Shown here one piece after another: positions 1 to 64,000 of a stretch of DNA of 64,000 nt. Under the pieces are notes generated by a model that saw only the letters and a list, made by a program, of their open reading frames with translations, ran no database searches and had not been told where the DNA came from. The position numbers and the translations under genes were made by a program. Origin of the DNA: Microvirga massiliensis (GTDB lineage: Bacteria; Pseudomonadota; Alphaproteobacteria; Rhizobiales; Beijerinckiaceae); contig NZ_LN811352.1 in the NCBI RefSeq assembly GCF_001006805.1, positions 680,454 to 744,453 of the forward strand. The letters run 5' to 3'. How positions within the stretch are numbered: position 1 is the first letter of the stretch; every line of letters begins with the position of its first letter.

Positions 1-208
1 ACCCGGGCAACGCGACCGTGATGTCCAGGAATGGTGCGACACTCTTCCCGTCGACGAAGGCGGTGCCCTGGATCGCTTCATTCACGATCCGGCGAGGCAG
101 GTCGAGCGACATGAAATAGAACGGCTGCGACAGGAGCACGACCGCGCAGACGATGAGCTGCTCGCGTTTGGAGTGCTGCCAGATATAGCGGAACAGGCTC
201 TTGTCCAT
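1..208 (-). CDS. ABC exporter transmembrane subunit, N-terminus only
   Basis: Partial gene: the reading frame starts at 208 (begins MDKSLFRYIWQHS) and leaves the window at the left edge, so only about 69 residues are visible. A hydrophobic stretch at residues 18-36 fits the first membrane helix of a type-I ABC exporter, and the following SLDLPRRIVNEAIQG resembles N-termini of fused membrane/ATPase half-transporters of rhizobia. It is divergent from the glycosyltransferase run that starts at 372, separated by about 160 bp, so export of a glycan or lipid made by those enzymes is possible but is inference. The ATPase domain cannot be seen. Confidence 0.6.
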   Translation of the reverse strand, partial: MDKSLFRYIWQHSKREQLIVCAVVLLSQPFYFMSLDLPRRIVNEAIQGTAFVDGKSVAPFLDITVALPG

Positions 209-371
209 CAGGCGGAAACTACCATTCCGGGCAACTTGCGCGAAACCTCTTTTCCGGTGTTGTGTTGTCCAGGGGGCTGAGGTCTCGGTCGGGGGCCTCG
301 GAGACCCGATGGACGCTCGCCGTCATCCGTGCCACACACGCCCATCCTGACTAGCCGGACCAGCGCACCGG

Positions 372-1637
372 ATGCCGGAATCCACCAAGCGAGGATCTCC
401 CGGAGGGAATTGGCGGCCTGATCCGCGCCCTGCTCGAGTTCTCATCTACAGCCACGATACGTTCGGGCTGGGACATCTCCGCCGCTCCCGCGCCATCGCC
501 AATGCCATTGTCGAGCAATGGCCCGGGACCTCGATCCTCATCATCTCGGGCTCCCCAGTCATCGGCAGTTTCGATTTCGGCAGCGGTGTCGATTACGTAC
601 GGATCCCTGGCGTCACGAAGCTGCCGGATGGCGACTACCGGAGCCTCAACCTCAACGTTCCGATCGATGACGCAGTCGGGTTGCGGCAGGCCTTGATCCT
701 TCGGGCAGCACAGAGCTTCCGTCCGGATGTCCTGATCGTCGACAAGGAACCGACGGGGTTCCGGGGCGAGATCCTGCCGGCGCTGGAATATCTGAGAACG
801 CATGGCTGCCGTCTGGTCTTGGGAATCCGGGACGTCATGGACGAGGCTGGATTGCTGGTGCCGGAATGGGAGCGGAAGGGTGCGCCGGAGGTCCTCGCCC
901 GCTACTATGACGAAATCTGGGTCTATGGTCTCAAGCAGATCTACCAACCTCTGGCCGCCCTTGACTTGCCGCCGACCGTCCGGGAGCGGACTATCTACAC
1001 CGGCTACATTCGCCGCGAATTGCCTGAGCCGGCAGCCCCCAACCGCTATCCGAAGATCACCCGCCAGCCCTTCGTCCTGGTGACCACGGGCGGAGGTGGC
1101 GATGGCGAAGACATGATCGATTGGGTGATCTCGGCCTATGAGAGCGATCCGGGAATGGACATGCCGGCGCTGATCCTCTTTGGACCGTTCATCAACCGCG
1201 AGCGTCGGTTATCGTTCCTCGAGCGCATCTCGCGCCAGGCCCGGCTCGACGCGCTCACTTTCGACAATAAGGTTGAGGTGCTGATGAGTCGCGCCGAAGC
1301 CATCGTCGCGATGGGAGGCTACAACACCTTCTGCGAGATCCTGTCCTTCGACAAGCGCGCGCTCATCGTGCCCCGCACGAGGCCGCGTCTGGAGCAGGCG
1401 ATCAGGGCCGTGGAGGCTGAAAGGCTTGGTCTTGTGCGTATGCTGAGTGACGAGAACGAACCAAGGACACCCGGTCGCATGGCAGCGGCTCTGCGGGCCC
1501 TCCGCAAACAGCCTCGCCCATCGGAAGTCTTCGTTCCGGGCCTCCTCGATGGGCTGGACCGCATCAAGGAGCGGTTCGGCGCGATCCTGTCGGGGACGGG
1601 GGGCGCCGCATCGGCCATCGGTCAGGCAGCCGAGTAG
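372..1637 (+). CDS. GT28/MurG-like predicted glycosyltransferase
   Basis: 421 residues. After a short polar leader, the segment RVLIYSHDTFGLGHLRRS (about residues 22-39) is the typical first strand and glycine/histidine loop of predicted GT-B glycosyltransferases related to MurG (COG4671 type). Near residue 310 AIVAMGGYNTFCEILS is the C-terminal donor-binding loop seen in the same group (GGYNT). No membrane helix or signal peptide is apparent, so it should act at the cytoplasmic face on an activated sugar. It is the first gene of a rightward run and lies 6 bp before the next glycosyltransferase. Donor and acceptor cannot be told from sequence. Confidence 0.75.
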   Translation: MPESTKRGSPGGNWRPDPRPARVLIYSHDTFGLGHLRRSRAIANAIVEQWPGTSILIISGSPVIGSFDFGSGVDYVRIPGVTKLPDGDYRSLNLNVPIDDAVGLRQALILRAAQSFRPDVLIVDKEPTGFRGEILPALEYLRTHGCRLVLGIRDVMDEAGLLVPEWERKGAPEVLARYYDEIWVYGLKQIYQPLAALDLPPTVRERTIYTGYIRRELPEPAAPNRYPKITRQPFVLVTTGGGGDGEDMIDWVISAYESDPGMDMPALILFGPFINRERRLSFLERISRQARLDALTFDNKVEVLMSRAEAIVAMGGYNTFCEILSFDKRALIVPRTRPRLEQAIRAVEAERLGLVRMLSDENEPRTPGRMAAALRALRKQPRPSEVFVPGLLDGLDRIKERFGAILSGTGGAASAIGQAAE

Positions 1638-1643
1638 CCTTCC

Positions 1644-2915
1644 ATGCTCCCAGCCGGCCCGTCCCGCCGGATCGCCGTGGTGGTCAAAGGCTACCCCCGG
1701 CTGTCCGAGACCTTCATCGCCCAGGAGGTGCTTGCGCTGCAGCGCCGGGGCCTGAAGCAGGAAATCTGGTCGCTCCGGCACCCGACGGACCCTGCGCGGC
1801 ACCCGATGCATCGTCAGATCCGTGCCCCGGTGACCTACCTGCCGGAATACTTGTACCGGGCGCCGCTCCGCGTCCTCCGCGGCGCCCTATGGTGCGCCCG
1901 TCACGCCAGGATGCGGCATACGCTTCGGGTCTTCGGGAACGATCTGCGGCGCGATCTGACCGCGAACCGCATCAGGCGGCTGGGCCAAGCCCTGGTCCTG
2001 GCGCGGGAGCTGCAACCGGAAATATCGCACCTCCACGTCCATTACCTTCACACACCCGCCTCCGTGGTCCGATACGCCGCCTTGCTGACCGGACGCAGCT
2101 GGACCGTTTCGGCCCATGCCAAGGATATCTGGACCACCCCGGACTGGGAGAAGAGCGAGAAGCTCCAGGACGCGGCCTGGGCCGTCACCTGCACGCGCGA
2201 CGGTGCAGCCCATCTCCGGAGCCTTGCCCCGGACCCGGAGAAGGTCGGCCTCGTCCATCACGGGCTCGACCTCACGCGGTTTCCGGAGTCTCCGCCGGCG
2301 CGACCGCCACGCGACGGATCCGACCCGGCCGACCCGCTGCGAATCGTCAGCGTCGGACGCCTCGTCGCGAAGAAGGGATACGACGATCTCCTCCAGGCCT
2401 TGGCCGCCCTCCCCAAGGATCTCCACTGGCGTTTTGCACATATCGGCGGCGGCGAGTTCAAGGATTTCTATCGCCGCAACGCCGCCGCGGCGGGGATCGA
2501 GGCCCGCTGCGCTTTCCTCGGTGCACGCTCGCAGCCCGACGTGATCGCCCTGCTGCGCGAAGGCGACATCTTCGTGCTGCCTTCGAAGGCGGCTCCGAGC
2601 GGTGATCGGGACGGACTTCCCAACGTCCTGCTGGAAGCCGCGAGCCAGAGGCTCGCGATCGTCGCGACCGGGTTCGCGGGCATTCCGGAATTCGTTCGGG
2701 CCGGAATCGAGGGGGAACTCGTGGCGCCGGGTGACTGGGAAGGGCTCTCGAATGCGCTCAATCTCCTCGCCCGGGACCCTGATCGCCGGGCTGCGCTCGG
2801 AGAGGCCGCCTTTCACAGGCTGCGCCAGGATTTCTCCATGGAAGCCGGTATCGACCAGCTGGAAAGCCGGTTCCGGTCCATCGCTCCCGAGGCTCTGTCC
2901 AGCGAGCGATCGTGA
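1644..2915 (+). CDS. Glycosyltransferase family 4 (WcaL-like)
   Basis: 423 residues with a GT-B, GT4-type layout. The N-terminal half includes LSETFIAQEVLALQRRG, typical of colanic-acid-type transferases, and HLHVHYLHTPASV. The donor half starts at RIVSVGRLVAKKGYDDLL and ends with the acidic loop KAAPSGDRDGLPNVLLEAA, which matches the conserved GLPNVLLEA motif contacting the nucleotide sugar. The start follows the previous stop by 6 bp and the stop overlaps the next gene (GTGA), so translation is probably coupled. A role in envelope or exopolysaccharide synthesis is inferred from the family and the neighbours. Confidence 0.85.
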   Translation: MLPAGPSRRIAVVVKGYPRLSETFIAQEVLALQRRGLKQEIWSLRHPTDPARHPMHRQIRAPVTYLPEYLYRAPLRVLRGALWCARHARMRHTLRVFGNDLRRDLTANRIRRLGQALVLARELQPEISHLHVHYLHTPASVVRYAALLTGRSWTVSAHAKDIWTTPDWEKSEKLQDAAWAVTCTRDGAAHLRSLAPDPEKVGLVHHGLDLTRFPESPPARPPRDGSDPADPLRIVSVGRLVAKKGYDDLLQALAALPKDLHWRFAHIGGGEFKDFYRRNAAAAGIEARCAFLGARSQPDVIALLREGDIFVLPSKAAPSGDRDGLPNVLLEAASQRLAIVATGFAGIPEFVRAGIEGELVAPGDWEGLSNALNLLARDPDRRAALGEAAFHRLRQDFSMEAGIDQLESRFRSIAPEALSSERS

Positions 2916-4042
2916 CGACCGACGCCCCCGTCGTGGCGTTCTATGCGCCACTCAAGAGCCCCTTCCATCCTTCTCCCTCGGGAGACCGCACGATGGCTCT
3001 CCTGACCCTAAAGGCCCTGCAGGTCGCAGGGTTCGAACCACACCTCGCGAGCGAGTGCCGGACCCTCGACCTGCAGGGTGACGCGCAGGCGCAAGATCGC
3101 ATTCGGGCGCAGACGGCGGCCGCGGCCGAGCGGCTGCTGACCCATTACCGCAGCCTGCCGGACGAAAAGCGACCACGGCTGTGGTTTAGCTATCACGTCT
3201 ATTACAAGGCCCCTGACCTGATTGGCCCGGTTATCGCAGATGCGTTCGGGATCCCGTACGTGGTCGCGGAAGGATCGCGTTCCGCGAAGCGCGCCGTCGG
3301 ATCCTGGGCGGCCTTTCATGCTATCGCCGAGCAGGCGCTGGATCGCGCCGATGTCATCTTCGCAATGACCCGGCGCGACCGGGAAGGCCTCGTCGCTGCG
3401 GCCCGACCAGACCAGCGGATCATCGATCTTCCGCCCTTCCTGGACGAGGGAGAATGGCCCTGCATCCCCGCCCGGAAAGGTGGCGCACCGGCTCGTCTTC
3501 TGGCCGTCGGAATGATGCGGCCGGGTGACAAGCTCGAATCGTACCGCCTGCTCGCAGCCGCCCTGCAGCGGGTCGCGGCGGAACCCTGGATTCTCGACGT
3601 GGTCGGGGACGGCCCGGCCCGCCACGAGGTTGAAACCCTCCTTGCACCATTCTCACCTCGAGTCCGGTGGCATGGCGAGGTCCGCTCCCGCGCCGGGATA
3701 GCGGCGCTCTACGCCGAGTCCGATCTCCTCGTTTGGCCTGCGGTGAACGAGGCCTATGGGATGGCTCTTCTCGAGGCGCAGGCGATGGGCTGCCCTCCGG
3801 TTGCGGGCGCATTTGGCGGTGTGCCGGATGTGGTGCAGGATGGCGTGACCGGGCTTCTGACGAGGCCCGGCGACGTGGACGCATTCGCGGCGGCCATCAG
3901 CGAACTGCTCGTCGACCGCGAGCGCAGAGACCGCCTCGGCACCGCCGCATCCCGGTTCGTGCGAGGCGAGCGGACGCTGACCGTTGCCGCGGACATCCTC
4001 GGACGAGCCCTGAAACCTGTCCTTGCGATCGGGAGCGCATGA
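2912..4042 (+). CDS. Glycosyltransferase family 4
   Basis: 376 residues, GTG start overlapping the previous stop by 4 bp. It has the N-terminal FYAPLKSPFHPSPSGDRTMA loop and a C-terminal GT4 half with LLAVGMMRPGDKLESYRLL and the signature PAVNEAYGMALLEAQAMGCP (the E-x7-E region that binds the sugar nucleotide). No signal peptide is visible. The stop overlaps the start of the next gene (ATGA). As with its neighbours, the donor sugar cannot be predicted, but four overlapping glycan genes in a row point to one multi-sugar product. Confidence 0.85.
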   Translation: MTTDAPVVAFYAPLKSPFHPSPSGDRTMALLTLKALQVAGFEPHLASECRTLDLQGDAQAQDRIRAQTAAAAERLLTHYRSLPDEKRPRLWFSYHVYYKAPDLIGPVIADAFGIPYVVAEGSRSAKRAVGSWAAFHAIAEQALDRADVIFAMTRRDREGLVAAARPDQRIIDLPPFLDEGEWPCIPARKGGAPARLLAVGMMRPGDKLESYRLLAAALQRVAAEPWILDVVGDGPARHEVETLLAPFSPRVRWHGEVRSRAGIAALYAESDLLVWPAVNEAYGMALLEAQAMGCPPVAGAFGGVPDVVQDGVTGLLTRPGDVDAFAAAISELLVDRERRDRLGTAASRFVRGERTLTVAADILGRALKPVLAIGSA

Positions 4043-5979
4043 CACGGTCCATCCTGATCGTCGTCACCCACCTGCTTGGAGCGGGTCACCTGACGCGTGC
4101 TGCTGCCCTCGCCCGTGCGCTCGCCGCGACGGGACATCGTGTCGTGCTGGTTTCGGGCGGCATGCCCCAGACGCTGATCTCGTCCGGTGATGCGACCCTC
4201 GTGCAGCTCCCGCCCGTCCGCATCTCCGGTACGGATTTCACCAAGCTTCTCGATGAGACCGGCCAGCCCGTCGACGAGGCCAGGATGGAGGCGCGCCGAC
4301 GCCTTCTTCTGGAAACTTATGAGGAGATGCAGCCGGACGTCGTCGTCACCGAGCTTTTCCCGTTCGGTCGGCGGGTGCTCGCGGATGAATTCCTCGCCGT
4401 GCTCGAATCCGCGGAGGCAGCGCGGCCACGGCCGCTCGTCGTCTGCTCAATTCGCGACATCCTCGTATGGCCCAAGCGACCGGAGCGAGCGGAGGAAACC
4501 CATGCGCGCCTGCGACGGTTCTATGATCTGGTCCTCATGCATGGGGATGAGGAACTGGTACCGCTCTCGGCATCCTGGCCCGTCGACGATTCCATCAAGA
4601 GCTTCCTGAAACCGACGGGATATATCGATGATGGGATCCAGCCCTCGATTCCGCGGACCCCGCGGCGAGGCATCGTCGTCGCCGGCGGCTCGAGCGCCGC
4701 CGCCATACCGCTCTTGAGAGTGGCGCTCGAAGCGGCTCGCGGAATCTGGGAGCAACCCTGGCAGGTGCTGGTCGGGCAGGGAGTATCGGAATTCGATTTT
4801 CGGATGCTTCAGGAACTTGCCTCGGCGCATACGAGCGTCGAGCGTGCACAGCCGGATTACCGGCAGCGTCTCGCGTCCAGCGCTCTCTCGATCAGTCAGG
4901 CTGGCTACAACACGACCGTGGACCTTCTCCGCACGAGACCGCGCAGCATCCTGATACCGTTCGAGGCCGGAGGAGAGACCGAGCAGCGTCTGCGAGCAAA
5001 GTGCCTCGAAAAGGCCGGGAGAGCGATCGTCATCGCGGAGGGCGAACTCAACGCCTCTCGCCTCCAGGCAGAAATCAGAAAGTCGCTGGCAGGTCCCCTC
5101 CCCCCGGTTGCGGCGGTGAATCTCGATGGACTTGCGCGAAGCGTTTCGCACCTTGAAAGCTGGTGCCCGGCGCGTCCGTCTCTGGGCCGACCATTGCCCT
5201 TCGCGGCGCTAGACCACGCGCTGGACCGCGCCCGTGAGCGTGGAATCGAGATTTCATTCTGGTGGCGAGACGATGATGCGGTCGAAGCGACGCCAGCGCT
5301 CGAGCGGTTGCTCGGACTTGCGGCTGCCCATCACGTCCCGCTCGCACTCGCGGCAATTCCGGCCCGGATTCGACCGTCGCTGTCGGAGCGGATTTCCGAT
5401 GCCGAAAATGTGTCGATCCTGGTCCATGGCTTGCGCCACGCGAACCATGCTCCCCGCGGCGAGAAGAAGGCCGAATTCGGAGACCACCGCGCTCTGTCGG
5501 ACCTCCTCGGCGATGCGCGCGCGGGCCTCGAGAAGGCGCGGATCTCGATTCCCGGGAAGGTGTTGCCTGTCTTCGTTCCACCTTGGAACCGTGTTTCCCC
5601 TGCTCTCGTCTCCCAGCTCCGCAGGGCAGGATACTGGGGTCTCTCGGCCTTCCGGGATCGCACGACCGCCGGCCGGGCATCTGGCCTCCTCCAGGTCAAT
5701 GCTCACCTCGACCCGATTGCCTGGCATCGCGGCCGAGGCCTCGACGATCCGGCCTGCCTCGTCCGGCAATTGTCCGACTGCGTCGAGCGTCGTCTCACCG
5801 GAACGACCGATCCCCGGGAACCGATCGGGTTACTGACGCATCATCTCGTGCAAGATGGAGCAACTTGGGACTTTTGCGAGAAACTCCTCGGTTACCTGAA
5901 GGAACGGGCCGTTCCGTTCGCCGGTGCGGCTTCCCTGTTCACGCGTGAACCGCCATCCTCCGGAGAGCGCGACCGATGA
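4039..5979 (+). CDS. Fusion of MurG-like glycosyltransferase and polysaccharide-deacetylase-like domain
   Basis: 646 residues when started at 4039 (MTRSILIVVTH); the frame is open further upstream but that part overlaps the previous gene and is coding in another frame, and ATGA overlap with the previous stop supports 4039. Residues about 1-370 form a GT-B fold of the same type as the protein at 372 (GAGHLTRAAALARALA; later SQAGYNTTVDLL). After a linker, residues about 400-640 look like a NodB/DUF2334-type polysaccharide deacetylase: FWWRDDDAVEATPALERLL (metal-binding Asp pair), ILVHGLRHANHAPRG (His motif) and FVPPWNRVSPALV. A single protein could thus add a sugar and de-N-acetylate it, which is inference. 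Stop overlaps the next gene. Confidence 0.75.
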   Translation: MTRSILIVVTHLLGAGHLTRAAALARALAATGHRVVLVSGGMPQTLISSGDATLVQLPPVRISGTDFTKLLDETGQPVDEARMEARRRLLLETYEEMQPDVVVTELFPFGRRVLADEFLAVLESAEAARPRPLVVCSIRDILVWPKRPERAEETHARLRRFYDLVLMHGDEELVPLSASWPVDDSIKSFLKPTGYIDDGIQPSIPRTPRRGIVVAGGSSAAAIPLLRVALEAARGIWEQPWQVLVGQGVSEFDFRMLQELASAHTSVERAQPDYRQRLASSALSISQAGYNTTVDLLRTRPRSILIPFEAGGETEQRLRAKCLEKAGRAIVIAEGELNASRLQAEIRKSLAGPLPPVAAVNLDGLARSVSHLESWCPARPSLGRPLPFAALDHALDRARERGIEISFWWRDDDAVEATPALERLLGLAAAHHVPLALAAIPARIRPSLSERISDAENVSILVHGLRHANHAPRGEKKAEFGDHRALSDLLGDARAGLEKARISIPGKVLPVFVPPWNRVSPALVSQLRRAGYWGLSAFRDRTTAGRASGLLQVNAHLDPIAWHRGRGLDDPACLVRQLSDCVERRLTGTTDPREPIGLLTHHLVQDGATWDFCEKLLGYLKERAVPFAGAASLFTREPPSSGERDR

Positions 5980-7916
5980 CGATTGAACCGAAGGATCGTA
6001 TCATGGCGCCGGCACCCGAGCGGCTCGGAAGTGGCCCGGGGGAGAAAGCGAAAGCCCCTTTGCTGTCGGTACGGCAACTGGTTGTCGATTTTCGGACGGA
6101 CGCGGGCGATCTCCGCGCAGTCGACGGTCTGTCGCTCGATATTCCGGCCGGCCGTACCGTTGCGGTCGTGGGCGAATCCGGCTCCGGAAAGTCGGTCACT
6201 GCGCAGGCGATCATGCGCATTCTCCCGAAGGCGGCTCACATCGGCGGCGGCTCGATCGTTTTTCGGGATCCTGCGGGCCGTTATCCGCCCGTCGACATCG
6301 CCGGCCTCAAAGCGGACGGCGAGGAGATGCGTGCGCTTCGCGGCGGGCGCCTGGCGATGATCTTCCAAGAGCCGATGACGTCGCTGTCGCCCCTCCACAC
6401 GATTGGCGACCAGGTTTCCGAAGCCCTCCGAATTCATGCGGACGTGACCCAGGCCGAAGCGAAGAAGCGGGCAGTAGAAGTTTTTGCACGAGTCGGCTTC
6501 CCGAACCCGAAACGAGCCTTTCATACCTATCCGTTCGAGTTGTCCGGCGGCCTTCGTCAGAGGGCCATGATCGCGATGGGCCTGATCACCCACCCCGCCC
6601 TGCTCATCGCGGACGAGCCCACGACGGCGCTCGACGTGACGACTCAGGCGCAGATCCTCGACCTCATCAAGGAATTGCAAGCCGATACGGGCATGTCGGT
6701 ACTGTTGATCACCCATGATCTCGGCGTTGTCGCCAATGTCGCCGACGAGGTGGTGGTCATGTATCGCGGCCGGGTGATGGAGGCCGGCAGCCGCGAGGAG
6801 ATCTTCAGGAATCCGCAGCATCCCTATCTAAGGGCCTTGATGCGGGCCGTTCCACGCTTCGACATGAAGCCGGATGAGCGCCTGGTGCCGATCCGCGAGA
6901 TTCGCTCCGCTGCTCTGGCGCGCGCGGATGCGCCGCCCCGCAACGAGCCGGCTCGGCTCATTCTCAAGGCGGAGAACCTCCGCAAGACCTATACCTTGAG
7001 GACAGGCTGGTTCTCGGGCCGGGTGAGGACCATCGACGCGGTGAAAGGGGTCAACCTGACGCTCCGCGCCGGAACGACATTGGGGCTCGTTGGCGAGTCC
7101 GGCTGCGGCAAGACCACCGTCTCGAAGATCATCATGCGCGCGATCACACCCGATCAGGGACGCGTATTGTTCGATGACGGCACAGGGCCGCAAAACGTCC
7201 ATGAACTGTCCGGAGAAGCCCTGACGCGCTACCGAAGGTCGGTGCAGTTCGTCTTCCAGGATCCATTCTCGTCTCTGAACCCACGGATGACGGTGTATGA
7301 GATCCTCACCGAGCCGCTGAAGATCCACCAGGTCGGCAGTCCGGACGAGCGCTATCACCGGGCCAAGCAACTCCTCGACATGGTGGGATTGGATCAGCGC
7401 GCGTTGCGCCGCTATCCTCACTCGTTCTCCGGGGGCCAGAGGCAGCGACTCGGCATTGCCCGAGCCCTCGCCCTGGAGCCTCGCGCGCTGCTCTGCGATG
7501 AGCCCGTCTCGGCCCTCGACGTTTCTGTACAGGCACAAATCCTCAATCTTCTGAAGGATCTCCAGTCGGCGCTTGGTCTGTCGTACCTGTTCGTGTCCCA
7601 CAATCTCGCCGTCGTCGATTACATCGCCGACACGATCGCCGTCATGTGCAGGGGCTACATCGTCGAGGAAGCACCGAAATCCCTGCTGTTCCGAAACCCG
7701 GCACATCCTTACACGCAGGCCCTTCTCGCAGCCGTTCCCGACCCGGATATCGACCGCCCCCTCGACTTCGCGAAGCTGCGCACGGGCCGTTTCTCCAACC
7801 CGGCTGATTGGCCGGAGCCCTACAGGCTCCTAGGAGGCGAGGCAGGGACCATGGTCGAGATCGAGCAGGGTCACTTCGTTCGCACTGCGCCATCCGCAAT
7901 CCTGGAGGCAGCCTGA
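5976..7916 (+). CDS. Dual ATPase of family-5 (oligopeptide-type) ABC importer
   Basis: 646 residues carrying two complete ABC ATPase domains, the arrangement of YejF/GsiA. First domain: Walker A GESGSGKS near residue 67, signature LSGGLRQRAMIAMGL, Walker B LLIADEPTTALDVT. Second domain: Walker A GESGCGKTTVS near 375, signature FSGGQRQRLGIARALAL, Walker B ALLCDEPVSALDVS. Each domain is followed by the RNPQHPYLRALM / RNPAHPYTQALL segment of the oligopeptide/dipeptide C-terminal domain. It overlaps the fusion gene upstream (ATGA) and the binding-protein gene downstream (TGATG), so the whole run is probably one operon. It powers the two permeases at 9850 and 10866. Confidence 0.93.
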   Translation: MTIEPKDRIMAPAPERLGSGPGEKAKAPLLSVRQLVVDFRTDAGDLRAVDGLSLDIPAGRTVAVVGESGSGKSVTAQAIMRILPKAAHIGGGSIVFRDPAGRYPPVDIAGLKADGEEMRALRGGRLAMIFQEPMTSLSPLHTIGDQVSEALRIHADVTQAEAKKRAVEVFARVGFPNPKRAFHTYPFELSGGLRQRAMIAMGLITHPALLIADEPTTALDVTTQAQILDLIKELQADTGMSVLLITHDLGVVANVADEVVVMYRGRVMEAGSREEIFRNPQHPYLRALMRAVPRFDMKPDERLVPIREIRSAALARADAPPRNEPARLILKAENLRKTYTLRTGWFSGRVRTIDAVKGVNLTLRAGTTLGLVGESGCGKTTVSKIIMRAITPDQGRVLFDDGTGPQNVHELSGEALTRYRRSVQFVFQDPFSSLNPRMTVYEILTEPLKIHQVGSPDERYHRAKQLLDMVGLDQRALRRYPHSFSGGQRQRLGIARALALEPRALLCDEPVSALDVSVQAQILNLLKDLQSALGLSYLFVSHNLAVVDYIADTIAVMCRGYIVEEAPKSLLFRNPAHPYTQALLAAVPDPDIDRPLDFAKLRTGRFSNPADWPEPYRLLGGEAGTMVEIEQGHFVRTAPSAILEAA

Positions 7917-9853
7917 TGCGCAAGCCTGTCGCCTACCGGGCAGCCCCTCTGGCGTTGCTGCTGGGCGCGCTCTCGTTCTACCCGGCGCGCGCCGAACCGC
8001 CTGCTGAACCACCACTTCTGGCCGAGCGGGTCGCAAAGGGCGAGTTGCCGCCTACGGCGCTGCGAATCCCGAAAGCACCTCTGATCGTGGATCTTGCCGC
8101 CAGGGGTGAACAGATCGGGCGGCAGGGCGGAGAGGCCGTCACCCTGATCTCGCGGGCGCGCGACATCCGTTACCTGTCGACTACCTCCTATACCCGTCTC
8201 GTCGGCTACAACGAAAGACTGGAGCTCAAGCCGGATCTGCTCGAGAGCGTCGAGGTGGAAGAAAACAGGATCTTCACCTTCCACCTTCGACCCGGTCATC
8301 GCTGGTCCGATGGCCACCCGTTCACCGCCGAGGCGTTCCGTTACTTCTGGGAAGACGTAGCGCTGAATCCGGAGCTTTCACCGGCGGGTGTGCCGGAGTT
8401 CATGATCGTCGACGGAAAGCGACCACGCTTCGAAGTGCTCGACGATCTCACGGTCCGCTATAGCTGGGACAAGCCCAATCCCCGATTTCTGCCACAGCTC
8501 GCGGCACCGATCGACCCGGCGATCTACAGGCCGGCGCATTATCTCAAGAAGTTCCACGCAAAATACGCGAACGTAGAGGAACTCAACGAGGCAGCGAGAA
8601 AGCAGAAGCTCAAGTCGTGGGCTGCGCTGCATAGCCGGCTCGACGACATGAAGGAGCAGACGAATCCGGATCTGCCGACGCTGATGCCCTGGCGTGTCAT
8701 GAATGCGGCGCCGGCCTCCCGGTTCATCTTCGAGCGCAACCCCTATTATCACCGTGTCGACACAGCCGGTCAGCAAATGCCCTATATCGACCGAGTTATC
8801 ATAGACGTAGCGTCGGGAGGCCTTCTGGCTGCGAAGGCCAATGCCGGCGAGGTTGATCTCCTATACCGCGGACTGAACATGTCCGACGTGCCGATCCTGA
8901 AGGAGGGCGAGAAGGCGCAAGGTTATCGCACCCTGCTCTGGCCATACGCCCGCGGGTCGGAACTCGCGCTCTATCCCAATCTCAACACGATCGATCCGGT
9001 CTGGCGTGCCCTGAACCGTGACGTTCGCTTCAGACGCGCGCTCTCCTACGGAATCGATCGCCATACCCTCAACAACGCTCTCCTGTTCGGGCTCGGAACG
9101 GAAGGCAACGACACCGTCGTTGCGGAGAGCCCGCTGTTCTCGCCCGAATTCAGGACGCTGCACGCGACGTACGATCCCGCCAAGGCATCGCGCCTGCTCG
9201 ACGAGATCGGGTTGACCAAGCGGGATTCCACAGGGATCCGGCTTCTGCCCGATGGCCGCCAGCTCGAAATCATCGTGGAGACGGATGGCGAGAGCAGCAT
9301 GCTCGTCGACGGGCTCACTCTGATCAGTGAATTCTGGCGCGAGATTGGGGTGAAGCTCTTCATCAAGCCACAGGACCGCACCGTCCTGCGCAATCGCGCC
9401 TTTGCCGGACTGACCGTCATGGTCGCGGCTCAGGGGCTCGACAATGCAGTCCCCACGCCGATCATGCCGCCGACCGAGCTCGCTCCCATGCGCCAGGACA
9501 ATTATGCCTGGCCGAAATGGGGGCAGTTCTTCGAGACGAAAGGAAAGAACGGCGAGGAGGTCGACCTACCTGAGGCCAAAGCCCTGCTCGAGAGCTACGA
9601 GGCCTGGATGACGACGAGCGACCGCGAGGTTCAGGCCCAGGCCTGGCGGGCCATGCTCGCCAATCATGCCGAGAACCAGTGGGCGATCGGCACGGTCGCC
9701 GGCGCCCTTCAGCCGATCGTGCTTCGGAACGGCCTTCGGAATCTGCCGGAACGGGCCCTCTACAGCTGGGAACCCACGGCCATGATCGGGATCTACCGCG
9801 TGGACGAAGTCTTCTGGGATCGGGCCCCTACGAAGGAAGCGCGACTGCCATGA
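7916..9853 (+). CDS. Family-5 ABC transporter substrate-binding protein, periplasmic
   Basis: 645 residues, longer than the usual 500-540 of DppA/OppA, as in the subgroup found in rhizobia beside YejBE-like permeases. The start at 7916 gives a clear signal peptide (MRKPVAYRAAPLALLLGALS, cleavage after about ARA). Recognisable family features are FTFHLRPGHRWSDGHPFTAE near residue 120 and FRRALSYGIDRHTLNNAL near 375. The ligand is unknown. Linkage to glycan genes on one side and glpD-glpK on the other suggests that a sugar- or glycerol-containing compound, rather than a peptide, is worth testing. The stop overlaps the first permease start. Confidence 0.9.
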   Translation: MRKPVAYRAAPLALLLGALSFYPARAEPPAEPPLLAERVAKGELPPTALRIPKAPLIVDLAARGEQIGRQGGEAVTLISRARDIRYLSTTSYTRLVGYNERLELKPDLLESVEVEENRIFTFHLRPGHRWSDGHPFTAEAFRYFWEDVALNPELSPAGVPEFMIVDGKRPRFEVLDDLTVRYSWDKPNPRFLPQLAAPIDPAIYRPAHYLKKFHAKYANVEELNEAARKQKLKSWAALHSRLDDMKEQTNPDLPTLMPWRVMNAAPASRFIFERNPYYHRVDTAGQQMPYIDRVIIDVASGGLLAAKANAGEVDLLYRGLNMSDVPILKEGEKAQGYRTLLWPYARGSELALYPNLNTIDPVWRALNRDVRFRRALSYGIDRHTLNNALLFGLGTEGNDTVVAESPLFSPEFRTLHATYDPAKASRLLDEIGLTKRDSTGIRLLPDGRQLEIIVETDGESSMLVDGLTLISEFWREIGVKLFIKPQDRTVLRNRAFAGLTVMVAAQGLDNAVPTPIMPPTELAPMRQDNYAWPKWGQFFETKGKNGEEVDLPEAKALLESYEAWMTTSDREVQAQAWRAMLANHAENQWAIGTVAGALQPIVLRNGLRNLPERALYSWEPTAMIGIYRVDEVFWDRAPTKEARLP

Positions 9854-10869
9854 TCCTGTTCCTCCTTCGCCGCTTCGCGACGATGGCCGTCACTCTTCTG
9901 ATCATCTCGGCCCTCGTCTTCTTCATCATCAAGTTGCCGCCCGGCGACTTTCTGAGCAACCAGATCGCGGAACTGCGGGCACAGGGAGAGGCCTCGTCCG
10001 CCGCCAAGGCGGAGTTCCTCATCAAGCAATACGGCCTCGATCGACCGCCCTGGGAGCAGTATCTCGTGTGGCTCGGCGTGTGGCCCGGACCCGCCGGCTT
10101 TTCGGGACTTCTGCAGGGAAATTGGGGCTGGTCGTTCGAGTTCGACAGGCCGGTCGGCGAGGTGGTGGGTGACGCGCTCTGGCTGACGATCCTCGTCAAC
10201 CTGGCAGTCGTCATCTTCATCCATGTGGTCGCGATCCCGATCGCGATCTACTCCGCCACGAGGCAATATTCGATCGGAGACTATATCGCGACCTTCATCG
10301 GCTATATCGGCCTTGCGATACCGAGCTTTCTCCTCGCACTCATCCTTCTCTTCTATTCCAATCGCTGGTTCGATATCTCGATCGGCGGTTTGTACGATCC
10401 GAAATACGCTGGGCAGCCTTGGAACTGGGACAAGATTCGGTCGCTTCTCTCCCACCTGATCGTTCCGACGATCGTGATCGGCCTCAGTGGGACGGCGGCA
10501 ATGATCCGGAGAATGCGAGCCAATCTCCTCGATGAGCTCGGAAAGCAATACTATGTGACAGCGAAAGCGAAGGGGCTGCCGCATTACCAGGCGCTGCTGA
10601 AATACCCGTTCCGGATGTCACTGAATCCCTTCATCGCGGATATCGGCAATCTCCTCCCGCACCTCGTTTCCGGCTCGGTCCTCGTTTCCCTCGTGCTGAG
10701 CCTCCCGACGGTTGGTCCGATCCTGCTCTCCGCTTTGAAGAGCCAGGATCAGTTCCTGGCCGGGTTCATTCTGATGTTCGTCGCCATGCTCACCGTCCTC
10801 GGGATGCTGGTTTCGGACCTGCTCCTCGCGTGGCTCGATCCGCGCATCCGGATGGGCGGCGGTCGATGA
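9850..10869 (+). CDS. Family-5 ABC importer permease 1 (DppB/YejB-like)
   Basis: 339 residues from the start at 9850 (MILFLLRRFATMAVTLL), which overlaps the stop of the binding-protein gene by 4 bp. The N-terminal helix and LIKQYGLDRPPWEQYLVW are typical of DppB/YejB subunits. Several hydrophobic segments follow, and the EAA loop is seen at YYVTAKAKGLPHYQALLKYP, the contact point with the ATPase. It forms the inner-membrane channel with the next gene product, which it overlaps by 4 bp. Confidence 0.92.
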   Translation: MILFLLRRFATMAVTLLIISALVFFIIKLPPGDFLSNQIAELRAQGEASSAAKAEFLIKQYGLDRPPWEQYLVWLGVWPGPAGFSGLLQGNWGWSFEFDRPVGEVVGDALWLTILVNLAVVIFIHVVAIPIAIYSATRQYSIGDYIATFIGYIGLAIPSFLLALILLFYSNRWFDISIGGLYDPKYAGQPWNWDKIRSLLSHLIVPTIVIGLSGTAAMIRRMRANLLDELGKQYYVTAKAKGLPHYQALLKYPFRMSLNPFIADIGNLLPHLVSGSVLVSLVLSLPTVGPILLSALKSQDQFLAGFILMFVAMLTVLGMLVSDLLLAWLDPRIRMGGGR

Positions 10870-12029
10870 ACGAGGCGGCGAATCTCGGATACCACTACGT
10901 CGACAAGCGCCCGTTCGACCCGGGCGCGACAGAACCGTCCGGCGTCGAGAGCGAGCAATTCTACCGCGCCTCGTCATGGCGACTGATGTGGTGGAAGTTC
11001 CGTCGTCACCGCGTTGCGGTGTTCTCGGCTTTCGTGCTCCTTGCCTTCTACATTTTGGTGCCGTTCGTCGAGGTCGTTGCACCTTACAATCAGACGAAAC
11101 GGCACGGCGATTTCCTTTATGCGCCGCCACAACCCGTACACCTGTTCCACGAGGGCAACTTCGTCGGCCCGTTCGTCTATTCCTACCGGTTCACCTTCAA
11201 CATGGAGACGTTCCGGCGCGACTACACGGTCGACAGATCCCAGCCCCAAAAGATCAGGTTTCTCTGTCGGGGAGACTCATACGAGTTCTGGGGCCTGTTC
11301 AGGGCCGACGTCCACCTCGCCTGCCCGCCCGAGAACGGCACAATGTTTCTCCTCGGAACTGACCGCCTCGGCCGGGATATGCTGTCGCGCATCATCTACG
11401 GAGCCCGAATCTCGCTGACCATTGGGCTCATGGGCATCGCCGTGTCCTTCACGCTCGGCCTCCTTTTCGGCGGCCTCGCAGGCTATCTCGGAGGCTGGGT
11501 CGATCACATCATCCAGCGGGTCATCGAGATTCTCCGCTCGCTTCCGGAATTACCGCTCTGGCTGGCATTGTCCGCGGCCCTGCCCGCCAACTGGAGTCCG
11601 GTCCTCGTCTTCTTCGGGATTACGATCATTCTCGGCCTGCTGGACTGGCCCGGCCTCGCGCGAGCCGTCCGTTCGAAGCTCCTGGCGCTCCGCGAGGAGG
11701 ATTTCGTCAAGGCGGCAGAGCTGATGGGTGCATCGAAGGCGCGGATCATTTCGCGACATCTCATCCCGAACTTCATGAGCCACCTGATCGCATCCGCGAC
11801 CCTGTCGATCCCGTCGATGATCCTCGGTGAGACGGCACTCTCGTTCCTGGGCCTCGGACTCCGGCCGCCCGTCACGAGCTGGGGGGTCCTCCTCAACGAG
11901 GCGCAGAATCTCGCTGCGCTGCAGCTTCACCCCTGGCTCTTGTTTCCAATCGTCCCCGTGTTCACCGTCGTTCTCGCCTTCAACTTCATGGGCGACGGCC
12001 TCAGAGATGCGGCCGACCCATACCACTGA
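10866..12029 (+). CDS. Family-5 ABC importer permease 2 (DppC/YejE-like)
   Basis: 387 residues. One membrane helix at residues about 53-75 is followed by a long periplasmic loop of about 100 residues (to about 165), a feature of the YejE-like subgroup, and then TDRLGRDMLSRIIYGARISL, a motif conserved in DppC-type subunits. The EAA loop appears as DFVKAAELMGASKARIISRH. The start overlaps the previous gene and glpD begins about 45 bp after its stop, so glpD-glpK are probably in the same transcript. Confidence 0.92.
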   Translation: MNEAANLGYHYVDKRPFDPGATEPSGVESEQFYRASSWRLMWWKFRRHRVAVFSAFVLLAFYILVPFVEVVAPYNQTKRHGDFLYAPPQPVHLFHEGNFVGPFVYSYRFTFNMETFRRDYTVDRSQPQKIRFLCRGDSYEFWGLFRADVHLACPPENGTMFLLGTDRLGRDMLSRIIYGARISLTIGLMGIAVSFTLGLLFGGLAGYLGGWVDHIIQRVIEILRSLPELPLWLALSAALPANWSPVLVFFGITIILGLLDWPGLARAVRSKLLALREEDFVKAAELMGASKARIISRHLIPNFMSHLIASATLSIPSMILGETALSFLGLGLRPPVTSWGVLLNEAQNLAALQLHPWLLFPIVPVFTVVLAFNFMGDGLRDAADPYH

Positions 12030-12074
12030 CCCGACATTTTCGTTATGTCAGAGTTCTCGTCGGGAAGGATATCC

Positions 12075-13589
12075 GTGACCGAGTTCGATCTTCTCATCGT
12101 GGGTGGCGGCATCAATGGAACCGGCATCGCGCGCGATGCCGCAGGGCGCGGATTGTCGGTGCTTCTCTGCGAGCAGGGCGATCTTGCAGAGCATACCTCG
12201 TCGGCGAGCACGAAGCTCATTCACGGAGGATTGCGATATCTCGAGCATTATGAATTCAGGCTGGTGCGCGAGGCCCTTTTCGAGCGGGAGCGCCTCCTCG
12301 CCTCGGCGCCCCACATCATCTGGCCCTTGCGCTTCATCCTCCCGCACGAACGTGGTGTCCGACCCGCCTGGCTCGTGCGCCTTGGCCTGCTCCTGTACGA
12401 TCATCTCGCACCGCGGAAAAGATTACCCGGAACCAAGACGATCCACCTGACGCGCCACCCCGCTGGACAGGCATTGAAGCCCGGGTTCAATGTCGCTTTC
12501 GTGTATTCCGATTGCTGGGTCGAGGACAGCCGCCTCGTAGCGCTCAACGCGCTCGATGCGGTCGAGCGCGGTGCAAGGATCCGCGTCGGCACGGAATTCG
12601 TCGGTGCCCGACGTTCCAGCGACGGATGGACGGCAACCCTTCAGGATTCGGAAACAGGCCACACGGAAACTATCCAGGCCCGTGTTCTCGTCAATGCCGC
12701 TGGGCCGTGGGTCGCCGACGTGCTAAACGTCCGACTCGGGCTCAAGACGCGCAAGTCAGTCCGGCTCGTCAAGGGAAGCCATATCGTGGTGCCGCGTCTC
12801 TTCGAGGGCGACCACGCGTTCATCCTTCAGAATCGCGACAAGCGCATCGTCTTCGCCATCCCCTACGAGCGGAGCTTCACGCTCGTCGGAACCACGGACA
12901 TCCCCGTCGGACATACACCCGGAAAGGCGGAGATCAGCCAGGACGAGATCACGTACCTCTGCAACGTCGTGAACCATGTTTTCCGCCGCGAGATCACGCC
13001 CGCAGAGGTGGTGTGGACCTATTCGGGCGTGCGTCCCCTTTTCGACGATGGTTCACCGAACGCTTCGGCCGTCACGCGCGACTACGTGTTCGATCTCGAT
13101 ACTGGTCCGGGGCAGCCGCCCGTCTTGTCGATCTTCGGCGGCAAGATCACGACGTTCCGCAAGCTTGCGGAACATGCGCTCGAGGAGGTGCGGCCATTCC
13201 TGCCCCATATGGGCAAAGGCTGGACCGAGCACGCGACATTGCCGGGCGGAGACATGCCGGATTCGGATTCCGAGCTGTTTCTTGCAGATCTCGCGCGACG
13301 TCGCGGCTTTCTGCCGGGCCGCCTTGCGAGGCGCTTGGCCCGCGCCTACGGCACTCGGGTCGAAGAGATCCTTGGCGGCGCGACAAGTCTCGAGGACCTC
13401 GGGGAGGATTTCGGAGGCGGGCTGACAACCGCCGAAGTCGATTACCTCGTCCGCCGCGAATTTGCCCGGAGTGCCGAGGATATCCTCTGGCGGCGCTCGA
13501 AGCTGGGACTTCACGTTCCGCCAGGGACCGCAGACCGGATCGACCGTCACCTGGCCAATGCGCGACGCCGGATCGAGACCGCAACATAG
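12075..13589 (+). CDS. glpD: Glycerol-3-phosphate dehydrogenase, FAD-dependent
   Basis: 504 residues from a GTG at 12075. That start is preferred over the ATG at 12045 because it has a good ribosome site (GGGAAGG, 6 bp spacing) and puts the FAD motif at the very N-terminus as in the family: [20 protein letters not shown]. Further family features are [17 protein letters not shown] and [15 protein letters not shown]. The enzyme oxidises sn-glycerol 3-phosphate to dihydroxyacetone phosphate and passes electrons to the quinone pool at the inner membrane. It sits between an ABC importer and glpK, forming the catabolic end of the run; no glpF or GlpR-type regulator is nearby. Confidence 0.93.
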
Positions 13590-13612
13590 ACATTCGAATT
13601 CAGGGGGGAATC

Positions 13613-15106
13613 ATGGGAACCTATATCGGTGCGATCGATCAGGGCACCACGAGTACCCGTTTCATCGTGTTCGATCATGGTGGCTCGATCGTTGCCGTCG
13701 ACCAGCGGGAACACGAGCAGATCTACCCGAAGGCCGGATATGTCGAGCATGATTCCCTTGAGATCTGGCGCAACACGCAGGCCGTCGTGGAGGGCGCTCT
13801 ACAACGAGGTGGCATCGCGCGCGCCGAGTTGAGCGCGGTCGGTATCACGAACCAACGTGAAACGACGCTCCTCTGGGACCGTCGAACCGGGGAGCCGCTG
13901 CACAATGCGATCGTCTGGCAGGATACCCGCGTCGACGATCTCGTCGAGGAATTTGCCCGTGACGGTGGCGTGGATCGCTTGCGCGAACGGACCGGGCTGC
14001 CGCTCACGAGCTACTTCTCCGGACTGAAGCTCCGCTGGCTACTGGATCACGTCCCGGAGGCGAGGGCAAAGGCAGCCGCCGGAGATGCCCTGTTCGGGAC
14101 GGTCGATGCGTGGCTCGTCTGGAACATGACCGGCGGCCCGAACGGCGGGCGTCACCTGACGGATGTCACCAATGCCAGCCGTACACAGCTCATGGACATC
14201 AGGACCCTGCAATGGGACGAGGGGATCCTCGACCTGTTCGGAATCCCGCGCGCCTGCCTGCCTGAAATCGTCTCGTCGAGCGAAGTCTATGGTGAGGCGA
14301 CCGGAGTTCTCGAGGGTGTCCGGATCGCGGGCATCCTCGGTGACCAGCAGGCCGCGCTTGTAGGCCAGGCATGCTTCCAGACCGGCGAAGCAAAGAACAC
14401 TTACGGGACCGGCTGCTTCATGCTGATGAATACCGGCACGGTGCCCTACCCCTCGACCTGCGGGCTCCTGACCACGGTCGGATATCGCTTCGGCTCCCAG
14501 GATACGGTCTATGCCCTCGAGGGATCGATCGCGATTGCCGGAGCGCTCGTACAGTGGCTGCGGGACAATCTGGGACTGATCGCCACGAGCGCTGAGATCG
14601 AAGCCCTTGCCCGCGCGGTCCCGGACAGCGGCGGCGTTACCATCGTGCCGGCCTTTTCTGGACTCTACGCTCCCCGCTGGAACGCCGACGCCCGTGGCTT
14701 GGTCGGGGGCCTTACGCGATTCGTGAACAAGGGCCATATCGCACGAGCCGCACTCGAGGCGACGGCGTTCCAGACCCGTGAAGTCCTCGATGCCATGACG
14801 AAGGACACGGGCATCGCGGTGAAGGAGCTTCGCACCGATGGCGGCATGGTCGTCAACAACCTCCTGATGCAGTTCCAGGCCGATATCCTCGACGTTCCGG
14901 TCGTGCGCCCGAAAGTGATCGAGACGACCGCTCTCGGCGCGGCCTACGCGGCCGGTCTCGCGGTCGGCTTCTGGCGAAATCAGGACGAACTCGTCCGTAA
15001 CTGGGTCGCGGATCGTCGTTGGCATCCGCAGATCGAAGCCGCCGAACGCGAACAAAGATTCCGCGACTGGAACCGCGCAGTCGAGCGCTCTCTCGATTGG
15101 GCGTGA
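13613..15106 (+). CDS. glpK: Glycerol kinase
   Basis: 497 residues, the usual GlpK length, from the ATG at 13613 with GGGGGAA just upstream. FGGY-family features are [16 protein letters not shown] at the N-terminus (phosphate-binding loop), [14 protein letters not shown], and [15 protein letters not shown] near residue 262. The enzyme phosphorylates glycerol with ATP to give glycerol 3-phosphate, the substrate of the GlpD encoded directly upstream. Placement after a family-5 ABC importer is unusual; the common rhizobial arrangement is the glpSTPQUV importer with glpD/glpK. Confidence 0.95.
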
Positions 15107-15149
15107 TGGGCTCTTCAACAGTTCGAAACATCGGCGCTGCCACCGTCAA

Positions 15150-15257
15150 CCGCCGCCCTCCGGGCGTCGGCCTCTCCCGTCAAAGGAGAGGTGAAGCGGC
15201 GCGGCCTGCATATTACCTCTCCCCTGGCGGGAGAGGTCGATGCCTGAAAGGCGGCGG
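15150..15257. repeat. Large imperfect inverted repeat (REP/RIME-like intergenic element)
   Basis: Two 29-bp arms (15150-15178 and 15229-15257) are imperfect reverse complements: CCGCCGCCCTCCGGGCGTCG on the left against the complement of the right arm, with about five mismatches. Inside them a second pair (AGGAGAGGT near 15184 and ACCTCTCC near 15215) nests. It fills the gap between the convergent glpK and HIT genes, where such palindromic repeats are common in rhizobial genomes. It may act as a bidirectional transcription end. Confidence 0.65.
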
Positions 15258-15302
15258 GTGAGTGGGGAGACTCTGCACTATATTATGGAGCGCTCATTCA
15301 CC

Positions 15303-15728
15303 TCACGCCGCGTCGAGCGCGCGCCTGATCGCCTCCGCGTTGCGCGCGAGCAGCTCGGGATCCGCCATCTCACCCGTATGCGGCTTCAGCGGTTCGCCAC
15401 GGAAGCGCGGAATCACATGGACGTGGAGGTGGAATACGACCTGTCCGCCTGCCTCCTCGTTGAACTGCTGAACCGTGATGCCGTCAGCATCGAAAGCCTT
15501 TCGGGCCGCCTTGGCGATGATCTGCACGGCCTTCGACACCTCTGCGAGGTCCTCCGGCTGAACGTCGAAAATGTTCCGCGACGGCGCTTTCGGGAGGACG
15601 AGGCAATGCCCATTCGCCCGAGGCATGATGTCCATGAAAGCCAGGATTGCGTCCGTCTCGTAGATCTTGTGGCACGGGAGTTCGCCGCGGATTATCCGAG
15701 CGAAGATGTTGTTCGGATCGTACGACAT
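15303..15728 (-). CDS. HIT-family (histidine triad) hydrolase
   Basis: 141 residues from the ATG at 15728 (MSYDPNNIFARIIRGELPC); a longer frame upstream overlaps the RidA gene and is not used. The histidine triad is GGQVVFHLHVHVIPRF, with HxHxH intact, preceded by the conserved IMPRANGHCLVLPK. HIT proteins hydrolyse nucleotide phosphoramidates and acyl- or aminoacyl-adenylates. It is the last gene of a tight leftward aromatic-degradation operon, 8 bp after ridA, so clearing adenylates released by the CoA ligase is an attractive but unproven role. A general housekeeping function is equally possible. Confidence 0.9.
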   Translation of the reverse strand: MSYDPNNIFARIIRGELPCHKIYETDAILAFMDIMPRANGHCLVLPKAPSRNIFDVQPEDLAEVSKAVQIIAKAARKAFDADGITVQQFNEEAGGQVVFHLHVHVIPRFRGEPLKPHTGEMADPELLARNAEAIRRALDAA

Positions 15729-15736
15729 GGCGGCTC

Positions 15737-16204
15737 CTACTCTGTGTGGGCAACAGTAGCGCTGCGAGAATCGGGTACGACGGCCGTCGCCTCGACCTCC
15801 AGCAAGGCTGCTTTTTCGACCAGCCGGACGACCTGCACAAGAGCCATCGCGGGAAAATGCGTGCCGAGCACGTCGCGGTAAATCCGCCCGAGTTCGCGCA
15901 GGTTCGCGAGATATGTCTCCATGTCGACGACGTACCATGTGAGACGGACGAGGTGGCGCGGCTCGGCGCCCCCGCTCGCAAGGATCGCACGAATGTTCTC
16001 GAGAGTCCGGCGCGTCTGGGCGAGAAATCCTTCCGGGAAGGTCCCCGTCTCGTCCCAGCCCACGACGCCGCCGGTGACGACGAGGCGGCCCTCCGCCGTC
16101 ATGCCGTTGGCGTATCCCTTTGGAACCGGCCAACCGGATGGTTGCAGCGCACGCGGGCCCCAGCGCGGCAGATCGCCGGGTTCATCTGCTTCGTGAAAAT
16201 TCAC
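15737..16204 (-). CDS. RidA-family enamine/imine deaminase
   Basis: 155 residues of the RidA/YjgF/UK114 family: GRLVVTGGVVGWDETG, FLAQTRRTLENIRAILASGG and the C-terminal LEVEATAVVP. RidA proteins hydrolyse reactive enamine/imine intermediates to ketones and ammonia. In the proposed 2-aminobenzoyl-CoA route, reduction by the monooxygenase/reductase leaves an amino-cyclohexene carbonyl CoA ester that is an enamine, so a dedicated RidA makes chemical sense. It lies 4 bp after the CoA ligase stop in the same operon. The substrate assignment is inference. Confidence 0.88.
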   Translation of the reverse strand: MNFHEADEPGDLPRWGPRALQPSGWPVPKGYANGMTAEGRLVVTGGVVGWDETGTFPEGFLAQTRRTLENIRAILASGGAEPRHLVRLTWYVVDMETYLANLRELGRIYRDVLGTHFPAMALVQVVRLVEKAALLEVEATAVVPDSRSATVAHTE

Positions 16205-16208
16205 TACC

Positions 16209-17879
16209 CTACTCCGCTGCCGCGGCGTTTGCTGCAGCAGCCTGCTCGAGCGCGATGCGCCGGAGCTCGAAGCGCTGGAGCTTGCCCGTCGGGGTCCGTG
16301 GAAGCGCGTCGACGAAGTCGATCACGCGTGGATATTTGTATGGGGCGATCTCGGCCTTGACGTGCTCCTGTATGGCCTTGACGAGGTCGCCGCCGGGGCT
16401 GTGGCCGGCCTGCAGCACGACATACGCCTTCACGATCATCCCGCGTTCGGAATCCGGCACACCGACCACGCCGCATTCCGCAACTGCCTCGTGCGTGAGG
16501 AGAGCGGCCTCGACTTCGGGGCCGGCGATGTTGTAGCCGGACGAAACGATCATGTCGTCGGATCGGGCCTGATACCAGAAGTAGCCGTCCTCATCCATGA
16601 TGTAGGTGTCGCCCGTGACGTTCCAGCCGTTCTCGACGTAGCGTCGTTGCCGTTCGTCATTGAGATAGCGACAGCCCGTCGGCCCGCGAACCACGAGGCG
16701 TCCGATCGCTCCCGGAGGCAACTCGCGCCCCGTCTCGTCGATGATCTTGGCCTCGTAGCCGGGAACGGGCTTTCCCGTTGCTCCGAGCCGAATGTCTTCC
16801 TCGCGGGCGGCGATGAAAATGTGGAGCATCTCCGTCGCACCGATGCCGTCCATGAGCCTCAATCCCGTCGCCTGAAAGAACGCATCGAACGTTGCTTTCG
16901 GAAGCGTCTCACCAGCGGACACGCACTTGCGCAGGGACGAAACATCGTGATCTTGCAATTTCGTCAGCATTGCTCGGTAGGCGGTTGGCGCCGTGAAGCA
17001 GACGCTCGCGCGGTAACGTGCAATGGCCGCGAGAAGATCGTCGGGTGCTCCCTTCTCGAGAAGGACGGCCGAGGCGCCGATCCTCATCGGGAACAGCACG
17101 ATTCCCCCGAGCCCGAACGTGAAGGCAAGCGGCGGAGACCCGATGAACCGATCCTCCGGCCGTGCCCTCAGGACGTGGTGAGAGTAGGAGTCGCAGATCG
17201 CGAGGAGGTCCCGATGAAAGTGGACCGTGCCCTTTGGCTCGCCCGTGGTGCCCGACGTGAAGGCAATCAGGCAGGCATCGCCGGCCGCCGTATCGACGGC
17301 GGGAAACGGGCCGGACACTTGCGACATCAGGCCCTCGAGGTCGCCACCCTGTCCGGAGCCCCAAGCGACGACGCCCTTCAACTCGGGCGCTAAGGAAACA
17401 GCCCGCTCGAGTTCCTCGAGAAGACGGTGATCGCAGAGGGCCAGTCCGATTCTGGCTTTCCGGACGAGTTGAGCGAGTTCCTTCGCGCGGAGAAGCGGCA
17501 TGGTAGCGACCACGATCCCCCCCGCCTTGAGGACGGCAAGGTAGGTCGCGACCAGCATCGCGTTGTTCGCCGATCGCAGCAGAACCCGCCCACCCGTCAC
17601 CAGCCCGAGTTGGTTTACGAGGACATGGCAGATCCGGTCGACCCGCTCCTGGAGTTCCCGATAGCTGAGTGTCTCCTGTGGTGTCACGAGACAGGGCTCG
17701 TCCCCCCTTCCCTCCTCGACCCAGCGGTCGAGAAAAGCCGAGACGCAGTTCAATCGCTCGGGGTATTGCAGTTCGGGCAGGGAAAAGATGAACTGTGGCC
17801 ACTGCTCTTTCGGAGGCAGGTTGTCACGAACGAAGGTATCGACATGGGCCGTGCGAGCCATGGTCCCGATCTCCCTCAT
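16209..17879 (-). CDS. AMP-forming aromatic acid-CoA ligase (2-aminobenzoate/benzoate-CoA ligase type)
   Basis: 556 residues from 17879 (a second start at 17861, [10 protein letters not shown], is also reasonable). ANL-superfamily motifs are [20 protein letters not shown] (P-loop), [15 protein letters not shown] (A5) and [20 protein letters not shown] (A7), with the catalytic Lys in [14 protein letters not shown]. The benzoate-CoA-ligase-like architecture and its operon partners (acyl-CoA dehydrogenase, hydratase, RidA, and the flavin fusion enzyme at 26603) favour 2-aminobenzoate (anthranilate) as substrate. Salicylate or benzoate cannot be ruled out. The start overlaps the acyl-CoA dehydrogenase stop by 4 bp. 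Confidence 0.88.
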
Positions 17880-19111
17880 TTGGCCGGCAGCGATTTGGAA
17901 CCGACCTCGACATTCTTCAGAAGGTCGCGGGCGATCACGATCTTCTGGACCTCCGTCGCTCCCTCATAGATCCGGAGCGCCCTGATCTCTCGGTAGAGTT
18001 CCTCGACCTTGACCCCGCGCATGACGCCGAGGCCTCCGAAGATCTGGACGGCGCGGTCGATGACCCGCTGCGCACTTTCGGTGGCGAACATTTTCGCCAT
18101 GGCGGCTTCGCGTGTGATCCGTTGAGCGCCGCCATCCTTCGTCCAGGCGGCGCGATAGACCAGCAGGGCTGCTGCATCGATCTCGGTCGCCATCTCCGCA
18201 AGCGATGATTGCGTCATCTGCAGGTCGCCGAGCGGAGCGCCGAAGAGATGCCGCGAGGCTGCATGGGTCACGGCCTCATCAAGGGCGCGCCGCGCGAATC
18301 CGAGGGCAGCCGCACCCACCGTGGATCGAAAGACATCCAGGGTCGCCATGGCGACCCTGAAGCCTTCTCCCGGCCCGCCGATTCGCTGCGTGAGTGGAAT
18401 CCGGCAGCTTTCGAATTGCAGGGTCGCAAGGGGATGAGGTGCAATCACCTCGATCCGCTCTGTGACAGTCAGTCCCGGGCTGTCGGCATCCACAAGGAAG
18501 GCCGATAGCCCTCGCGCCCCGGGCGCCTCACCAGAGCGAGCGAACACGACATAGTGGTCCGCGATACCGCCGTTTGAGATCCAAGTCTTCGTCCCGTCGA
18601 GACGCACATGAGCGGCCCCGTCCGGCGTCGCCATCGTGGCGATTGCCGCAACGTCCGACCCTGCCTCTGGTTCGGAGAGCGCGAAAGCTGCAATCCTTGT
18701 GCCCGCCACCACGCCGGGCAGGTAATGCTGCTTCAATTCGTCGGACCCGAACAGGGTCACCGAGCCGGTGCCGAGGCCCTGCATCGCGAACGCGAAGTCG
18801 GCAAGTCCTTCCTCGCGCGCGAGGATCTCCCGTGCGAGGCAAAGCGTGCGAACATCGAATCCCGGACGAAGCCCGCCATAGGCGGCAGGCACGGTCGCCT
18901 TCAGCCAGCCCACTCGACCAAGCTCCCGAACGAGGCGCCGGCAGGCACTGTCGACATCTGCATGGTCGACGAGACCGGGAACGCTTTCAGCGGTCCATCG
19001 TGCAAGCGCCTCGGCGAATTCTCGATGTTCGGCATCGAAGAAAGGCCAGGCCAGCAGGCCTCCATCCGTCCCGGGATGGCGTGCCGCGCGCGCAATTGGC
19101 CCGTTCGCCAT
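17876..19111 (-). CDS. Acyl-CoA dehydrogenase
   Basis: 411 residues with the full family layout: an N-terminal helical domain with [17 protein letters not shown], the flavin-contacting [35 protein letters not shown], and the C-terminal [17 protein letters not shown] ... [22 protein letters not shown]. It would introduce or remove a double bond in a ring-derived CoA ester. Its neighbours fit the beta-oxidation-like steps that follow dearomatisation of 2-aminobenzoyl-CoA. It starts 1 bp after the enoyl-CoA hydratase gene and overlaps the ligase gene. Confidence 0.93.
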
Positions 19112-19112
19112 C

Positions 19113-19946
19113 TCAGTCGCCCTCGAACACGGGCTTCTCCTTTGCGGCGAAGGCCCGGTAGGCGCGCGCGAAATCCTCGGTCGTCATGCACAGGGCCTGG
19201 GCCACGGCCTCGGCCTCGATCGCCTCCTCGACGGACATCGCCCATTCCATGGCGAGCATCCGCTTCGTCATGGTATTCGCATAGGTCGGCCCGGAAGCGA
19301 TCGTTTCGGCGAGCATTCGGGCTTCCGCAAGAACCTCCCCTTCTACGATGCAGCTGAAGAAGCCCCAGCGTTCGCCCTCCTGCGCGCTCATGAATCGGCC
19401 CGTGTAGAGAAGCTCCGAAGCACGGCCCTGGCCGATGATGCGGGGCAGGATCGCGCAGGCGCCCATATCGCATCCTGCCAGCCCCACCTTGTTGAAGAGG
19501 AAAGCCACGCGAGCATCGGGTGATGCCAGGCGGAGGTCGGAGGCCATCGCGATGATCGCGCCGGCGCCGGCGCAGACTCCCTCCACGGCGGCGATGATCG
19601 GCTGCGGCGCCGCGCGCATTGCCTTCACGAGTTCGCCCGTCATGCGAGTGAACGCGGTCAAGTCGCGCGTGTTCATCTCGACGAGGGGCCCGATGATCTC
19701 GAACACATCGCCGCCCGACGAGAAGTTCCCGCCGGCTCCGGTAGTGACGACGGCCTTCACCTCGTCGTCCTTCGCCAGGGCCTGAAAAAAGTCCGCGAGC
19801 TCGCGATAGCTCTCGAAGGTGAGCGGGTTCTTCCTCTCGGGACGATTGAGCGTGATGGTCGCAACGGCGCCCGCCACCGAAAGGCTGAAATGGGACGGAA
19901 CGTACTCTGATACCGGGAGCGTGATGCCGTTTGCGGCTCTCGTCAT
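19113..19946 (-). CDS. Enoyl-CoA hydratase/isomerase (crotonase family)
   Basis: 277 residues, crotonase fold: [18 protein letters not shown], the oxyanion hole in [19 protein letters not shown], and [20 protein letters not shown]. It resembles the hydratases that accompany aromatic CoA pathways (paaG/badK-like, often ring-opening or water-adding). Within this operon it is expected to add water to, or help open, the alicyclic ring formed from 2-aminobenzoyl-CoA. The start overlaps the MarR gene stop by 4 bp. Confidence 0.92.
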
Positions 19947-20452
19947 CCACTTATTCTCCCTGCGGCGCGGCGCGCCGACCCCTTGGTTTTTCCGAGCAGC
20001 AGCATGAGATCGTCCCGTTCGAGCCGGGACAGGTCGGCAAACATGGCGGCGATCCAGGATTCGTGCTCGGTGGCCATCGCCCGGAACTCGCTCCGGCCGA
20101 GATCCGTGAGCCTGATCACTTGGGCGCGGCGGTCGACCTCCGACGTCCGGCGATCGAGATGTCCGGACGACACGAGACGATCCACCAGACCCGTCAGGTT
20201 GCCGTTCGACACCATCATGCGTCGTGAGAGGTCCGACAGGGTCATTCCCTGCGGTGCCCGGTCCAACTGCGCCATCAAGTCGAACCGAGGCAGGGTCACG
20301 TCGAAGCGCTCACGCAACCGCCGACGCACCTCGCTCTCAATGAGGGATGTGCAGGTGAGGAGCCTCAGCCAGAGGCGCAACTCGTCCCGATGATGATCCG
20401 GCTGTTCGACCGCCTTGGTCTCCGCATCGAGAGGGATGGCGCGCTCGTTCAC
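19943..20452 (-). CDS. MarR-family transcriptional regulator of the aromatic-CoA cluster
   Basis: 169 residues. The winged-helix core is readable: [39 protein letters not shown] (recognition helix) and the wing [19 protein letters not shown]. MarR repressors of benzoyl-CoA and 2-aminobenzoyl-CoA type clusters commonly respond to the CoA ester. The gene is embedded as the second gene of the leftward operon (SDR 1 bp upstream, hydratase overlapping downstream), so it is probably autoregulated. The palindromes at 21266 and 29001 are its likely operators. Confidence 0.92.
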
Positions 20453-20453
20453 G

Positions 20454-21218
20454 TCAGATCTCTCCCCCGGCGATCGCGATTGCCTGGCCCGTCACCGACC
20501 GCGCACCCATGCCGCATAGCCACAGTACGGCATCCGCGATCTCGGGAGGGTCGATCAGTCGCTTCTGGGGATTTCCGCTGACGAGTTCCTGGAGGATATC
20601 GTCTCGGCTCCGCCCTGTCTTCGCAGCGATGCGCTCGGTGCTCTCGGCAACGAGATCGGTATCGGTGTAGCCGGGGCAGACTGCATTCACGGTGACTCCT
20701 GTCATGGCGCACTCCACTGCGAGAGAGCGCACTAGGCCGATCACTGCGTGTTTTGCCATGCAGTATGCCGATACGTAGGGATAACCCTTCAGACCGGCGG
20801 TCGAGGCGATCGTGATGATCCGCCCGAAGCCTGCTTCGATCATCGACGGCAGAACGGCATGGATGCTATGCACCACGCCGAACAGATTGACGTCGAGCAT
20901 CCGCTGGATCAGAGCGGGATTGGTGCGACCGAACGGGGCAGAGGACGCTTGGCCGGCATTCGCGATGAGGAGATCGACCGGCCCCGACTGTGCCACCGCA
21001 TCTTCGATGACCTTCCGGAAGGTGTCGGGCTCGGTCACGTCCGCCACAAAGCCGGCATGGGCTTCCCGGGCGCCGATTACCGCGTCGATGGCAACGGGAT
21101 CCCGGCCCAGGATCGTGACGATCGCGCCTGCTCCGGCGAGCCGTGCCGCAATCGCTCGGCCGATCCCTCGCGAGCCGCCGGTTACGAGTGCGTGCCGGCC
21201 GTCGACACCGAACGTCAT
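20454..21218 (-). CDS. Short-chain dehydrogenase, likely 3-hydroxyacyl-CoA dehydrogenase
   Basis: 254 residues from 21218 (MTFGVDGRHALVTGGSRGIG); the longer open frame upstream covers the promoter region and the operator. SDR motifs are TGGSRGIGRAIAARL (cofactor), LIANAG, and the catalytic TIASTAG ... SAYCMAKHAVIGLVRS (Tyr-x3-Lys). The NAD(P)-dependent oxidation of a hydroxyl in the ring-derived CoA ester is a good guess from the operon, since analogous anthranilate clusters include such an enzyme. It is the first gene of the operon. Confidence 0.9.
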   Translation of the reverse strand: MTFGVDGRHALVTGGSRGIGRAIAARLAGAGAIVTILGRDPVAIDAVIGAREAHAGFVADVTEPDTFRKVIEDAVAQSGPVDLLIANAGQASSAPFGRTNPALIQRMLDVNLFGVVHSIHAVLPSMIEAGFGRIITIASTAGLKGYPYVSAYCMAKHAVIGLVRSLAVECAMTGVTVNAVCPGYTDTDLVAESTERIAAKTGRSRDDILQELVSGNPQKRLIDPPEIADAVLWLCGMGARSVTGQAIAIAGGEI

Positions 21219-21265
21219 CCGTGCGCCCTCTCTCGGGAAGTTTTCCCTTGTCCGCGCTTCACGGC

Positions 21266-21285
21266 ATATTTTAAGCTTCAAACAA
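21266..21285. promoter_or_regulatory. Putative MarR operator 1 (palindrome on AAGCTT)
   Basis: ATATTTTAAGCTTCAAACAA lies 48 bp upstream of the SDR start and about 170 bp upstream of the rightward binding-protein gene, so it may control both. It shares the core TTTAAGCTT-AAACAA with the site at 29001, which lies 44 bp upstream of the flavin fusion enzyme. The matching sequence and the matching distance to both leftward genes argue for one regulator. Confidence 0.6.
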
Positions 21286-21453
21286 TTTCTGGCAATCCGG
21301 ATTTGGCGGTTGCGCGAAGGGGCTGGCTTGGAGCCGAAATCCGGGCCACGATGCCGTCCGGATCCGGAACGGGCGGCCTTTTGCAACGGCCGGATCGAAC
21401 CAGGGCAGGCGCAGGTCAACTGCGCAGGGATCAGCCAAATGGGGAGCATCGTA

Positions 21454-22626
21454 ATGCGTGTGACACTCGGGACTGCAGCACTGACGGCGCTGCTCGGCCT
21501 CACCTCGGCGGCGCAAGCTCAGGAGAAGCTGAAGATCGGCCTCCTCCTCACGTTGTCCGGACCTTCGGCCGTCCTCGGCCAACAGGCGCGTGACGGATTC
21601 AACCTCGCCGTGAAGGATCTGGGCGGGAAGCTCGGGGGACGCGAGATCGATGTCCTCGTCGTGGATGACGAGTTGAAGCCGGATGTCGCCGTCACGAAGG
21701 CGAAGGGCCTCGTCGAACGGGATCACGTCGACTTCGTGGTCGGTCCGATTTTCTCGAACGTCGCAGTCGCGGCCCACAAGCCCATCGTCGACTCCAACAC
21801 GTTCTTCATCAGCCCGAATGCCGGTCCTTCCAACCTTGCCGGCCGCAACTGCAGCCCGTTCTTCTTCGCGACCTCCTATCAGAACGACCAGAACCACGAG
21901 GTTCTCGGAAAGGTCGCTCAGGATCGCGGCTACAAGCGCGTCTACCTGCTCGCGCCGAACTATCAGGCCGGCAAGGATGCGCTGGCCGGCTTCAAGCGGC
22001 ACTACAAAGGTGAGATCGTCGAGGAATCCTATACGCCTCTCAACACGCTCGACTTCCAGGCGGAGCTCGCCAAGATCGCCGCGTTGAGCCCCGATGCGAT
22101 CTTCACCTTCATGCCGGGCGGCATGGGCGTGAATCTCGTCAAGCAGTATCGCGCGGCCGGCCTTGCCGATCGCATCCCGTTCCTGTCTGCCTTCACGGTC
22201 GATGAATCGACCTTGCCCGCCCAGCAGGATGCAGCCATCGGAATGTTCGGCGGATCCAACTGGGCCCCCAACCTCGATACGCCGCAAAACAAGAAGTTCG
22301 TCGAGAGCTACGAGGCGGCCTATAGCTCGGTCCCGGGCTCTTATGCCATGCACGCCTACGACACCGCTCTCCTGATCGACAGCGCCGTTCGCACGACCGG
22401 AGGGAAGACCGATGACAAGGACGCCCTGCGCGACGCCATTCGCAAGGCGGACTTCAAATCGCTGCGGGGAGATTTCAAGTTCGGCGCCAATGGCTTCCCG
22501 ATCCAGGACTTCTATCTCGTGAAGGCGGCCAAGCGGCCGGATGGGAAGTTCCAGACGGAGATCGTCGAGAAGGTCTTCGACGACTATACCGACACCTATG
22601 CGAAAGAGTGCAAGGCGACCCAGTGA
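21454..22626 (+). CDS. Branched-chain amino acid/aromatic-type ABC transporter substrate-binding protein
   Basis: 390 residues from the ATG at 21454, chosen because GGGGAG lies 7 bp upstream and the protein then begins with a good signal peptide (MRVTLGTAALTALLGLTS, cut near AQA). The type-1 periplasmic fold starts at LKIGLLLTLSGPSAVLGQQA and includes FVVGPIFSNVAVAAHKPIV. Family members bind branched-chain amino acids, but several deliver aromatic acids. Placement opposite the MarR/CoA-ligase operon and before a complete Liv permease-ATPase set suggests uptake of the aromatic substrate (for example 2-aminobenzoate), which is inference. Confidence 0.9.
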   Translation: MRVTLGTAALTALLGLTSAAQAQEKLKIGLLLTLSGPSAVLGQQARDGFNLAVKDLGGKLGGREIDVLVVDDELKPDVAVTKAKGLVERDHVDFVVGPIFSNVAVAAHKPIVDSNTFFISPNAGPSNLAGRNCSPFFFATSYQNDQNHEVLGKVAQDRGYKRVYLLAPNYQAGKDALAGFKRHYKGEIVEESYTPLNTLDFQAELAKIAALSPDAIFTFMPGGMGVNLVKQYRAAGLADRIPFLSAFTVDESTLPAQQDAAIGMFGGSNWAPNLDTPQNKKFVESYEAAYSSVPGSYAMHAYDTALLIDSAVRTTGGKTDDKDALRDAIRKADFKSLRGDFKFGANGFPIQDFYLVKAAKRPDGKFQTEIVEKVFDDYTDTYAKECKATQ

Positions 22627-22636
22627 CGGTGAAAGC

Positions 22637-22663
22637 GCGGGGCCGGCATAAAGCCGGCCCCGC
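22637..22663 (+). terminator. GC-rich hairpin between binding-protein and permease genes
   Basis: GCGGGGCCGGC (22637-22647) and its exact complement (22653-22663) flank a 5-nt ATAAA loop just after the binding-protein stop. There is no T-run, so it is more likely an attenuating or mRNA-stabilising hairpin that lets the binding protein be made in excess over the membrane subunits than a full terminator. Confidence 0.6.
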
Positions 22664-22710
22664 CTAGCTGTTCTTCGACAGCCTCGAACAGACCTTCAGA
22701 CCGTACCGGG

Positions 22711-23631
22711 ATGATCGCGACTCTTCTCCTCGTCCAGACCTTGAACGGTCTGCAGTTCGGGCTCATCCTGTTCCTGATCGCGGCAGGCCTGACCCTCGTC
22801 TTCGGGGTCATGGATTTCATCAATCTCGCGCACGGCGTCCAGTATATGGTGGGCGCGTATCTCGCGGCCGCATTTACCGCCTGGACCGGGAATTTCGGCT
22901 GGGGTCTCCTCCTCGCCCTCCCCTGCGCCCTCGTCTTCGGGCTGCTCCTCGAGGTGCTGATCTTCCGCCACCTCTACGACCGCGATCATCTCGATCAGGT
23001 TCTCGCCACGTTCGGGGTCATCCTGTTTCTCGATCAGGCCGTAAGATTCATCTGGGGCTCCGCCCCCCTGAATGTTCCCGTCCCCGACCTCCTGTCCGGC
23101 TCGGTCGAGATCGCGAGCGGCCTCCTCTACCCGATCTACCGCCTCGCGATCATCGCGGCGGGCCTCGGGGTCGCAGCCCTTTTGTACGTCGTCGTGCATC
23201 ACACGAGGCTCGGTATGCTCGTACGGGCGGGCGCCTCGAACGCGCCAATGGTGTCGGCGCTCGGCGTCGACATTCACCGTCTCTTCATGGTGGTTTTCGG
23301 GTTTGGCGCGATGCTGGCCGGGTTCGCCGGCGCCATGGTGGCGCCGATCCTCTCCGTAGAACCTGGCATGGGAGACAACATTCTCATCCTGGCCTTCGTG
23401 GTGATCGTCATCGGCGGGATCGGATCGATTCGTGGCGCCTTCATTGCGGCGCTCCTGATCGGCATCGTGGATACGGTCGGGCGCACTTTTGCACCGAACC
23501 TCCTGCGCCTACTACTGGATCCATCCACCGCCAGCCAGACGGGGCGGGCCATCGCGCCGATGCTTATCTATATCCTGATGGCCGCTGTGCTGTTCTTCCG
23601 ACCGGCCGGCCTGTTCCCGGCCAAGCGTTAG
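22711..23631 (+). CDS. LivH-type ABC permease
   Basis: 306 residues, strongly hydrophobic with about eight membrane segments. Typical LivH features are LNGLQFGLILFLIAAGLTLV at the N-terminus, GVMDFINLAHGVQYMVGAY, and near residue 190 the segment GASNAPMVSALGVDIHRLFM that contacts the ATPase. It pairs with the permease at 23641 to form the inner-membrane channel of the importer whose binding protein is encoded just upstream. Confidence 0.93.
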   Translation: MIATLLLVQTLNGLQFGLILFLIAAGLTLVFGVMDFINLAHGVQYMVGAYLAAAFTAWTGNFGWGLLLALPCALVFGLLLEVLIFRHLYDRDHLDQVLATFGVILFLDQAVRFIWGSAPLNVPVPDLLSGSVEIASGLLYPIYRLAIIAAGLGVAALLYVVVHHTRLGMLVRAGASNAPMVSALGVDIHRLFMVVFGFGAMLAGFAGAMVAPILSVEPGMGDNILILAFVVIVIGGIGSIRGAFIAALLIGIVDTVGRTFAPNLLRLLLDPSTASQTGRAIAPMLIYILMAAVLFFRPAGLFPAKR

Positions 23632-23640
23632 GAGAAATCC

Positions 23641-24618
23641 GTGCACGGCAATGCTGCATCGGCCGGTATGGCCGCCGCGAGACGCGTCGGGCGCGCCGAT
23701 ATCCTGGCTCTGGCGGTCTTCGGAGCCCTACTCCTGCTTCCGCTCGCCGCCGCCTACGGCGCACAGGCTTACACCCTCTCTCTCATGACGCGCGTCCTGG
23801 CTTTCGCGCTCGCAGCGATGTCGCTGGACCTGATACTCGGTTACGGGGCGCTCGTGAGCTTCGGTCATGCAGCCTTCATGGGCATCGGCGCCTATGCGGC
23901 CGGGATCCTGGCGAGCCACGGTATCGAGGAAACGACCATCCAGATTCCGGTCGCCATGCTGGCCGCCGGTCTTTTCGCCCTCGTGACCGGCGCGATCTCC
24001 CTGCGCACCAAGGGCGTCTATTTCATCATGATCACCCTGGCCTTCGGCCAGATGCTGTTCTTCCTCGCCACGTCGCTCGCCGCCTATGGCGGCGACGACG
24101 GGCTGACTCTGCCCGCCAGGAGCACGCTCTTCGGCACGTCCGTCCTCCAGAACGACGTCGTGTTCTACTATGCCGTTCTCGCCTGCGTCCTTGTCGTCTT
24201 TCTCCTGTTCCGCTCGCTTGTGAGCTCGCGCTTCGGCCGGGTGCTGCGGGCGACGCGGGAGAACGCCGTTCGTGTCGACGCAATCGGCTTTCATCCCTTT
24301 CGCTATCAGCTCACGGCCTACGTGATTTCCGGAATGGCGACGAGCCTCTCGGGCTTCCTCCTCGCCAATCAGACCGAGTTCGTCAGCCCGGCCTATATGA
24401 CCTGGCAGAGATCGGGCGAGCTGATCTTCATGGTGGTCCTCGGCGGGATGTCTTCGCTGATCGGCCCGATCCTGGGAGCCGGCGTTTTCCTTCTCATGGA
24501 GGAGCATCTTGCGGCACTGACGGAGCATTGGAAGATGATCTTCGGTCCCTTCCTCATCCTCGCGGTAATCTTCGCTCGCGGCGGTATTCTGAGCCTCTTC
24601 GGGCGGCGTGCGCCATGA
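23641..24618 (+). CDS. LivM-type ABC permease
   Basis: 325 residues from a GTG at 23641, supported by AGGAG 6 bp upstream. The LivM signature region LDLILGYGALVSFGHAAFMG is followed by further helices and by ATRENAVRVDAIGFHPFRYQ, the cytoplasmic ATPase-contact loop. It is 9 bp after the LivH-type gene and overlaps the LivG-type gene by 4 bp (ATGA), which implies coupled translation. Confidence 0.93.
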   Translation: MHGNAASAGMAAARRVGRADILALAVFGALLLLPLAAAYGAQAYTLSLMTRVLAFALAAMSLDLILGYGALVSFGHAAFMGIGAYAAGILASHGIEETTIQIPVAMLAAGLFALVTGAISLRTKGVYFIMITLAFGQMLFFLATSLAAYGGDDGLTLPARSTLFGTSVLQNDVVFYYAVLACVLVVFLLFRSLVSSRFGRVLRATRENAVRVDAIGFHPFRYQLTAYVISGMATSLSGFLLANQTEFVSPAYMTWQRSGELIFMVVLGGMSSLIGPILGAGVFLLMEEHLAALTEHWKMIFGPFLILAVIFARGGILSLFGRRAP

Positions 24619-25367
24619 CCGAACCGATCCTGCGGCTCGAGAATCTCCGCAAGAACTTTGGCGCCCTCGTCGTGACCGACCATGTCGATCTCGCCTTGCA
24701 TTCTGGTGAGTTGCACGCCGTGATCGGCCCGAACGGGGCTGGGAAAACCACGTTGCTTCACCAGATTTCCGGCCTCTTGAGATCCGATTCGGGCCGGATC
24801 TGGCTCGCGGGCGAGGATGTGAGCCACGCACCGATGCATGAGCGCGTCAGGCGAGGCCTCGCGCGCACGTTCCAGATTACATCGGTTCTCCCTGGCTTCT
24901 CGGCTCTCGAGAACGTTGCCCTCGCGGTCCAGGCGCGATCCGGATCGAGCTTTCGCTTCTTCGGAAACGCATCTCGCGAAGAGGAACTCAACCACCCTGC
25001 CCTCGCATGTCTCGAAGAGGTCGGGCTCGCCGCGCGGGCCCATGTTCCCGCCGGCCTCATGTCGCACGGCGAGAAGCGGCAACTCGAACTCGCTATTGCG
25101 CTCGCGACGAAACCTGGGGTTCTCCTGCTCGATGAGCCGCTCGCCGGCACCGGCCGGGAGGAATCCGAGCAGGTCGTCGCGACGCTCCGGCGTCTCAAGG
25201 CGCGAATGACCATCCTTCTCATCGAGCACGACATGGATGCCGTCTTTGCCTTGGCCGATCGTGTCAGCGTCCTCGTCTACGGACGCATGATCGCGACCGG
25301 GTCGCCCGAGCAGGTGCGCGCGAATTCCGAGGTTCGCGCTGCCTATCTCGGCGAGGAAGCCGCCTGA
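24615..25367 (+). CDS. LivG-type ABC ATPase
   Basis: 250 residues from 24615 (MTEPILRLENLRKNFGALVV). Walker A is GPNGAGKTTLL; the family-specific RTFQITSVLPGFSALENVAL follows. The signature is SHGEKRQLELAIALA in place of LSGGQ, as usual for LivG, and Walker B is VLLLDEPLAGTGREES. It forms the ATPase heterodimer with the next product. A TGATG overlap joins it to that gene. Confidence 0.93.
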   Translation: MTEPILRLENLRKNFGALVVTDHVDLALHSGELHAVIGPNGAGKTTLLHQISGLLRSDSGRIWLAGEDVSHAPMHERVRRGLARTFQITSVLPGFSALENVALAVQARSGSSFRFFGNASREEELNHPALACLEEVGLAARAHVPAGLMSHGEKRQLELAIALATKPGVLLLDEPLAGTGREESEQVVATLRRLKARMTILLIEHDMDAVFALADRVSVLVYGRMIATGSPEQVRANSEVRAAYLGEEAA

Positions 25368-26065
25368 TGCTGGCGGTCCGAAACCTTCAGGCGGGCTACG
25401 GGGCGGCGCAGGTATTATTCGATATCTCGTTCGAGATCGGCCGCGGAGAAGTCGTGACGCTTCTCGGCCGGAACGGGATGGGCAAGACGACGACCGTTCG
25501 GTCTATCATGGGCCTGCTGCGCCCGAAGGCCGGCGAAGTTCGATTCGAGGAGAGCCTGCTCAGCGGCCTCCCGCCCTACCGCATTGCGCAGCATGGGATC
25601 GGACTGGTTCCGGAGGGCCGACAGGTTTTTCCGACCCTGACGGTCGAAGAGAACCTCGCCGCCACCGCCGCAAATCGCAAGGGGACTGGGCGGTGGACTC
25701 TCCCGGAAGTTTACGCGTTGTTTCCGCGCCTGCACGAGCGCCGCGGCAATCTCGGATCGCAACTCTCCGGGGGTGAGCAGCAAATGCTGGCGATCGGCCG
25801 CGCGTTGATGACGAATCCGAGACTGGTAATCCTCGACGAGGCCACGGAGGGGCTGGCTCCTCTGATCCGCGCCGAGATCTGGTCCTGCCTCAAACATCTG
25901 AAGGACGAAGGACATGCGATCCTCGTCATCGACAAGAACGTCGACGCGCTCCTGCCTCTGGCGGACCGCCACGTGATCATCGAGAAGGGCCGATCCGTCT
26001 GGAGTGGAAGCAGCGCCGAACTCGCAGGCGACCCATCACTGAAGGACCGCTTCCTTCACGTATAG
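25367..26065 (+). CDS. LivF-type ABC ATPase
   Basis: 232 residues. Walker A GRNGMGKTTTVRSIMGLL, the LivF segment HGIGLVPEGRQVFPTLTVEENL, signature LSGGEQQMLAIGRAL and Walker B LVILDEATEGLAPLI are all intact. It is the last gene of the five-gene importer that runs from 21454. Confidence 0.94.
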   Translation: MLAVRNLQAGYGAAQVLFDISFEIGRGEVVTLLGRNGMGKTTTVRSIMGLLRPKAGEVRFEESLLSGLPPYRIAQHGIGLVPEGRQVFPTLTVEENLAATAANRKGTGRWTLPEVYALFPRLHERRGNLGSQLSGGEQQMLAIGRALMTNPRLVILDEATEGLAPLIRAEIWSCLKHLKDEGHAILVIDKNVDALLPLADRHVIIEKGRSVWSGSSAELAGDPSLKDRFLHV

Positions 26066-26602
26066 TCCTGTCCAACTGCGTATTCGGACCAAGCCGAGGG
26101 CGGCGTTGGCACTTTCCGTGTATCGTTGCGTAGTTGAGGCCAGCCTGACTTGGACCTGAAGACGACAAACTGTCTGCACAGAGGGATAGGGTGCGTGGTG
26201 GAGGGAGCCACCCTGTCCGACCCGGCTTCAACCCGCTGAAATCGAGATCCACAGCACGACGTGCTGTCGCCGGTCCCTCGCACTTTCTCAGTCTGCGACC
26301 GGAACTCGCGCTTCACTATTCCGTTACTGATCCGATTGAAGTTGAGGCTGGCGATGAACGGATCCCAAGAACATGCAATGAAAGCTGAACAGGGCAACGT
26401 TAGCGTGAGTGAACCAAACTGGGGGCGTGCATTACTTGGTTTTGTTTTGTCCACGACAGCTACGTGCATGCTGCTCGTACTTCTGCAAGGCGTCTGAACG
26501 GATTTTCGCCAAATGCGCAAAGATTACTGGCCGGGTGGAGCCTCATGCTCGAACGGAGCAGATCGGACGAAAGCGATCAGTCGCTGGAAACCTCGCTCGC
26601 CA
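26066..26602. other. Intergenic stretch without a confident gene
   Basis: 537 bp between the convergent Liv operon and the flavin fusion gene, visibly richer in A/T than its surroundings. One short frame (26354-26497, 47 residues) would encode a peptide with a hydrophobic end (ALLGFVLSTTATCMLLVLLQ), but its third codon positions are not GC-rich as in neighbouring genes. I see no repeat, RNA structure or terminator with a T-run here. Confidence 0.4.
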
Positions 26603-28957
26603 TCACTCCGCAGCAAGCGGCTTCCGGTCTGCCGACAAGCTGAGTTCCGCGCGCGTCCTCGGGCGGGCCTTCTGGCGCAACTCCTCCATGTCCTGCCTGT
26701 CGCGGACCGAGTTCCGGAAGATCTGGTCCCGCCCTGGGCGATATTGCGGAGGACAATGGATCCCGGCGGCGCCGTACCAGGCCGCCGCCCGCATGACCAT
26801 GAACGGATCCACGAGATGCGGGCGTCCGAGTGCAACGAGGTCCGCCCGGCCGGCGGCCAGGATCGTATTGACCTGATCGGCGGTCGTGATGTTCCCAACG
26901 CACATCGTGGCAACCTGCGCCTCGTTGCGGATCTGGTCGGAGAACGGTGTTTGGAACATGCGCCCGAAGACCGGGCGGGCATCTCGCACCGTCTGCCCCG
27001 TTGAAACGTCGACCAGATCGACGCCGTGCTCGGCAAAGGCGCGAGCGACTTCCACGGAATCCTCGCCCGTGATTCCCCCCTCGGCCCAATCGGTGGCCGA
27101 GATGCGAATGGACATCGGCTTGTGGGCAGGCCAGACGCTGCGGAGCGCGTCAAAGACCTCGAGCGGAAAGCGAAGGCGATGGTCGAGCGAGCCGCCGTAT
27201 TCGTCGGTGCGCCGGTTCGTCAGCGGCGAGATGAAGCTTGCAAGAAGGTAACCGTGCGCGCAGTGGAGTTCGAGCATATCGAACCCTGCGCGTTCGGCCC
27301 GGCAGGCGGAAGCCACGAAATCGTCCTTGATGCGGTCCATCTCCGCTCGGGTGATTTCACGCGGCACCTGGCTGTCCGGGAAGTAGGGAATCGGCGAGGC
27401 GGAGCAAATCTCCCAGGCTCCATTTTCCAGGGGACGGTCCATTCCCTCCCACATGAGCTTGGTCGCGCCCTTGCGTCCTGAATGACCGAGCTGCAGGCAG
27501 AACTTGGCGGCTGTGTGGGTGTGGACGAATTCCACGATCCTCTTCCAGGCTAGTTCCTGCTCGTCATTCCAGAGCCCGGTGCAGCCCGACGTGATCCGCG
27601 CATCGGGAGAGACGCAGGTCATCTCGGTGAACACCAGGCCCGCCCCGCCGGTTGCGCGGGAGCCGTAGTGGACGAGATGCCAATCACCCGGAACGCCGTC
27701 CACGGCGGAATACATATCCATGGGCGAAACGACGACGCGATTCGAAACGGTCATCTCGCGCAGCCGGAAAGGCTGGAACATCGGCACGACCGGATTTTCG
27801 GTCTCAACTGCCGGGTCGTGCCGCTTTGCCTGGCGGGCGAAGGCCCGGTCGACCTGCGCCACGAATTCTGGCGCCCGCAGCCGCAGGTTATCGTAGGTGA
27901 TGGCCTTGGCGCGCGTCATCACGCCGAACGCGAACTGAACCGGATCGAAGTTCAGGAAGCGCGCGACATGCTCGAACCAGACCAGGGAGACGTTTGCGGC
28001 GTGCTGGGTCTTCTCGACCTCCTCGCGCCGGCCGGCTTCGTAGAGGGCAAGCGCCCGATCTACCCTATCCTCGCCACGGAACGCGTCGGCCAGCGCGATG
28101 GCATCCTCCATGGCAAGTTTCGTTCCCGAGCCGATCGAGAAATGCGCCGTCGCCTTGGCGTCACCGATCAGGACCTTGTTTCCGAGCACCCAGTGCTTGT
28201 TGCGGATCATTGGGAAGTTGCGCCAGATGGACCGGTTCGTGAGCACCGGGTGCCCCTTCAGGAACCAGCCGAAGATTCGCTCCATCATGCGTGCCGAGGC
28301 CGCCTCGTCCATGGCGGGCAGACCTGCTCTCTCGAAGGTAGCCGGGTCCGTTTCGAACACCCAGGTCGAGCGCCCAGCCTCATATTGATAGGCATGCGCG
28401 ATAAACGGACCCCACTCGGTCTCCTGGAAAATGAAGGTGAACGCATCGAGCGGGCGCGTGGAACCCATCCAGGTGAACTTGTTGGGCCTGAGATCGACTT
28501 CGGGTTCGAAATGAGCCGCGTAGCGTTCCCGGAACCGGCTGTTGATGCCGTCCGCCACCACAACCAGATCGGCGTCCGCAAAGGTCTCCTCGTCGTCAAC
28601 GTCCGCCTCGAAGACCAGGCGCACACCGAGTTCGCGCGCGCGCTCCTGGAGGATCAGCAGGAGGGTCCGGCGCGAGCAGCCGCAGAAGCCATTGCCTCCG
28701 ATGCGGTGCTCGGTGCCGTGGAAATGTATCTCGATGTCATCCCAATAGGCGAATTCCTGTGTGATGCGCCGGTAGCTCGGGAGATCGACATTTTCGAAAT
28801 TGTCGAGCGTGGCATCCGAGAAGACGACGCCGAACCCGAATGTGTCATCGGCCCGATTACGCTCGTACACGACAATGTCCGCCGTGCTGCGCTGCTTCTT
28901 CATCAGGATGGCGAAATACAGGCCGGCGGGTCCTCCGCCGATCACGGCAATCTTCAT
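26603..28957 (-). CDS. Flavin monooxygenase / OYE-type reductase fusion (2-aminobenzoyl-CoA monooxygenase/reductase or salicylyl-CoA 5-hydroxylase type)
   Basis: 784 residues from 28957 ([20 protein letters not shown]). Residues about 1-375 are a group-A FAD monooxygenase (GGGPAGLY dinucleotide motif; [36 protein letters not shown], the GD motif). Residues about 395-770 are an Old-Yellow-Enzyme-type NADH:flavin oxidoreductase ([40 protein letters not shown]). This fusion is the hallmark of enzymes that hydroxylate and then reduce an aromatic CoA ester. The acyl-CoA dehydrogenase, hydratase, SDR and RidA genes nearby, and the absence of a gentisate dioxygenase, favour the 2-aminobenzoyl-CoA enzyme over the salicylyl-CoA one. 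The start is set by the family motif; the open frame further upstream lies toward the operator at 29001. Confidence 0.9.
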
Positions 28958-29000
28958 CGCCTGCTCCGGTCCTGGCCAGTTTACACCGGCCCATTGCAAA

Positions 29001-29020
29001 TTGATTTAAGCTTAAAACAA
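29001..29020. promoter_or_regulatory. Putative MarR operator 2 (near-perfect palindrome)
   Basis: TTGATTTAAGCTTAAAACAA is a 20-bp inverted repeat with one mismatched pair, centred on AAGCTT. It lies 44 bp upstream of the flavin fusion gene start, the same arrangement as the site at 21266 upstream of the SDR. It is the better conserved of the two sites. Confidence 0.68.
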
Positions 29021-29096
29021 TTTGGCGAACAAGCAGGCGGCCAGCTGCCCATGAGAGCCCAATTTCAGGGCGCTACGCCGGACGGAGCGCAGGCCA

Positions 29097-29261
29097 TTAC
29101 TTTCTGTCCGGTGATGGCTCCACTTGTGGCGAGTCCCGCGGATCCATGAGCGGGCTGGTAGGCTTCACGTCATCGCGCTTGTCTTGCCGCTCTCTCGACG
29201 GGTCCGGAGACTTCGGAGCCGGCCCGGGTGCCGGCCGTGGAACCATATCCTTGTTGGTCAT
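29097..29261 (-). CDS. Small proline-rich hydrophilic protein (54 residues), unknown function
   Basis: A short frame from 29261 (MTNKDMVPRPAPGPAPKSPD) to a TAA at 29097. It is rich in Pro, Asp, Lys and Ser, has no Cys and no hydrophobic segment, and is probably intrinsically disordered. Evidence that it is real: a ribosome site (AGGG 8-9 bp upstream of the ATG), codons ending mostly in G or C, and an EcfG-type promoter at 29404-29429 reading toward it. The leader would be about 135 nt. Its place at the edge of the stress island suggests a stress-induced protein; no family is recognised. Confidence 0.6.
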   Translation of the reverse strand: MTNKDMVPRPAPGPAPKSPDPSRERQDKRDDVKPTSPLMDPRDSPQVEPSPDRK

Positions 29262-29403
29262 GCGTCAACACCCTTTCAAACAGATCTGCACGTCTCAGCG
29301 GCAGATCGAATTTTGCGAACGGTCCCGCGGCTACCGCGGCGCTGCAGGCCTCACGCGACCTCAAGACCAACAGGTTCGGCCTCCACATGCCGGTCGGTGC
29401 GCC

Positions 29404-29429
29404 AACGCGACGAGAAAAGCGACGGTTCC
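29404..29429 (-). promoter_or_regulatory. EcfG-type promoter (GGAAC-N17-CGTT)
   Basis: On the reverse strand, -35 GGAAC (29429-29425) and -10 CGTT (29407-29404) are separated by 17 bp, matching the alphaproteobacterial general-stress sigma factor consensus. It reads toward the 54-residue gene starting at 29261 and forms a divergent pair with the promoter at 29528. Confidence 0.65.
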
Positions 29430-29527
29430 AAGCTTTCGGCGACCTAGCTTGCGGAAAGGTTGTACTTAGAAGGTGCCCTAAGCTTTTCGACTACTTGGCA
29501 TCCTTGGAAAAGCCCAGTTGTTTTTCC

Positions 29528-29552
29528 GGAACCAAGGCAGTTGAGCGCGGTT
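29528..29552 (+). promoter_or_regulatory. EcfG-type promoter (GGAAC-N16-GGTT)
   Basis: -35 GGAAC at 29528-29532 and -10 GGTT at 29549-29552 with a 16-bp spacer. Transcription would start near 29559, about 30 bp before the KGG-protein start at 29590. Confidence 0.7.
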
Positions 29553-29589
29553 GTTCAAGTCTCTAGGTCGAATTGCCAAGGAGGCGGAT

Positions 29590-29784
29590 ATGGCAGGCGA
29601 CGGGACCTCGAAGCGCGGATTTGCGTCGATGGACGCGGAGCGTCAGCGCGAGATCGCGAGTAAGGGGGGAAAGAGCGTGCCGGCGGAGAAGCGCTCCTTC
29701 TCCCAGGACCGCGAACTTGCTTCGGAGGCTGGACGCAAGGGCGGGCAAGCCTCGGGGGGGCCGCGCAGCAGTACGCAGGAATAG
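29590..29784 (+). CDS. KGG/con-10-type general stress protein
   Basis: 64 residues from the ATG at 29590, which has an excellent ribosome site (AAGGAGG, 5 bp spacing); the frame's earlier ATG at 29551 lies on the promoter and is not used. The repeated KGG units are EIASKGGKSVPAEKRSFSQD and ASEAGRKGGQASGG, typical of the stress-induced KGG/con-10/GsiB-like family of hydrophilic, desiccation-associated proteins. The EcfG-type promoter directly upstream and the terminator directly downstream make it a single-gene unit of the general stress response. Confidence 0.9.
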   Translation: MAGDGTSKRGFASMDAERQREIASKGGKSVPAEKRSFSQDRELASEAGRKGGQASGGPRSSTQE

Positions 29785-29814
29785 TCGTTCGGCGCATTGC
29801 CGCACGATATCGAA

Positions 29815-29841
29815 GGGGCTGCCCATGGGCAGCCCCTTTGC
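29815..29841 (+). terminator. Rho-independent terminator of the KGG gene
   Basis: Perfect 22-bp palindrome GGGGCTGCCC-AT-GGGCAGCCCC (29815-29836) followed by TTTGCTTT, 30 bp after the KGG stop. Confidence 0.75.
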
Positions 29842-29886
29842 TTTAGGCGCCGCATCACACAGCGCAAGGACGTTCGCAGGTCTTGT

Positions 29887-30438
29887 TCAGCCGTCGCTCA
29901 CCAGGCGCAGGTCGGAACGGCCAGAGGCTCGCTCGATGTGAACCTCGTTGCTGGCCGGTGCATCTGCCGAGACAGCCCGGCATGGAACCGGCATATCGAG
30001 CTTCAGCCCTGCCGCCTCGAGTCTTCGCGCGACATCGTAGGCCAGCGCAACGAGCGGTTTGGAATGAGCGACCGATAGGCCGGCCGCGACTCTTTCCGCC
30101 AAGTCGAAGTCTTGCCGGCTGCAAGCAGCCAAAAGATCGATGAGGCGACCCTCATCCGCCGTACCACGGCGGGTTTCCGGGCGCCCATAGGCCAACGGTT
30201 CACGCCTTTCTCGACGCAGACCGAACGCCAGCAGAAGAGCATCGGACACGATCCCCTTGGCGAGTTGGGAGTTCATCGACTTGGTGAGCCGCTCCTCCAG
30301 CGTATCGAGAGCCGAGATGTCATAGTGCTCCTCGAAATTTCCAAGCACCCGGAAGATGTCGAGGACGGGAACCAATGCGGGCGGGAACAGCAAGAATATT
30401 GTTTCACTCTCGCCGTGAGTGGCGACCGACTCAACCAT
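29887..30438 (-). CDS. Uncharacterised protein of the stress island (183 residues)
   Basis: Started at the ATG at 30438 (MVESVATHGESETIFLLFP) because GAGAGG lies 5 bp upstream; an alternative start at 30462 adds 8 residues. The protein is soluble-looking with an amphipathic helical middle part (LDTLEERLTKSMNSQLAKG) and a segment RLIDLLAACSRQDFDLAERV. I recognise no family. It follows a 70-residue frame by 48 bp, and both lie downstream of the EcfG-type promoter at 30771-30795, so stress induction is likely. Confidence 0.6.
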   Translation of the reverse strand: MVESVATHGESETIFLLFPPALVPVLDIFRVLGNFEEHYDISALDTLEERLTKSMNSQLAKGIVSDALLLAFGLRRERREPLAYGRPETRRGTADEGRLIDLLAACSRQDFDLAERVAAGLSVAHSKPLVALAYDVARRLEAAGLKLDMPVPCRAVSADAPASNEVHIERASGRSDLRLVSDG

Positions 30439-30485
30439 TACGACCTCTCGTCGCGCGATCACCGGCTGCAGGCATCTGCGCGTCT

Positions 30486-30698
30486 CTATTGCCTGCCACT
30501 GGGCATGCGGCTTCCAGGGATCTGTCGGGACGGCATGACAAGGTAACGATCGACCATGAACGGGCAGATCACGTCATCGCTCGACCGCATGGCGATCACG
30601 CCACTCAACCGGGAGGAGATGTCGGCCTCATCGGTCGGGTAGGCGCTCGACCCGGGGCGCTGCAGTTCTAACGGAGAATCCCGGCATAAACGGAGCAT
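30486..30698 (-). CDS. Small hypothetical protein (70 residues), possible first gene of an EcfG-driven unit
   Basis: Frame from 30698 (MLRLCRDSPLELQRPGSSAY) to 30486. Codon third positions are mostly G/C and the frame is the first open one after the EcfG-type promoter at 30771-30795, giving a leader of about 65 nt. The ribosome site is weak. No family is recognised. It may be real or a leader region of the 183-residue gene downstream. Confidence 0.4.
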   Translation of the reverse strand: MLRLCRDSPLELQRPGSSAYPTDEADISSRLSGVIAMRSSDDVICPFMVDRYLVMPSRQIPGSRMPSGRQ

Positions 30699-30770
30699 GT
30701 CAGACTCGTGAATCCGTCACTGGTGAGATCCCTCCACCATGAGGTGACTGGGGTTCTTTGCGCCGGGGAC

Positions 30771-30795
30771 AACGTCCGTTCGGAATCGGGGTTCC
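30771..30795 (-). promoter_or_regulatory. EcfG-type promoter (GGAAC-N16-CGTT)
   Basis: Reverse strand -35 GGAAC (30795-30791) and -10 CGTT (30774-30771), 16-bp spacer. It reads toward the 70- and 183-residue genes and is divergent from the sRNA promoter at 30848. Confidence 0.65.
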
Positions 30796-30847
30796 TGTCG
30801 TGTTGCCGCGACACCACCTCGCCCGGCCGGGCTGCGAGAAGCGGCCT

Positions 30848-30872
30848 GGAACTTTCCTGCTCTATTGGGGTT
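30848..30872 (+). promoter_or_regulatory. EcfG-type promoter of candidate sRNA A (GGAAC-N16-GGTT)
   Basis: -35 GGAAC at 30848-30852, -10 GGTT at 30869-30872, 16-bp spacer. A strong terminator lies only about 50-80 bp further on, so the promoter serves a very short transcript. Confidence 0.68.
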
Positions 30873-30878
30873 GAGGCC

Positions 30879-30955
30879 TTAACTGGCCTACATCTGCCCC
30901 CACGGGCCAGCACCTTTCGGGCGCGATCGGTCCTTCCGATCGCGCTTCTTTTTCA
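30879..30955 (+). ncRNA. Candidate general-stress small RNA A (about 77 nt)
   Basis: Predicted from an EcfG-type promoter ending at 30872 and a strong Rho-independent terminator ending near 30955. The 5' part folds as a hairpin CTGGCC (30883-30888) / GGCCAG (30905-30910) with a 16-nt C-rich loop containing CTGCCCCCAC. The 3' part is a 10-bp perfect stem (30921-30930 with 30936-30945), loop TCCTT, followed by TTCTTTTT. C-rich exposed loops are the usual mRNA-targeting, anti-Shine-Dalgarno element of alphaproteobacterial sRNAs, including sigma-T-dependent GsrN of Caulobacter. No good ORF fits the transcript. It shares architecture with candidate B at 32906. Confidence 0.6.
30921..30954 (+). terminator. 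Rho-independent terminator of candidate sRNA A
   Basis: GCGCGATCGG and its exact complement CCGATCGCGC with the 5-nt loop TCCTT, followed by TTCTTTTT. Confidence 0.8.
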
Positions 30956-31066
30956 ACCTCGACGGATCGAGGTGTGGCGACGGGCAGTCCCGATCTGCAG
31001 CGCCCTTCATCCCGACAAGCTGGCTGTCCTGGGCGCAGGCCGTCGATTCCTTCTCGCCACGAGCGA

Positions 31067-31094
31067 ACGCCCGGCAAAGAGCCGGGCGTCTTTC
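31067..31094 (+). terminator. Hairpin, possible terminator
   Basis: ACGCCCGGC (31067-31075), loop AAAGA, GCCGGGCGT (31081-31089), then CTTTC. The stem is perfect but the T-run is weak. I see no promoter or gene immediately upstream that it obviously ends. Confidence 0.45.
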
Positions 31095-31181
31095 ACAGTC
31101 CGATCTGGATGACGGCTCGCGGGGATATCACGGGGCCTCCGCAATAGGATGCGAGGTGGTCGCGCCTATGCCCTTGGGGCA

Positions 31182-32039
31182 CTATTGCTTCGGAGCGGAC
31201 GTGGCCCTGCCATCGGCATCGCGGGAGCGCGTGCGGAATGCCGGAGCCGCCTCGAGTTCCGCCTTCGTCATCCGGAGGACAATCCGATTAGGCGAGGCAC
31301 CGTTGCTCATCGCCGTTCCAGGGGCTGCACTGCTTCCCGCATTTGGGCCGCTATTGCCGGTGTTCCCCGTCGTGGCCGTTGCCTGATTGGTCGCGGTGTC
31401 CTGCTGACGCGAAGCAGGCCCGGAAGTATCGACGGTGCTGCCCGTCGCCTCGGTGGCCGGTTTCTCGGCACCGCCCGTAGTGCTGATGGGGGCCGGCCGG
31501 CCTGTTCCGGAGTCGGACCGTGCAACACGCGGAGCCGCCGCGAATTCGAGCTCGCTCATGGCGACCGCAACATCCTTCTCGCCGATCCCGAGAAAGCCCC
31601 CGACACCGATCACGACTGCCAAGGCACGACCGTCGCGATCAATTACGATGTCGTTGACGTCGCCAATAGCCTCATTGCTCGTCGAGACGACGGTGGTGCC
31701 GATGAGTTTAGAGGCCAGCACCTGATTTTGCTGCAACTGAGTCATGAAACGGTTCTGCGCGCCGAGTTGTGCCGAACTCGAACTCGCCGGCGCTCCCGCG
31801 GGCGACGCAGACCTGGCAGCCGGAGAGGCTGTTGTGCCTGCGGAAGTTCCGCCCGAGACGGACGGGCCGCCGGCCGCATTCGGCTGCATTGCGGGCGATC
31901 CTTTCGCCGGAGAGCCCGATCCCGCCGCAAGGGGGCGATCCGTAGCACCCGACGGTGGAGGCGGAGCGTTCTGTGCCATTGCCGGGGCAACTGCGAGAGC
32001 AGTCGCTACGAGGCAGGTCGCCATGGGCTTGTTCAGCAT
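31182..32039 (-). CDS. Exported PRC-barrel domain protein
   Basis: 285 residues from 32039. The N-terminus is a signal peptide (MLNKPMATCLVATALAVAPA, cut near MAQ), followed by a long low-complexity Ala/Gly/Ser/Pro/Thr region. A PRC-barrel spans roughly residues 108-180: SKLIGTTVVSTSNEAIGDVN and LAVVIGVGGFLGIGEKDVAV are the typical strands of this fold. The C-terminal part is again low-complexity (Thr/Gly/Asn rich), then SNGASPNRIVLRMTKAELEA. Such proteins are frequent in Methylobacteriaceae and stress-induced in several rhizobia. An EcfG-type promoter at 32096-32120 lies 57 bp upstream. Confidence 0.85.
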   Translation of the reverse strand: MLNKPMATCLVATALAVAPAMAQNAPPPPSGATDRPLAAGSGSPAKGSPAMQPNAAGGPSVSGGTSAGTTASPAARSASPAGAPASSSSAQLGAQNRFMTQLQQNQVLASKLIGTTVVSTSNEAIGDVNDIVIDRDGRALAVVIGVGGFLGIGEKDVAVAMSELEFAAAPRVARSDSGTGRPAPISTTGGAEKPATEATGSTVDTSGPASRQQDTATNQATATTGNTGNSGPNAGSSAAPGTAMSNGASPNRIVLRMTKAELEAAPAFRTRSRDADGRATSAPKQ

Positions 32040-32095
32040 GCATCACCTCCTGGAGCACATTGGATTGCGAACGGCGCCGATGGGCGCCTGCGTTC

Positions 32096-32120
32096 AACGC
32101 CACGTCGGCGTGCACGTTCC
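32096..32120 (-). promoter_or_regulatory. EcfG-type promoter of the PRC-barrel gene (GGAAC-N16-CGTT)
   Basis: Reverse strand -35 GGAAC (32120-32116), -10 CGTT (32099-32096), 16-bp spacer; transcription would begin near 32089, about 50 bp before the start codon. Confidence 0.75.
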
Positions 32121-32274
32121 GACTGACGGCCGTGGGGAGGGTTCGGACCCCCCGGCCCGCGGAAGGCCGGAACTCCGTACGAATTTTCCCAAGACCAGTC
32201 TGCACCTCAGGCTGCGCACCGCACGACAGGCGTCAGCTACCGGATCTGCGAACCGTGATCCGGCCGATGCAAGT

Positions 32275-32751
32275 TCACGACCCTGCGGGGGTAGCCAGAC
32301 TCGCGAGGCAGAGCCGCGCAATTCGGGGCGCTTCAGGACTCGCGAGAGGGCTTATACTGCGCTCACACCCGATCGGCATTGGCGCACGACGCGGATCTGT
32401 CCTGTTGGCAGGCTCGGAGTCGTTCGGCGGAGTCGTGGGCCCGCCGGAGGGCTTCAGCACGATCTGAGGGATCTCGGCGCCCCGTGCGACCCGGGTGATC
32501 CCGGTCATCGGGTCCGACATGTAGAGAAGCCTGCCGTCGCGGGCTCGAAGTATGATCTGCCCTCCGGACAGGCTCCGGATCTCCGTACTGGCTACGGGCT
32601 CGCGCGCGGCGATCTTCGGAGCTGCGAGCCGGTCGCCACGGGGCAGCGCTTCAGAGGAGCCGACCTGGTGACGAACCATCGCCGGCGCTGCACTGGCCAG
32701 TACGAACGCGGCGCTCGCCAATCCCGCGAGCATTGTGGATGCGCCAAACAT
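32275..32751 (-). CDS. Exported protein of unknown function (158 residues)
   Basis: Started at 32751 (MFGASTMLAGLASAAFVLAS), giving a clean signal peptide. The longer frame to 32853 would run through the EcfG-type promoter at 32792-32816, so it is not used. The mature protein has a small beta-rich core (IRSLSGGQIILRARDGRLLY, MTGITRVARGAEIPQIVL), a Pro/Asn linker and a C-terminal Cys-containing motif GCERSISPLASPEAPRIARL. I know no function. The two cysteines (GCERS and RLCLAS) could form a disulfide in the periplasm. Confidence 0.72.
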   Translation of the reverse strand: MFGASTMLAGLASAAFVLASAAPAMVRHQVGSSEALPRGDRLAAPKIAAREPVASTEIRSLSGGQIILRARDGRLLYMSDPMTGITRVARGAEIPQIVLKPSGGPTTPPNDSEPANRTDPRRAPMPIGCERSISPLASPEAPRIARLCLASLATPAGS

Positions 32752-32791
32752 CTTGGGAGTTCCCCGGGCTTCCAGCAAAGGTTGGCTTATC

Positions 32792-32816
32792 AACGCGGGA
32801 TTTACAGCCCAGTTCC
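32792..32816 (-). promoter_or_regulatory. EcfG-type promoter (GGAAC-N16-CGTT)
   Basis: Reverse strand -35 GGAAC (32816-32812) and -10 CGTT (32795-32792), 16-bp spacer, leading to the exported-protein gene starting at 32751. Its position fixes that start codon. Confidence 0.72.
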
Positions 32817-32874
32817 TGGAGCGCCCGAGTAGCCGCAAATTCTTTCTGAGCAAAAATCTCTGACGGGTTCTTGT

Positions 32875-32899
32875 GGAACCTTTGTTTCGACCGCACGTT
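32875..32899 (+). promoter_or_regulatory. EcfG-type promoter of candidate sRNA B (GGAAC-N16-CGTT)
   Basis: -35 GGAAC at 32875-32879, -10 CGTT at 32896-32899, 16-bp spacer: an exact consensus match. A terminator follows within 100 bp and no gene lies between. Confidence 0.75.
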
Positions 32900-32905
32900 T
32901 CTCAA

Positions 32906-32992
32906 GCACCCGGCCACCTGGTCCTCCCCGCATTCCCCTTGTGCATTGGCCGGAACCTTAGACGGGTCAGTTTTCTGACCCGTCTTTTTTGA
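32906..32992 (+). ncRNA. Candidate general-stress small RNA B (about 86 nt)
   Basis: Transcript predicted from the exact EcfG consensus promoter ending at 32899 to the T-run at 32992. Domain 1 is a hairpin CCGGCCA (32910-32916) / TGGCCGG (32948-32954) enclosing a 31-nt loop with two C-runs (GTCCTCCCCG and ATTCCCC), the first containing the anti-Shine-Dalgarno sequence CCTCCCC. Domain 2 is the Rho-independent terminator at 32962-32991. The layout (stem with C-rich loop plus terminator) is the same as candidate A at 30879 and recalls GsrN of Caulobacter, though no sequence identity is claimed. It lies between an exported-protein gene and phyR, both transcribed away from or against it. Confidence 0.68.
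32962..32991 (+). terminator. Rho-independent terminator of candidate sRNA B
   Basis: GACGGGTCAG-TTTT-CTGACCCGTC (32962-32985) followed by TTTTTT: a perfect 10-bp stem with a strong T-run. Confidence 0.85.
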
Positions 32993-33030
32993 GCAGAGCG
33001 CTCGAGCGCCGCTTGCCTTTGCAAACAAAA

Positions 33031-33050
33031 GCCCGGCACATCGGCCGGGC
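33031..33050 (-). terminator. Terminator of phyR (bidirectional hairpin)
   Basis: GCCCGGC / GCCGGGC arms around ACATCG, with AAAA on the left and TTTTT on the right, so it can end transcription in both directions. It lies 28 bp after the phyR stop. Confidence 0.75.
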
Positions 33051-33077
33051 TTTTTCGCTGATCCACGCGGGAGGGTA

Positions 33078-33878
33078 TCAGGCGGTGGCGCGCACCTCGC
33101 GGCGTCGCGCGCTCTGCTGAAAGAACAGGGCTTGGCTGATCACGGCCGAGACATTGGCCGGCTGGAAAGGCTTAGCGATCAGAAATGCTGGCTCCGGCCG
33201 TTCGCCCGTCAGGAAGCGCTCCGGATAGGCCGTGATGAAGATCACAGGCACCTCGAAGCTCTTGAGGAGGTCGTTCACCGCATCGAGCCCCGAGCTGCCA
33301 TCGGCCAACTGGATATCGGCCAGAATGAGGCCCGGACGCTTCGAGCCGGCCAGCTTGACCGCTTCCGTACGGGTACGTGCCACACCAGTGACATTATGAC
33401 CGAGCCCCTCGACCAAGGCCTCGAGATCCATGGCAATAAGGGGCTCATCCTCGATGATGAGGATGTCCGTGGCCATGTCTGCGGCAAGTTCGCGACCCGC
33501 CTCGTCCACGAGTTCGCGGACGGTCTCCGTATCAACGGAGAGGATCGAGGCCGTCTCCTCCTCGGAGAATCCTTCCAGGCAGGACAGAAGAAATGCCTGC
33601 CGAGGCAAGGGCGTGATCTGCCCGATGCGGACTTCCGCAGGCAGGTCGCGCTGGATCTGCTCGCTTTTCCCATTCACGGACAGCGAGTTCCAGATCCGGG
33701 TAAATACCTGAAAAAGCTCTACCTTCACATTGGCCGACCCGATCGTATCCGGTTCGCTGACCAATGTTTCGAGTGTCGCAGCCACGTAAGCGTCGCCAGC
33801 CATCTGGCTGCCGGTGAGTGCGCGGGCGTAGCGGCGGAGGTATGGCAAGTGCTGGACGACAAGCTGGGCTGTCGACAT
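33078..33878 (-). CDS. phyR: PhyR, response regulator and anti-anti-sigma factor of the general stress response
   Basis: 266 residues from the ATG at 33878 (MSTAQLVVQHLPYLRRYARA), with AAGGGGA upstream; the 24 residues added by the longer frame are not PhyR-like. Residues about 5-130 form the ECF-sigma-like domain (ending in SEEETASILSVDTETVRELV), which has lost DNA binding and binds NepR. Residues about 138-255 are a receiver domain with acidic pocket E143/D144 and phospho-acceptor D188 (LILADIQLADG), Thr in VIFITAYPE and Lys in FLIAKPF. Phosphorylated PhyR captures NepR and frees EcfG. It is divergent from nepR-ecfG, the canonical arrangement, and has its own EcfG-type promoter. No PhyK/LovK-type kinase gene is in the window. 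Confidence 0.96.
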   Translation of the reverse strand: MSTAQLVVQHLPYLRRYARALTGSQMAGDAYVAATLETLVSEPDTIGSANVKVELFQVFTRIWNSLSVNGKSEQIQRDLPAEVRIGQITPLPRQAFLLSCLEGFSEEETASILSVDTETVRELVDEAGRELAADMATDILIIEDEPLIAMDLEALVEGLGHNVTGVARTRTEAVKLAGSKRPGLILADIQLADGSSGLDAVNDLLKSFEVPVIFITAYPERFLTGERPEPAFLIAKPFQPANVSAVISQALFFQQSARRREVRATA

Positions 33879-33936
33879 TCGCGTCCCCTTGAAGAGATTG
33901 CTCTTTAGCCCTGGCGGGCGATGATACGCCCGTTCC

Positions 33937-33961
33937 AACGCCTTTCCCACAGCAAGGTTCC
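33937..33961 (-). promoter_or_regulatory. EcfG-type promoter of phyR (GGAAC-N16-CGTT)
   Basis: Reverse strand -35 GGAAC (33961-33957), -10 CGTT (33940-33937), 16-bp spacer, 59 bp before the phyR start. Its -35 lies only 8 bp from the -35 of the divergent nepR promoter. Confidence 0.82.
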
Positions 33962-33969
33962 AAGCTGCC

Positions 33970-33994
33970 GGAACCGAGAGCGAGAGTGCGCGTT
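33970..33994 (+). promoter_or_regulatory. EcfG-type promoter of nepR-ecfG (GGAAC-N16-CGTT)
   Basis: -35 GGAAC at 33970-33974, -10 CGTT at 33991-33994, 16-bp spacer, about 62 bp before the nepR start. It provides the usual positive autoregulation of the sigma factor operon. Confidence 0.82.
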
Positions 33995-34056
33995 ATCAGG
34001 AACAAAATCCAGTAGCAAACGGCCAAGCTCGCCGAAGGCCGATTAAGGGGTTTCGG

Positions 34057-34284
34057 ATGAATCGTGACAATCGGCTGGCTCGGGCAGTCCCCGACCAGGC
34101 GCCCGCTCCCAAAGTGTCAGCCGCTCCAAGGGTGGATCGGACAGCACAGGCGCGAATCGGTGACAAGCTGCGGTCCATGTATGCGGACCTCGTCCAGCAG
34201 CCGGTTCCGGATCGCTTTACCGATCTCCTCTCGCAACTCCAGGAATCCGACGATGTCGCCGATGGAGCGGAGAAGCGGGCATGA
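34057..34284 (+). CDS. nepR: NepR, anti-sigma factor of EcfG
   Basis: 75 residues. The conserved NepR core of two helices is RIGDKLRSMYADLVQQPVPD followed by RFTDLLSQLQ (about residues 33-62); the N-terminus is variable and probably disordered. NepR sequesters EcfG until phosphorylated PhyR binds it. The stop overlaps the ecfG start (ATGA), which keeps both proteins in fixed ratio. Confidence 0.93.
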   Translation: MNRDNRLARAVPDQAPAPKVSAAPRVDRTAQARIGDKLRSMYADLVQQPVPDRFTDLLSQLQESDDVADGAEKRA

Positions 34285-34829
34285 GTGTCGATCCCGAAAT
34301 GCGGGATGCGCTCCTGGCCGCTGTTCCCGGCCTTCGTGCCTTTGCGATCTCGCTCAGCGGCCAGGTCGATCGCGCCGACGACCTCGTCCAGGACACGCTT
34401 CTGCGGGCTCTTGCCAATATCGATCGCTTTGAGCGCGGGACGAACCTAAACGCCTGGCTCTTTACGATCCTGCGCAATCTCTTCCATTCCGAGTTCCGGA
34501 AACGACGCCGCGAAGTGGAGGACCCTGACGGGTCGCTCGCAGGCCGCCTCCAGATTCAACCGGAACAAGGCGCACATCTGGATTTTGAGGATTTTCGCGA
34601 GGCACTCAACAAGCTCCCGGCAGATCAGCGGGAGGCCCTGCTCCTCGTCGGTGCGTCCGGGTTCTCCTATGAGGAGGCTGCCAATATCTGTGGTTGCGCG
34701 GTCGGCACCATCAAGAGCCGCGTCAACCGTGCACGTTCGCGTCTGGCCGCTCTTCTGGCCGTCGATGGGGTAGAGGATCTCGGCCCTGACCGGACCACCC
34801 GCGCGGCCCTCCAGACTGCAGCGCTCTGA
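34281..34829 (+). CDS. ecfG: EcfG, general stress response ECF sigma factor
   Basis: 182 residues. Region 2 (RADDLVQDTLLRALANIDRF, then NLNAWLFTILRNLFHSEFRK) and region 4 (LPADQREALLLVGASGFSYE and CAVGTIKSRVNRARSRLAAL) are both complete. It directs RNA polymerase to promoters of the GGAAC-N16/17-CGTT type, many of which are readable around it. It shares most of its residues with the second sigma factor at 38191, pointing to duplication. A terminator follows 22 bp after the stop. Confidence 0.95.
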   Translation: MSVDPEMRDALLAAVPGLRAFAISLSGQVDRADDLVQDTLLRALANIDRFERGTNLNAWLFTILRNLFHSEFRKRRREVEDPDGSLAGRLQIQPEQGAHLDFEDFREALNKLPADQREALLLVGASGFSYEEAANICGCAVGTIKSRVNRARSRLAALLAVDGVEDLGPDRTTRAALQTAAL

Positions 34830-34850
34830 TTTCGGCTTCGGCCGAATCGA

Positions 34851-34880
34851 ACGCCGCCCGGATTTCCAGGCGGCGTTTTT
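34851..34880 (+). terminator. Rho-independent terminator of nepR-ecfG
   Basis: ACGCCGCC (34851-34858) / GGCGGCGT (34869-34876) with a 10-nt loop, followed by TTTTC. Confidence 0.8.
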
Positions 34881-34901
34881 CGAATGCAGAGGGGATCACA
34901 T

Positions 34902-35084
34902 TCACAGCGGAGTGCGTGGGCTCCGGCCTCGGAGAAGGCCGATCACCGCGGAAATCGCGAACAGCACGATAGCCACGAAGAAGATCAGCTTCGCGATCTC
35001 GACCGCCGTTCCGGCGATGCCGCCGAAGCCGAATACCGCCGCTATAAGGGCGATGATCAGGAAAGTGACTGCCCAGCCAAGCAT
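34902..35084 (-). CDS. DUF1328/UPF0391 small membrane protein
   Basis: 60 residues, almost entirely hydrophobic with two membrane helices: [20 protein letters not shown] and [20 protein letters not shown], joined by the typical [10 protein letters not shown] turn. It matches the DUF1328 (YtjA/UPF0391) family, small inner-membrane proteins repeatedly found under stress sigma-factor control. An EcfG-type promoter at 35136-35161 lies 52 bp upstream. Its biochemical role is unknown. Confidence 0.92.
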
Positions 35085-35135
35085 AGTATTACCTCGCGCT
35101 TTGGAATATCAGCCCTAAGCTGATGACGGCTGGAC

Positions 35136-35161
35136 AACGTCAAGCGGAACCGTGAAGTTCC
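35136..35161 (-). promoter_or_regulatory. EcfG-type promoter of the DUF1328 gene (GGAAC-N17-CGTT)
   Basis: Reverse strand -35 GGAAC (35161-35157), -10 CGTT (35139-35136), 17-bp spacer. Confidence 0.72.
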
Positions 35162-35241
35162 GAACGCCAAGACACAGGCCGCAGGAAGTTGCCGTTCATC
35201 CGCATTAAGAACCCATTGCTGAGGCGGGGCTGAAGGCTTGT

Positions 35242-35266
35242 GGAACCGCGTATTGATGTCGACGTT
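35242..35266 (+). promoter_or_regulatory. EcfG-type promoter (GGAAC-N16-CGTT)
   Basis: -35 GGAAC at 35242-35246, -10 CGTT at 35263-35266, 16-bp spacer. Transcription from about 35273 leaves a very short leader before the ATG at 35291. Confidence 0.75.
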
Positions 35267-35290
35267 TTATTGAGCAGAATGGAGGTATAC

Positions 35291-35494
35291 ATGACGCGCC
35301 CAGTCGCCATGCGCTCTGCCATTTTGTTCATCGCGTTTTCGGCGCTATTCGCGGCGACCGGTCTGGTGAGCGGAATTCCCCTTGCAGAAATTCTCTTCCT
35401 GATCACGGCCTCGATCGGTGTCTTGATGGCCGGCTTCGCAGTGGCATCGGCGGCACCCGCGCCGATTCCGGTACGCGTGCGACGCCATCGATGA
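35291..35494 (+). CDS. Small two-helix membrane protein (67 residues), stress island
   Basis: Started at 35291 (MTRPVAMRSAILFIAFSALF) because GGAGG lies 5 bp upstream and the EcfG-type promoter at 35242-35266 rules out the earlier frame start at 35240. Two hydrophobic segments (AILFIAFSALFAATGLV and ILFLITASIGVLMAGFAVAS) are followed by a basic tail (RVRRHR), predicting both ends in the cytoplasm. No family is recognised. It is a single-gene unit with its own promoter and terminator. Confidence 0.75.
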   Translation: MTRPVAMRSAILFIAFSALFAATGLVSGIPLAEILFLITASIGVLMAGFAVASAAPAPIPVRVRRHR

Positions 35495-35533
35495 ACGATT
35501 TTGCAGAATCACGAACGGTCACATGACCAGATG

Positions 35534-35563
35534 GAGAGCGCCGGCACACGGCGCTCTCTTTTT
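35534..35563 (+). terminator. Rho-independent terminator
   Basis: GAGAGCGCCG / CGGCGCTCTC perfect 10-bp stem, loop GCACA, followed by TTTTT; it ends the 67-residue membrane protein unit. Confidence 0.85.
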
Positions 35564-35622
35564 GTGAAGACCGTGACGCTCGGTTCCTGCCAAATTTGCT
35601 GAGAAGCGGCGTCTCTCGAAGA

Positions 35623-36480
35623 TCAGCTCTCGGTCGCATCACCGCCATTGGGATGCAAAAATGTCCCCGTGATGTAGGACGAGTCCTCGCAAGCCAGGAA
35701 AAGAAAGCATGGCGCGACTTCGTTCGGTTGCCCGGGTCTCTTCATGGGTGTCTGTGCGCCGAATGATGCCACCTTTTCGGCGGAGAAGGTCGAGGGAATC
35801 AGGGGTGTCCAGATCGGCCCGGGCGCGACCCCGTTGACCCGGATTCCCTTGTCCACGACCGCCTTCGCGAGCGAACGGGTGAACGCCATGATGGCGCCTT
35901 TCGTGGAACTGTAGTCGAGAAGTTCGGGGCTGCCGCGGTAGGAGGTGACCGAACCCGTATTGATGATCGCAGCGCCTCCCTCGAGATGGGGCATGACGGC
36001 CTGCGTCATGTGGAAGTAGCCGAAGATGTTCGTCCGGAATGTTTTCTCCAGCTGCTCGGGGGTGATCTCCGTGATCTCGGGCTTGGGATGCTGTTCACCT
36101 GCGTTGTTCACGAGAACGTGGATGCGCCCGAATTTCGAGATCACCGTCCCGACGGCAGACTTGCAGAAGTCCGGATCTCCAACGTCGCCGGCGATCATCA
36201 GGCAGCGGCGTCCTTCCGCCTCAACGAGCCGCGCCGTTTCACGGGCGTCCTCGCTTTCGTTCAGGTACAGAATTGCAATGTCGGCGCCTTCGCGGGCGAA
36301 GAGAATCGCCACCGCGCGGCCGATGCCACTGTCGCCGCCAGTAATCACTGCGATACGGTCCTGGAGTCGGCCGCTGCCGGGATACCGGGGTTCGTAGGCC
36401 GGTTTGGGGTGCATCGGCGCTTCACGTCCGGGTTGATTGCTCTGCGTCTGTGGAGGCAAGGTCTGCTGATCTGAACTCAT
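35623..36480 (-). CDS. SDR-family oxidoreductase (YghA/GSP39-like stress dehydrogenase)
   Basis: 285 residues from 36480 (MSSDQQTLPPQTQSNQPGRE). The upstream extension of the frame covers an EcfG-type promoter and is not used. A proline-rich N-terminal arm with YEPRYPGSGRLQDR is characteristic of the YghA / general stress protein 39 subgroup. SDR motifs are TGGDSGIGRAVAILFA, LVNNAGEQHP and the catalytic SVTSYRGSPELLDYSSTKGA. The substrate is unknown; members are annotated as glucose or alcohol dehydrogenases. EcfG-type control from 36532-36556 fits the stress assignment. Confidence 0.92.
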   Translation of the reverse strand: MSSDQQTLPPQTQSNQPGREAPMHPKPAYEPRYPGSGRLQDRIAVITGGDSGIGRAVAILFAREGADIAILYLNESEDARETARLVEAEGRRCLMIAGDVGDPDFCKSAVGTVISKFGRIHVLVNNAGEQHPKPEITEITPEQLEKTFRTNIFGYFHMTQAVMPHLEGGAAIINTGSVTSYRGSPELLDYSSTKGAIMAFTRSLAKAVVDKGIRVNGVAPGPIWTPLIPSTFSAEKVASFGAQTPMKRPGQPNEVAPCFLFLACEDSSYITGTFLHPNGGDATES

Positions 36481-36531
36481 GCGAGAATTCTCCTGGGCTG
36501 GAAGGCACGGCAAAGGGCACAATCGGCGGTC

Positions 36532-36556
36532 AACGTTGCCCGGTTTATGCTGTTCC
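36532..36556 (-). promoter_or_regulatory. EcfG-type promoter of the stress SDR (GGAAC-N16-CGTT)
   Basis: Reverse strand -35 GGAAC (36556-36552), -10 CGTT (36535-36532), 16-bp spacer, 52 bp before the start at 36480. Confidence 0.75.
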
Positions 36557-36618
36557 GAATCGTGCCGGAGACGCCCCGGGCAACCTCGCGGCTTGGTTGA
36601 ACGTTGAAGGGAATTTGG

Positions 36619-37641
36619 ATGCGACGATCGCGCGGAGTGCCGCAAGGCCGAGTCGAAACGCTCTGGATCGAGAGCGAAGCTCTCGCCAGCAACCTGCTCG
36701 GGGATCCGACGCGCCGGCGCGTCGACGTCTATGTCCCGGCGGAGGAAACCGGAAGCGGCCTTCCGCTGCTCGTCGACTTGGTTGGATTTACGTCCGGTGG
36801 CCCGGCCCACACGAACTGGAAGGCTTATGGTGAGAACGTTCCCGAGCGCCTCGACAGGCTGATCGGGATGGGCGCCATGCCGCCCGGCGTGGTCGCCTTT
36901 CCGGATTGCTACACCCGCCTCGGCGGGAATCAGTACATCGACAGCAGTGCCGTCGGCCGGTGGGAAACCTTCCTGGTCTCCGAGATGCTGCCACATCTCG
37001 AGGCGCAGTTCGGATGCGGCGGCCCCGGCCGGCGCGGGGTGTTCGGGAAGAGCTCAGGTGGATTCGGAGCCCTCGTCCATGCCCTGAGGCACGGGGGTAC
37101 GGTCTGGAATGCCGCGGCCTGTCATTCGGGAGACATGGGCTTCGAACTTCTCTACCGCGCCGACTTCTGCAACGGGCTGCGCACCCTCGACGAGCATGAT
37201 CTCTCCATCGAGAATTTCATCAGGAAATTCGAGGAGGGCCCCAAGCCGAAGGACAACGATTGGCACACCATCCTGCTGCTGGCTCAAGCAGCAACCTTCG
37301 ATCCGGATCCGGAGAGCTATCTCGGAATTCGCCTCCCTGTCGATCTCAGGACATGCGAGTTGATCCCGAACCGATGGGAGAACTGGCTGCGCTGGGACCC
37401 GCTTCAGTTGGTGCAGGATCCTGCCTGCCTGGACCGGCTGAAGTCACTGAGGGCATTGTTCGTCGATTGCGGCACCAAGGACCAGTACAATCTTGTCTAC
37501 GGAGCCCGCCGGCTTCATGCGATTCTCGAGCGGGAAGGCGTTCCGCACATCTACGAGGAATTCCCGGACAATCACTCCTCGACCGACTACCGGATGGATC
37601 GCAGTCTGCCCATCCTTGCGACGGCGCTCACGAACACCTGA
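36619..37641 (+). CDS. Alpha/beta-hydrolase esterase (S-formylglutathione hydrolase/Fes-like)
   Basis: 340 residues from the ATG at 36619, which has GAAGGGA upstream; an in-frame TTG at 36604 lacks a site. The nucleophile elbow is VFGKSSGGFGALVHALRH (Ser in G-K-S-S-G-G), with YVPAEETGSGLPLLVDLVGF as the first strands and the catalytic His in EEFPDNHSSTDYRM. It belongs to the esterase D/enterochelin-esterase-like superfamily. No signal peptide is apparent. The substrate is unknown. It is divergent from the stress SDR; I see no EcfG-type box of its own. Confidence 0.82.
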   Translation: MRRSRGVPQGRVETLWIESEALASNLLGDPTRRRVDVYVPAEETGSGLPLLVDLVGFTSGGPAHTNWKAYGENVPERLDRLIGMGAMPPGVVAFPDCYTRLGGNQYIDSSAVGRWETFLVSEMLPHLEAQFGCGGPGRRGVFGKSSGGFGALVHALRHGGTVWNAAACHSGDMGFELLYRADFCNGLRTLDEHDLSIENFIRKFEEGPKPKDNDWHTILLLAQAATFDPDPESYLGIRLPVDLRTCELIPNRWENWLRWDPLQLVQDPACLDRLKSLRALFVDCGTKDQYNLVYGARRLHAILEREGVPHIYEEFPDNHSSTDYRMDRSLPILATALTNT

Positions 37642-37915
37642 GTGCGCCGGCCCTGCCGGTGTCATCGGCGGGCAGCCCTGGCGGCGCTCGATCAGCAACC
37701 GCGGAGACGCACGAGGGCCCTTTCCAGCACGACCGGGTGCCGAAACGCGGCATCCCGGCCGCGCCTTTCAGGTCAATGGCGCAGTACTCTTTGGGAAACT
37801 GCCCTTCCCGGAGGCTGGGTCGCATTCGTGCGGAGGCCTGCGCATCGCGCTTCCAGTTGCGCGATGACAGCAGGCCATGTGATGTATCGGCCGGGATCGA
37901 AACTTGAACCGGTCG

Positions 37916-37940
37916 GGAACCAGACCGGGCGTGGGAGGTT
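37916..37940 (+). promoter_or_regulatory. EcfG-type promoter of the second nepR-ecfG pair (GGAAC-N16-GGTT)
   Basis: -35 GGAAC at 37916-37920, -10 GGTT at 37937-37940, 16-bp spacer, 40 bp before the start at 37980. It implies that the second sigma factor is itself switched on by the general stress response. Confidence 0.72.
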
Positions 37941-37979
37941 TCGTTGGCGAGAAGCCGGGGACCATGGTCAGACCAGGGG

Positions 37980-38201
37980 ATGGCGCGCGTCGAGAACACG
38001 AACGGAGGCAATGGCTCGGGCGAGGATGACCCGGAGGTTGGCCTTGCGCCCCATATCCAGGCGCGTATCGGAGCCGGCCTGCAGGCCATGTATTCCGAAC
38101 TCCTGAGACAGCCGATCCCCGACAAGCTGCTCACGCTCCTGGCTGAGCTCGAACAGAAGGACACCCCGTCGGGAGAGTCGGGAGGAGGGAATGAAGGCTG
38201 A
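37980..38201 (+). CDS. Second NepR-like anti-sigma factor
   Basis: 73 residues from 37980 (MARVENTNGGNGSGEDDPEV); an open frame reaches back to 37944 but transcription should begin only near 37947. The NepR core is RIGAGLQAMYSELLRQPIPD and KLLTLLAELE, closely matching the NepR at 34057, after an acidic N-terminus. It overlaps the second sigma gene by 11 bp. It presumably holds that sigma factor, the first EcfG, or both in check under PhyR control; which one cannot be read from sequence. Confidence 0.85.
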   Translation: MARVENTNGGNGSGEDDPEVGLAPHIQARIGAGLQAMYSELLRQPIPDKLLTLLAELEQKDTPSGESGGGNEG

Positions 38202-38733
38202 CGCAGCATTCCGGGATCTTATCCTCGGTGCGATCCCGAGCCTGCGCGCCTTTGCCATTTCCCTGACGAACGATCCGGTTCGCGCCGACGACCTCGTTCA
38301 GGACACGATCCTGCGGGCCTGGTCAAATGCCGAGCGATTCGAGAGCGGAACGAACATCAATGCCTGGCTTTTCACGATCCTCCGCAACCTCTTCCACTCG
38401 GAGTATCGCAAGCAGCGGCGGGAGGTAGAGGACGCCGACGGCTCCTATGCGGCTCGGTTGAAGACGCATCCGGAGCAACAGGCTCATCTGGATTTCGACG
38501 ATTTCCGTGCCGCGCTCGCCAAGCTTTCGGCAGACCACCGGGAGGCACTGCTCCTCGTGGGAGCGGAGGGCTTGTCCTACGAAGAGGCGGCGGCCGTTTG
38601 CGGCGTAGCGGTCGGGACCATCAAGAGCCGCGTGAACCGGGCTCGCGCCCGTCTGGCCGAGCTCCTGAATGTTCAGTCCGATTCCGAGATCGGCCCTGAT
38701 GACCTCGTGAAAGCCATCGTGGCTCCTTCCTGA
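38191..38733 (+). CDS. Second EcfG-type ECF sigma factor
   Basis: 180 residues, a close paralogue of EcfG at 34281: region 2 has RADDLVQDTILRAWSNAERF and NINAWLFTILRNLFHSEYRK, region 4 has SYEEAAAVCGVAVGTIKSRV. The promoter-recognition residues in both regions are nearly the same as in the first copy, so the promoter specificity should overlap. Multiple EcfG paralogues occur in Methylobacterium and Rhizobium. Its own promoter is of the EcfG type, suggesting a positive feedback or a cascade. Confidence 0.92.
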   Translation: MKADAAFRDLILGAIPSLRAFAISLTNDPVRADDLVQDTILRAWSNAERFESGTNINAWLFTILRNLFHSEYRKQRREVEDADGSYAARLKTHPEQQAHLDFDDFRAALAKLSADHREALLLVGAEGLSYEEAAAVCGVAVGTIKSRVNRARARLAELLNVQSDSEIGPDDLVKAIVAPS

Positions 38734-38887
38734 TCGTCTGCCCGGCAATCGTCTGGAGATGTTAAATTGGCTCGAACCTGTAGGGGTTTGAGCGTCCCGG
38801 CGAACGCTGAAACCATAGAACCCTTTGTCCGCTATCCGAGAGCAGGCGCCCTGACTGGTCGATGAGGACCCGGACTCTCCGCCATGG

Positions 38888-40126
38888 TCAGAGTGACGCC
38901 TGCCCCTCAAGCTCTCTGAGCCGCCGCTCTTCTTCGACGATGTAGTCCCTGGTGACGGGAACGGCATCGCGCGTCTCGGCGAGAAGCAGTTGGAACACCA
39001 TGTTTGAGCCGTTCAAAAAACCGAGTTCCACGGCAGCCAGATAGAACTCCCACATGCGCGCGAAACGCTCGCCCATCTGCCTGACGACTTCGGCCCGTCG
39101 CACCTCGAAGCGCTCGCGCCAGTGCTTGATGGTCCAGTAGTAGTGGAGGCGCAGGATCTCGCAGTCCGCAACCCAGAGGCCGACGCGCTCCGTCGATGCG
39201 AACACCTCCGAGAGCGCCGGTGCATAACCACCGGGGAAGATGTATTTTCGAATGAACGGGGCCGTCGATCCCGGGGGTGTCATACGTCCGATCGCATGAA
39301 TCATCGCGAAGCCGTCGGGCTCGAGCAGTCGTTGGACGGACCGAAAATATTCGTCGAAATGGGCGACCCCGACATGCTCCATCATGCCGACGGACACGAC
39401 GCGGTCGAAGCGACCGGCAAGTTCCCGGTAATCCTGTTCGACAAAGGTGATTTCGCCCGCCGCACCTGCCTCCTCCGCCTTTTGCCGGGATACCGCGAGC
39501 TGCTCTGGGGAGACGTTGATCGCTGTGACCTGCGCTCCACAGACCTTCGCAAGATAGATTGCGAGCCCACCCCATCCGGAGCCGATTTCAGCGACCTTCA
39601 TGCCCGGCTCGAGCTTCAGCTTGGCAGCGATATGGCGGAACTTCGCGACCTGAGCATCCTCCAGGCTTTGCTCCGGCCGCTCGAAATAAGCGCAGGAATA
39701 CGCCATCCGCCGATCGAGCCAGAGCTCATAGAAGGAAGCCGGATGGTCATAATGCTCGCGGACATTCTCCGCGGCCCGGCCGAGAGGATTGGCTTGGTGG
39801 ACACCGCGCAACGTCTTCCAAACACGACGCAACCCCTTCTGAATCGGGTGCGCGCCAAGGCTCTTCCGGTTGACCGAGAACAGGGCAAGAAGATCATAGA
39901 CCGTGGAGCCGTCCTCGAACACGAGCCGGCCGTCCATGTAGGCCTCAGCAGCCTTGAGCTCCGGGTTGAGGAAGATCTCGCGCTCGACCTTCTCGTCCGT
40001 GAACCGGATCGTGACCGAAGGCCCCTCCCCGCCCGACCCGAAGCTGTGGCGCATGCCCTCCGGATCGATCACGACGAGACGGCCGACCTGAACGAAGCGC
40101 CGTAGGAGATGAGGCAGGAGAAACAT
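38888..40126 (-). CDS. Cyclopropane-fatty-acyl-phospholipid synthase-family methyltransferase
   Basis: 412 residues. The N-terminal domain (VTIRFTDEKVEREIFLNPEL, AAEAYMDGRLVFEDGS) and the SAM-binding motif MKVAEIGSGWGGLAIYLAK near residue 180 match the CFA synthase family, as do FDRVVSVGMMEHVG and FIRKYIFPGGYAPALSE. The enzyme would methylenate unsaturated acyl chains of membrane phospholipids with S-adenosylmethionine. CFA synthesis is linked to stress, and the gene follows the stress island, but no EcfG-type box is visible upstream. Confidence 0.9.
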   Translation of the reverse strand: MFLLPHLLRRFVQVGRLVVIDPEGMRHSFGSGGEGPSVTIRFTDEKVEREIFLNPELKAAEAYMDGRLVFEDGSTVYDLLALFSVNRKSLGAHPIQKGLRRVWKTLRGVHQANPLGRAAENVREHYDHPASFYELWLDRRMAYSCAYFERPEQSLEDAQVAKFRHIAAKLKLEPGMKVAEIGSGWGGLAIYLAKVCGAQVTAINVSPEQLAVSRQKAEEAGAAGEITFVEQDYRELAGRFDRVVSVGMMEHVGVAHFDEYFRSVQRLLEPDGFAMIHAIGRMTPPGSTAPFIRKYIFPGGYAPALSEVFASTERVGLWVADCEILRLHYYWTIKHWRERFEVRRAEVVRQMGERFARMWEFYLAAVELGFLNGSNMVFQLLLAETRDAVPVTRDYIVEEERRLRELEGQASL

Positions 40127-40475
40127 CGGCGAATAGCTCTCGGAGAATCAGTGGCGGGACTAGCCCAGCATATGATACCGCGGCACTTCGAGGGCAGGCG
40201 CCCCGAACGGCTCGTCTTATGCGTCCCCAAGAACACCGCGACGAAGCCGGCGGGTGCTCGCGTATGTCGCAGCAGAAGGCCACAGGCCGAAAGCGCGCCT
40301 TTCACCGTAGGTTGGTCGCCCGAGGCCTGGTTCACCGCAGAGGTGCCTGCACCGCAGGCTCTTTCCCGGGGCGCAGTTCCGTGTAAGGGAGGCCGCGCCA
40401 CAAAGCCTACCCTTCGTCGATCAATCCGGCGCTCTCGGCGTTAGTGCTGCGAACGGCTCTTGCAGAGGATCAGCC
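40127..40475. other. Divergent intergenic region
   Basis: 349 bp between the CFA synthase-like gene (leftward) and the acidic-protein gene (rightward). It should hold both promoters. I found no EcfG-type box, palindrome or RNA structure that I would defend. Confidence 0.4.
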
Positions 40476-40802
40476 ATGTTTACCCTAGAGATCGACGGGA
40501 AGCCCATCGCCGTTACGGACGCCGAGGAATCGCAGGCCCGGGAACTTTTCCAGAGCCAAGCCTTCAAGGACGACCTCCTCGAGATGGAGAGCGACGGAAA
40601 GGCTCTTTGGGACGGCAAGAAGCCCCTCAATGTCAGGCCGGCCTCGGACGACGAAATCGAAGCCTTCGACGACACCATGGACGAAGATGAGGACGACGAT
40701 CAGTACGAGGACGACGAGGACGAGGAAGAAGGTATCAACGTCCTGTTCCTCGTGCCGGTCGACGACGTCGATGAGGATGATGATTCCGGCGCCACCAGCT
40801 GA
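40476..40802 (+). CDS. Small acidic protein of unknown function
   Basis: 108 residues with AGAGGA upstream of the ATG. The N-terminal 60 residues look folded (MFTLEIDGKPIAVTDAEESQ, later LWDGKKPLNVRPASDDEIEA); residues about 66-87 are almost all Asp and Glu, then a short hydrophobic stretch INVLFLVPVDDV and another acidic tail. No family is recognised. The acidic tail could bind a basic protein or nucleic-acid-binding partner. It lies 18 bp before the DEAD-box helicase and is probably cotranscribed with it. Confidence 0.75.
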   Translation: MFTLEIDGKPIAVTDAEESQARELFQSQAFKDDLLEMESDGKALWDGKKPLNVRPASDDEIEAFDDTMDEDEDDDQYEDDEDEEEGINVLFLVPVDDVDEDDDSGATS

Positions 40803-40820
40803 CGCGCGTGAGGCTCAACC

Positions 40821-42617
40821 GTGGATATCCAACCCGACGCGCCGCTGACGGCCTTCGCGGGGTCCCATCCAAGCCTACAGCGCGCGTTGCAGGAGCGCGG
40901 CTTTCATGAGCCGACACCCGTGCAAGCAGCCGTGCTCCGGCCGGATGCCGAGGGCCGGGACCTCCTGGTCTCGGCTCAGACCGGCTCTGGAAAGACCGTC
41001 GCCTATGGACTCGCCCTCGCCTCCACCCTGCTCGACGGAGCCGAACGCTTTCAACGCCCGGCGGAACCGCTGGCTCTGGTCATTGCTCCGACTCGCGAGC
41101 TGGCCCTGCAGGTCCAGCGCGAGCTGATCTGGCTGTACGGCCCCGCCGGGGCGCGAGTTGCCTCTTGCGTCGGGGGAATGGACATCCGACGTGAGGCACG
41201 GGCGCTTGCCGACGGTTGCCACCTCGTCGTTGGCACGCCCGGACGCCTCAGAGACCATCTCGAGCGTGGCCGCCTCGACGTAACTCAGCTCAAGGCGGTC
41301 GTGCTCGACGAGGCCGACGAAATGCTCGATCTCGGCTTCCGAGAGGATCTCGAGTTCATCCTCGACGCGACGCCACCGGAGCGCCGGACCCTGCTTTTCT
41401 CCGCGACGATCCCACGCGAGATCGCCTCGCTGGCCCGTCGCTTTCAGCGGAACGCCCTGCGGATCGACACGATCGACCAGAGCCAGCCCCATGGCGATAT
41501 CGAGTATCGCGCGGTTCGGATTGCGCCGAACGAGATCGAGCACGCCGTCGTCAACCTGCTTCGGTTCTTCGAGGTTCGAGGGGCCATGGTCTTCTGCCAC
41601 ACCCGGGAGGCTGTGCGACATCTTCACGGAAGTCTGCTCGAGCGAGGTTTCGATGCGGTCGCCCTGTCGGGCGAGCTCACGCAGCCGGAGCGGACACGGG
41701 CGCTCCAGGCGCTGCGCGACGGGCGCGCCCGCGTCTGCATCGCAACGGATGTCGCAGCACGCGGCATCGATCTTCCCGACCTCGGCCTCGTGATCCACGC
41801 TGATCTCCCCAGCGACCGCGATACGCTGCTGCACCGCAGCGGGCGGACAGGCCGCGCAGGGCGAAAGGGCGTATGCGTGCTGCTGGTCCCCTATACCCGA
41901 CGACGGCGCGCCGAGGGCCTGCTGGCGCAGGCAGGCATCGATGCACATTGGGGTCCACCACCATCCGCGGACGAGATCCGCATCCGGGATCAGGAAAGGC
42001 TCGGTCGCGAATTGAATGCGATCGATGAGGGTCAGGAAGACGATCTCGCGATGGCCCAGGCTTTGCTCGACGAGCATTCAGCCGAAGAGATCGCTGCTGC
42101 CTTGGTGCGTCTCTACCGGGCTCAGTTGCCCGCGCCGGAGGAACTCTTCGAGGCGGATTCGAAAGCGCAGGACGACAGGCGGGGGCGGCGCAGATCCGAG
42201 GAGGATCGCGCCGGTCGGGAGAAACGCGAGACCCGCGGCCGAGACGGAGGCGCCCAGCGCGGGCCCGACGTCGGCAATACGGTGTGGTTCCGGATGAATG
42301 TGGGGCGCCGCAACAACGCGGACCCGCGCTGGATCTTGCCGGTCATCTGCCGGCTGGGACACGTGACCAGGAAGGATGTCGGCACGATCCGCATCTTCGA
42401 TCGCGATACGAAGTTCGAAATCGCCGAGCACGCCGCGGCCCGGTTTGCCGCCTCCGCCGCGCGGACACCCGACGACGAGGATATTCGAATCGAGCCGGCA
42501 GCCCCCGGGGAAGGGCGTGCCCCCCGAAAGGGTGATGGGTCGAAGCGCCGCTCCGGCAGCGAAAAGCCCTCGCGGAAGGGGGCACCTCCCTCAAAACCGA
42601 AGCGAAACAAGCGCTAG
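40821..42617 (+). CDS. DEAD-box ATP-dependent RNA helicase (DeaD/CsdA-type)
   Basis: 598 residues, GTG start. Helicase motifs in order: Q-motif GFHEPTPVQAAVL, I SAQTGSGKTVAYG, Ia APTRELALQ, Ib GTPGRLRDHL, II VLDEADEMLDLG, III FSATIPREIASL, V IATDVAARGIDLPDLG and VI HRSGRTGRAGRKG. After a charged linker, a DbpA-type RNA-binding domain (VWFRMNVGRRNNADPRWILP) and a basic tail complete the protein. It should unwind structured mRNA or rRNA, for example in ribosome assembly or cold and stress adaptation. Confidence 0.94.
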   Translation: MDIQPDAPLTAFAGSHPSLQRALQERGFHEPTPVQAAVLRPDAEGRDLLVSAQTGSGKTVAYGLALASTLLDGAERFQRPAEPLALVIAPTRELALQVQRELIWLYGPAGARVASCVGGMDIRREARALADGCHLVVGTPGRLRDHLERGRLDVTQLKAVVLDEADEMLDLGFREDLEFILDATPPERRTLLFSATIPREIASLARRFQRNALRIDTIDQSQPHGDIEYRAVRIAPNEIEHAVVNLLRFFEVRGAMVFCHTREAVRHLHGSLLERGFDAVALSGELTQPERTRALQALRDGRARVCIATDVAARGIDLPDLGLVIHADLPSDRDTLLHRSGRTGRAGRKGVCVLLVPYTRRRRAEGLLAQAGIDAHWGPPPSADEIRIRDQERLGRELNAIDEGQEDDLAMAQALLDEHSAEEIAAALVRLYRAQLPAPEELFEADSKAQDDRRGRRRSEEDRAGREKRETRGRDGGAQRGPDVGNTVWFRMNVGRRNNADPRWILPVICRLGHVTRKDVGTIRIFDRDTKFEIAEHAAARFAASAARTPDDEDIRIEPAAPGEGRAPRKGDGSKRRSGSEKPSRKGAPPSKPKRNKR

Positions 42618-42633
42618 AGCGCCGCACTGGAGG

Positions 42634-42666
42634 CGTGACGGTTCGAGATCATCGAAAACCGTCACG
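42634..42666 (+). terminator. Hairpin after the helicase gene
   Basis: CGTGACGGTT (42634-42643) and AACCGTCACG (42657-42666) form a perfect 10-bp stem 17 bp after the helicase stop. There is no T-run, so Rho-independent function is uncertain; it may serve both converging genes. Confidence 0.5.
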
Positions 42667-42728
42667 GAATTTCCTCGCCAGTCGACTCCTGATCGATTCC
42701 TCCGGCCAGGATAGGGACCGATAGACCA

Positions 42729-43112
42729 TCAGGTCGTCCGACGCTGCGCGACCCACCGGCCCGAGCAGCCGAGCATGTTGAGCTTCCAAGAGCCCGAGCC
42801 GCGATTGAGCTTGAGGTGTCCGGTTGCATCTGCCTTGGCGATGCTGCGCCGGAAATCGAGGTCGACCAAGCCGTCCGGGTTGACCTGCCCGGTGACTTTC
42901 GTAGGAGCATCGCCTGGCGCCGGAATATACCGTACGTCGCCGCTATCGATCGCCAGCGTATAGCCATAAGTCCTGTCGCAGAGGCCCGAGTCCGTGACCA
43001 TCTGAACGCTCCAGACATCATTGAAGCGATCCTTGTCCGATGCGGCCTCGGAAACGCCAAAGCTCATCATTCCGACCCCCAGAGCAAGGGCTGCCAGCGC
43101 ATGCTTCGTCAT
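42729..43112 (-). CDS. Exported protein of unknown function (127 residues)
   Basis: Started at 43112 (MTKHALAALALGVGMMSFGV), giving a signal peptide with cleavage near SEA; the long upstream frame is not convincing. The mature domain (RFNDVWSVQMVTDSGLCDRT, YGYTLAIDSGDVRYIPA, GHLKLNRGSGSWKLNMLGCS) is beta-rich and has two cysteines likely to pair in the periplasm. The repeated strand-turn pattern resembles small periplasmic domains annotated only as hypothetical in Methylobacteriaceae. Function unknown. Confidence 0.75.
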   Translation of the reverse strand: MTKHALAALALGVGMMSFGVSEAASDKDRFNDVWSVQMVTDSGLCDRTYGYTLAIDSGDVRYIPAPGDAPTKVTGQVNPDGLVDLDFRRSIAKADATGHLKLNRGSGSWKLNMLGCSGRWVAQRRTT

Positions 43113-43637
43113 CGTCTTATCTCCATCGCCGGTCATCACGGCCTGGTCGCGCATGTGTCTTGGGAGGGGCTGCGGGTCCGTGGCCGCGCAATGTCTCGAG
43201 GCGAGATGGGTTTTCGATCTCGGAACGCACGCGAGGCGGCAATCTGTCGTGCTCTTTATCTTTCGGTGCTGTGTCACGCCCGGACCCCGTGCGCATCAGG
43301 CCAGACCCACTGGACTCCGTCCTTGTCAGCCGTGCCGGAGTTACAGCGGCAGGAAGTCCGATTCAGCGTGCAATTGTGATCCAACATCAAAGGGGGCGAG
43401 CTTGACCTTACCTCCTTGAGGGCGGGTTCATCTGCTCCATCTGCCTCCTGAGGAGCATGTTCCTGCATCGATCGGCCGATGCCCCTTTCCCGTCTCTGCC
43501 CACAGGAGAGGTCGGCAATGGCGATGGGTTGAATGGCGTCGTTTGCCTAGGAGCAATCCAGGCGGGCCGCCATGGCTGGCCTGCTCACTTCAGGGTGTCG
43601 GGGCGATGAGTTCGAATCGTCGGTTCGGGAGAAGCTC
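43113..43637. other. Divergent intergenic region before the amino acid importer
   Basis: About 525 bp. It must carry the promoter of the rightward amino-acid importer. A reverse frame at 43274-43468 (64 residues) is open but its third codon positions are only moderately GC-rich. No clear operator or riboswitch-like structure was found. Confidence 0.4.
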
Positions 43638-44309
43638 TTGACATATACCTTCCGGTTCGGACCGGTGCTGGAGGCCTATCCGCAACTCCTGGCCGGCGCA
43701 TGGCTGACCATCCAGCTCTCCGCCTCGGCCATGCTGCTCGGGCTGGCCGTCGCGATCATTTGTGCCTGGATCAAGACTTCCGGGCCAAAGCCGATTCGCT
43801 TTCTCGTCGATGTCTATGTCGAGATCATCCGAAATACCCCGTTCCTGGTCCAGATCTTCTTCATCTTCTTCGGATTGCCGGCGCTTGGACTGAGATTGTC
43901 CCCGAACGCCGCTGCATTGCTGGCCATGGTGGTCAATGTCGGAGCCTATGCGACCGAGATCATCCGGGCCGGCATCGAGTCGATTCACAAGGGTCAGGTC
44001 GAGGCAGGCCTGGCGCTCGGCCTCAAGCCATTGCAGGTCTTTCGCTACATCATCCTGAAGCCCGCGCTCCGGACGGTGTATCCTGCGCTCGCCAGCCAGT
44101 TCATTCTCCTGATGCTGACGTCGAGCGTCGTTTCGGCCATATCGGCCGATGATCTTACGTCGAAGGCAAATCTCATCCAGTCGCTGACGTTCACGACATT
44201 CGAGGTCTATCTGGTCGTGACGCTCATATACCTGGTGCTGGCCATGGCGTTCTCGGGACTGTTCTCGACCATCTATCGTCTTGCGTTTTCGTATCCCGAC
44301 AGGCGTTGA
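43638..44309 (+). CDS. Polar amino acid ABC importer permease 1
   Basis: 223 residues from a TTG at 43638 (TTG-ACA-TAT...), preferred over the ATG at 43572 because GGGAG lies just upstream and family members begin with this YTFRFGPVLEAYPQLLAGAW segment. Typical HisM/GlnP features are TIQLSASAMLLGLAVAIICA, EIIRNTPFLVQIFFIFFGLP and the EAA loop IHKGQVEAGLALGLKPLQVF. Together with the next gene it forms the membrane channel. Confidence 0.87.
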   Translation: MTYTFRFGPVLEAYPQLLAGAWLTIQLSASAMLLGLAVAIICAWIKTSGPKPIRFLVDVYVEIIRNTPFLVQIFFIFFGLPALGLRLSPNAAALLAMVVNVGAYATEIIRAGIESIHKGQVEAGLALGLKPLQVFRYIILKPALRTVYPALASQFILLMLTSSVVSAISADDLTSKANLIQSLTFTTFEVYLVVTLIYLVLAMAFSGLFSTIYRLAFSYPDRR

Positions 44310-44319
44310 GGAAAGACGG

Positions 44320-44976
44320 ATGCTCCGCCAGTTCGGCACCAACGAATTTCTGTTCATCCTCATGGCGGCCCGGTGGACGGTGCTGCTCTCGCTGATCGCC
44401 TTCGTGGGCGGGTCCATCGGGGGGCTGGCGGTCGCGCTTGCGCGTGTATCGTCCCAGCCCATCCTCGCCGGCGTGACACGAGGATTCATTCAGGTGTTCC
44501 AGGGCACGCCGCTGCTGATGCAGCTCTTCCTCGTGTTCTTTGGAGCAACTGCCTTCGGACTCGACATCAATCCATGGATCGCTGCCGCGGTCGCGCTCAC
44601 GCTGAATGCCAGCGCTTTCCTCGGCGAGATCTGGCGGGGATGCATCCAGGCGGTGCCGAAGGGGCAGTGGGAGGCCGCCGCCGCACTCGGCCTGCATTAC
44701 CCGGCCATGATGCGCTATGTCATCCTTCCGCAGGCTTTCAAGATCGCACTCGCGCCCACCGTGGGCTTCCTGGTTCAGCTCATTAAAGCCACGTCGCTGG
44801 CCGCCATCATCGGCTTCACCGAGGTGACGCGCGCCGGGCAGATCATCAACAATGCGACGTTCAGGCCGTTTCTCGTCTTCGGAATCGTGGCCGCCATCTA
44901 CTTCGTCCTGTGTTGGCCATTGTCGCACCTGAGCATGCGGCTCGAGCGCCGCTTCGCAACAGCAACGAGACGGTGA
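44320..44976 (+). CDS. Polar amino acid ABC importer permease 2
   Basis: 218 residues from the ATG at 44320 with GAGGAAAG upstream. Same family as the previous gene: FIQVFQGTPLLMQLFLVFFG and the EAA loop VPKGQWEAAAALGLHYPAMM. It starts 10 bp after the first permease and is followed by the binding-protein gene. Confidence 0.9.
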   Translation: MLRQFGTNEFLFILMAARWTVLLSLIAFVGGSIGGLAVALARVSSQPILAGVTRGFIQVFQGTPLLMQLFLVFFGATAFGLDINPWIAAAVALTLNASAFLGEIWRGCIQAVPKGQWEAAAALGLHYPAMMRYVILPQAFKIALAPTVGFLVQLIKATSLAAIIGFTEVTRAGQIINNATFRPFLVFGIVAAIYFVLCWPLSHLSMRLERRFATATRR

Positions 44977-45042
44977 CGAGCAATGTTATCGACTGGAGAG
45001 AGCAGTCCGATTCAGCAATTTACGCCAGCAAAGGAGACCATC

Positions 45043-45852
45043 GTGAATCGATCAGCCTATGTCGGTAGCCTTCGGAAAGTACTCGCAATTGGAGCGATCT
45101 TGGCTGCATGTTTCGGCCTGACGCCTTCGGCGAAGGCCCAGACAGTCGAGGACATCAAGAAGAAGGGAGAGCTTACCGTCGGCATGCTGGTGGACTTCCC
45201 GCCCTTCGGCATCACGGATTTGGAAGGAAAGCCCGATGGGTTCGACGCAGATGTCGCCAAGGCATTGGCTAAATACTTTGGTGTGAAGGCCAATATCGTT
45301 CCCGTGACCGGGCCGAACCGTATCCCCTATCTGCTCACCGGCAGGGTCGACATGCTTGTAGCCTCCCTGGCCATCACTCCCGAGCGCGCCAAGCAGGTGG
45401 CCTTCTCGGATCCCTATGCCGGCATTCGAATTGTCGTCTACGGAAAGAAGGACGCGGCCGTTAAGTCTCCAGAGGACCTCAAGAACGTGACCGTAGGAGT
45501 CGCCCGCGCCAGCACGCAGGACGTGTCGGTGACGGCGGTCGCGCCGGAAGGGACTCAGATCCGCCGCTTCGATGACGATGCCTCAGCGGTTCAGGCCCTG
45601 CTGTCCGGCCAGGTCGACGTCATCGGAGTCGCGACTCCCGTAGTGGCCGAGATCGAGAAAGTGGCGCCCGGTCGGTTCGACACCAAGTTGACCCTGCGCG
45701 AACAGGTCCACGGCATCGCTCTGCGCCCCGGTCAGGACGAACTCCTCAAGGCCGTCAATGACTTCATCGCCAAGGAGAAGGCGAGCGGGGAATTGAACGC
45801 CATGTACAAGAAATGGCTGGGAACCGATCTCCCCGAGTTGAAAAAGCCCTGA
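45043..45852 (+). CDS. Polar amino acid ABC importer substrate-binding protein
   Basis: 269 residues from the GTG at 45043, chosen for its AAAGGAG site and because a proper signal peptide follows ([20 protein letters not shown], cut near AKA). Family-3 features: [40 protein letters not shown] and [20 protein letters not shown]. These proteins bind polar amino acids such as glutamine, glutamate, cystine or opines; the ligand is not predictable here. Confidence 0.9.
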
Positions 45853-45866
45853 GCAGAGGCCTCGGC

Positions 45867-46637
45867 ATGTCGACGGAGAGCCAAGACCAGCACGTCAAGG
45901 ATGAGATCATCATCCGCATGGAGGACGTGCAGAAATGGTATGACGACTTCCACGTGTTGAAGAACATCAACCTGGAGGTGCGGACCGGCGAGCGCATCGT
46001 GATCTGTGGCCCATCGGGATCCGGAAAATCGACGCTGATCCGCTGCATCAACCGGCTCGAGCATGCCCAGGAGGGCCGCATCATCGTCGATAACATCGAT
46101 GTCGGAGCCAGCAGCCGCAATCTCGACGCCGTGCGCCGGGAGGTCGGGATGGTGTTCCAGCAGTTCAATCTCTTTCCGCACCTCACTGTGCTGGAGAACT
46201 GTATGCTGGCTCCGATGAAGGCGCGCGGCGCGCCGAAGGCCGAGGCCGAGGCGACGGCGAGGAAATACCTGGACCGTGTGCGTATTCCGGATCAGGCGGC
46301 AAAGTACCCGGCTCAACTCTCCGGCGGGCAGCAGCAGCGCGTGGCGATTGCCCGCGCGCTCTGCATGAACCCGAAGATCATGCTGTTCGATGAGCCGACC
46401 TCGGCGCTCGATCCCGAGATGGTGAAAGAGGTTCTCGATACGATGGTCAATCTCGCGGAAGAGGGCATGACCATGCTGTGCGTCACCCATGAGATGGGGT
46501 TCGCCCGCAGCGTCGCAGATCGGATCATCTTAATGGATCGCGGCGAGATCGTCGAGGAAGGCACGCCGGACACCTTCTTCACCAACCCGAAGCACGAGCG
46601 CACCCGAACCTTCCTGGGTCAGATCCTCGCTCATTGA
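45867..46637 (+). CDS. Polar amino acid ABC importer ATPase (GlnQ-like)
   Basis: 256 residues from 45867 ([20 protein letters not shown]). Walker [19 protein letters not shown], family segment [20 protein letters not shown], signature [20 protein letters not shown], Walker [17 protein letters not shown]. It completes the four-gene importer (two permeases, binding protein, ATPase) that starts at 43638. Confidence 0.94.
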
Positions 46638-46672
46638 AGCGGCCGACTGGGCACGCTCGGTCAGCTGCAGGT

Positions 46673-47611
46673 TCAGGCCACACCGGCACGGGAAGTGTTC
46701 AGGAAGCGTTTCGGTCGTGCAGCTTCGAGCATCGCGGTCACGCCGAAGGCAAGTCCCGACAGTGCCCCGATGACGCCGGCCGCGTTCAGCGAGAGATCAT
46801 GGCCGAAGGCGGCAGGACCGAGGACGGCAATCGCGTAACCCAGCCAGACCGCGCCGAGTGCAAGCAAGAGCGAGAGCGCAATCTGAGGCCCGAGGCGGCG
46901 GGTCACAAGTCGTGCCGTCGCCGCAGGGCACACGATCATCGCGAGAGCAAGGATCACTCCGACCGACTCGAAGGCCGCGACCGTCGCAAGGGCCGTCGCC
47001 CCGAGCAGAACGAGATCGATCAGACGGACCGGAATGCCGGAGGCCGCTGCAAAGACGGCGTCGAAGGCAACGAGAGCAAGTTCCTTGTGCCAGATGGCGA
47101 TCACGGCAATGACAAGGGCGAGTATCACGACCATCCGTCCGATCGCTTCGGGAAGCATGGATAGGGAGCCGGGATCACCGAGGCTCTCGAGACCGGTCGC
47201 GGCGGGCCATACGAGTCCTTCGAGATTGCCATAGAGCACATGATGGACATCGAAGGTCGTGCGGGCGGCCCCCGATTGCTCCATGAGCACGACGCCCAAT
47301 GCGAAGAGACTCGTGAACACGACGCCGAGGGCTGCCGACGGCTCGACGCCTCCAAGCCGCGTAAGCACGAACACGAGCCCTGCAGCGATCAGGGCCGCGC
47401 CGACTCCCCCGATCAGCATCGGCAGCGTCGTCGTCGAGCCGGTGATCAGGAATGCGATCAGGACACCCGGCAGGGTCACGTGACTGATTGCGTCCGTGAA
47501 CATGGCGCGCCGGGTGAGGACGAGATAGTTGCCCACGAGGGAACAGGCGATTGCGGCGAGGCTCCCACCCAGGAGAGCCGGGAAGTCGAGCTGCATGAAC
47601 TCGGCCATCAC
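46673..47611 (-). CDS. Mn/Zn-type ABC importer permease 2
   Basis: 312 residues, at least eight hydrophobic segments, ABC-3 family (ZnuB/MntB/SitD): LGGSLAAIACSLVGNYLVLT, TRRAMFTDAISHVTLPGVLI and the C-terminal GVILALAMIVCPAATARLVT. It overlaps the first permease gene by 4 bp. The order binding protein, ATPase, permease, permease is that of sitABCD/troABCD manganese importers. Confidence 0.92.
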   Translation of the reverse strand: MMAEFMQLDFPALLGGSLAAIACSLVGNYLVLTRRAMFTDAISHVTLPGVLIAFLITGSTTTLPMLIGGVGAALIAAGLVFVLTRLGGVEPSAALGVVFTSLFALGVVLMEQSGAARTTFDVHHVLYGNLEGLVWPAATGLESLGDPGSLSMLPEAIGRMVVILALVIAVIAIWHKELALVAFDAVFAAASGIPVRLIDLVLLGATALATVAAFESVGVILALAMIVCPAATARLVTRRLGPQIALSLLLALGAVWLGYAIAVLGPAAFGHDLSLNAAGVIGALSGLAFGVTAMLEAARPKRFLNTSRAGVA

Positions 47612-48543
47612 GCGGAACTCTCCAGACTGCTGGGACGGCAGGCGAGCGCCTTGCGCGATCCGTGCGTCCGCATGACCACGCCGCGGGCCGAACCGAACAG
47701 AAAGCTAATGGTGAAGAACGCCGCCGCGATCAGGACGATGACCGCGCCGGTCGGGAGGTCGGGAATGGCGGCGGACGCGGCCGCGCCCAGATAGGCGCTT
47801 GCGCCGCCCATCGCTGCCGACAGGGCGACCACGACCCCGATATGATGGCTCCAGAATCGCGCAGCCGCCGGTGGAATGACGAGGAGCGCGACGGCGAGGA
47901 CGAGGCCGACGATCCTCAGCCCAGACACCACGCATGCGAGCGATAGAGCCGCGACGAGCGCATCCAGGCGTGCGATCGGCAGACCGGAAGTTCGGGCGAA
48001 ATCAGGGTCGAATGCGACGGCCGAAAGCTCCTTCAGGCAGAAGGCGACACTCAGCACGACGACGAAGCCCAACGCACAGATCAGCTGTGCTTCGGCCAGG
48101 AGCATGCCGGCTGTCGAGCCGAGAAGATAGGCGTCGAGACCGGCTTGCCCGCCGGTCCGCAGCGTCTGAACGATCGATAGCAGGGCAACACCGAGCCCGA
48201 AGGTCGCCGCCAGCACGGCGGCGGTCGCCGTATCGGGCGTGATGCGAGGGCGGCGTGATAGCGCCTGAATCGCGGCAGCGGCTAGGATGGCCGATAAGAG
48301 AGCTCCGATCGTCAACAATGCGACCGACCGGCTCGGATAGCCGAGCCAGGACCCGAGCAGGAATCCTGCCGCGACGCCGGGAAGTGTCGCATGCGCGACG
48401 GCATCGGAGACGAGGGCACGCCGCCGAAGCATCGTGAAAACGCCGATGGCACCGCACGCGACGCCGAAAGCGGCTGACCCGATCATGACGACAATCGTGT
48501 TGTAGCCACCCTGGAGCGTGAGGATCGTCAGCAACTCGCTCAT
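47608..48543 (-). CDS. Mn/Zn-type ABC importer permease 1
   Basis: 311 residues of the same ABC-3 permease family: MLRRRALVSDAVAHATLPGV (conserved cytoplasmic loop) and LRIVGLVLAVALLVIPPAAA. It overlaps the ATPase gene upstream and the second permease downstream by 4 bp each. Confidence 0.92.
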   Translation of the reverse strand: MSELLTILTLQGGYNTIVVMIGSAAFGVACGAIGVFTMLRRRALVSDAVAHATLPGVAAGFLLGSWLGYPSRSVALLTIGALLSAILAAAAIQALSRRPRITPDTATAAVLAATFGLGVALLSIVQTLRTGGQAGLDAYLLGSTAGMLLAEAQLICALGFVVVLSVAFCLKELSAVAFDPDFARTSGLPIARLDALVAALSLACVVSGLRIVGLVLAVALLVIPPAAARFWSHHIGVVVALSAAMGGASAYLGAAASAAIPDLPTGAVIVLIAAAFFTISFLFGSARGVVMRTHGSRKALACRPSSLESSA

Positions 48544-49334
48544 GCCGCCGCCACGCTTGAAGGGGAGACGACCAATGGCACTCCGTAGGCGCGACCGAGA
48601 TTCGCGGGTGTGAAGGCATCACGGACCGGCCCCGCAGCAATGACGCGCCGATTCAGGATCAGGACATCATCGAAACGGCCTACGACCGTTCCGAGATCGT
48701 GATGGACACACACGACGAGCCTGCCAGCGGCTCTCAGATCGTCGAAGACGCGAAGTATCACGTCCTCGGACACTGCATCGACCCCGGCGAGCGGCTCGTC
48801 CAGGAGGAGGATTCCCGCTTCGCGGGCAAGGCCGCGCGCGAGAAACACCCTCTGCTGCTGGCCGCCCGAAAGGGCACCGATCTGCTGTCCTGCGAAGGAC
48901 GCCATTCCAACCTGATCGAGAAATGCCTTGGCCCTCTCGCGGTGGCGGCGTCCGTATCGGCGAAACAGACCGACTCTCCGCACCATTCCCTGCAACACGA
49001 CATCGAGGGCGGTCGCTGGAAAGTCCCAGTCCACCGCAGCGCGCTGGGGAACGTAGGCGAGGTGATCCAGCATCCGGCCGACAGGTTCGCCGTGACAGAG
49101 CACGGACCCTGATGCGGACGGGACGAGTCCGAGAATCGCTTTCAGGAGGGTCGATTTCCCGGCCCCGTTCGGCCCCACGATGGCGAGGAGGCCTTGCTCG
49201 GGCGCGGTCCAGCTGACCTCGTCGAGAGCGGCGCGACCATCGTAGAAAACGGAAAGGTCGGAAACGGCGAGCGGCGGTGCCAAGAGCCTCCGATCTCCAT
49301 TGGCGCACCGGTCTTCGGGATTGGGAGCAAGCAT
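48540..49334 (-). CDS. Mn/Zn-type ABC importer ATPase
   Basis: 264 residues. Walker A GPNGAGKSTLLKAILGLVPS, Q-loop segment LAYVPQRAAVDWDFPATALD (typical of the metal group), signature [20 protein letters not shown], Walker B ILLLDEPLAGVDAVSE and the switch His in VCVHHDLGTV. It starts 15 bp after the binding-protein stop. Confidence 0.93.
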   Translation of the reverse strand: MLAPNPEDRCANGDRRLLAPPLAVSDLSVFYDGRAALDEVSWTAPEQGLLAIVGPNGAGKSTLLKAILGLVPSASGSVLCHGEPVGRMLDHLAYVPQRAAVDWDFPATALDVVLQGMVRRVGLFRRYGRRHRERAKAFLDQVGMASFAGQQIGALSGGQQQRVFLARGLAREAGILLLDEPLAGVDAVSEDVILRVFDDLRAAGRLVVCVHHDLGTVVGRFDDVLILNRRVIAAGPVRDAFTPANLGRAYGVPLVVSPSSVAAA

Positions 49335-49349
49335 CGGCCGGGCCTTCCG

Positions 49350-50375
49350 TCAGCTTCCGGTGCCAAGACGGGAATTGAGTCCCCGCTCGGGCGCTTCACC
49401 TCCCAGGGCTCGAGCAATCGTCGTCGCGTTGTGATCGATCATCCCGAGATAGGTTCCCTCGTACGTGCCCGGCGTTCCCATGGAATCGGAGTAGATCTGC
49501 GCCGCGATCCGCAAGTCATGCCCTCGGCGTGTTGAGCCCTCGACGACGGCCTTGACGTTCCGGTCCGATACGGAGGCCTCCACGAAGATCGCGGGGATCT
49601 TTCGCGCCACGGCAAGCTCGACGACCTCCTCGATTCGGCGCAATCCCGCCTCGCTCTCGGTTGAGACGCCCTGGATACCGATCACCCCGAATCCATAGGC
49701 CCGGGCGAAGTAGCCGAACGCATCGTGAGCCGTAATGAGCACGCGCCTCTCGGGCGGGATGCCCGAGAGGACGCTCTTGGCATAGGCTGACAGGCCGCGA
49801 ATCCGTTCGGCATAGTTTTCGTAGCCTCGGGTATAGGAGGCCTGCCCCGCCGGATCCTTGGCCACCAGGGCATCGCGCACCTGCGCCATGACCTCGATCC
49901 AGAGATCAGGGTCCATCCAGACGTGAGGATCGGGCTTGTTCTGATAGGCCGCATCGGCGAGGAGGCGATCCTTCGGCAGTCTTTCCGCGGCGAACACCAG
50001 AGAGCGTCCGCTCCGCACGAGTTGATCAAAGGTGTCCTGGAACTGGGCCTCGAGCTGCAACCCGTTTCCGATGATCAGATCGGCGCGAAGCATCCGCGCC
50101 ACATCGGCCCGGGTCGGCTTGTAGAGATGCGGATCGACCCCCTCCCCCAGCAGCGAGTCGACCGATGCGAGACGCTCGCCGCCGATCGCGCGCACGCCGT
50201 CAGCGATCATCGCCGTGGTGGTGACCACCCGAAGCGGCGCTGCTTCCGATTGCGCGGCAACCGGCGCCATCCACGCTGCCGCCAGGGCTCCCAGCAGAAA
50301 CACCATCCCTGCCAAGCCAAGAAACGCGCGCCTTCCTCGAATCACGGCCATCCCGGTTCGACCTCGAAAGAGCAT
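49350..50375 (-). CDS. Mn/Zn-type ABC importer binding protein (TroA/SitA-like)
   Basis: 341 residues from 50375, chosen for GAGGA about 6 bp upstream; the open frame to 50408 would begin inside a palindromic operator. A signal anchor/peptide (AFLGLAGMVFLLGALAAAW, cut near VAAQ) is followed by the metal-site motifs of the cluster A-I family: SLLGEGVDPHLYKPTRADVA, DPHVWMDPDLW, LITAHDAFGYFARAYG, and an acidic fourth ligand region near the C-terminus (IYSDSMGTPGTYEGTYLG). The absence of a His-rich loop and the C-terminal motif favour manganese over zinc, as inference. Confidence 0.9.
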   Translation of the reverse strand: MLFRGRTGMAVIRGRRAFLGLAGMVFLLGALAAAWMAPVAAQSEAAPLRVVTTTAMIADGVRAIGGERLASVDSLLGEGVDPHLYKPTRADVARMLRADLIIGNGLQLEAQFQDTFDQLVRSGRSLVFAAERLPKDRLLADAAYQNKPDPHVWMDPDLWIEVMAQVRDALVAKDPAGQASYTRGYENYAERIRGLSAYAKSVLSGIPPERRVLITAHDAFGYFARAYGFGVIGIQGVSTESEAGLRRIEEVVELAVARKIPAIFVEASVSDRNVKAVVEGSTRRGHDLRIAAQIYSDSMGTPGTYEGTYLGMIDHNATTIARALGGEAPERGLNSRLGTGS

Positions 50376-50390
50376 TCGGTCCTCATTGCA

Positions 50391-50409
50391 GTTGCAACTC
50401 ATTAGCAAC
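50391..50409. promoter_or_regulatory. Putative metalloregulator box upstream of the metal importer
   Basis: GTTGCAACTCATTAGCAAC is an inverted repeat (GTTGC...GCAAC) 16 bp upstream of the binding-protein start. It resembles TGCAA-based boxes of Fur-family Mn regulators (Mur) of rhizobia, but the exact regulator is a guess. Confidence 0.5.
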
Positions 50410-50533
50410 TAGCATGCGGCCATGCTGATGCCGTGTCAATGCACTCGACGCAGCATTTGCAGCCGCGGGACTTTTCCGCCGGGATGGCGCATGGAATGCA
50501 GGCAGATACTGTTTTTGAAGGTGGAGACTCCAG

Positions 50534-51301
50534 ATGGCGACAAGCCTTTTCGACCTGACCGGCCGCACCGCTCTCGTAACCGGCTCGACATCGGGCATCG
50601 GTTTTGCGCTGGCGCGCGGCTTGGCTCAGGCCGGTGCGCAAGTCGTCGTGAATGGACGCGATTCGGGGCGAGCCGAGGCAGCGACGGAAAGTTTGCGCGT
50701 GGAAGGCTTGTGTGCCTCAGCCTCCTGCTTCGACGTCATGGATCCGGAGCGGGTTGCTCCAGCAATCGACCTCATCGAGGCGGATGTCGGGCCGATCGAC
50801 ATTCTCATCAATAACGCCGGCATTCAGAAGCGCGCTCCGCTCGTGGAGATGAGCCTCGCCACGTGGGAGGAGGTCGTGCGCGTGAACCTCACGGGCGTGT
50901 TCGTAGTGGGCCAGGCAGTCGGCCGGCGCATGGTGGCGCGGCGCCGCGGCAAGATCGTCAATATCTGCTCCCTCATGAGCGAGGTCGCCCGGAAGACGAT
51001 TGCGCCCTACACGGCCGCGAAGGGAGCCGTGAAGCAGCTCACACGGGCCATGTGCGTCGAATGGGCCGGCTACAACATCCAGGTCAACGGCATCGGGCCC
51101 GGCTATTTCGTGACGCCGATGAACGAGGCTCTCGTGAACGATCCGGATTTCGATGCCTGGATCAGATCGCGTACGCCGGCCGGCCGCTGGGGACGGACCG
51201 AGGAACTCGTCGGCGCAGCCATTTTCCTGAGTTCCCCGGCATCCGACTTCGTCAACGGCCAAGTCATCTATGTCGACGGTGGCGTACTGGCCGCGATCTG
51301 A
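50534..51301 (+). CDS. SDR-family oxidoreductase (gluconate 5-dehydrogenase-like)
   Basis: 255 residues. Cofactor motif LVTGSTSGIGFALARGLAQA, LINNAGIQKRAPLVEM, and catalytic Ser/Tyr/Lys in ICSLMSEVARKTIAPYTAAK. The IQKRAPLVE segment and the C-terminal GQVIYVDGGVLA are typical of gluconate/2-keto-gluconate reductases (IdnO/Gno type). It is divergent from the metal importer and stands alone, so the sugar acid substrate is only a family-based guess. Confidence 0.88.
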   Translation: MATSLFDLTGRTALVTGSTSGIGFALARGLAQAGAQVVVNGRDSGRAEAATESLRVEGLCASASCFDVMDPERVAPAIDLIEADVGPIDILINNAGIQKRAPLVEMSLATWEEVVRVNLTGVFVVGQAVGRRMVARRRGKIVNICSLMSEVARKTIAPYTAAKGAVKQLTRAMCVEWAGYNIQVNGIGPGYFVTPMNEALVNDPDFDAWIRSRTPAGRWGRTEELVGAAIFLSSPASDFVNGQVIYVDGGVLAAI

Positions 51302-51409
51302 AACGCCGCAGGCTCGGGCTGCCCTCGCCGGTTTCGATCCCGGGTCAACGAAGGGCTATGGAAGTCACATGCGGCGGGGCGGCCGGGCCCTTGCCTCGAT
51401 CGATCCCGA

Positions 51410-53413
51410 TCAGGGCTGCCCCGGCCCTTTCGGCGGCTGCACTCTCACGTGCTTCTCCTCTGCCATGCGGCGGAGCCACCGGTGAAGATAGCTGCTCCAC
51501 ACGGCCCGTGGCCGCGCCTCTGCCGGTGGCCGCGGACGCGCCAGCACGACGGCTCCTTCTGCAGTCTTCCGGATCGTGAGCACGCGCGTGTGGAATTCCT
51601 CGAGGCCCGGGCGATGGCCGATCGACAGGATCGTGGACCCCTTCAATTCCTCCACGAAGAGACGCAGCATCAAGGCCTGATTGTCGTCGTCCAGCGCCGA
51701 CGTCGCCTCGTCCATGAAGATCCAGCTGGGGCGGTGGAGGAGCACGCGGGCGAAGGCCACACGCTGCTGCTGCCCGAGCGAGAGGGACCTGTCCCACCGC
51801 TCCTCCCGGCCGAGAGCGTTCTTGAACTCCTTCAGGCCGCAGCGTTCCAGGGCGGCGGCGATCGTCGGATCGTCGAAAGTGCCCGGCGACGCGGGATACG
51901 AGACCGACGCGCGCAGTGTTCCGAGGGGCAGGTACGGCCGCTGGGGCAGGAACATGATCTGGTCGGAGGGCGGGATCTCGATCGTGCCCGAGCCCCAGGG
52001 CCACAGCCCTGCGATGGCGCGGAACAGCGTGCTCTTGCCCGAGCCCGACTCGCCCTTGATCAACACCCGCTCCCCCGGCCTGATCTCGGCAGTGGCCTCG
52101 TCGATGATCACCGACCCGTCGCTGAGCCCGATCGACAGGTCCTTGAAGCTGAGGCAGCCCTCCGGGTGCGGACGGATTTCGATCTGCTGGTGCTCCTGAA
52201 TCGCGGCATCGAGGTCGAGGCAAGCCTGTCGGAAGGTCGCAATGCGCAGCAGCGCCGAGCGCCAGTCGGCAATCTTCGGGAAGTTGTCGACGAAATAGCG
52301 CAGCGCCGTCTGGACTTGGCTGAAGGCTCCGACAACCATCATCATATCGCCGAAGGAAAGGCCGCCTGAAAAGTAGCCGGGCGCCGCTGCCAGAATGGGG
52401 ACCACGAGGGCCAACCAGCCATAGCCCGAAGTGATCCAGGTCAGCCGGGCCAGAGCACCCGACAATCTTCGTGTCGCATGCAGGACCTCGTCGACGAAGT
52501 GGTTCAGGTTCCGCCGCTCGTCGGCCTCCCCGGCGTAAAGCGCGACGCTTTCGGCGCTTTCGTTCACGCGGACCAGCGAGAACCGAAGGTCCGCCTCGCG
52601 GGCATAGCGGGTGGTGTTAAGGCCGATCAGCGGCCGTCCCACGAGCCAAGTCAGCCCCGATCCGAGGCCGGCATAGCCGATGGCCACCCAGACCATGTAG
52701 CCGGGGATCACCACCTCCCTCCCCCAGAGCGTAAACCTCACATTCGAGGAGAGGGTCCACAGCACCCCGATGAAGCTCACGAGGAGGAGCATCGCCTGGA
52801 GCATGCCGACCCCGATCTCGGCCGTGAACTCCGAGAAGAGGCGGCAATCCTCCTGGAGGCGCTGGTCCGGCTGCGCCCCCGCCTTGCCGATGAAGCCGAG
52901 CTGATATGCCCGATTTGGCTTCAGCCAGTCATCAAGCAGAACATGCGTCAGGCGCTCGCGCACGCGGATCTTGAATCGCTCCTGGAGCCAAGTCTGGCTC
53001 ACCACCAGAACGAGCAGGACTCCGACGATCACCAGGAATATGACGAGCTGCCAGAGGAACGCATCGACGTTCCGCTTCTCGACGGCATCGAAGAAGGTGC
53101 CGTTCCACTGATTCAGCCGCACCTGCCCGACCATGTTGGCGATGAGAATGAGGACGATCGCACCTCCGAGACGCAGGATGGGCCACCCTTTACGCCCCTT
53201 CAGCATCTCGCGGACGAGCGTCATGAACTCTTCCCGAGCGCTCCGCCCTTCCCCGCCCGGATCCGGCGAATCGGAAGCTCTTGCGGCTTCCAGCCGGTCG
53301 ACGTCAGGGGTCTGCTGCTGCTCGGCCAGTGCAGCCTCTTTCTCGATTCCGGTTGTGGCAGGCGTCAGCACTGCTTTCGCAGCCTGCTCGCTCGCCGAAG
53401 AGGTGGACATCAA
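51410..53413 (-). CDS. BacA/SbmA-type ABC transporter with fused ATPase (YddA-like)
   Basis: 667 residues (a second Met at 53410 is equally possible). After an Ala/Glu-rich leader, residues about 75-385 form the SbmA/BacA-like membrane domain (VRLNQWNGTFFDAVEKRNVD, AYQLGFIGKAGAQPDQRLQE). Residues about 420-620 are an ABC ATPase: Walker [21 protein letters not shown], signature LSLGQQQRVAFARVLLHRPS, Walker B IFMDEATSALDDDN. Proteins with this order transport peptides, cobalamin-like compounds or very-long-chain acyl groups; which one applies here cannot be told. Confidence 0.92.
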   Translation of the reverse strand: MMSTSSASEQAAKAVLTPATTGIEKEAALAEQQQTPDVDRLEAARASDSPDPGGEGRSAREEFMTLVREMLKGRKGWPILRLGGAIVLILIANMVGQVRLNQWNGTFFDAVEKRNVDAFLWQLVIFLVIVGVLLVLVVSQTWLQERFKIRVRERLTHVLLDDWLKPNRAYQLGFIGKAGAQPDQRLQEDCRLFSEFTAEIGVGMLQAMLLLVSFIGVLWTLSSNVRFTLWGREVVIPGYMVWVAIGYAGLGSGLTWLVGRPLIGLNTTRYAREADLRFSLVRVNESAESVALYAGEADERRNLNHFVDEVLHATRRLSGALARLTWITSGYGWLALVVPILAAAPGYFSGGLSFGDMMMVVGAFSQVQTALRYFVDNFPKIADWRSALLRIATFRQACLDLDAAIQEHQQIEIRPHPEGCLSFKDLSIGLSDGSVIIDEATAEIRPGERVLIKGESGSGKSTLFRAIAGLWPWGSGTIEIPPSDQIMFLPQRPYLPLGTLRASVSYPASPGTFDDPTIAAALERCGLKEFKNALGREERWDRSLSLGQQQRVAFARVLLHRPSWIFMDEATSALDDDNQALMLRLFVEELKGSTILSIGHRPGLEEFHTRVLTIRKTAEGAVVLARPRPPAEARPRAVWSSYLHRWLRRMAEEKHVRVQPPKGPGQP

Positions 53414-53845
53414 ACCCTCTGATGAACCCGGGCTGTCGGGAGCCCGCTCCCGTCAAGCCGGCTCGCCCAAGCCGGTTCCATGCCTGCGGGGATCGATCGA
53501 CTGGAATATCCGCCGGCGGCTGGGCCGGAGAGAGGGGAACTGACCAGCATCACGGGCTTGAGACGGCCAAGCCTCCCGAGAGAGGTCATGCAGCGGCTGG
53601 ATGCAGTCGCCACGACACAGACCTGCCCGGCAGCTGCTCCACGCGCGAGAGGAGCGGTCTGCCTGCAACGAGCCGGACATGTCGGAAATTCAGGAGTTGG
53701 CTGGGGCGCCAGGATTCGCAGTCAAGCCCCAGCCCTGCTCTAAGCCCTTGCAGAACCTTGCGGTTCCTGCGGCACCGATGAGCCTGTGTACCACTCCTGT
53801 GTGCCACCCGGCAAGGCGAATCCGGGCTGCCGCCGGCCCCTGGAA

Positions 53846-54350
53846 CGGCCAGCGCTGGCGGATCGCTGTGATGATCGCTTCCGCGCCCGCCGCATCCTGC
53901 ACGTCGGCAGCGGTGAGGTTGACCATCAGGAGCCGCCGGTCGGTGTCCACGGTGATACGCCGCTTGCGGCCCTTCACCTTCCTGGCGGCATCGGAGCCAC
54001 CCTCGCCCGGCGCAGGCGGCGCCGTCATGCGTCTTCCTTTCGATGCCGCCGGCCCTCGGGCTCGCCGCGCACCCGACCCGCTCGCGGTCGAGCATCAGCG
54101 CCACGTCGTCAGCGTCCGGAAGAGAAGCCGGCGCACGAAGCAGCGAAACCACCAGTCCACGCTCTGCCACGGCCCGAAGTTCGTGGCCAGCATGCGCCAG
54201 CCGCAGCCCGCGCGTGCCACGTAGCGGATCGCATTCAGAATCTCGCGCAGATCTACGCTGGCCCTGCGCCCGTGTCTGGCAGGTTCGGGCAAAAGCGGTC
54301 GGATCCGCTTCCATTCAGCATCGGCTAGACCGATCGGGTAGCGGCGCGTC
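53846..54350 (-). pseudogene. IS5-family transposase remnant (two frameshifts, C-terminus lost)
   Basis: On the reverse strand the pieces read in order: ETRRYPIGLADAEWKRIRP and YVARAGCGWRMLATNFGPWQ (N-terminal part), then in a second frame DDVALMLDRERVGCAASP, then back in the first frame RKVKGRKRRITVDTDRRLLM and ADVQDAAGAEAIITAIRQRW. These match the N-terminal half and DDE core start of IS5-group transposases. The remaining C-terminal catalytic part is absent. No start codon remains. No terminal inverted repeats were found. Confidence 0.75.
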
Positions 54351-54410
54351 TCCGACTGGACGCCGAAGAGGGACTTCGTGCTGCCTTATCGCGGATACCG
54401 GAGGGAACTG

Positions 54411-54538
54411 GGCGCTATGCGGCGATCGCCAACGGCTTGAATGCCCAAGGGGTGAAGACAGTCACGGGTGGCGTGTGGACCTCTGAGAACGTGAGACAAG
54501 CAATCAGGAAGCAGAGACGCGCTGACGAAACTCAATGA
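54411..54538 (+). pseudogene. C-terminal remnant of a site-specific recombinase
   Basis: The frame GRYAAIANGLNAQGVKTVTG / GVWTSENVRQAIRKQRRADE, ending at a TGA at 54536, is typical of the end of recombinase/resolvase-type domains (IA-x-x-LN-x-x-G-x-x-T-x-x-G-x-x-W). Nothing upstream continues the gene: it abuts the transposase remnant at 54350. Confidence 0.6.
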
Positions 54539-54623
54539 ATTCGGCGGCTCGGGAGGCTCGTCCAATCAGCCTATGAGACTACGCAACTGGCCTGTCTGTC
54601 CGTTCATCGCGTAGATCCGCTGG

Positions 54624-55547
54624 ATGTTTGATCGTCTTATCCACGCCGACTGGAGTGTCGATGCTCGCAAGCGCTGGCAGGCCTCGGCCGAACGCCGTCG
54701 CGGTGCTTGGTATGTCTCGGCACCGCGACCCGTCGGCTCAGTGTCGGATTTCCTCGACGAGGTCTTCGCTTATTCCGCGCGAGACAGGGTGCTCATGGGG
54801 TTCGACTTTCCGATCGGGGTGCCGAACGCCTATGGCGTGAAGACTGGGCTCGCCAGCTTCCGGGATGCCCTTTTCGAATTCGGTCGCGGCGGCTGGGCAG
54901 GCTTCTTCGACATTGCCGATCGGCCGGAGGAAATTTCCGTCTCGAGTCCCTCCTACCCTCGCGGGTGTCGCAAGGGCGTGTCTCGCAATTCACTCGTCTC
55001 AGGACTGGGGGTGAATTCCTTCGCCGACCTCCTGCGGATCTGCGAGCGCCGTACGACCCATGGGCCGGAGGGATGTTCGCTGTTCTGGACGCTCGGCGGC
55101 AATCAGGTCGGAAGGGCTGCCATCGCGGGGTGGAGAGAAGTCGTCAGGCCAGCCCTGGAGCGTGGAGCGGCCCTGTGGCCGTTCGACGGTTCGCTCGCTG
55201 CCCTGTCGGCCAAACCGGGTGTTGTGCTCGCCGAAACATATCCGGCCGCAGCCTACCGAATGTTCGGGGCCAACTTCCATCGAGGAGAAAGCAAGCGACG
55301 ACGGTCTGATCGTGCATCCAAGGCATCGGCCATCCTGGACTGGGCAACGGCCCACGCAGTCCACCTCTCCGATGATACGAAGGCTGCCGTGCTGCATGGA
55401 TTTGGCGATGCAAGGTCCGGAGAGGATGCCTTCGATGCGCTCGCTGGGTTGCTCAAGATAGTCGAGATCGTCGATGGACGAGGACCCGAGGCGCCTCAGG
55501 ACCTCTCGGCGGTCCTGACGTGGGAGGGCTGGATTCTCGGCCGTTAG
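54624..55547 (+). CDS. Uncharacterised protein, DUF429-like
   Basis: 307 residues. The protein begins MFDRLIHADWSVDARKRWQA and contains VLMGFDFPIGVPNAYGVKTG and, near the C-terminus, GEDAFDALAGLLKIVEIVDG. The pattern of an N-terminal Asp strand, a FDFPIG motif and a late D-A-x-D-A helix recalls DUF429-type RNase-H-like folds, but I am not certain of the family. It sits between recombinase debris and an acyl-CoA synthetase, alone on its strand, so it may have come with the mobile elements. Its role is unknown. Confidence 0.7.
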   Translation: MFDRLIHADWSVDARKRWQASAERRRGAWYVSAPRPVGSVSDFLDEVFAYSARDRVLMGFDFPIGVPNAYGVKTGLASFRDALFEFGRGGWAGFFDIADRPEEISVSSPSYPRGCRKGVSRNSLVSGLGVNSFADLLRICERRTTHGPEGCSLFWTLGGNQVGRAAIAGWREVVRPALERGAALWPFDGSLAALSAKPGVVLAETYPAAAYRMFGANFHRGESKRRRSDRASKASAILDWATAHAVHLSDDTKAAVLHGFGDARSGEDAFDALAGLLKIVEIVDGRGPEAPQDLSAVLTWEGWILGR

Positions 55548-55670
55548 AGCTGCTCAGAGCCGTGCCTTTGCCTAGCGGGCGCAAACCGATCGAAGCTCTC
55601 ATCAGGCAACCTTCTGTTGCAGGCTTGCTCAGGTTGGCTGCTACCTGGACCAACGTCATGAGTCGATCGT

Positions 55671-57278
55671 CTATGAAGATTGCCGCAGCACCCGGCGCAT
55701 GATCTTGCCCGTCGTCGTCATGGGCAGCTCTTCGACGAAGGCGACCTCGCGCGGATATTCGTGAGCGGCGAGCCGCGACTTCACGAAGTCCTGGATCTCC
55801 CGCGCGAGCTCGGGCGTGGGAGCGTAGTCCGACCGCAGCACGATGAAGGCCTTCACGATCTCGGTCCGGATCGGATCGGGCACCCCTACCGCGGCCGCCA
55901 AGGCCACTGCCGGGTGGCGCATCAGGCATTCCTCGATCTCGCCGGGGCCGATCCGATAGCCGCCACTGGTGATCACGTCGTCATCACGCCCGAGATACCA
56001 AAGGTAACCATCCTCGTCGCGGCGCCCGAGGTCGCCCGTGAGCAGCCAGTCCCCCGCGAATTTCGCCGCCGTGGCCTCGGGCTTGTTCCAGTAGCCGAGG
56101 AACATCACCGGATCCGGTCGCCGCACCGCGATCGCGCCGACGGTGCCGTCCGGGAGCTCGTTCCCGTCTGCATCGACGATCCCGACCCGGTGCCCGGGGA
56201 TCGCCCGGCCCATGGAGCCCGGCTTGACCGGCATCAGCAAGGATGCATTGCCGACCACCAGGTTGCACTCGGTCTGGCCGTAGAACTCGTTGATGGTAGA
56301 GCCGAACACCTGGCGTCCCCAGTCCAGCAGCTCGCCTCCCAGGGTCTCGCCTCCGCTGGCGACGGTGCGCAGCGCAAGGCCGGTCCCCTTCACCCCGGAC
56401 TGGCGCATCAGCTTGATGGCGGTCGGGGGCAGGAACACGTTCCGGACCCGGTGCTGGGCCATCAGGGACACGGCCTGCTCGGGGTCGAACTTGCGGAACC
56501 TGCGGGCCAGCACCGGGATCCCGTGATGCCACGCGGGCATCAGCACGTCGAACAGGCCGCCGATCCACGCCCAGTCCGCCGGCGTCCACATCAGGTCGCC
56601 AGGCTGGGGAAAGAACTCGTGCGGCATCTCCACTCCCGGAAGATGGCCCGGCAGCACCCGATGGGCGTGGAGCGCGCCCTTGGGATTTCCCGTGGTGCCG
56701 GAGGTGTAGATGATGACGGCGGGATCGTCGGCAGACGTCTCGACCGCCACGAACTCGTCCGAGGCGCGTGCCAGCGCCGCGTGGAAGTCCATGGCCCCCT
56801 CCGGCCCGCCATCGATGCACAGGACGAGGCGGAGATCGGGAAGACGATCACGCAGGAGCCGGACCTTCTCCCAGCCGATCGCGTCCGTGACCAGCGCCCG
56901 CGCGCCGCTGTCGCGAAGCCGGTATTCGAGCGCCTCCTCGCCGAAGAGGGTGAAGAGTGGCACGGTGATCAGCCCGGCCTTGAATCCGGCCACGTGGGCG
57001 ACGCCCGTCTCGGGGGCTTGCGGCAGGAGCACCGCCAGACGGTCTCCGCGCGCGAGGCCATGGGCCATCAGCACGTTGGCGAGCCTGTTGGACAATCGCC
57101 GGGTCTCATCGAAGGAGAAGGCACGGACGCTCCCGTCGTCCTCCTCCCAGATCAGGGCGGGACGCCCCGCTTGGGAAGCGTGCCGATCACAGACGTCCAC
57201 CCCGATGTTGTAGCGGGTGGGCACATGCCATTGGAAACGGCGGGCGGTCTCGGCGTAGTCTTCATGACGTTCGAGCAC
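55671..57278 (-). CDS. AMP-dependent acyl-CoA synthetase
   Basis: 535 residues. ANL motifs: AVIIYTSGTTGNPKGALHAH (P-loop), NEFYGQTECNLVVGN (A5), GDLGRRDEDGYLWYLGRDDD (A7) and the catalytic Lys in LPMTTTGKIMRRVLRQ. The sequence is of the medium-chain/acetoacetyl-like type rather than the aromatic type at 16209. An HMG-CoA lyase remnant sits directly upstream on the same strand, so this may once have been part of a leucine or branched-acid catabolic operon. No other partner remains. Confidence 0.9.
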   Translation of the reverse strand: MLERHEDYAETARRFQWHVPTRYNIGVDVCDRHASQAGRPALIWEEDDGSVRAFSFDETRRLSNRLANVLMAHGLARGDRLAVLLPQAPETGVAHVAGFKAGLITVPLFTLFGEEALEYRLRDSGARALVTDAIGWEKVRLLRDRLPDLRLVLCIDGGPEGAMDFHAALARASDEFVAVETSADDPAVIIYTSGTTGNPKGALHAHRVLPGHLPGVEMPHEFFPQPGDLMWTPADWAWIGGLFDVLMPAWHHGIPVLARRFRKFDPEQAVSLMAQHRVRNVFLPPTAIKLMRQSGVKGTGLALRTVASGGETLGGELLDWGRQVFGSTINEFYGQTECNLVVGNASLLMPVKPGSMGRAIPGHRVGIVDADGNELPDGTVGAIAVRRPDPVMFLGYWNKPEATAAKFAGDWLLTGDLGRRDEDGYLWYLGRDDDVITSGGYRIGPGEIEECLMRHPAVALAAAVGVPDPIRTEIVKAFIVLRSDYAPTPELAREIQDFVKSRLAAHEYPREVAFVEELPMTTTGKIMRRVLRQSS

Positions 57279-57329
57279 GATGTTCCCTCCAGACTTATCC
57301 TCGCCGCTCCCGAATGGGACAGCCCAGGA

Positions 57330-57594
57330 TCAGGCAGCGCGCAGCACAGCATGGATGAACGCGCCTGCCGACGTGAGTTTCTCCGGATCGATGCCGGTCG
57401 CGATGCGCCGGCCGTGGAGCAACTCGACGGCCGCCTCGGTGGCAACGTTCCCGGGAGGCGCCCTTAGCGAAGGGGCAGCCGCCGCGGCCCCCGTCCGAGC
57501 TGTCGACCGTGCAGATCCCCATCTCGAGCGCCTCGAGGATGTTCGCCAGGGCTCGCTCATGCTTGTCATGGAAGTGAATCTCAAGGTTTCCCAC
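57330..57594 (-). pseudogene. HMG-CoA lyase C-terminal fragment, frameshifted
   Basis: The first frame reads LEIHFHDKHERALANILEAL and GICTVDSSDGGRGGCPFAKG, the His and Cys active-site region of hydroxymethylglutaryl-CoA lyase (HxHD; GGCPFA). The match then continues in another frame with PPGNVATEAAVELLHGRRIA and TGIDPEKLTSAGAF, so one frameshift lies near 57455. The N-terminal two thirds of the gene are missing. The real enzyme splits HMG-CoA into acetyl-CoA and acetoacetate. Confidence 0.75.
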
Positions 57595-57597
57595 TAG

Positions 57598-57980
57598 GAT
57601 GAGCCCAGCTGGCTACGCGGAGGCGTTCAGGGATTATTTGTCATCCCGCTCGACAGTCACATCACCATTATCCTGCTACCCTCCTGAGCCGCGCCGCTTG
57701 GGCTGACGCCCAAAGTTGGCATTGCGCCACCCCGATGCCGACAAGCTGCCTGACGGTGGTGTCGCCGAGGAAAACAGGCAACGCACCCGCGAATGCCATT
57801 AGCGCACCCGCACCCGCTCACGACGGCACCAGCGTAAACCCCGGCTGTAATGCTAGAAGGCCGAATCCATAACTTCACTGGCTGGCAGCTCCTACCGGAG
57901 GTGATGCTAGTAGCGAAGGCTGACCAAGACACAGCAGAGTTTAAGAAGATCCGTAGCTTTTCCGATCGATAGGTGAACAC
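57598..57980. other. Non-coding stretch
   Basis: About 380 bp between the lyase remnant and an integrase remnant. No gene, promoter or repeat is supported; codon use in the open frames is poor. Probably decayed DNA. Confidence 0.4.
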
Positions 57981-57984
57981 CTAG

Positions 57985-58105
57985 AACCGGACGGCTGCTG
58001 AGACCACCCGCATCCTGAACCGAGAGCTACTGCCCTATTGGGGAACATGGAGGGTTGCAGCGGTCCGCAAGCGGGATGTATGCGTTCCGTCTCGTTGATG
58101 ATGTC
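57985..58105 (+). pseudogene. Tyrosine integrase fragment (core-binding domain)
   Basis: The frame NRTAAETTRILNRELLPYWG / TWRVAAVRKRDV matches the SAM-like core-binding domain of phage integrases (E-x-x-R-I-L-x-R-E-L-L-P-x-W-G and a final K-R-D-V). After KRDV the match seems to continue in another frame (RLVDDVSPDG), and the catalytic domain is absent. Confidence 0.5.
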
Positions 58106-58159
58106 TCACCTGACGGGACCATTACGCCAAACCTTGCTGATCTGCCTCAAGGATGAGCC

Positions 58160-58969
58160 GTGATCACCTTCATCTGCACCACCTGCGGAACCTCCTATCC
58201 TCCCTCGGATACACCTCCCGCTCGTTGCCCGATCTGCGAGGATGAGCGCCAATATGTGCCAGCCTCCGGCCAGAGTTGGACGACGCCCCACCAATTGCAG
58301 ACCCACCACACGAACGCATGGCGGCAGCACGAGAAGGGTCTTTTCAGTCTCCACACCACGCCCGCTTTCGCGATCGATCAGCGGGCCTTCCTCCTTCAGA
58401 CGGCGGCGGGGAACATCCTGTGGGATTGCATCGCCCTGATCGACGACGCAACGGTGGAACTGGTGGGCGCTCTGGGAGGCCTGAGCGCCATCGCCATCTC
58501 GCATCCCCACTACTATACCCGGATGCAGGATTGGAGCCGCGCCTTCGGCGGTCCTCCGATCTATCTGCATGCCGCCGACCAGCAGTACATCATGCGGCCT
58601 ACCCCGGAGATCCACCTGTGGGAAGGAGACACCTTGGAGATTGCATCCGGCGTTACCCTCATCCGGCTCGGCGGCCATTTTGCAGGTGGTACGGTGCTGC
58701 ACTGGGCTTGCACGGAAGATGGAGCAGGGGCGCTCTTGTCCGGCGATATCGTCCAAGTGGCCAGCGATGTGCGCCGTGTCTCCTTCCTGTGGAGTTATCC
58801 CAACATGATGCCCCTCCCCGCTCGGGCGGTGCTGCGGATCGGAGAGGCTCTCACGCCCTGGTCATTTGACCGAATCTACGGTGCGTTCTTGAGCAAAGAG
58901 GTCCCACGTGACGCTAAGCAGGTCGTGGCGGGGTCCGTCAGGCGCTATGTTGAGCTTCTAAACGGCTGA
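58160..58969 (+). CDS. MBL-fold metallo-hydrolase with N-terminal zinc ribbon
   Basis: 269 residues. The N-terminus has two CxxC pairs (FICTTCGTSYPP and ARCPICEDERQY, Cys at about 6, 9, 23, 26), a rubredoxin-like zinc ribbon. The metallo-beta-lactamase core follows: ILWDCIALIDDATVELVGAL, ISHPHYYTRMQDWSRAFG, IRLGGHFAGGTVLHWACTED and LLSGDIVQVASD. The usual HxHxDH motif is replaced by SHPHYYTRM, as in a known subgroup with this Zn ribbon, so metal use may differ. Substrate unknown. Confidence 0.87.
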   Translation: MITFICTTCGTSYPPSDTPPARCPICEDERQYVPASGQSWTTPHQLQTHHTNAWRQHEKGLFSLHTTPAFAIDQRAFLLQTAAGNILWDCIALIDDATVELVGALGGLSAIAISHPHYYTRMQDWSRAFGGPPIYLHAADQQYIMRPTPEIHLWEGDTLEIASGVTLIRLGGHFAGGTVLHWACTEDGAGALLSGDIVQVASDVRRVSFLWSYPNMMPLPARAVLRIGEALTPWSFDRIYGAFLSKEVPRDAKQVVAGSVRRYVELLNG

Positions 58970-59355
58970 CGGTGTCTCGTCCTTGCTGGACCCTCCTGCC
59001 GCATATGCTGCTCAAGGACGGCCTCGCGCCATCACCGACGTTCACGTGAGGCGTTTCGATTGTGGGGTCGCCTGGAGGGCACGCGCGAGGTGGCCCAACT
59101 CAACCGCCTTCTCGCAGCAGGGCACATTGGCATTCCTGAGAGGCAAGTAGCGACCCGACGCACGGCGCCAACTTCCCAGGCAGGCTCGCGCGGGCACTGG
59201 AGTTCGCCGATCACCTATGTCAGTCGCGACTGGCGCAACTGCCCATTGATATCAGCGGACGCGCCAGCCCGGCCCCCCAACGCGCATCGACAACCGTGAC
59301 CAAACGAGAGTGCGTGGAAAGCTGCTACCCGGTCGCTCCCCTCCGAGGGTGCTCG
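58970..59355. other. Non-coding stretch between convergent genes
   Basis: 386 bp with no supported gene. I noticed no repeat or clear terminator. Confidence 0.4.
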
Positions 59356-60537
59356 CTACTTCTTCTTTGCACCGCCGATTTCTCGGTCCCATCGGTCGAA
59401 CATTGCGACCAAGGGCTTTGCATCAAGCGGTGGTTCAACGGGGTTGTTGGCGATCAAATCCTGATATTCCGGTCGCCCAAACCTCTTGATCGTATCCTGA
59501 CTTTCCTTTGGAGCCATTTCGAGTGGCACATTGTGGATCGCGGGTCCCGGATACATGTAACCGTGATCGTACATGAAGGCCTGCTGTTCGGGCTTCAGCA
59601 AGTATGCGATCAGCTCGACGAGCACATCCACCTTTTCTGGAGGTACGCCTTTCGGGATGGCCATGTAATTGGCGTCGACGACCCAGTGGAAGCCCTTGAG
59701 GGTAGCAACCTTAAAGTCCTCTGGGACAATGCCGAGGTATCTCGGGTTAATATCCCAGCCGGTCGTTGTTGCAATAATGTCCCGTGACCCCTCTCCGAGT
59801 TCCTTCATTGTCGCTGTGGTACCGCCAGGGTAATAGTCGATACAACTATCCAGCTCACGCAGATAGGCCCATGTCTTGTCCCAGCCGTTTATGGGATCCT
59901 GGGGATCTTTATCGCCCAGCAGGTAGGGAAGGCCCATCACAAATGTCCGACCTGGTCCCGAGTTGGACGGTCGGGCATACATGAACTTACCCGGGTGCTT
60001 CTTGCACCAAGCGAGGAGCCCTTCCGCGGTGTCGGGAAGATCTTTGACCCGATCAGGAGCGTATTCCAGCAACGGGCCCGACGGATAATAGTCGATCACA
60101 AAAGCCTGGCCACGTGCCATTTTTTGCATTGCGTACGCGCCTGGGAGGTAGAGCTTTTCCAGGTCCGGCAGCCTGTCCTTGTACTTTGGCAGGATTTCAA
60201 GCCAGACCTGATCCATTCCTGCGGCCAGAGCATCGTTTCCCGTTAGAACAAAATCGATGTCGACGCGTCCGGCGTCTTGTTGCGCTTTTAACTTACCGGC
60301 TAGTTCCGGAGCGGTCGCTTTCGTGAATACAAACTTGGAGACGAGATCCGGGTGTGCCTTCCGAAAACTCTCAATAGCCGGCTGGCTGATCTGCAGGTCA
60401 CCCGCAACGTCAATGACACTGATCGTGAAAGGCTCCTTGGGCTTTGATGCTGGCTGCGCCAGACTGCCCACGGAGGAGAGCGTCACAGCGACTAGGCCGA
60501 CGATCAGGCAATTCCACTTTTCGCGAGCTACTTTCAT
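59356..60537 (-). CDS. Orphan extracellular solute-binding protein
   Basis: 393 residues with a signal peptide (NCLIVGLVAVTLSSVGSLAQ). The periplasmic fold begins FTISVIDVAGDLQISQPAIE and includes RVDIDFVLTGNDALAAGMDQ and PSNSGPGRTFVMGLPYLLGD. It resembles family-1 binding proteins of the iron/thiamine/polyamine or sugar type. No permease or ATPase gene is near. The only linked gene is nagB, 50 bp upstream on the same strand, which suggests an amino-sugar ligand but is inference. Confidence 0.85.
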   Translation of the reverse strand: MKVAREKWNCLIVGLVAVTLSSVGSLAQPASKPKEPFTISVIDVAGDLQISQPAIESFRKAHPDLVSKFVFTKATAPELAGKLKAQQDAGRVDIDFVLTGNDALAAGMDQVWLEILPKYKDRLPDLEKLYLPGAYAMQKMARGQAFVIDYYPSGPLLEYAPDRVKDLPDTAEGLLAWCKKHPGKFMYARPSNSGPGRTFVMGLPYLLGDKDPQDPINGWDKTWAYLRELDSCIDYYPGGTTATMKELGEGSRDIIATTTGWDINPRYLGIVPEDFKVATLKGFHWVVDANYMAIPKGVPPEKVDVLVELIAYLLKPEQQAFMYDHGYMYPGPAIHNVPLEMAPKESQDTIKRFGRPEYQDLIANNPVEPPLDAKPLVAMFDRWDREIGGAKKK

Positions 60538-60587
60538 ATCCCTCTAGCTCCTTCTCCTCGCGCTTTCCCAACGGTCCAACGGAACCA

Positions 60588-61355
60588 TCACATGGATTCA
60601 TCCGCTCCCCAGGCAGCTGAAGAAAGCTGACTGGCAGAGTCCTCATCCAGAAACATGTGACACGCCGGATGCCGCTGGAGAATCGAGGCCGGGCACATAT
60701 TGGAGACAGGTCCCTCAACGGCGCATCGAACGGCTTCCGCTTTCCTCGCATCCTGGACGGACAGAACAATCAGCTTGCTGCGTATCATCTGCCGTACACT
60801 CATGGAGACAGCCGTGTCAGGCACCGCCTCGAGCGTCGGGAACCACCCCTCTCCGAATTGTTGCTGGCGACAGCGCTCATCGAGTTTGACGATGATGTAA
60901 GGAGCATCGGTCTCGAAATCTGCCGGTGGATCATTGAACGCGAGGTGGCCGTTCTCTCCGATTCCAGCAAACATCACATCGACCGAGTTTGCCGCGATAA
61001 GCCGGTTCATGCGTTCGACTTCCGCGTGCAGGTCGGAAGCATCGCCCTCAATGAAGTGGAATGCACCTAGGTTCGGGAGTTTTGACGTGAAAAGTTCCCG
61101 CAGGTATCGGCGGAAGCTTGCCGGGTGAGTATCGGGCATCCCGATGTACTCGTCCAAGTGAAATCCTGTCACTTTCGACCAGTCGATACCTGGCTGCTGG
61201 ACCAAGGCCTCCAGCATCTCGAACTGACTTGCGCCTGTCGCAACGACGATCGTCGCATGGCTGCTGCCCTGAATGGCGGCGCGAAGCGCTTCTGCACCAA
61301 CCAGCGCGGCCGAGTCTCCGAGCACCTTCTTGCTTGGGCACAGGTGAAAGTTCAT
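60588..61355 (-). CDS. nagB: Glucosamine-6-phosphate deaminase
   Basis: 255 residues from 61355 ([20 protein letters not shown]); the open frame further upstream does not look like NagB. Motifs: [18 protein letters not shown] (substrate-binding loop), [20 protein letters not shown] (the catalytic Asp of HLDEY), [19 protein letters not shown] (GIGxDGHxAFN-like). It converts glucosamine 6-phosphate to fructose 6-phosphate and ammonia. It is followed by an orphan solute-binding protein, so the pair may be what is left of an amino-sugar uptake operon. Confidence 0.92.
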
Positions 61356-61551
61356 GGCGTGTCGGTCCGATTGGATCAGTTGGACGTGAACCGCGCAAAC
61401 TCTAGCAGTACCGGACACTCTCGTCGGCAGCAACTGTCTCATGGGACCACTGTCCAGCCTAGGAGCTCTGCTGGTGCCCCCGGTGCCCCTCAAATGCAGA
61501 GTTTCTGGGAAGCGGCAGAATAGCAGGCAGAGGCTAAGTGCTTGAAAAACA

Positions 61552-61600
61552 TGGCGCGCCCGAAAGGGTTCGAATCTCTGGCCCCCAGATTCGTAGTCTG
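61552..61600 (-). pseudogene. 3' fragment of tRNA-Arg(ACG), likely integration site
   Basis: Read on the reverse strand the segment contains an anticodon arm CAGACTACGAATCTG (loop CTACGAA, anticodon ACG), a T-loop TTCGAAC and a 3' end CGGGCGCGCCA with an encoded CCA. The 5' half (acceptor strand and D-arm) is missing, so it is about 49 nt of a 77-nt tRNA. Such 3' tRNA ends are left at the borders of integrative elements. A tyrosine integrase gene lies 230 bp away. Confidence 0.6.
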
Positions 61601-61832
61601 ATTCGGATTGTAATACTTTGAAGTTCGTAGAAAGCTGACCTGACAAAGCTCACATTTTGGGATGCCGTTCGCCAGCCTAGCTGCATTGGTCTCTGAGTTA
61701 TTGATGTCATGACTCACTTCAGTGATCCGATATGTAGCCAGCTCTATGATCCGAAGATCCGGAAATTTCGCTGGTTCCTTGCTTGAGTCTTCCATGATCC
61801 GGCAGCACGGGCGCTGAGAGGAGGCCCGTGCA

Positions 61833-62987
61833 ATGCCCGACACCGCTCGCCAGGCCACGACAGTCCAGCCCAATCCGCAGTCGCCCCATTACATCCCTCA
61901 ATCAGGGCTGTCGTCACCGCCCCGGCGAGGGCATGAGGCAAGCCCTCCCCCTCCCCGCATCCCGAGCCGGACGGCCATCGCTCGCGATCTGACTCGGCCT
62001 GACTCGCTTTCTCCCGATCCGACTCGCCCCGACTCGGTGGCTCGCGGCTCCGCAGGCGATCGCACGGCGGGAACGATGCCGGCTCGGAGTAACGTGGGTC
62101 ATGCCCAAATCACGACGGGGACCTCGTCAGACAACGGAAACCGAACTGCCGGTACCGAGCGGCAGTACCGGACCACTTTCACGCAGCTCGTGAGGCGTTA
62201 CTTGCGTGATCACGATCTGCAGGAGATCTCGTGCTACGAGGATTTCGGAACCTGGTGGGTCGCCACGATCATGCAGGACCTCCGCCCAGCGAGCCGGCGC
62301 TTCTACCGCCGAGCCGTTGAGGTCGGACTGCAGGATCGCGCGGATGCTGCTCGATCTCCCATGGAGATGGTCGACATCACCCGAGCGATCACGATCGTCC
62401 GGAAAGCTCCCCGAGCATCTGCCCAGGCCACACCCGCGCCTGCGACGTCATCCCACAAACTGAAACAGCTGACCGAGGACGTGCTGGAACAGCTCGGGCG
62501 AGACCTCGCGTGCCGCCGCGGGCGCTATGACGAAGCCCTCATTGCCTATCTGGATGCTGGCATCGCCACCGGCCTGAGGCCTGGCGAATGGCTCAGGGCG
62601 CGGCTGGTGCATCAGCCGGGGCGCGTCGTTCTCGTCGTGCGCAATGGAAAAGCTACCTATTATCGTGCCCACGGCGCCTATCGGCGGCTGATCTGGACAG
62701 ATCCCGCGTGCCGCCAAGTCCGGGCCGTCGCGCGATGGCTCGGTATCCTCAGGCAGGCTTGCGCCGACAGTGGGCCTAAAGGCCGCTTCTAGACTTTCAT
62801 CGGTGCGCTGGCGGATCGGCTCCGCACTGTTGCGCGCAAGCTTTGGCCCCGCCGACGTCGGCAGCCGACGCTCTACTCGACCCGGCACACCTTCGCTGCC
62901 ACGGCAAAGCAAAGCCTCGACCGGACTGAGATCGCGGCCCTGATGGGGCACGCCTCGGATGCCACCGTATCCTCGCATTATGTGTGA
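61833..62987 (+). pseudogene. Tyrosine integrase with an in-frame amber stop
   Basis: A 319-residue frame (61833-62792) ends at TAG, but the same frame resumes immediately with TFIGALADRLRTVARKLWPR and runs to a TGA at 62985. The joined protein (384 residues) has an N-terminal low-complexity part, the first catalytic Arg in AGIATGLRPGEWLRARL, then after the TAG the STRHTFAATAK and LMGHASDATVSSHYV motifs with the catalytic Tyr. A single base change (for example CAG to TAG) explains the break. The enzyme is probably inactive unless the amber codon is read through. Confidence 0.8.
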
Positions 62988-63220
62988 AAGTCTGGATTTG
63001 ATCTGTCAGACAGTGTCGGATGAAGTGGCGTCTGATGGGGCGTGTAGCTCGTCAGCTCGGCACCACATTGCAGCATGATGGCCCTGGGCTTGGGTCGGGC
63101 GAGAGCGGTCAAGCCCCAGAGCCGCCCAGCGGTGCGCCGCAGGCGCAGGGCTTGACGGCGCGAACGAACCCGAAGCCACCATCGCTTCGAGCGGAATGCG
63201 ACTTGCTCTGACGTTGTCCG

Positions 63221-63465
63221 TCAAATCAAGTCCAGGATTCTACAGATGATCGCCTCTTCCGGGACCGACAGCACCGTGGACTTGGTGTCCTTGGGACCGG
63301 TCGGCAGGTCTGCCACCGAGCTGCGTTTCTTCCACTTGGCGACGGTTTTCGGGCTGATGCCGGAGTGCTTCGCCAGAGACCTCAGGCTCGCTTGACTATG
63401 GTGGATCACCCGACGGACTGCCTCTGTCGTTGTGGCGCTGCCATGGAGAACCTAGCCTACTGTGC
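63221..63465 (-). pseudogene. IS481-family transposase N-terminal remnant
   Basis: The reverse frame VLHGSATTTEAVRRVIHHSQ, SLAKHSGISPKTVAKWKKRS, VADLPTGPKDTKSTVLSVPE matches the N-terminal helix-turn-helix of IS481 transposases. A TAG stands where the family has a Gln just before VLHG, the start codon is lost, and the gene is cut after EEAI. The DDE core is absent. Confidence 0.78.
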
Positions 63466-63512
63466 ATCCCTCCAGTCAGGCGATAAGAATGCACCATCAA
63501 ACCCTGGGATCA

Positions 63513-63948
63513 GACATCGGCGCCGAAGAAGGTGCCGCCGTGGAAGGTTACGCCGCGGCGCGGCTTGATGGTCCAGGTGTTCGCGTAATTTCTCGATCGC
63601 CTTTGCCAATTCCATCTGCGGCGTCAGCGTCTCGTCCAAACGGGCAGCCCGTTATAGATGCTGTGGACCCGCAGATAGTCGATGTTGAAGATCGCCCTCG
63701 CCGGATCGAGCCTGTCGGCGATGCTGCTGGCATACGTCGCGACGCGCAGGCGCCCGCCCTTCCTCTGCATTGCCGCCTGCGCCTGCGTTGCACCGGCAAC
63801 GACACCCGCGCTGAGAGCCACGGCTATGCCAAATTGCGACGAGTAGGTTCAAGATGTCGCGGCGGCTCGCTCCCTGCCGCAGCACCGTATCGAGCTTCAG
63901 CCAGTCGGCAATGCTCAGATTCTCGTATCCGAAGGACGAATACGACAT
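63513..63948 (-). pseudogene. Peptide-type ABC substrate-binding protein, frameshifted remnant
   Basis: The gene starts MSYSSFGYENLSIADWLKLD at 63948 and continues in a second frame with MQRKGGRLRVATYASSIADR and ARAIFNIDYLRVHSIYNGL, then in a third with DETLTPQMELA and further WTIKPRRGVTFHGGTFFGAD. The pieces together are the N-terminal quarter of a family-5 peptide-binding protein. At least two frameshifts occur and the rest is cut off near 63513, next to the IS481 remnant. Confidence 0.7.
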
Positions 63949-64000
63949 TCTGTCTTCTGTCCTTTTGCTTGTCGTTGAACCGGCCGCTCAGAGTTTTGAG

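Follow-up and report, generated by a model that had tools for sequence, protein, structure and literature searches.

In the alphaproteobacterial general stress response (GSR), stress and the activation of PhyR free the sigma factor sigma-EcfG via PhyR-NepR. Methylobacterium is among the organisms in which PhyR and this response have been worked out.

The EcfG promoter consensus is given in the accessible part of PMC4814048 as GAAC-N16,17-C/GGTT. GsrN-like RNAs have been predicted near the GSR locus in Caulobacteraceae, Rhizobiaceae, Brucella, Rhodopseudomonas and Bradyrhizobium (Tien et al. 2018, PMC5869019), and the accessible part of that paper describes no Methylobacteriaceae member among them. 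SmelA075 and SmelA099 of the Rhizobiales are multicopy RNAs with anti-Shine-Dalgarno loops of the sequence CCUCCUCCC and three or four hairpins, according to the part of PMC3927594 available to us.

Here we analyse a locus beside phyR in a 64-kb stretch of Microvirga massiliensis DNA (the window). A preliminary description had proposed an EcfG-dependent small RNA gene at this place, GsrN-like in design and without a described counterpart at the locus. The last point is contradicted by the predictions in other families (PMC5869019), and the marks of such a gene, namely promoter, hairpin, terminator and conservation, are present in the sequence. In the open-access literature, which omits most subscription journals, we found no description of this small RNA, no small RNA described for Methylobacterium and nothing relevant on small RNAs of Microvirga or Methylorubrum.

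The candidate shares with Caulobacter crescentus GsrN and the GsrN-like RNAs a sigma-EcfG-type promoter (recognised here by sequence alone), proximity to phyR and ecfG, a 5' hairpin with a C-rich loop, a 3' intrinsic terminator and likely pairing to G-rich leaders (PMC5869019). It differs from GsrN in its core, which, as far as that source describes it, consists there of six tandem C's, in forming a multicopy family on different stems, and in its proposed target, the gene of a PepSY-like secreted protein. A search of 16 genus genomes for the tested target of GsrN, katG (TIGR00198), found it missing in 15 of them, this genome included, and we therefore reject it as a target; for the same reason the GsrN mechanism is not simply transferable. 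The promoter, the GSR locus, the C-rich hairpin and the terminator of the proposed GsrN-like design stand. We describe a resemblance in anatomy, drawn from a comparison of features, and with katG missing do not claim membership.

Variable stems, a conserved C-rich loop, several genomic copies and a link to stress are likewise found in SmelA075 and SmelA099, as far as PMC3927594 is available. The candidate, however, has one C-rich hairpin with CCCCGCAUUCCCCUUGUGC and a terminator where those RNAs have their CCUCCUCCC loops, and is not of those families. Its proposed logic, in which a stress sigma factor acts through small RNAs on envelope genes, resembles that of the E. coli sigma-E-dependent RNAs MicA and RybB (PMC8103513, seen in part); the sigma factor and the targets are others, and the likeness is one of logic.

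Results

Anatomy of the locus

The candidate is read from the plus strand and converges on phyR. Its features and neighbours are as follows.

32875-32899, plus strand: sigma-EcfG-type promoter GGAAC-N16-CGTT, GGAACCTTTGTTTCGACCGCACGTT (exact motif in the sequence)
32905-32991, plus strand: inferred small RNA of about 86 nt (start set by the promoter spacing and end by the terminator; fold z -5.5)
32910-32916, plus strand: 5' arm of the outer stem, CCGGCCA (from the fold, compensatory changes in paralogues and a C-G to U-A exchange in three g393 orthologues)
32919-32925, plus strand: loop segment TGGTCCT, invariant in 49 aligned phyR-linked orthologues
32923-32929, plus strand: loop C-run CCTCCCC (from the sequence)
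32926-32944, plus strand: core CCCCGCATTCCCCTTGTGC, 19 nt, the proposed mRNA-pairing segment (from genus-wide exactness, paralogues and leader complementarity)
32930-32933 with 32941-32944, plus strand: mini-hairpin GCAT/GTGC inside the core (predicted fold)
32933-32940, plus strand: loop C-run TTCCCCTT (from the sequence)
32947-32953, plus strand: 3' arm of the outer stem, TGGCCGG (from the fold and compensatory changes in paralogues and g393)
32960-32985, plus strand: intrinsic terminator AGACGGGTCAG-TTTT-CTGACCCGTCT, perfect, 11 pairs, with a T-run to about 32990 (terminator scan)
33027-33053, no strand assigned: hairpin with T-run between the small RNA and the phyR stop (read by eye)
33078-33872, minus strand: phyR, convergent with the small RNA (Pfam PhyR_sigma2, PhyR_sigma-like, Response_reg)
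34281-34829, plus strand: ecfG-like sigma factor gene (Pfam Sigma70_r2/r4_2, PhyR_sigma2)

The exact consensus promoter and the perfect terminator agree with the preliminary description. Judged from these two signals, transcription would start about 6 nt past CGTT, near 32905, and would give an RNA of about 86 nt. The stretch 32905-32992 folds with a minimum free energy of -37.1 kcal/mol, compared to -21.2 (sd 2.9) for shuffled sequences (z -5.5), and none of 200 shuffles folds as well. The hairpin CCGGCCA/TGGCCGG had been described as exposing a long loop: its stem and both C-runs, including CCTCCCC, are present, but the loop is not fully open, as the predicted mini-hairpin forms within it and presents UCCCCUU.

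EcfG-type motifs (spacer 15-18) occur 12 times in the window against 1.72 expected in shuffles, an excess of the kind expected near a GSR locus. A second exact motif at 32792-32816 on the minus strand faces away from the small RNA, so that the two promoters are divergent; it leads into a 192-codon open reading frame (32275-32853, minus strand) with no Pfam hit, whose true start probably lies further inside. Divergent EcfG-type motifs are also seen at 33937-33994, between phyR and a putative nepR-ecfG unit in which nepR is assigned by position alone.

At the gathering score, none of the 4227 families of Rfam 15 matches in the window or in four paralogue loci, and beyond this there were sub-threshold scores only; a known Rfam family is thus rejected. 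We also rejected the explanation that the element is only a terminator of phyR: a separate hairpin at 33027-33053, which is missing from the list of the terminator scan, is probably phyR's own.

Conservation beside phyR

We searched 61 genomes for the 20-base pattern CCCCGCATTCCCCTTGTGCA with up to two mismatches. It was found in 36 of them, all belonging to the window's genus (37 genomes searched, this genome counted) and each with an exact copy; the 24 other genomes had none, and the reversed control gave 0 matches. All but one of these 37 genus genomes, this genome counted, likewise carry the core CCCCGCATTCCCCTTGTGC without change. A model of the element, R1, recovers strong copies from 27 of 28 genus genomes, the remaining one (G025, an assembly of 780 contigs) showing weak matches only.

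A scan of named genomes yielded at least 115 stretches in at least 80 loci, and 75 of the 80 loci listed carry the title Methylobacterium, Methylorubrum or Microvirga. Taking TGGTCC ahead of the core as the mark of an orthologue, 70 of these 80 listed loci qualify; the other ten were sorted by eye into seven paralogues (L061, L063, L069, L081, L092, L094, L124), one target site (L073) and two chance matches (L099, L115). Among the matches listed, 69 of the 70 orthologues have a correctly placed GGAAC-N16/17-C/GGTT, compared to 7 of 14000 mononucleotide shuffles, and they retain this promoter while the flanks have diverged. Among the same matches, phyR is nearby in 66 of the 67 sufficiently long loci, convergent in 66 of 66, and starts 494-1340 bases from the core. 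Four listed orthologues have no phyR in view: three of these loci end too early, and L121 has none within 8 kb.

Scans of more than 40 genomes, among them the one with R1 and the two that follow, use stricter filters by which weak matches are lost. With model R2, 17 of the 149 genomes of the family sample match, in the genera g1, g28, g393 and g407; the class sample of 387 genomes (E<=0.01) yields two matches, this genome and its family member G144, and none outside the family. From shared sequences, we take g1 to be Microvirga, g28 to be Methylobacterium (with Methylorubrum) and g407 to comprise relatives of strain YIM 77505. The three g393 genomes, which again have phyR nearby, show a C-G to U-A exchange in the outer stem (CTGGCCA/TGGCCAG); their mini-hairpin differs in its 3' half and is broken.

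In 60 sampled phyR loci of other families, a few candidates with an EcfG promoter and a C-rich loop were seen by eye (L274/L275, L304, L306, L315). One of them, L306 (G087), lies about 1347 bases beyond phyR, and its loop ..CCCCCCGCCCTCCCTTGTGG.. resembles the core; it is a possible distant relative in another family.

The same orthologues bear on the possibility that a small peptide is encoded. A GTG-started frame (V/M-H-W-P..) runs off the core, but a complete open reading frame of at least 8 codons exists in only 10 of 75 orthologous stretches, these frames are mutually unlike, and there are insertions and deletions inside the loop. We reject this explanation, which is hardly credible.

Compensatory changes in the stems

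The orthologue alignment comprises 49 sequences chosen from 77 considered; 75 stretches were found, and L064 and L126 have no TTTT run. Across the 49, 94.2% of the cells of the full structure are paired, compared to 90.8% with shuffled partners, and 49 cells are changed on both sides, compared to 17.1 in shuffles, a value that none of 500 shuffles reaches. A measure based on further pair types is weaker, with 37 of 500 shuffles reaching the observed value. Two-sided changes occur at 8 of the 12 stem pairs of the terminator. In the outer stem, five of the seven pairs never vary and one shows the two-sided change of g393. The innermost A-U pair is unpaired in 35 of the 49 orthologues, so that the seven-pair stem of the preliminary description is conserved as one of six pairs.

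Paralogues add variation to this stem. In the paralogue-rich alignment A4, all seven outer-stem pairs change on both sides in some sequence, and over all pairs there are 45 two-sided cells compared to 13.2 in shuffles (0 of 500 reach this); A4 is fitted to the structure and includes three low-scoring rows that are probably chance matches. Of its 38 sequences, 15 fail to pair at one end of this stem and 10 at the other. The stems of 21 members, compared without a fitted model, score 10.5 when the arms are matched and 6.8 when they come from different stem types; since two of the four types are alike, 39 of 264 cross-type combinations attain the lowest score of a matched pair. Conservation of the stems between species had been proposed as a check on the gene, and the stems are indeed conserved, with compensatory changes in both the outer stem and the terminator.

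Judged from these comparisons, the element appears to be an RNA gene and not a chance feature, and it lies beside phyR in Microvirga, Methylobacterium/Methylorubrum and two further genera, a group living in soil and on plant leaves in which it has hardly changed. A chance hairpin, a bidirectional terminator or a repeat without an RNA gene is very improbable and was rejected: such motifs are individually common in high-GC DNA, but the fold z-score, the two-sided stem changes and the conservation of position, promoter and structure across genera argue against it, and phyR has its separate hairpin.

A multicopy family

BLAST within the same genome gave seven further matches, six of which have the design of the small RNA, with a core-bearing stem, a terminator and an EcfG-like promoter that reads C/GGTT in five of them and CGCT in one. 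L006 and L008 were weak BLAST matches, yet have the full gene structure; L007 lies apparently within a coding sequence and was excluded. The core is exact in two paralogues, carries one substitution in another and small insertions in three. Their stems are of the types CGGCCC/GGGCCG and TGCGGAGGC/GCCTCCGTA, such that the sequence differs and the pairing is kept. There may be two more weak copies, at G000:C1:550390 and C17:202452 (E about 1e-4). The paralogue L210 (G000:C34, a contig of 10.5 kb) adjoins a second ecfG-like gene and a HisKA_2 kinase gene, at 4529-6849.

Other genus members have copies with GGACC(C) stems. By eye, most of the GGACCC-stem copies L216-L218, L221-L223 and L226-L228 have GGAACC and no CGTT at EcfG spacing, and the copies without CGTT carry GAATTA, GATTA or similar at the -10 place, which suggests another ECF sigma factor.

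A complementary site in an mRNA leader

Two stray matches to the core (L073, L267) proved to be the antisense of mRNA leaders. The leader of L073 (M. oryzihabitans) contains GCACAAGGGGAATGCGGGG, the exact complement of the core, and a second near-site directly before the ATG; that of L267 (g407) contains GCACAAAGGGAATGCGGGG ahead of the ATG. The downstream proteins are homologous, with 29% identity and an E-value of 4e-12 in a single comparison of partly biased sequence, and a hint of PepSY_2 in them is weak (E 0.035, below the cut-off). An N-terminal profile finds this PepSY-like gene in 86 of the 149 family genomes and in 59 of the 59 Methylobacterium genomes sampled; the profile was built from two genes picked by their sites, and the 59 genomes were sampled regardless of site.

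We scored leaders by their best ungapped match to the 19-nt core, with G-U counted as half. The 63 leaders (61 Methylobacterium, 2 g407) have a mean best complement of 16.64 of 19, compared to 12.26 (sd 0.22, maximum 13.0) for 300 shuffled cores and 12.5 for the antisense strand. The complement reaches at least 15.5 in 55 leaders; of the eight below, six improve with one bulge, and L376 and L382 show no site. Across the 55, the site has a mean identity of 0.93, compared to 0.53 and 0.52 for its flanks; the selection of these leaders favours this figure. Methylobacterium species are related and the 63 leaders are not independent, and it is the divergence of the flanks among such relatives that argues for selection on the site; since the core is invariant, it cannot covary with the site.

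Duplexes were scored for the best 30 loci of the 86 genomes with the gene. For the eight leaders from RNA-bearing genomes, the predicted duplex energy ranges from -33.5 to -48.5 kcal/mol (z from -1.95 to -6.2), and the 22 from genera without a detected copy reach z -2.05 to +1.8; these ranges overlap, the two weakest of the eight (z -1.95 and -1.99) not exceeding the best leader of an RNA-less genus (z -2.05). Within the same best 30 of 86, none of the 22 homologue leaders from genera without detected RNA has a core complement of at least 15.5 (mean 12.2, maximum 14.0). In several leaders, a further predicted pairing joins TGGTCCT to a GGACC that lies downstream of the site. The core-complementary site in the leader of the PepSY-like gene of Methylobacterium and one sister genus (g407) is, on this sequence evidence, a new finding.

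Two other causes of site conservation were rejected. Pairing within the leader scores no better than for a shuffled site (best own-leader partner 12.1), and an EcfG-driven antisense RNA gene is not indicated, an EcfG-like motif being present on the antisense strand in 7 of 63 leaders and on the sense strand in 2 of 63. Separately, L340, L342 and other Methylobacterium leaders have a strong hairpin of the type GGAGGACCYGC-GCCAACA-GCRGGCCTCC between site and start codon, with compensatory differences by eye.

A sponge or decoy arrangement, in which the leader sites soak up the RNA or the RNA decoys a leader binder, is quite improbable. Complementarity has no direction and seven leaders have a second site, but the sites precede one homologous gene in most of the 61 Methylobacterium and both g407 genomes, and sometimes cover the ribosome-binding site of that gene.

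The place of the site bears on the sign of regulation. In both genomes of g407 and in seven leaders of Methylobacterium, either the main site or a second one (found near the start codon in seven of the 63 leaders) is just before the start codon, where pairing should block translation; repression of an envelope or secreted protein in stress is therefore likeliest there. In most Methylobacterium leaders the site is about 100-220 nt upstream of the region of protein similarity, where the effect may go either way. This distance from the start codon would suit a GsrN-type activator that pairs with leaders, protects or opens them and raises translation of stress-protective proteins, as GsrN does on katG, and the promoter type, locus, C-rich loop and terminator are alike. 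Nevertheless we hold such an activator to be rather unlikely, given the missing katG, the sites on the ribosome-binding site in some genomes, which favour repression, and the restriction of R2 matches to the family in the class sample.

Search for targets in Microvirga

The five other Microvirga genomes of the family sample gave no match to the PepSY-like gene at E<=1e-4, and this genome has only a short distant relative without the site. Across the window the best other complement of the core scores 14.5. In 25 Microvirga genomes we obtained 31 core matches with exactly 3 mismatches, compared to 17 in the reversed control; with one match at 2 mismatches these make 32, of which 31 fall beneath open frames longer than 120 codons, and no recurring leader with a long core complement was found among them. 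The pairs L430/L447 and L437/L449 are each one shared sequence inside long open frames. By eye, L451 and L455 (G007, G011) have sites with 3 and 2 mismatches over apparent LysR-like and TadE-like frame starts.

That the core is invariant in Microvirga suggests that the RNA has a target there. Alternatively, the core could bind a protein, with leader complementarity being secondary: the 19 nt are kept in Microvirga, where no recurring long target was found, and a short seed alone needs no 19 invariant bases. The long complement in a conserved leader speaks against protein binding, and we regard it as unlikely.

Discussion

We consider it likely that the element is a small RNA gene of the alphaproteobacterial general stress response whose core pairs with G-rich leaders, in Methylobacterium and g407 with that of the PepSY-like gene. 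Its gene structure, conservation, covariation and complementarity can be read from the sequence. From these we infer transcription, stress control, binding and the direction of regulation. Two points go beyond the preliminary description, namely the multicopy family with its 19-nt core and the conserved complementary mRNA-leader site in Methylobacterium.

In the proposed mechanism, freed sigma-EcfG would transcribe the small RNA from 32875-32899, as its promoter implies. The outer stem would present the C-rich core for pairing and the terminator would end the RNA, and the core would base-pair with G-rich mRNA leaders. In Methylobacterium and g407, the leader of the PepSY-like secreted protein would be paired over 16-19 of the 19 positions in most leaders. 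In Microvirga the RNA and its six promoter-bearing paralogues share the core, and a target may need only short seeds (CCUCCCC, UUCCCCUU).

More tentatively, and with some doubt, the core may be a portable guide carried on four stem types (two of them alike) and under sigma-EcfG promoters, perhaps also under those of a further ECF sigma factor, such that several stress circuits would write the same RNA message. Its almost full-length pairing with a single conserved Methylobacterium leader would then represent a repressing arm, so far unseen, of the Methylobacteriaceae general stress response. A small RNA beside phyR in four genera, together with a long leader site, would make the post-transcriptional stress response directly testable in a genetically tractable organism.
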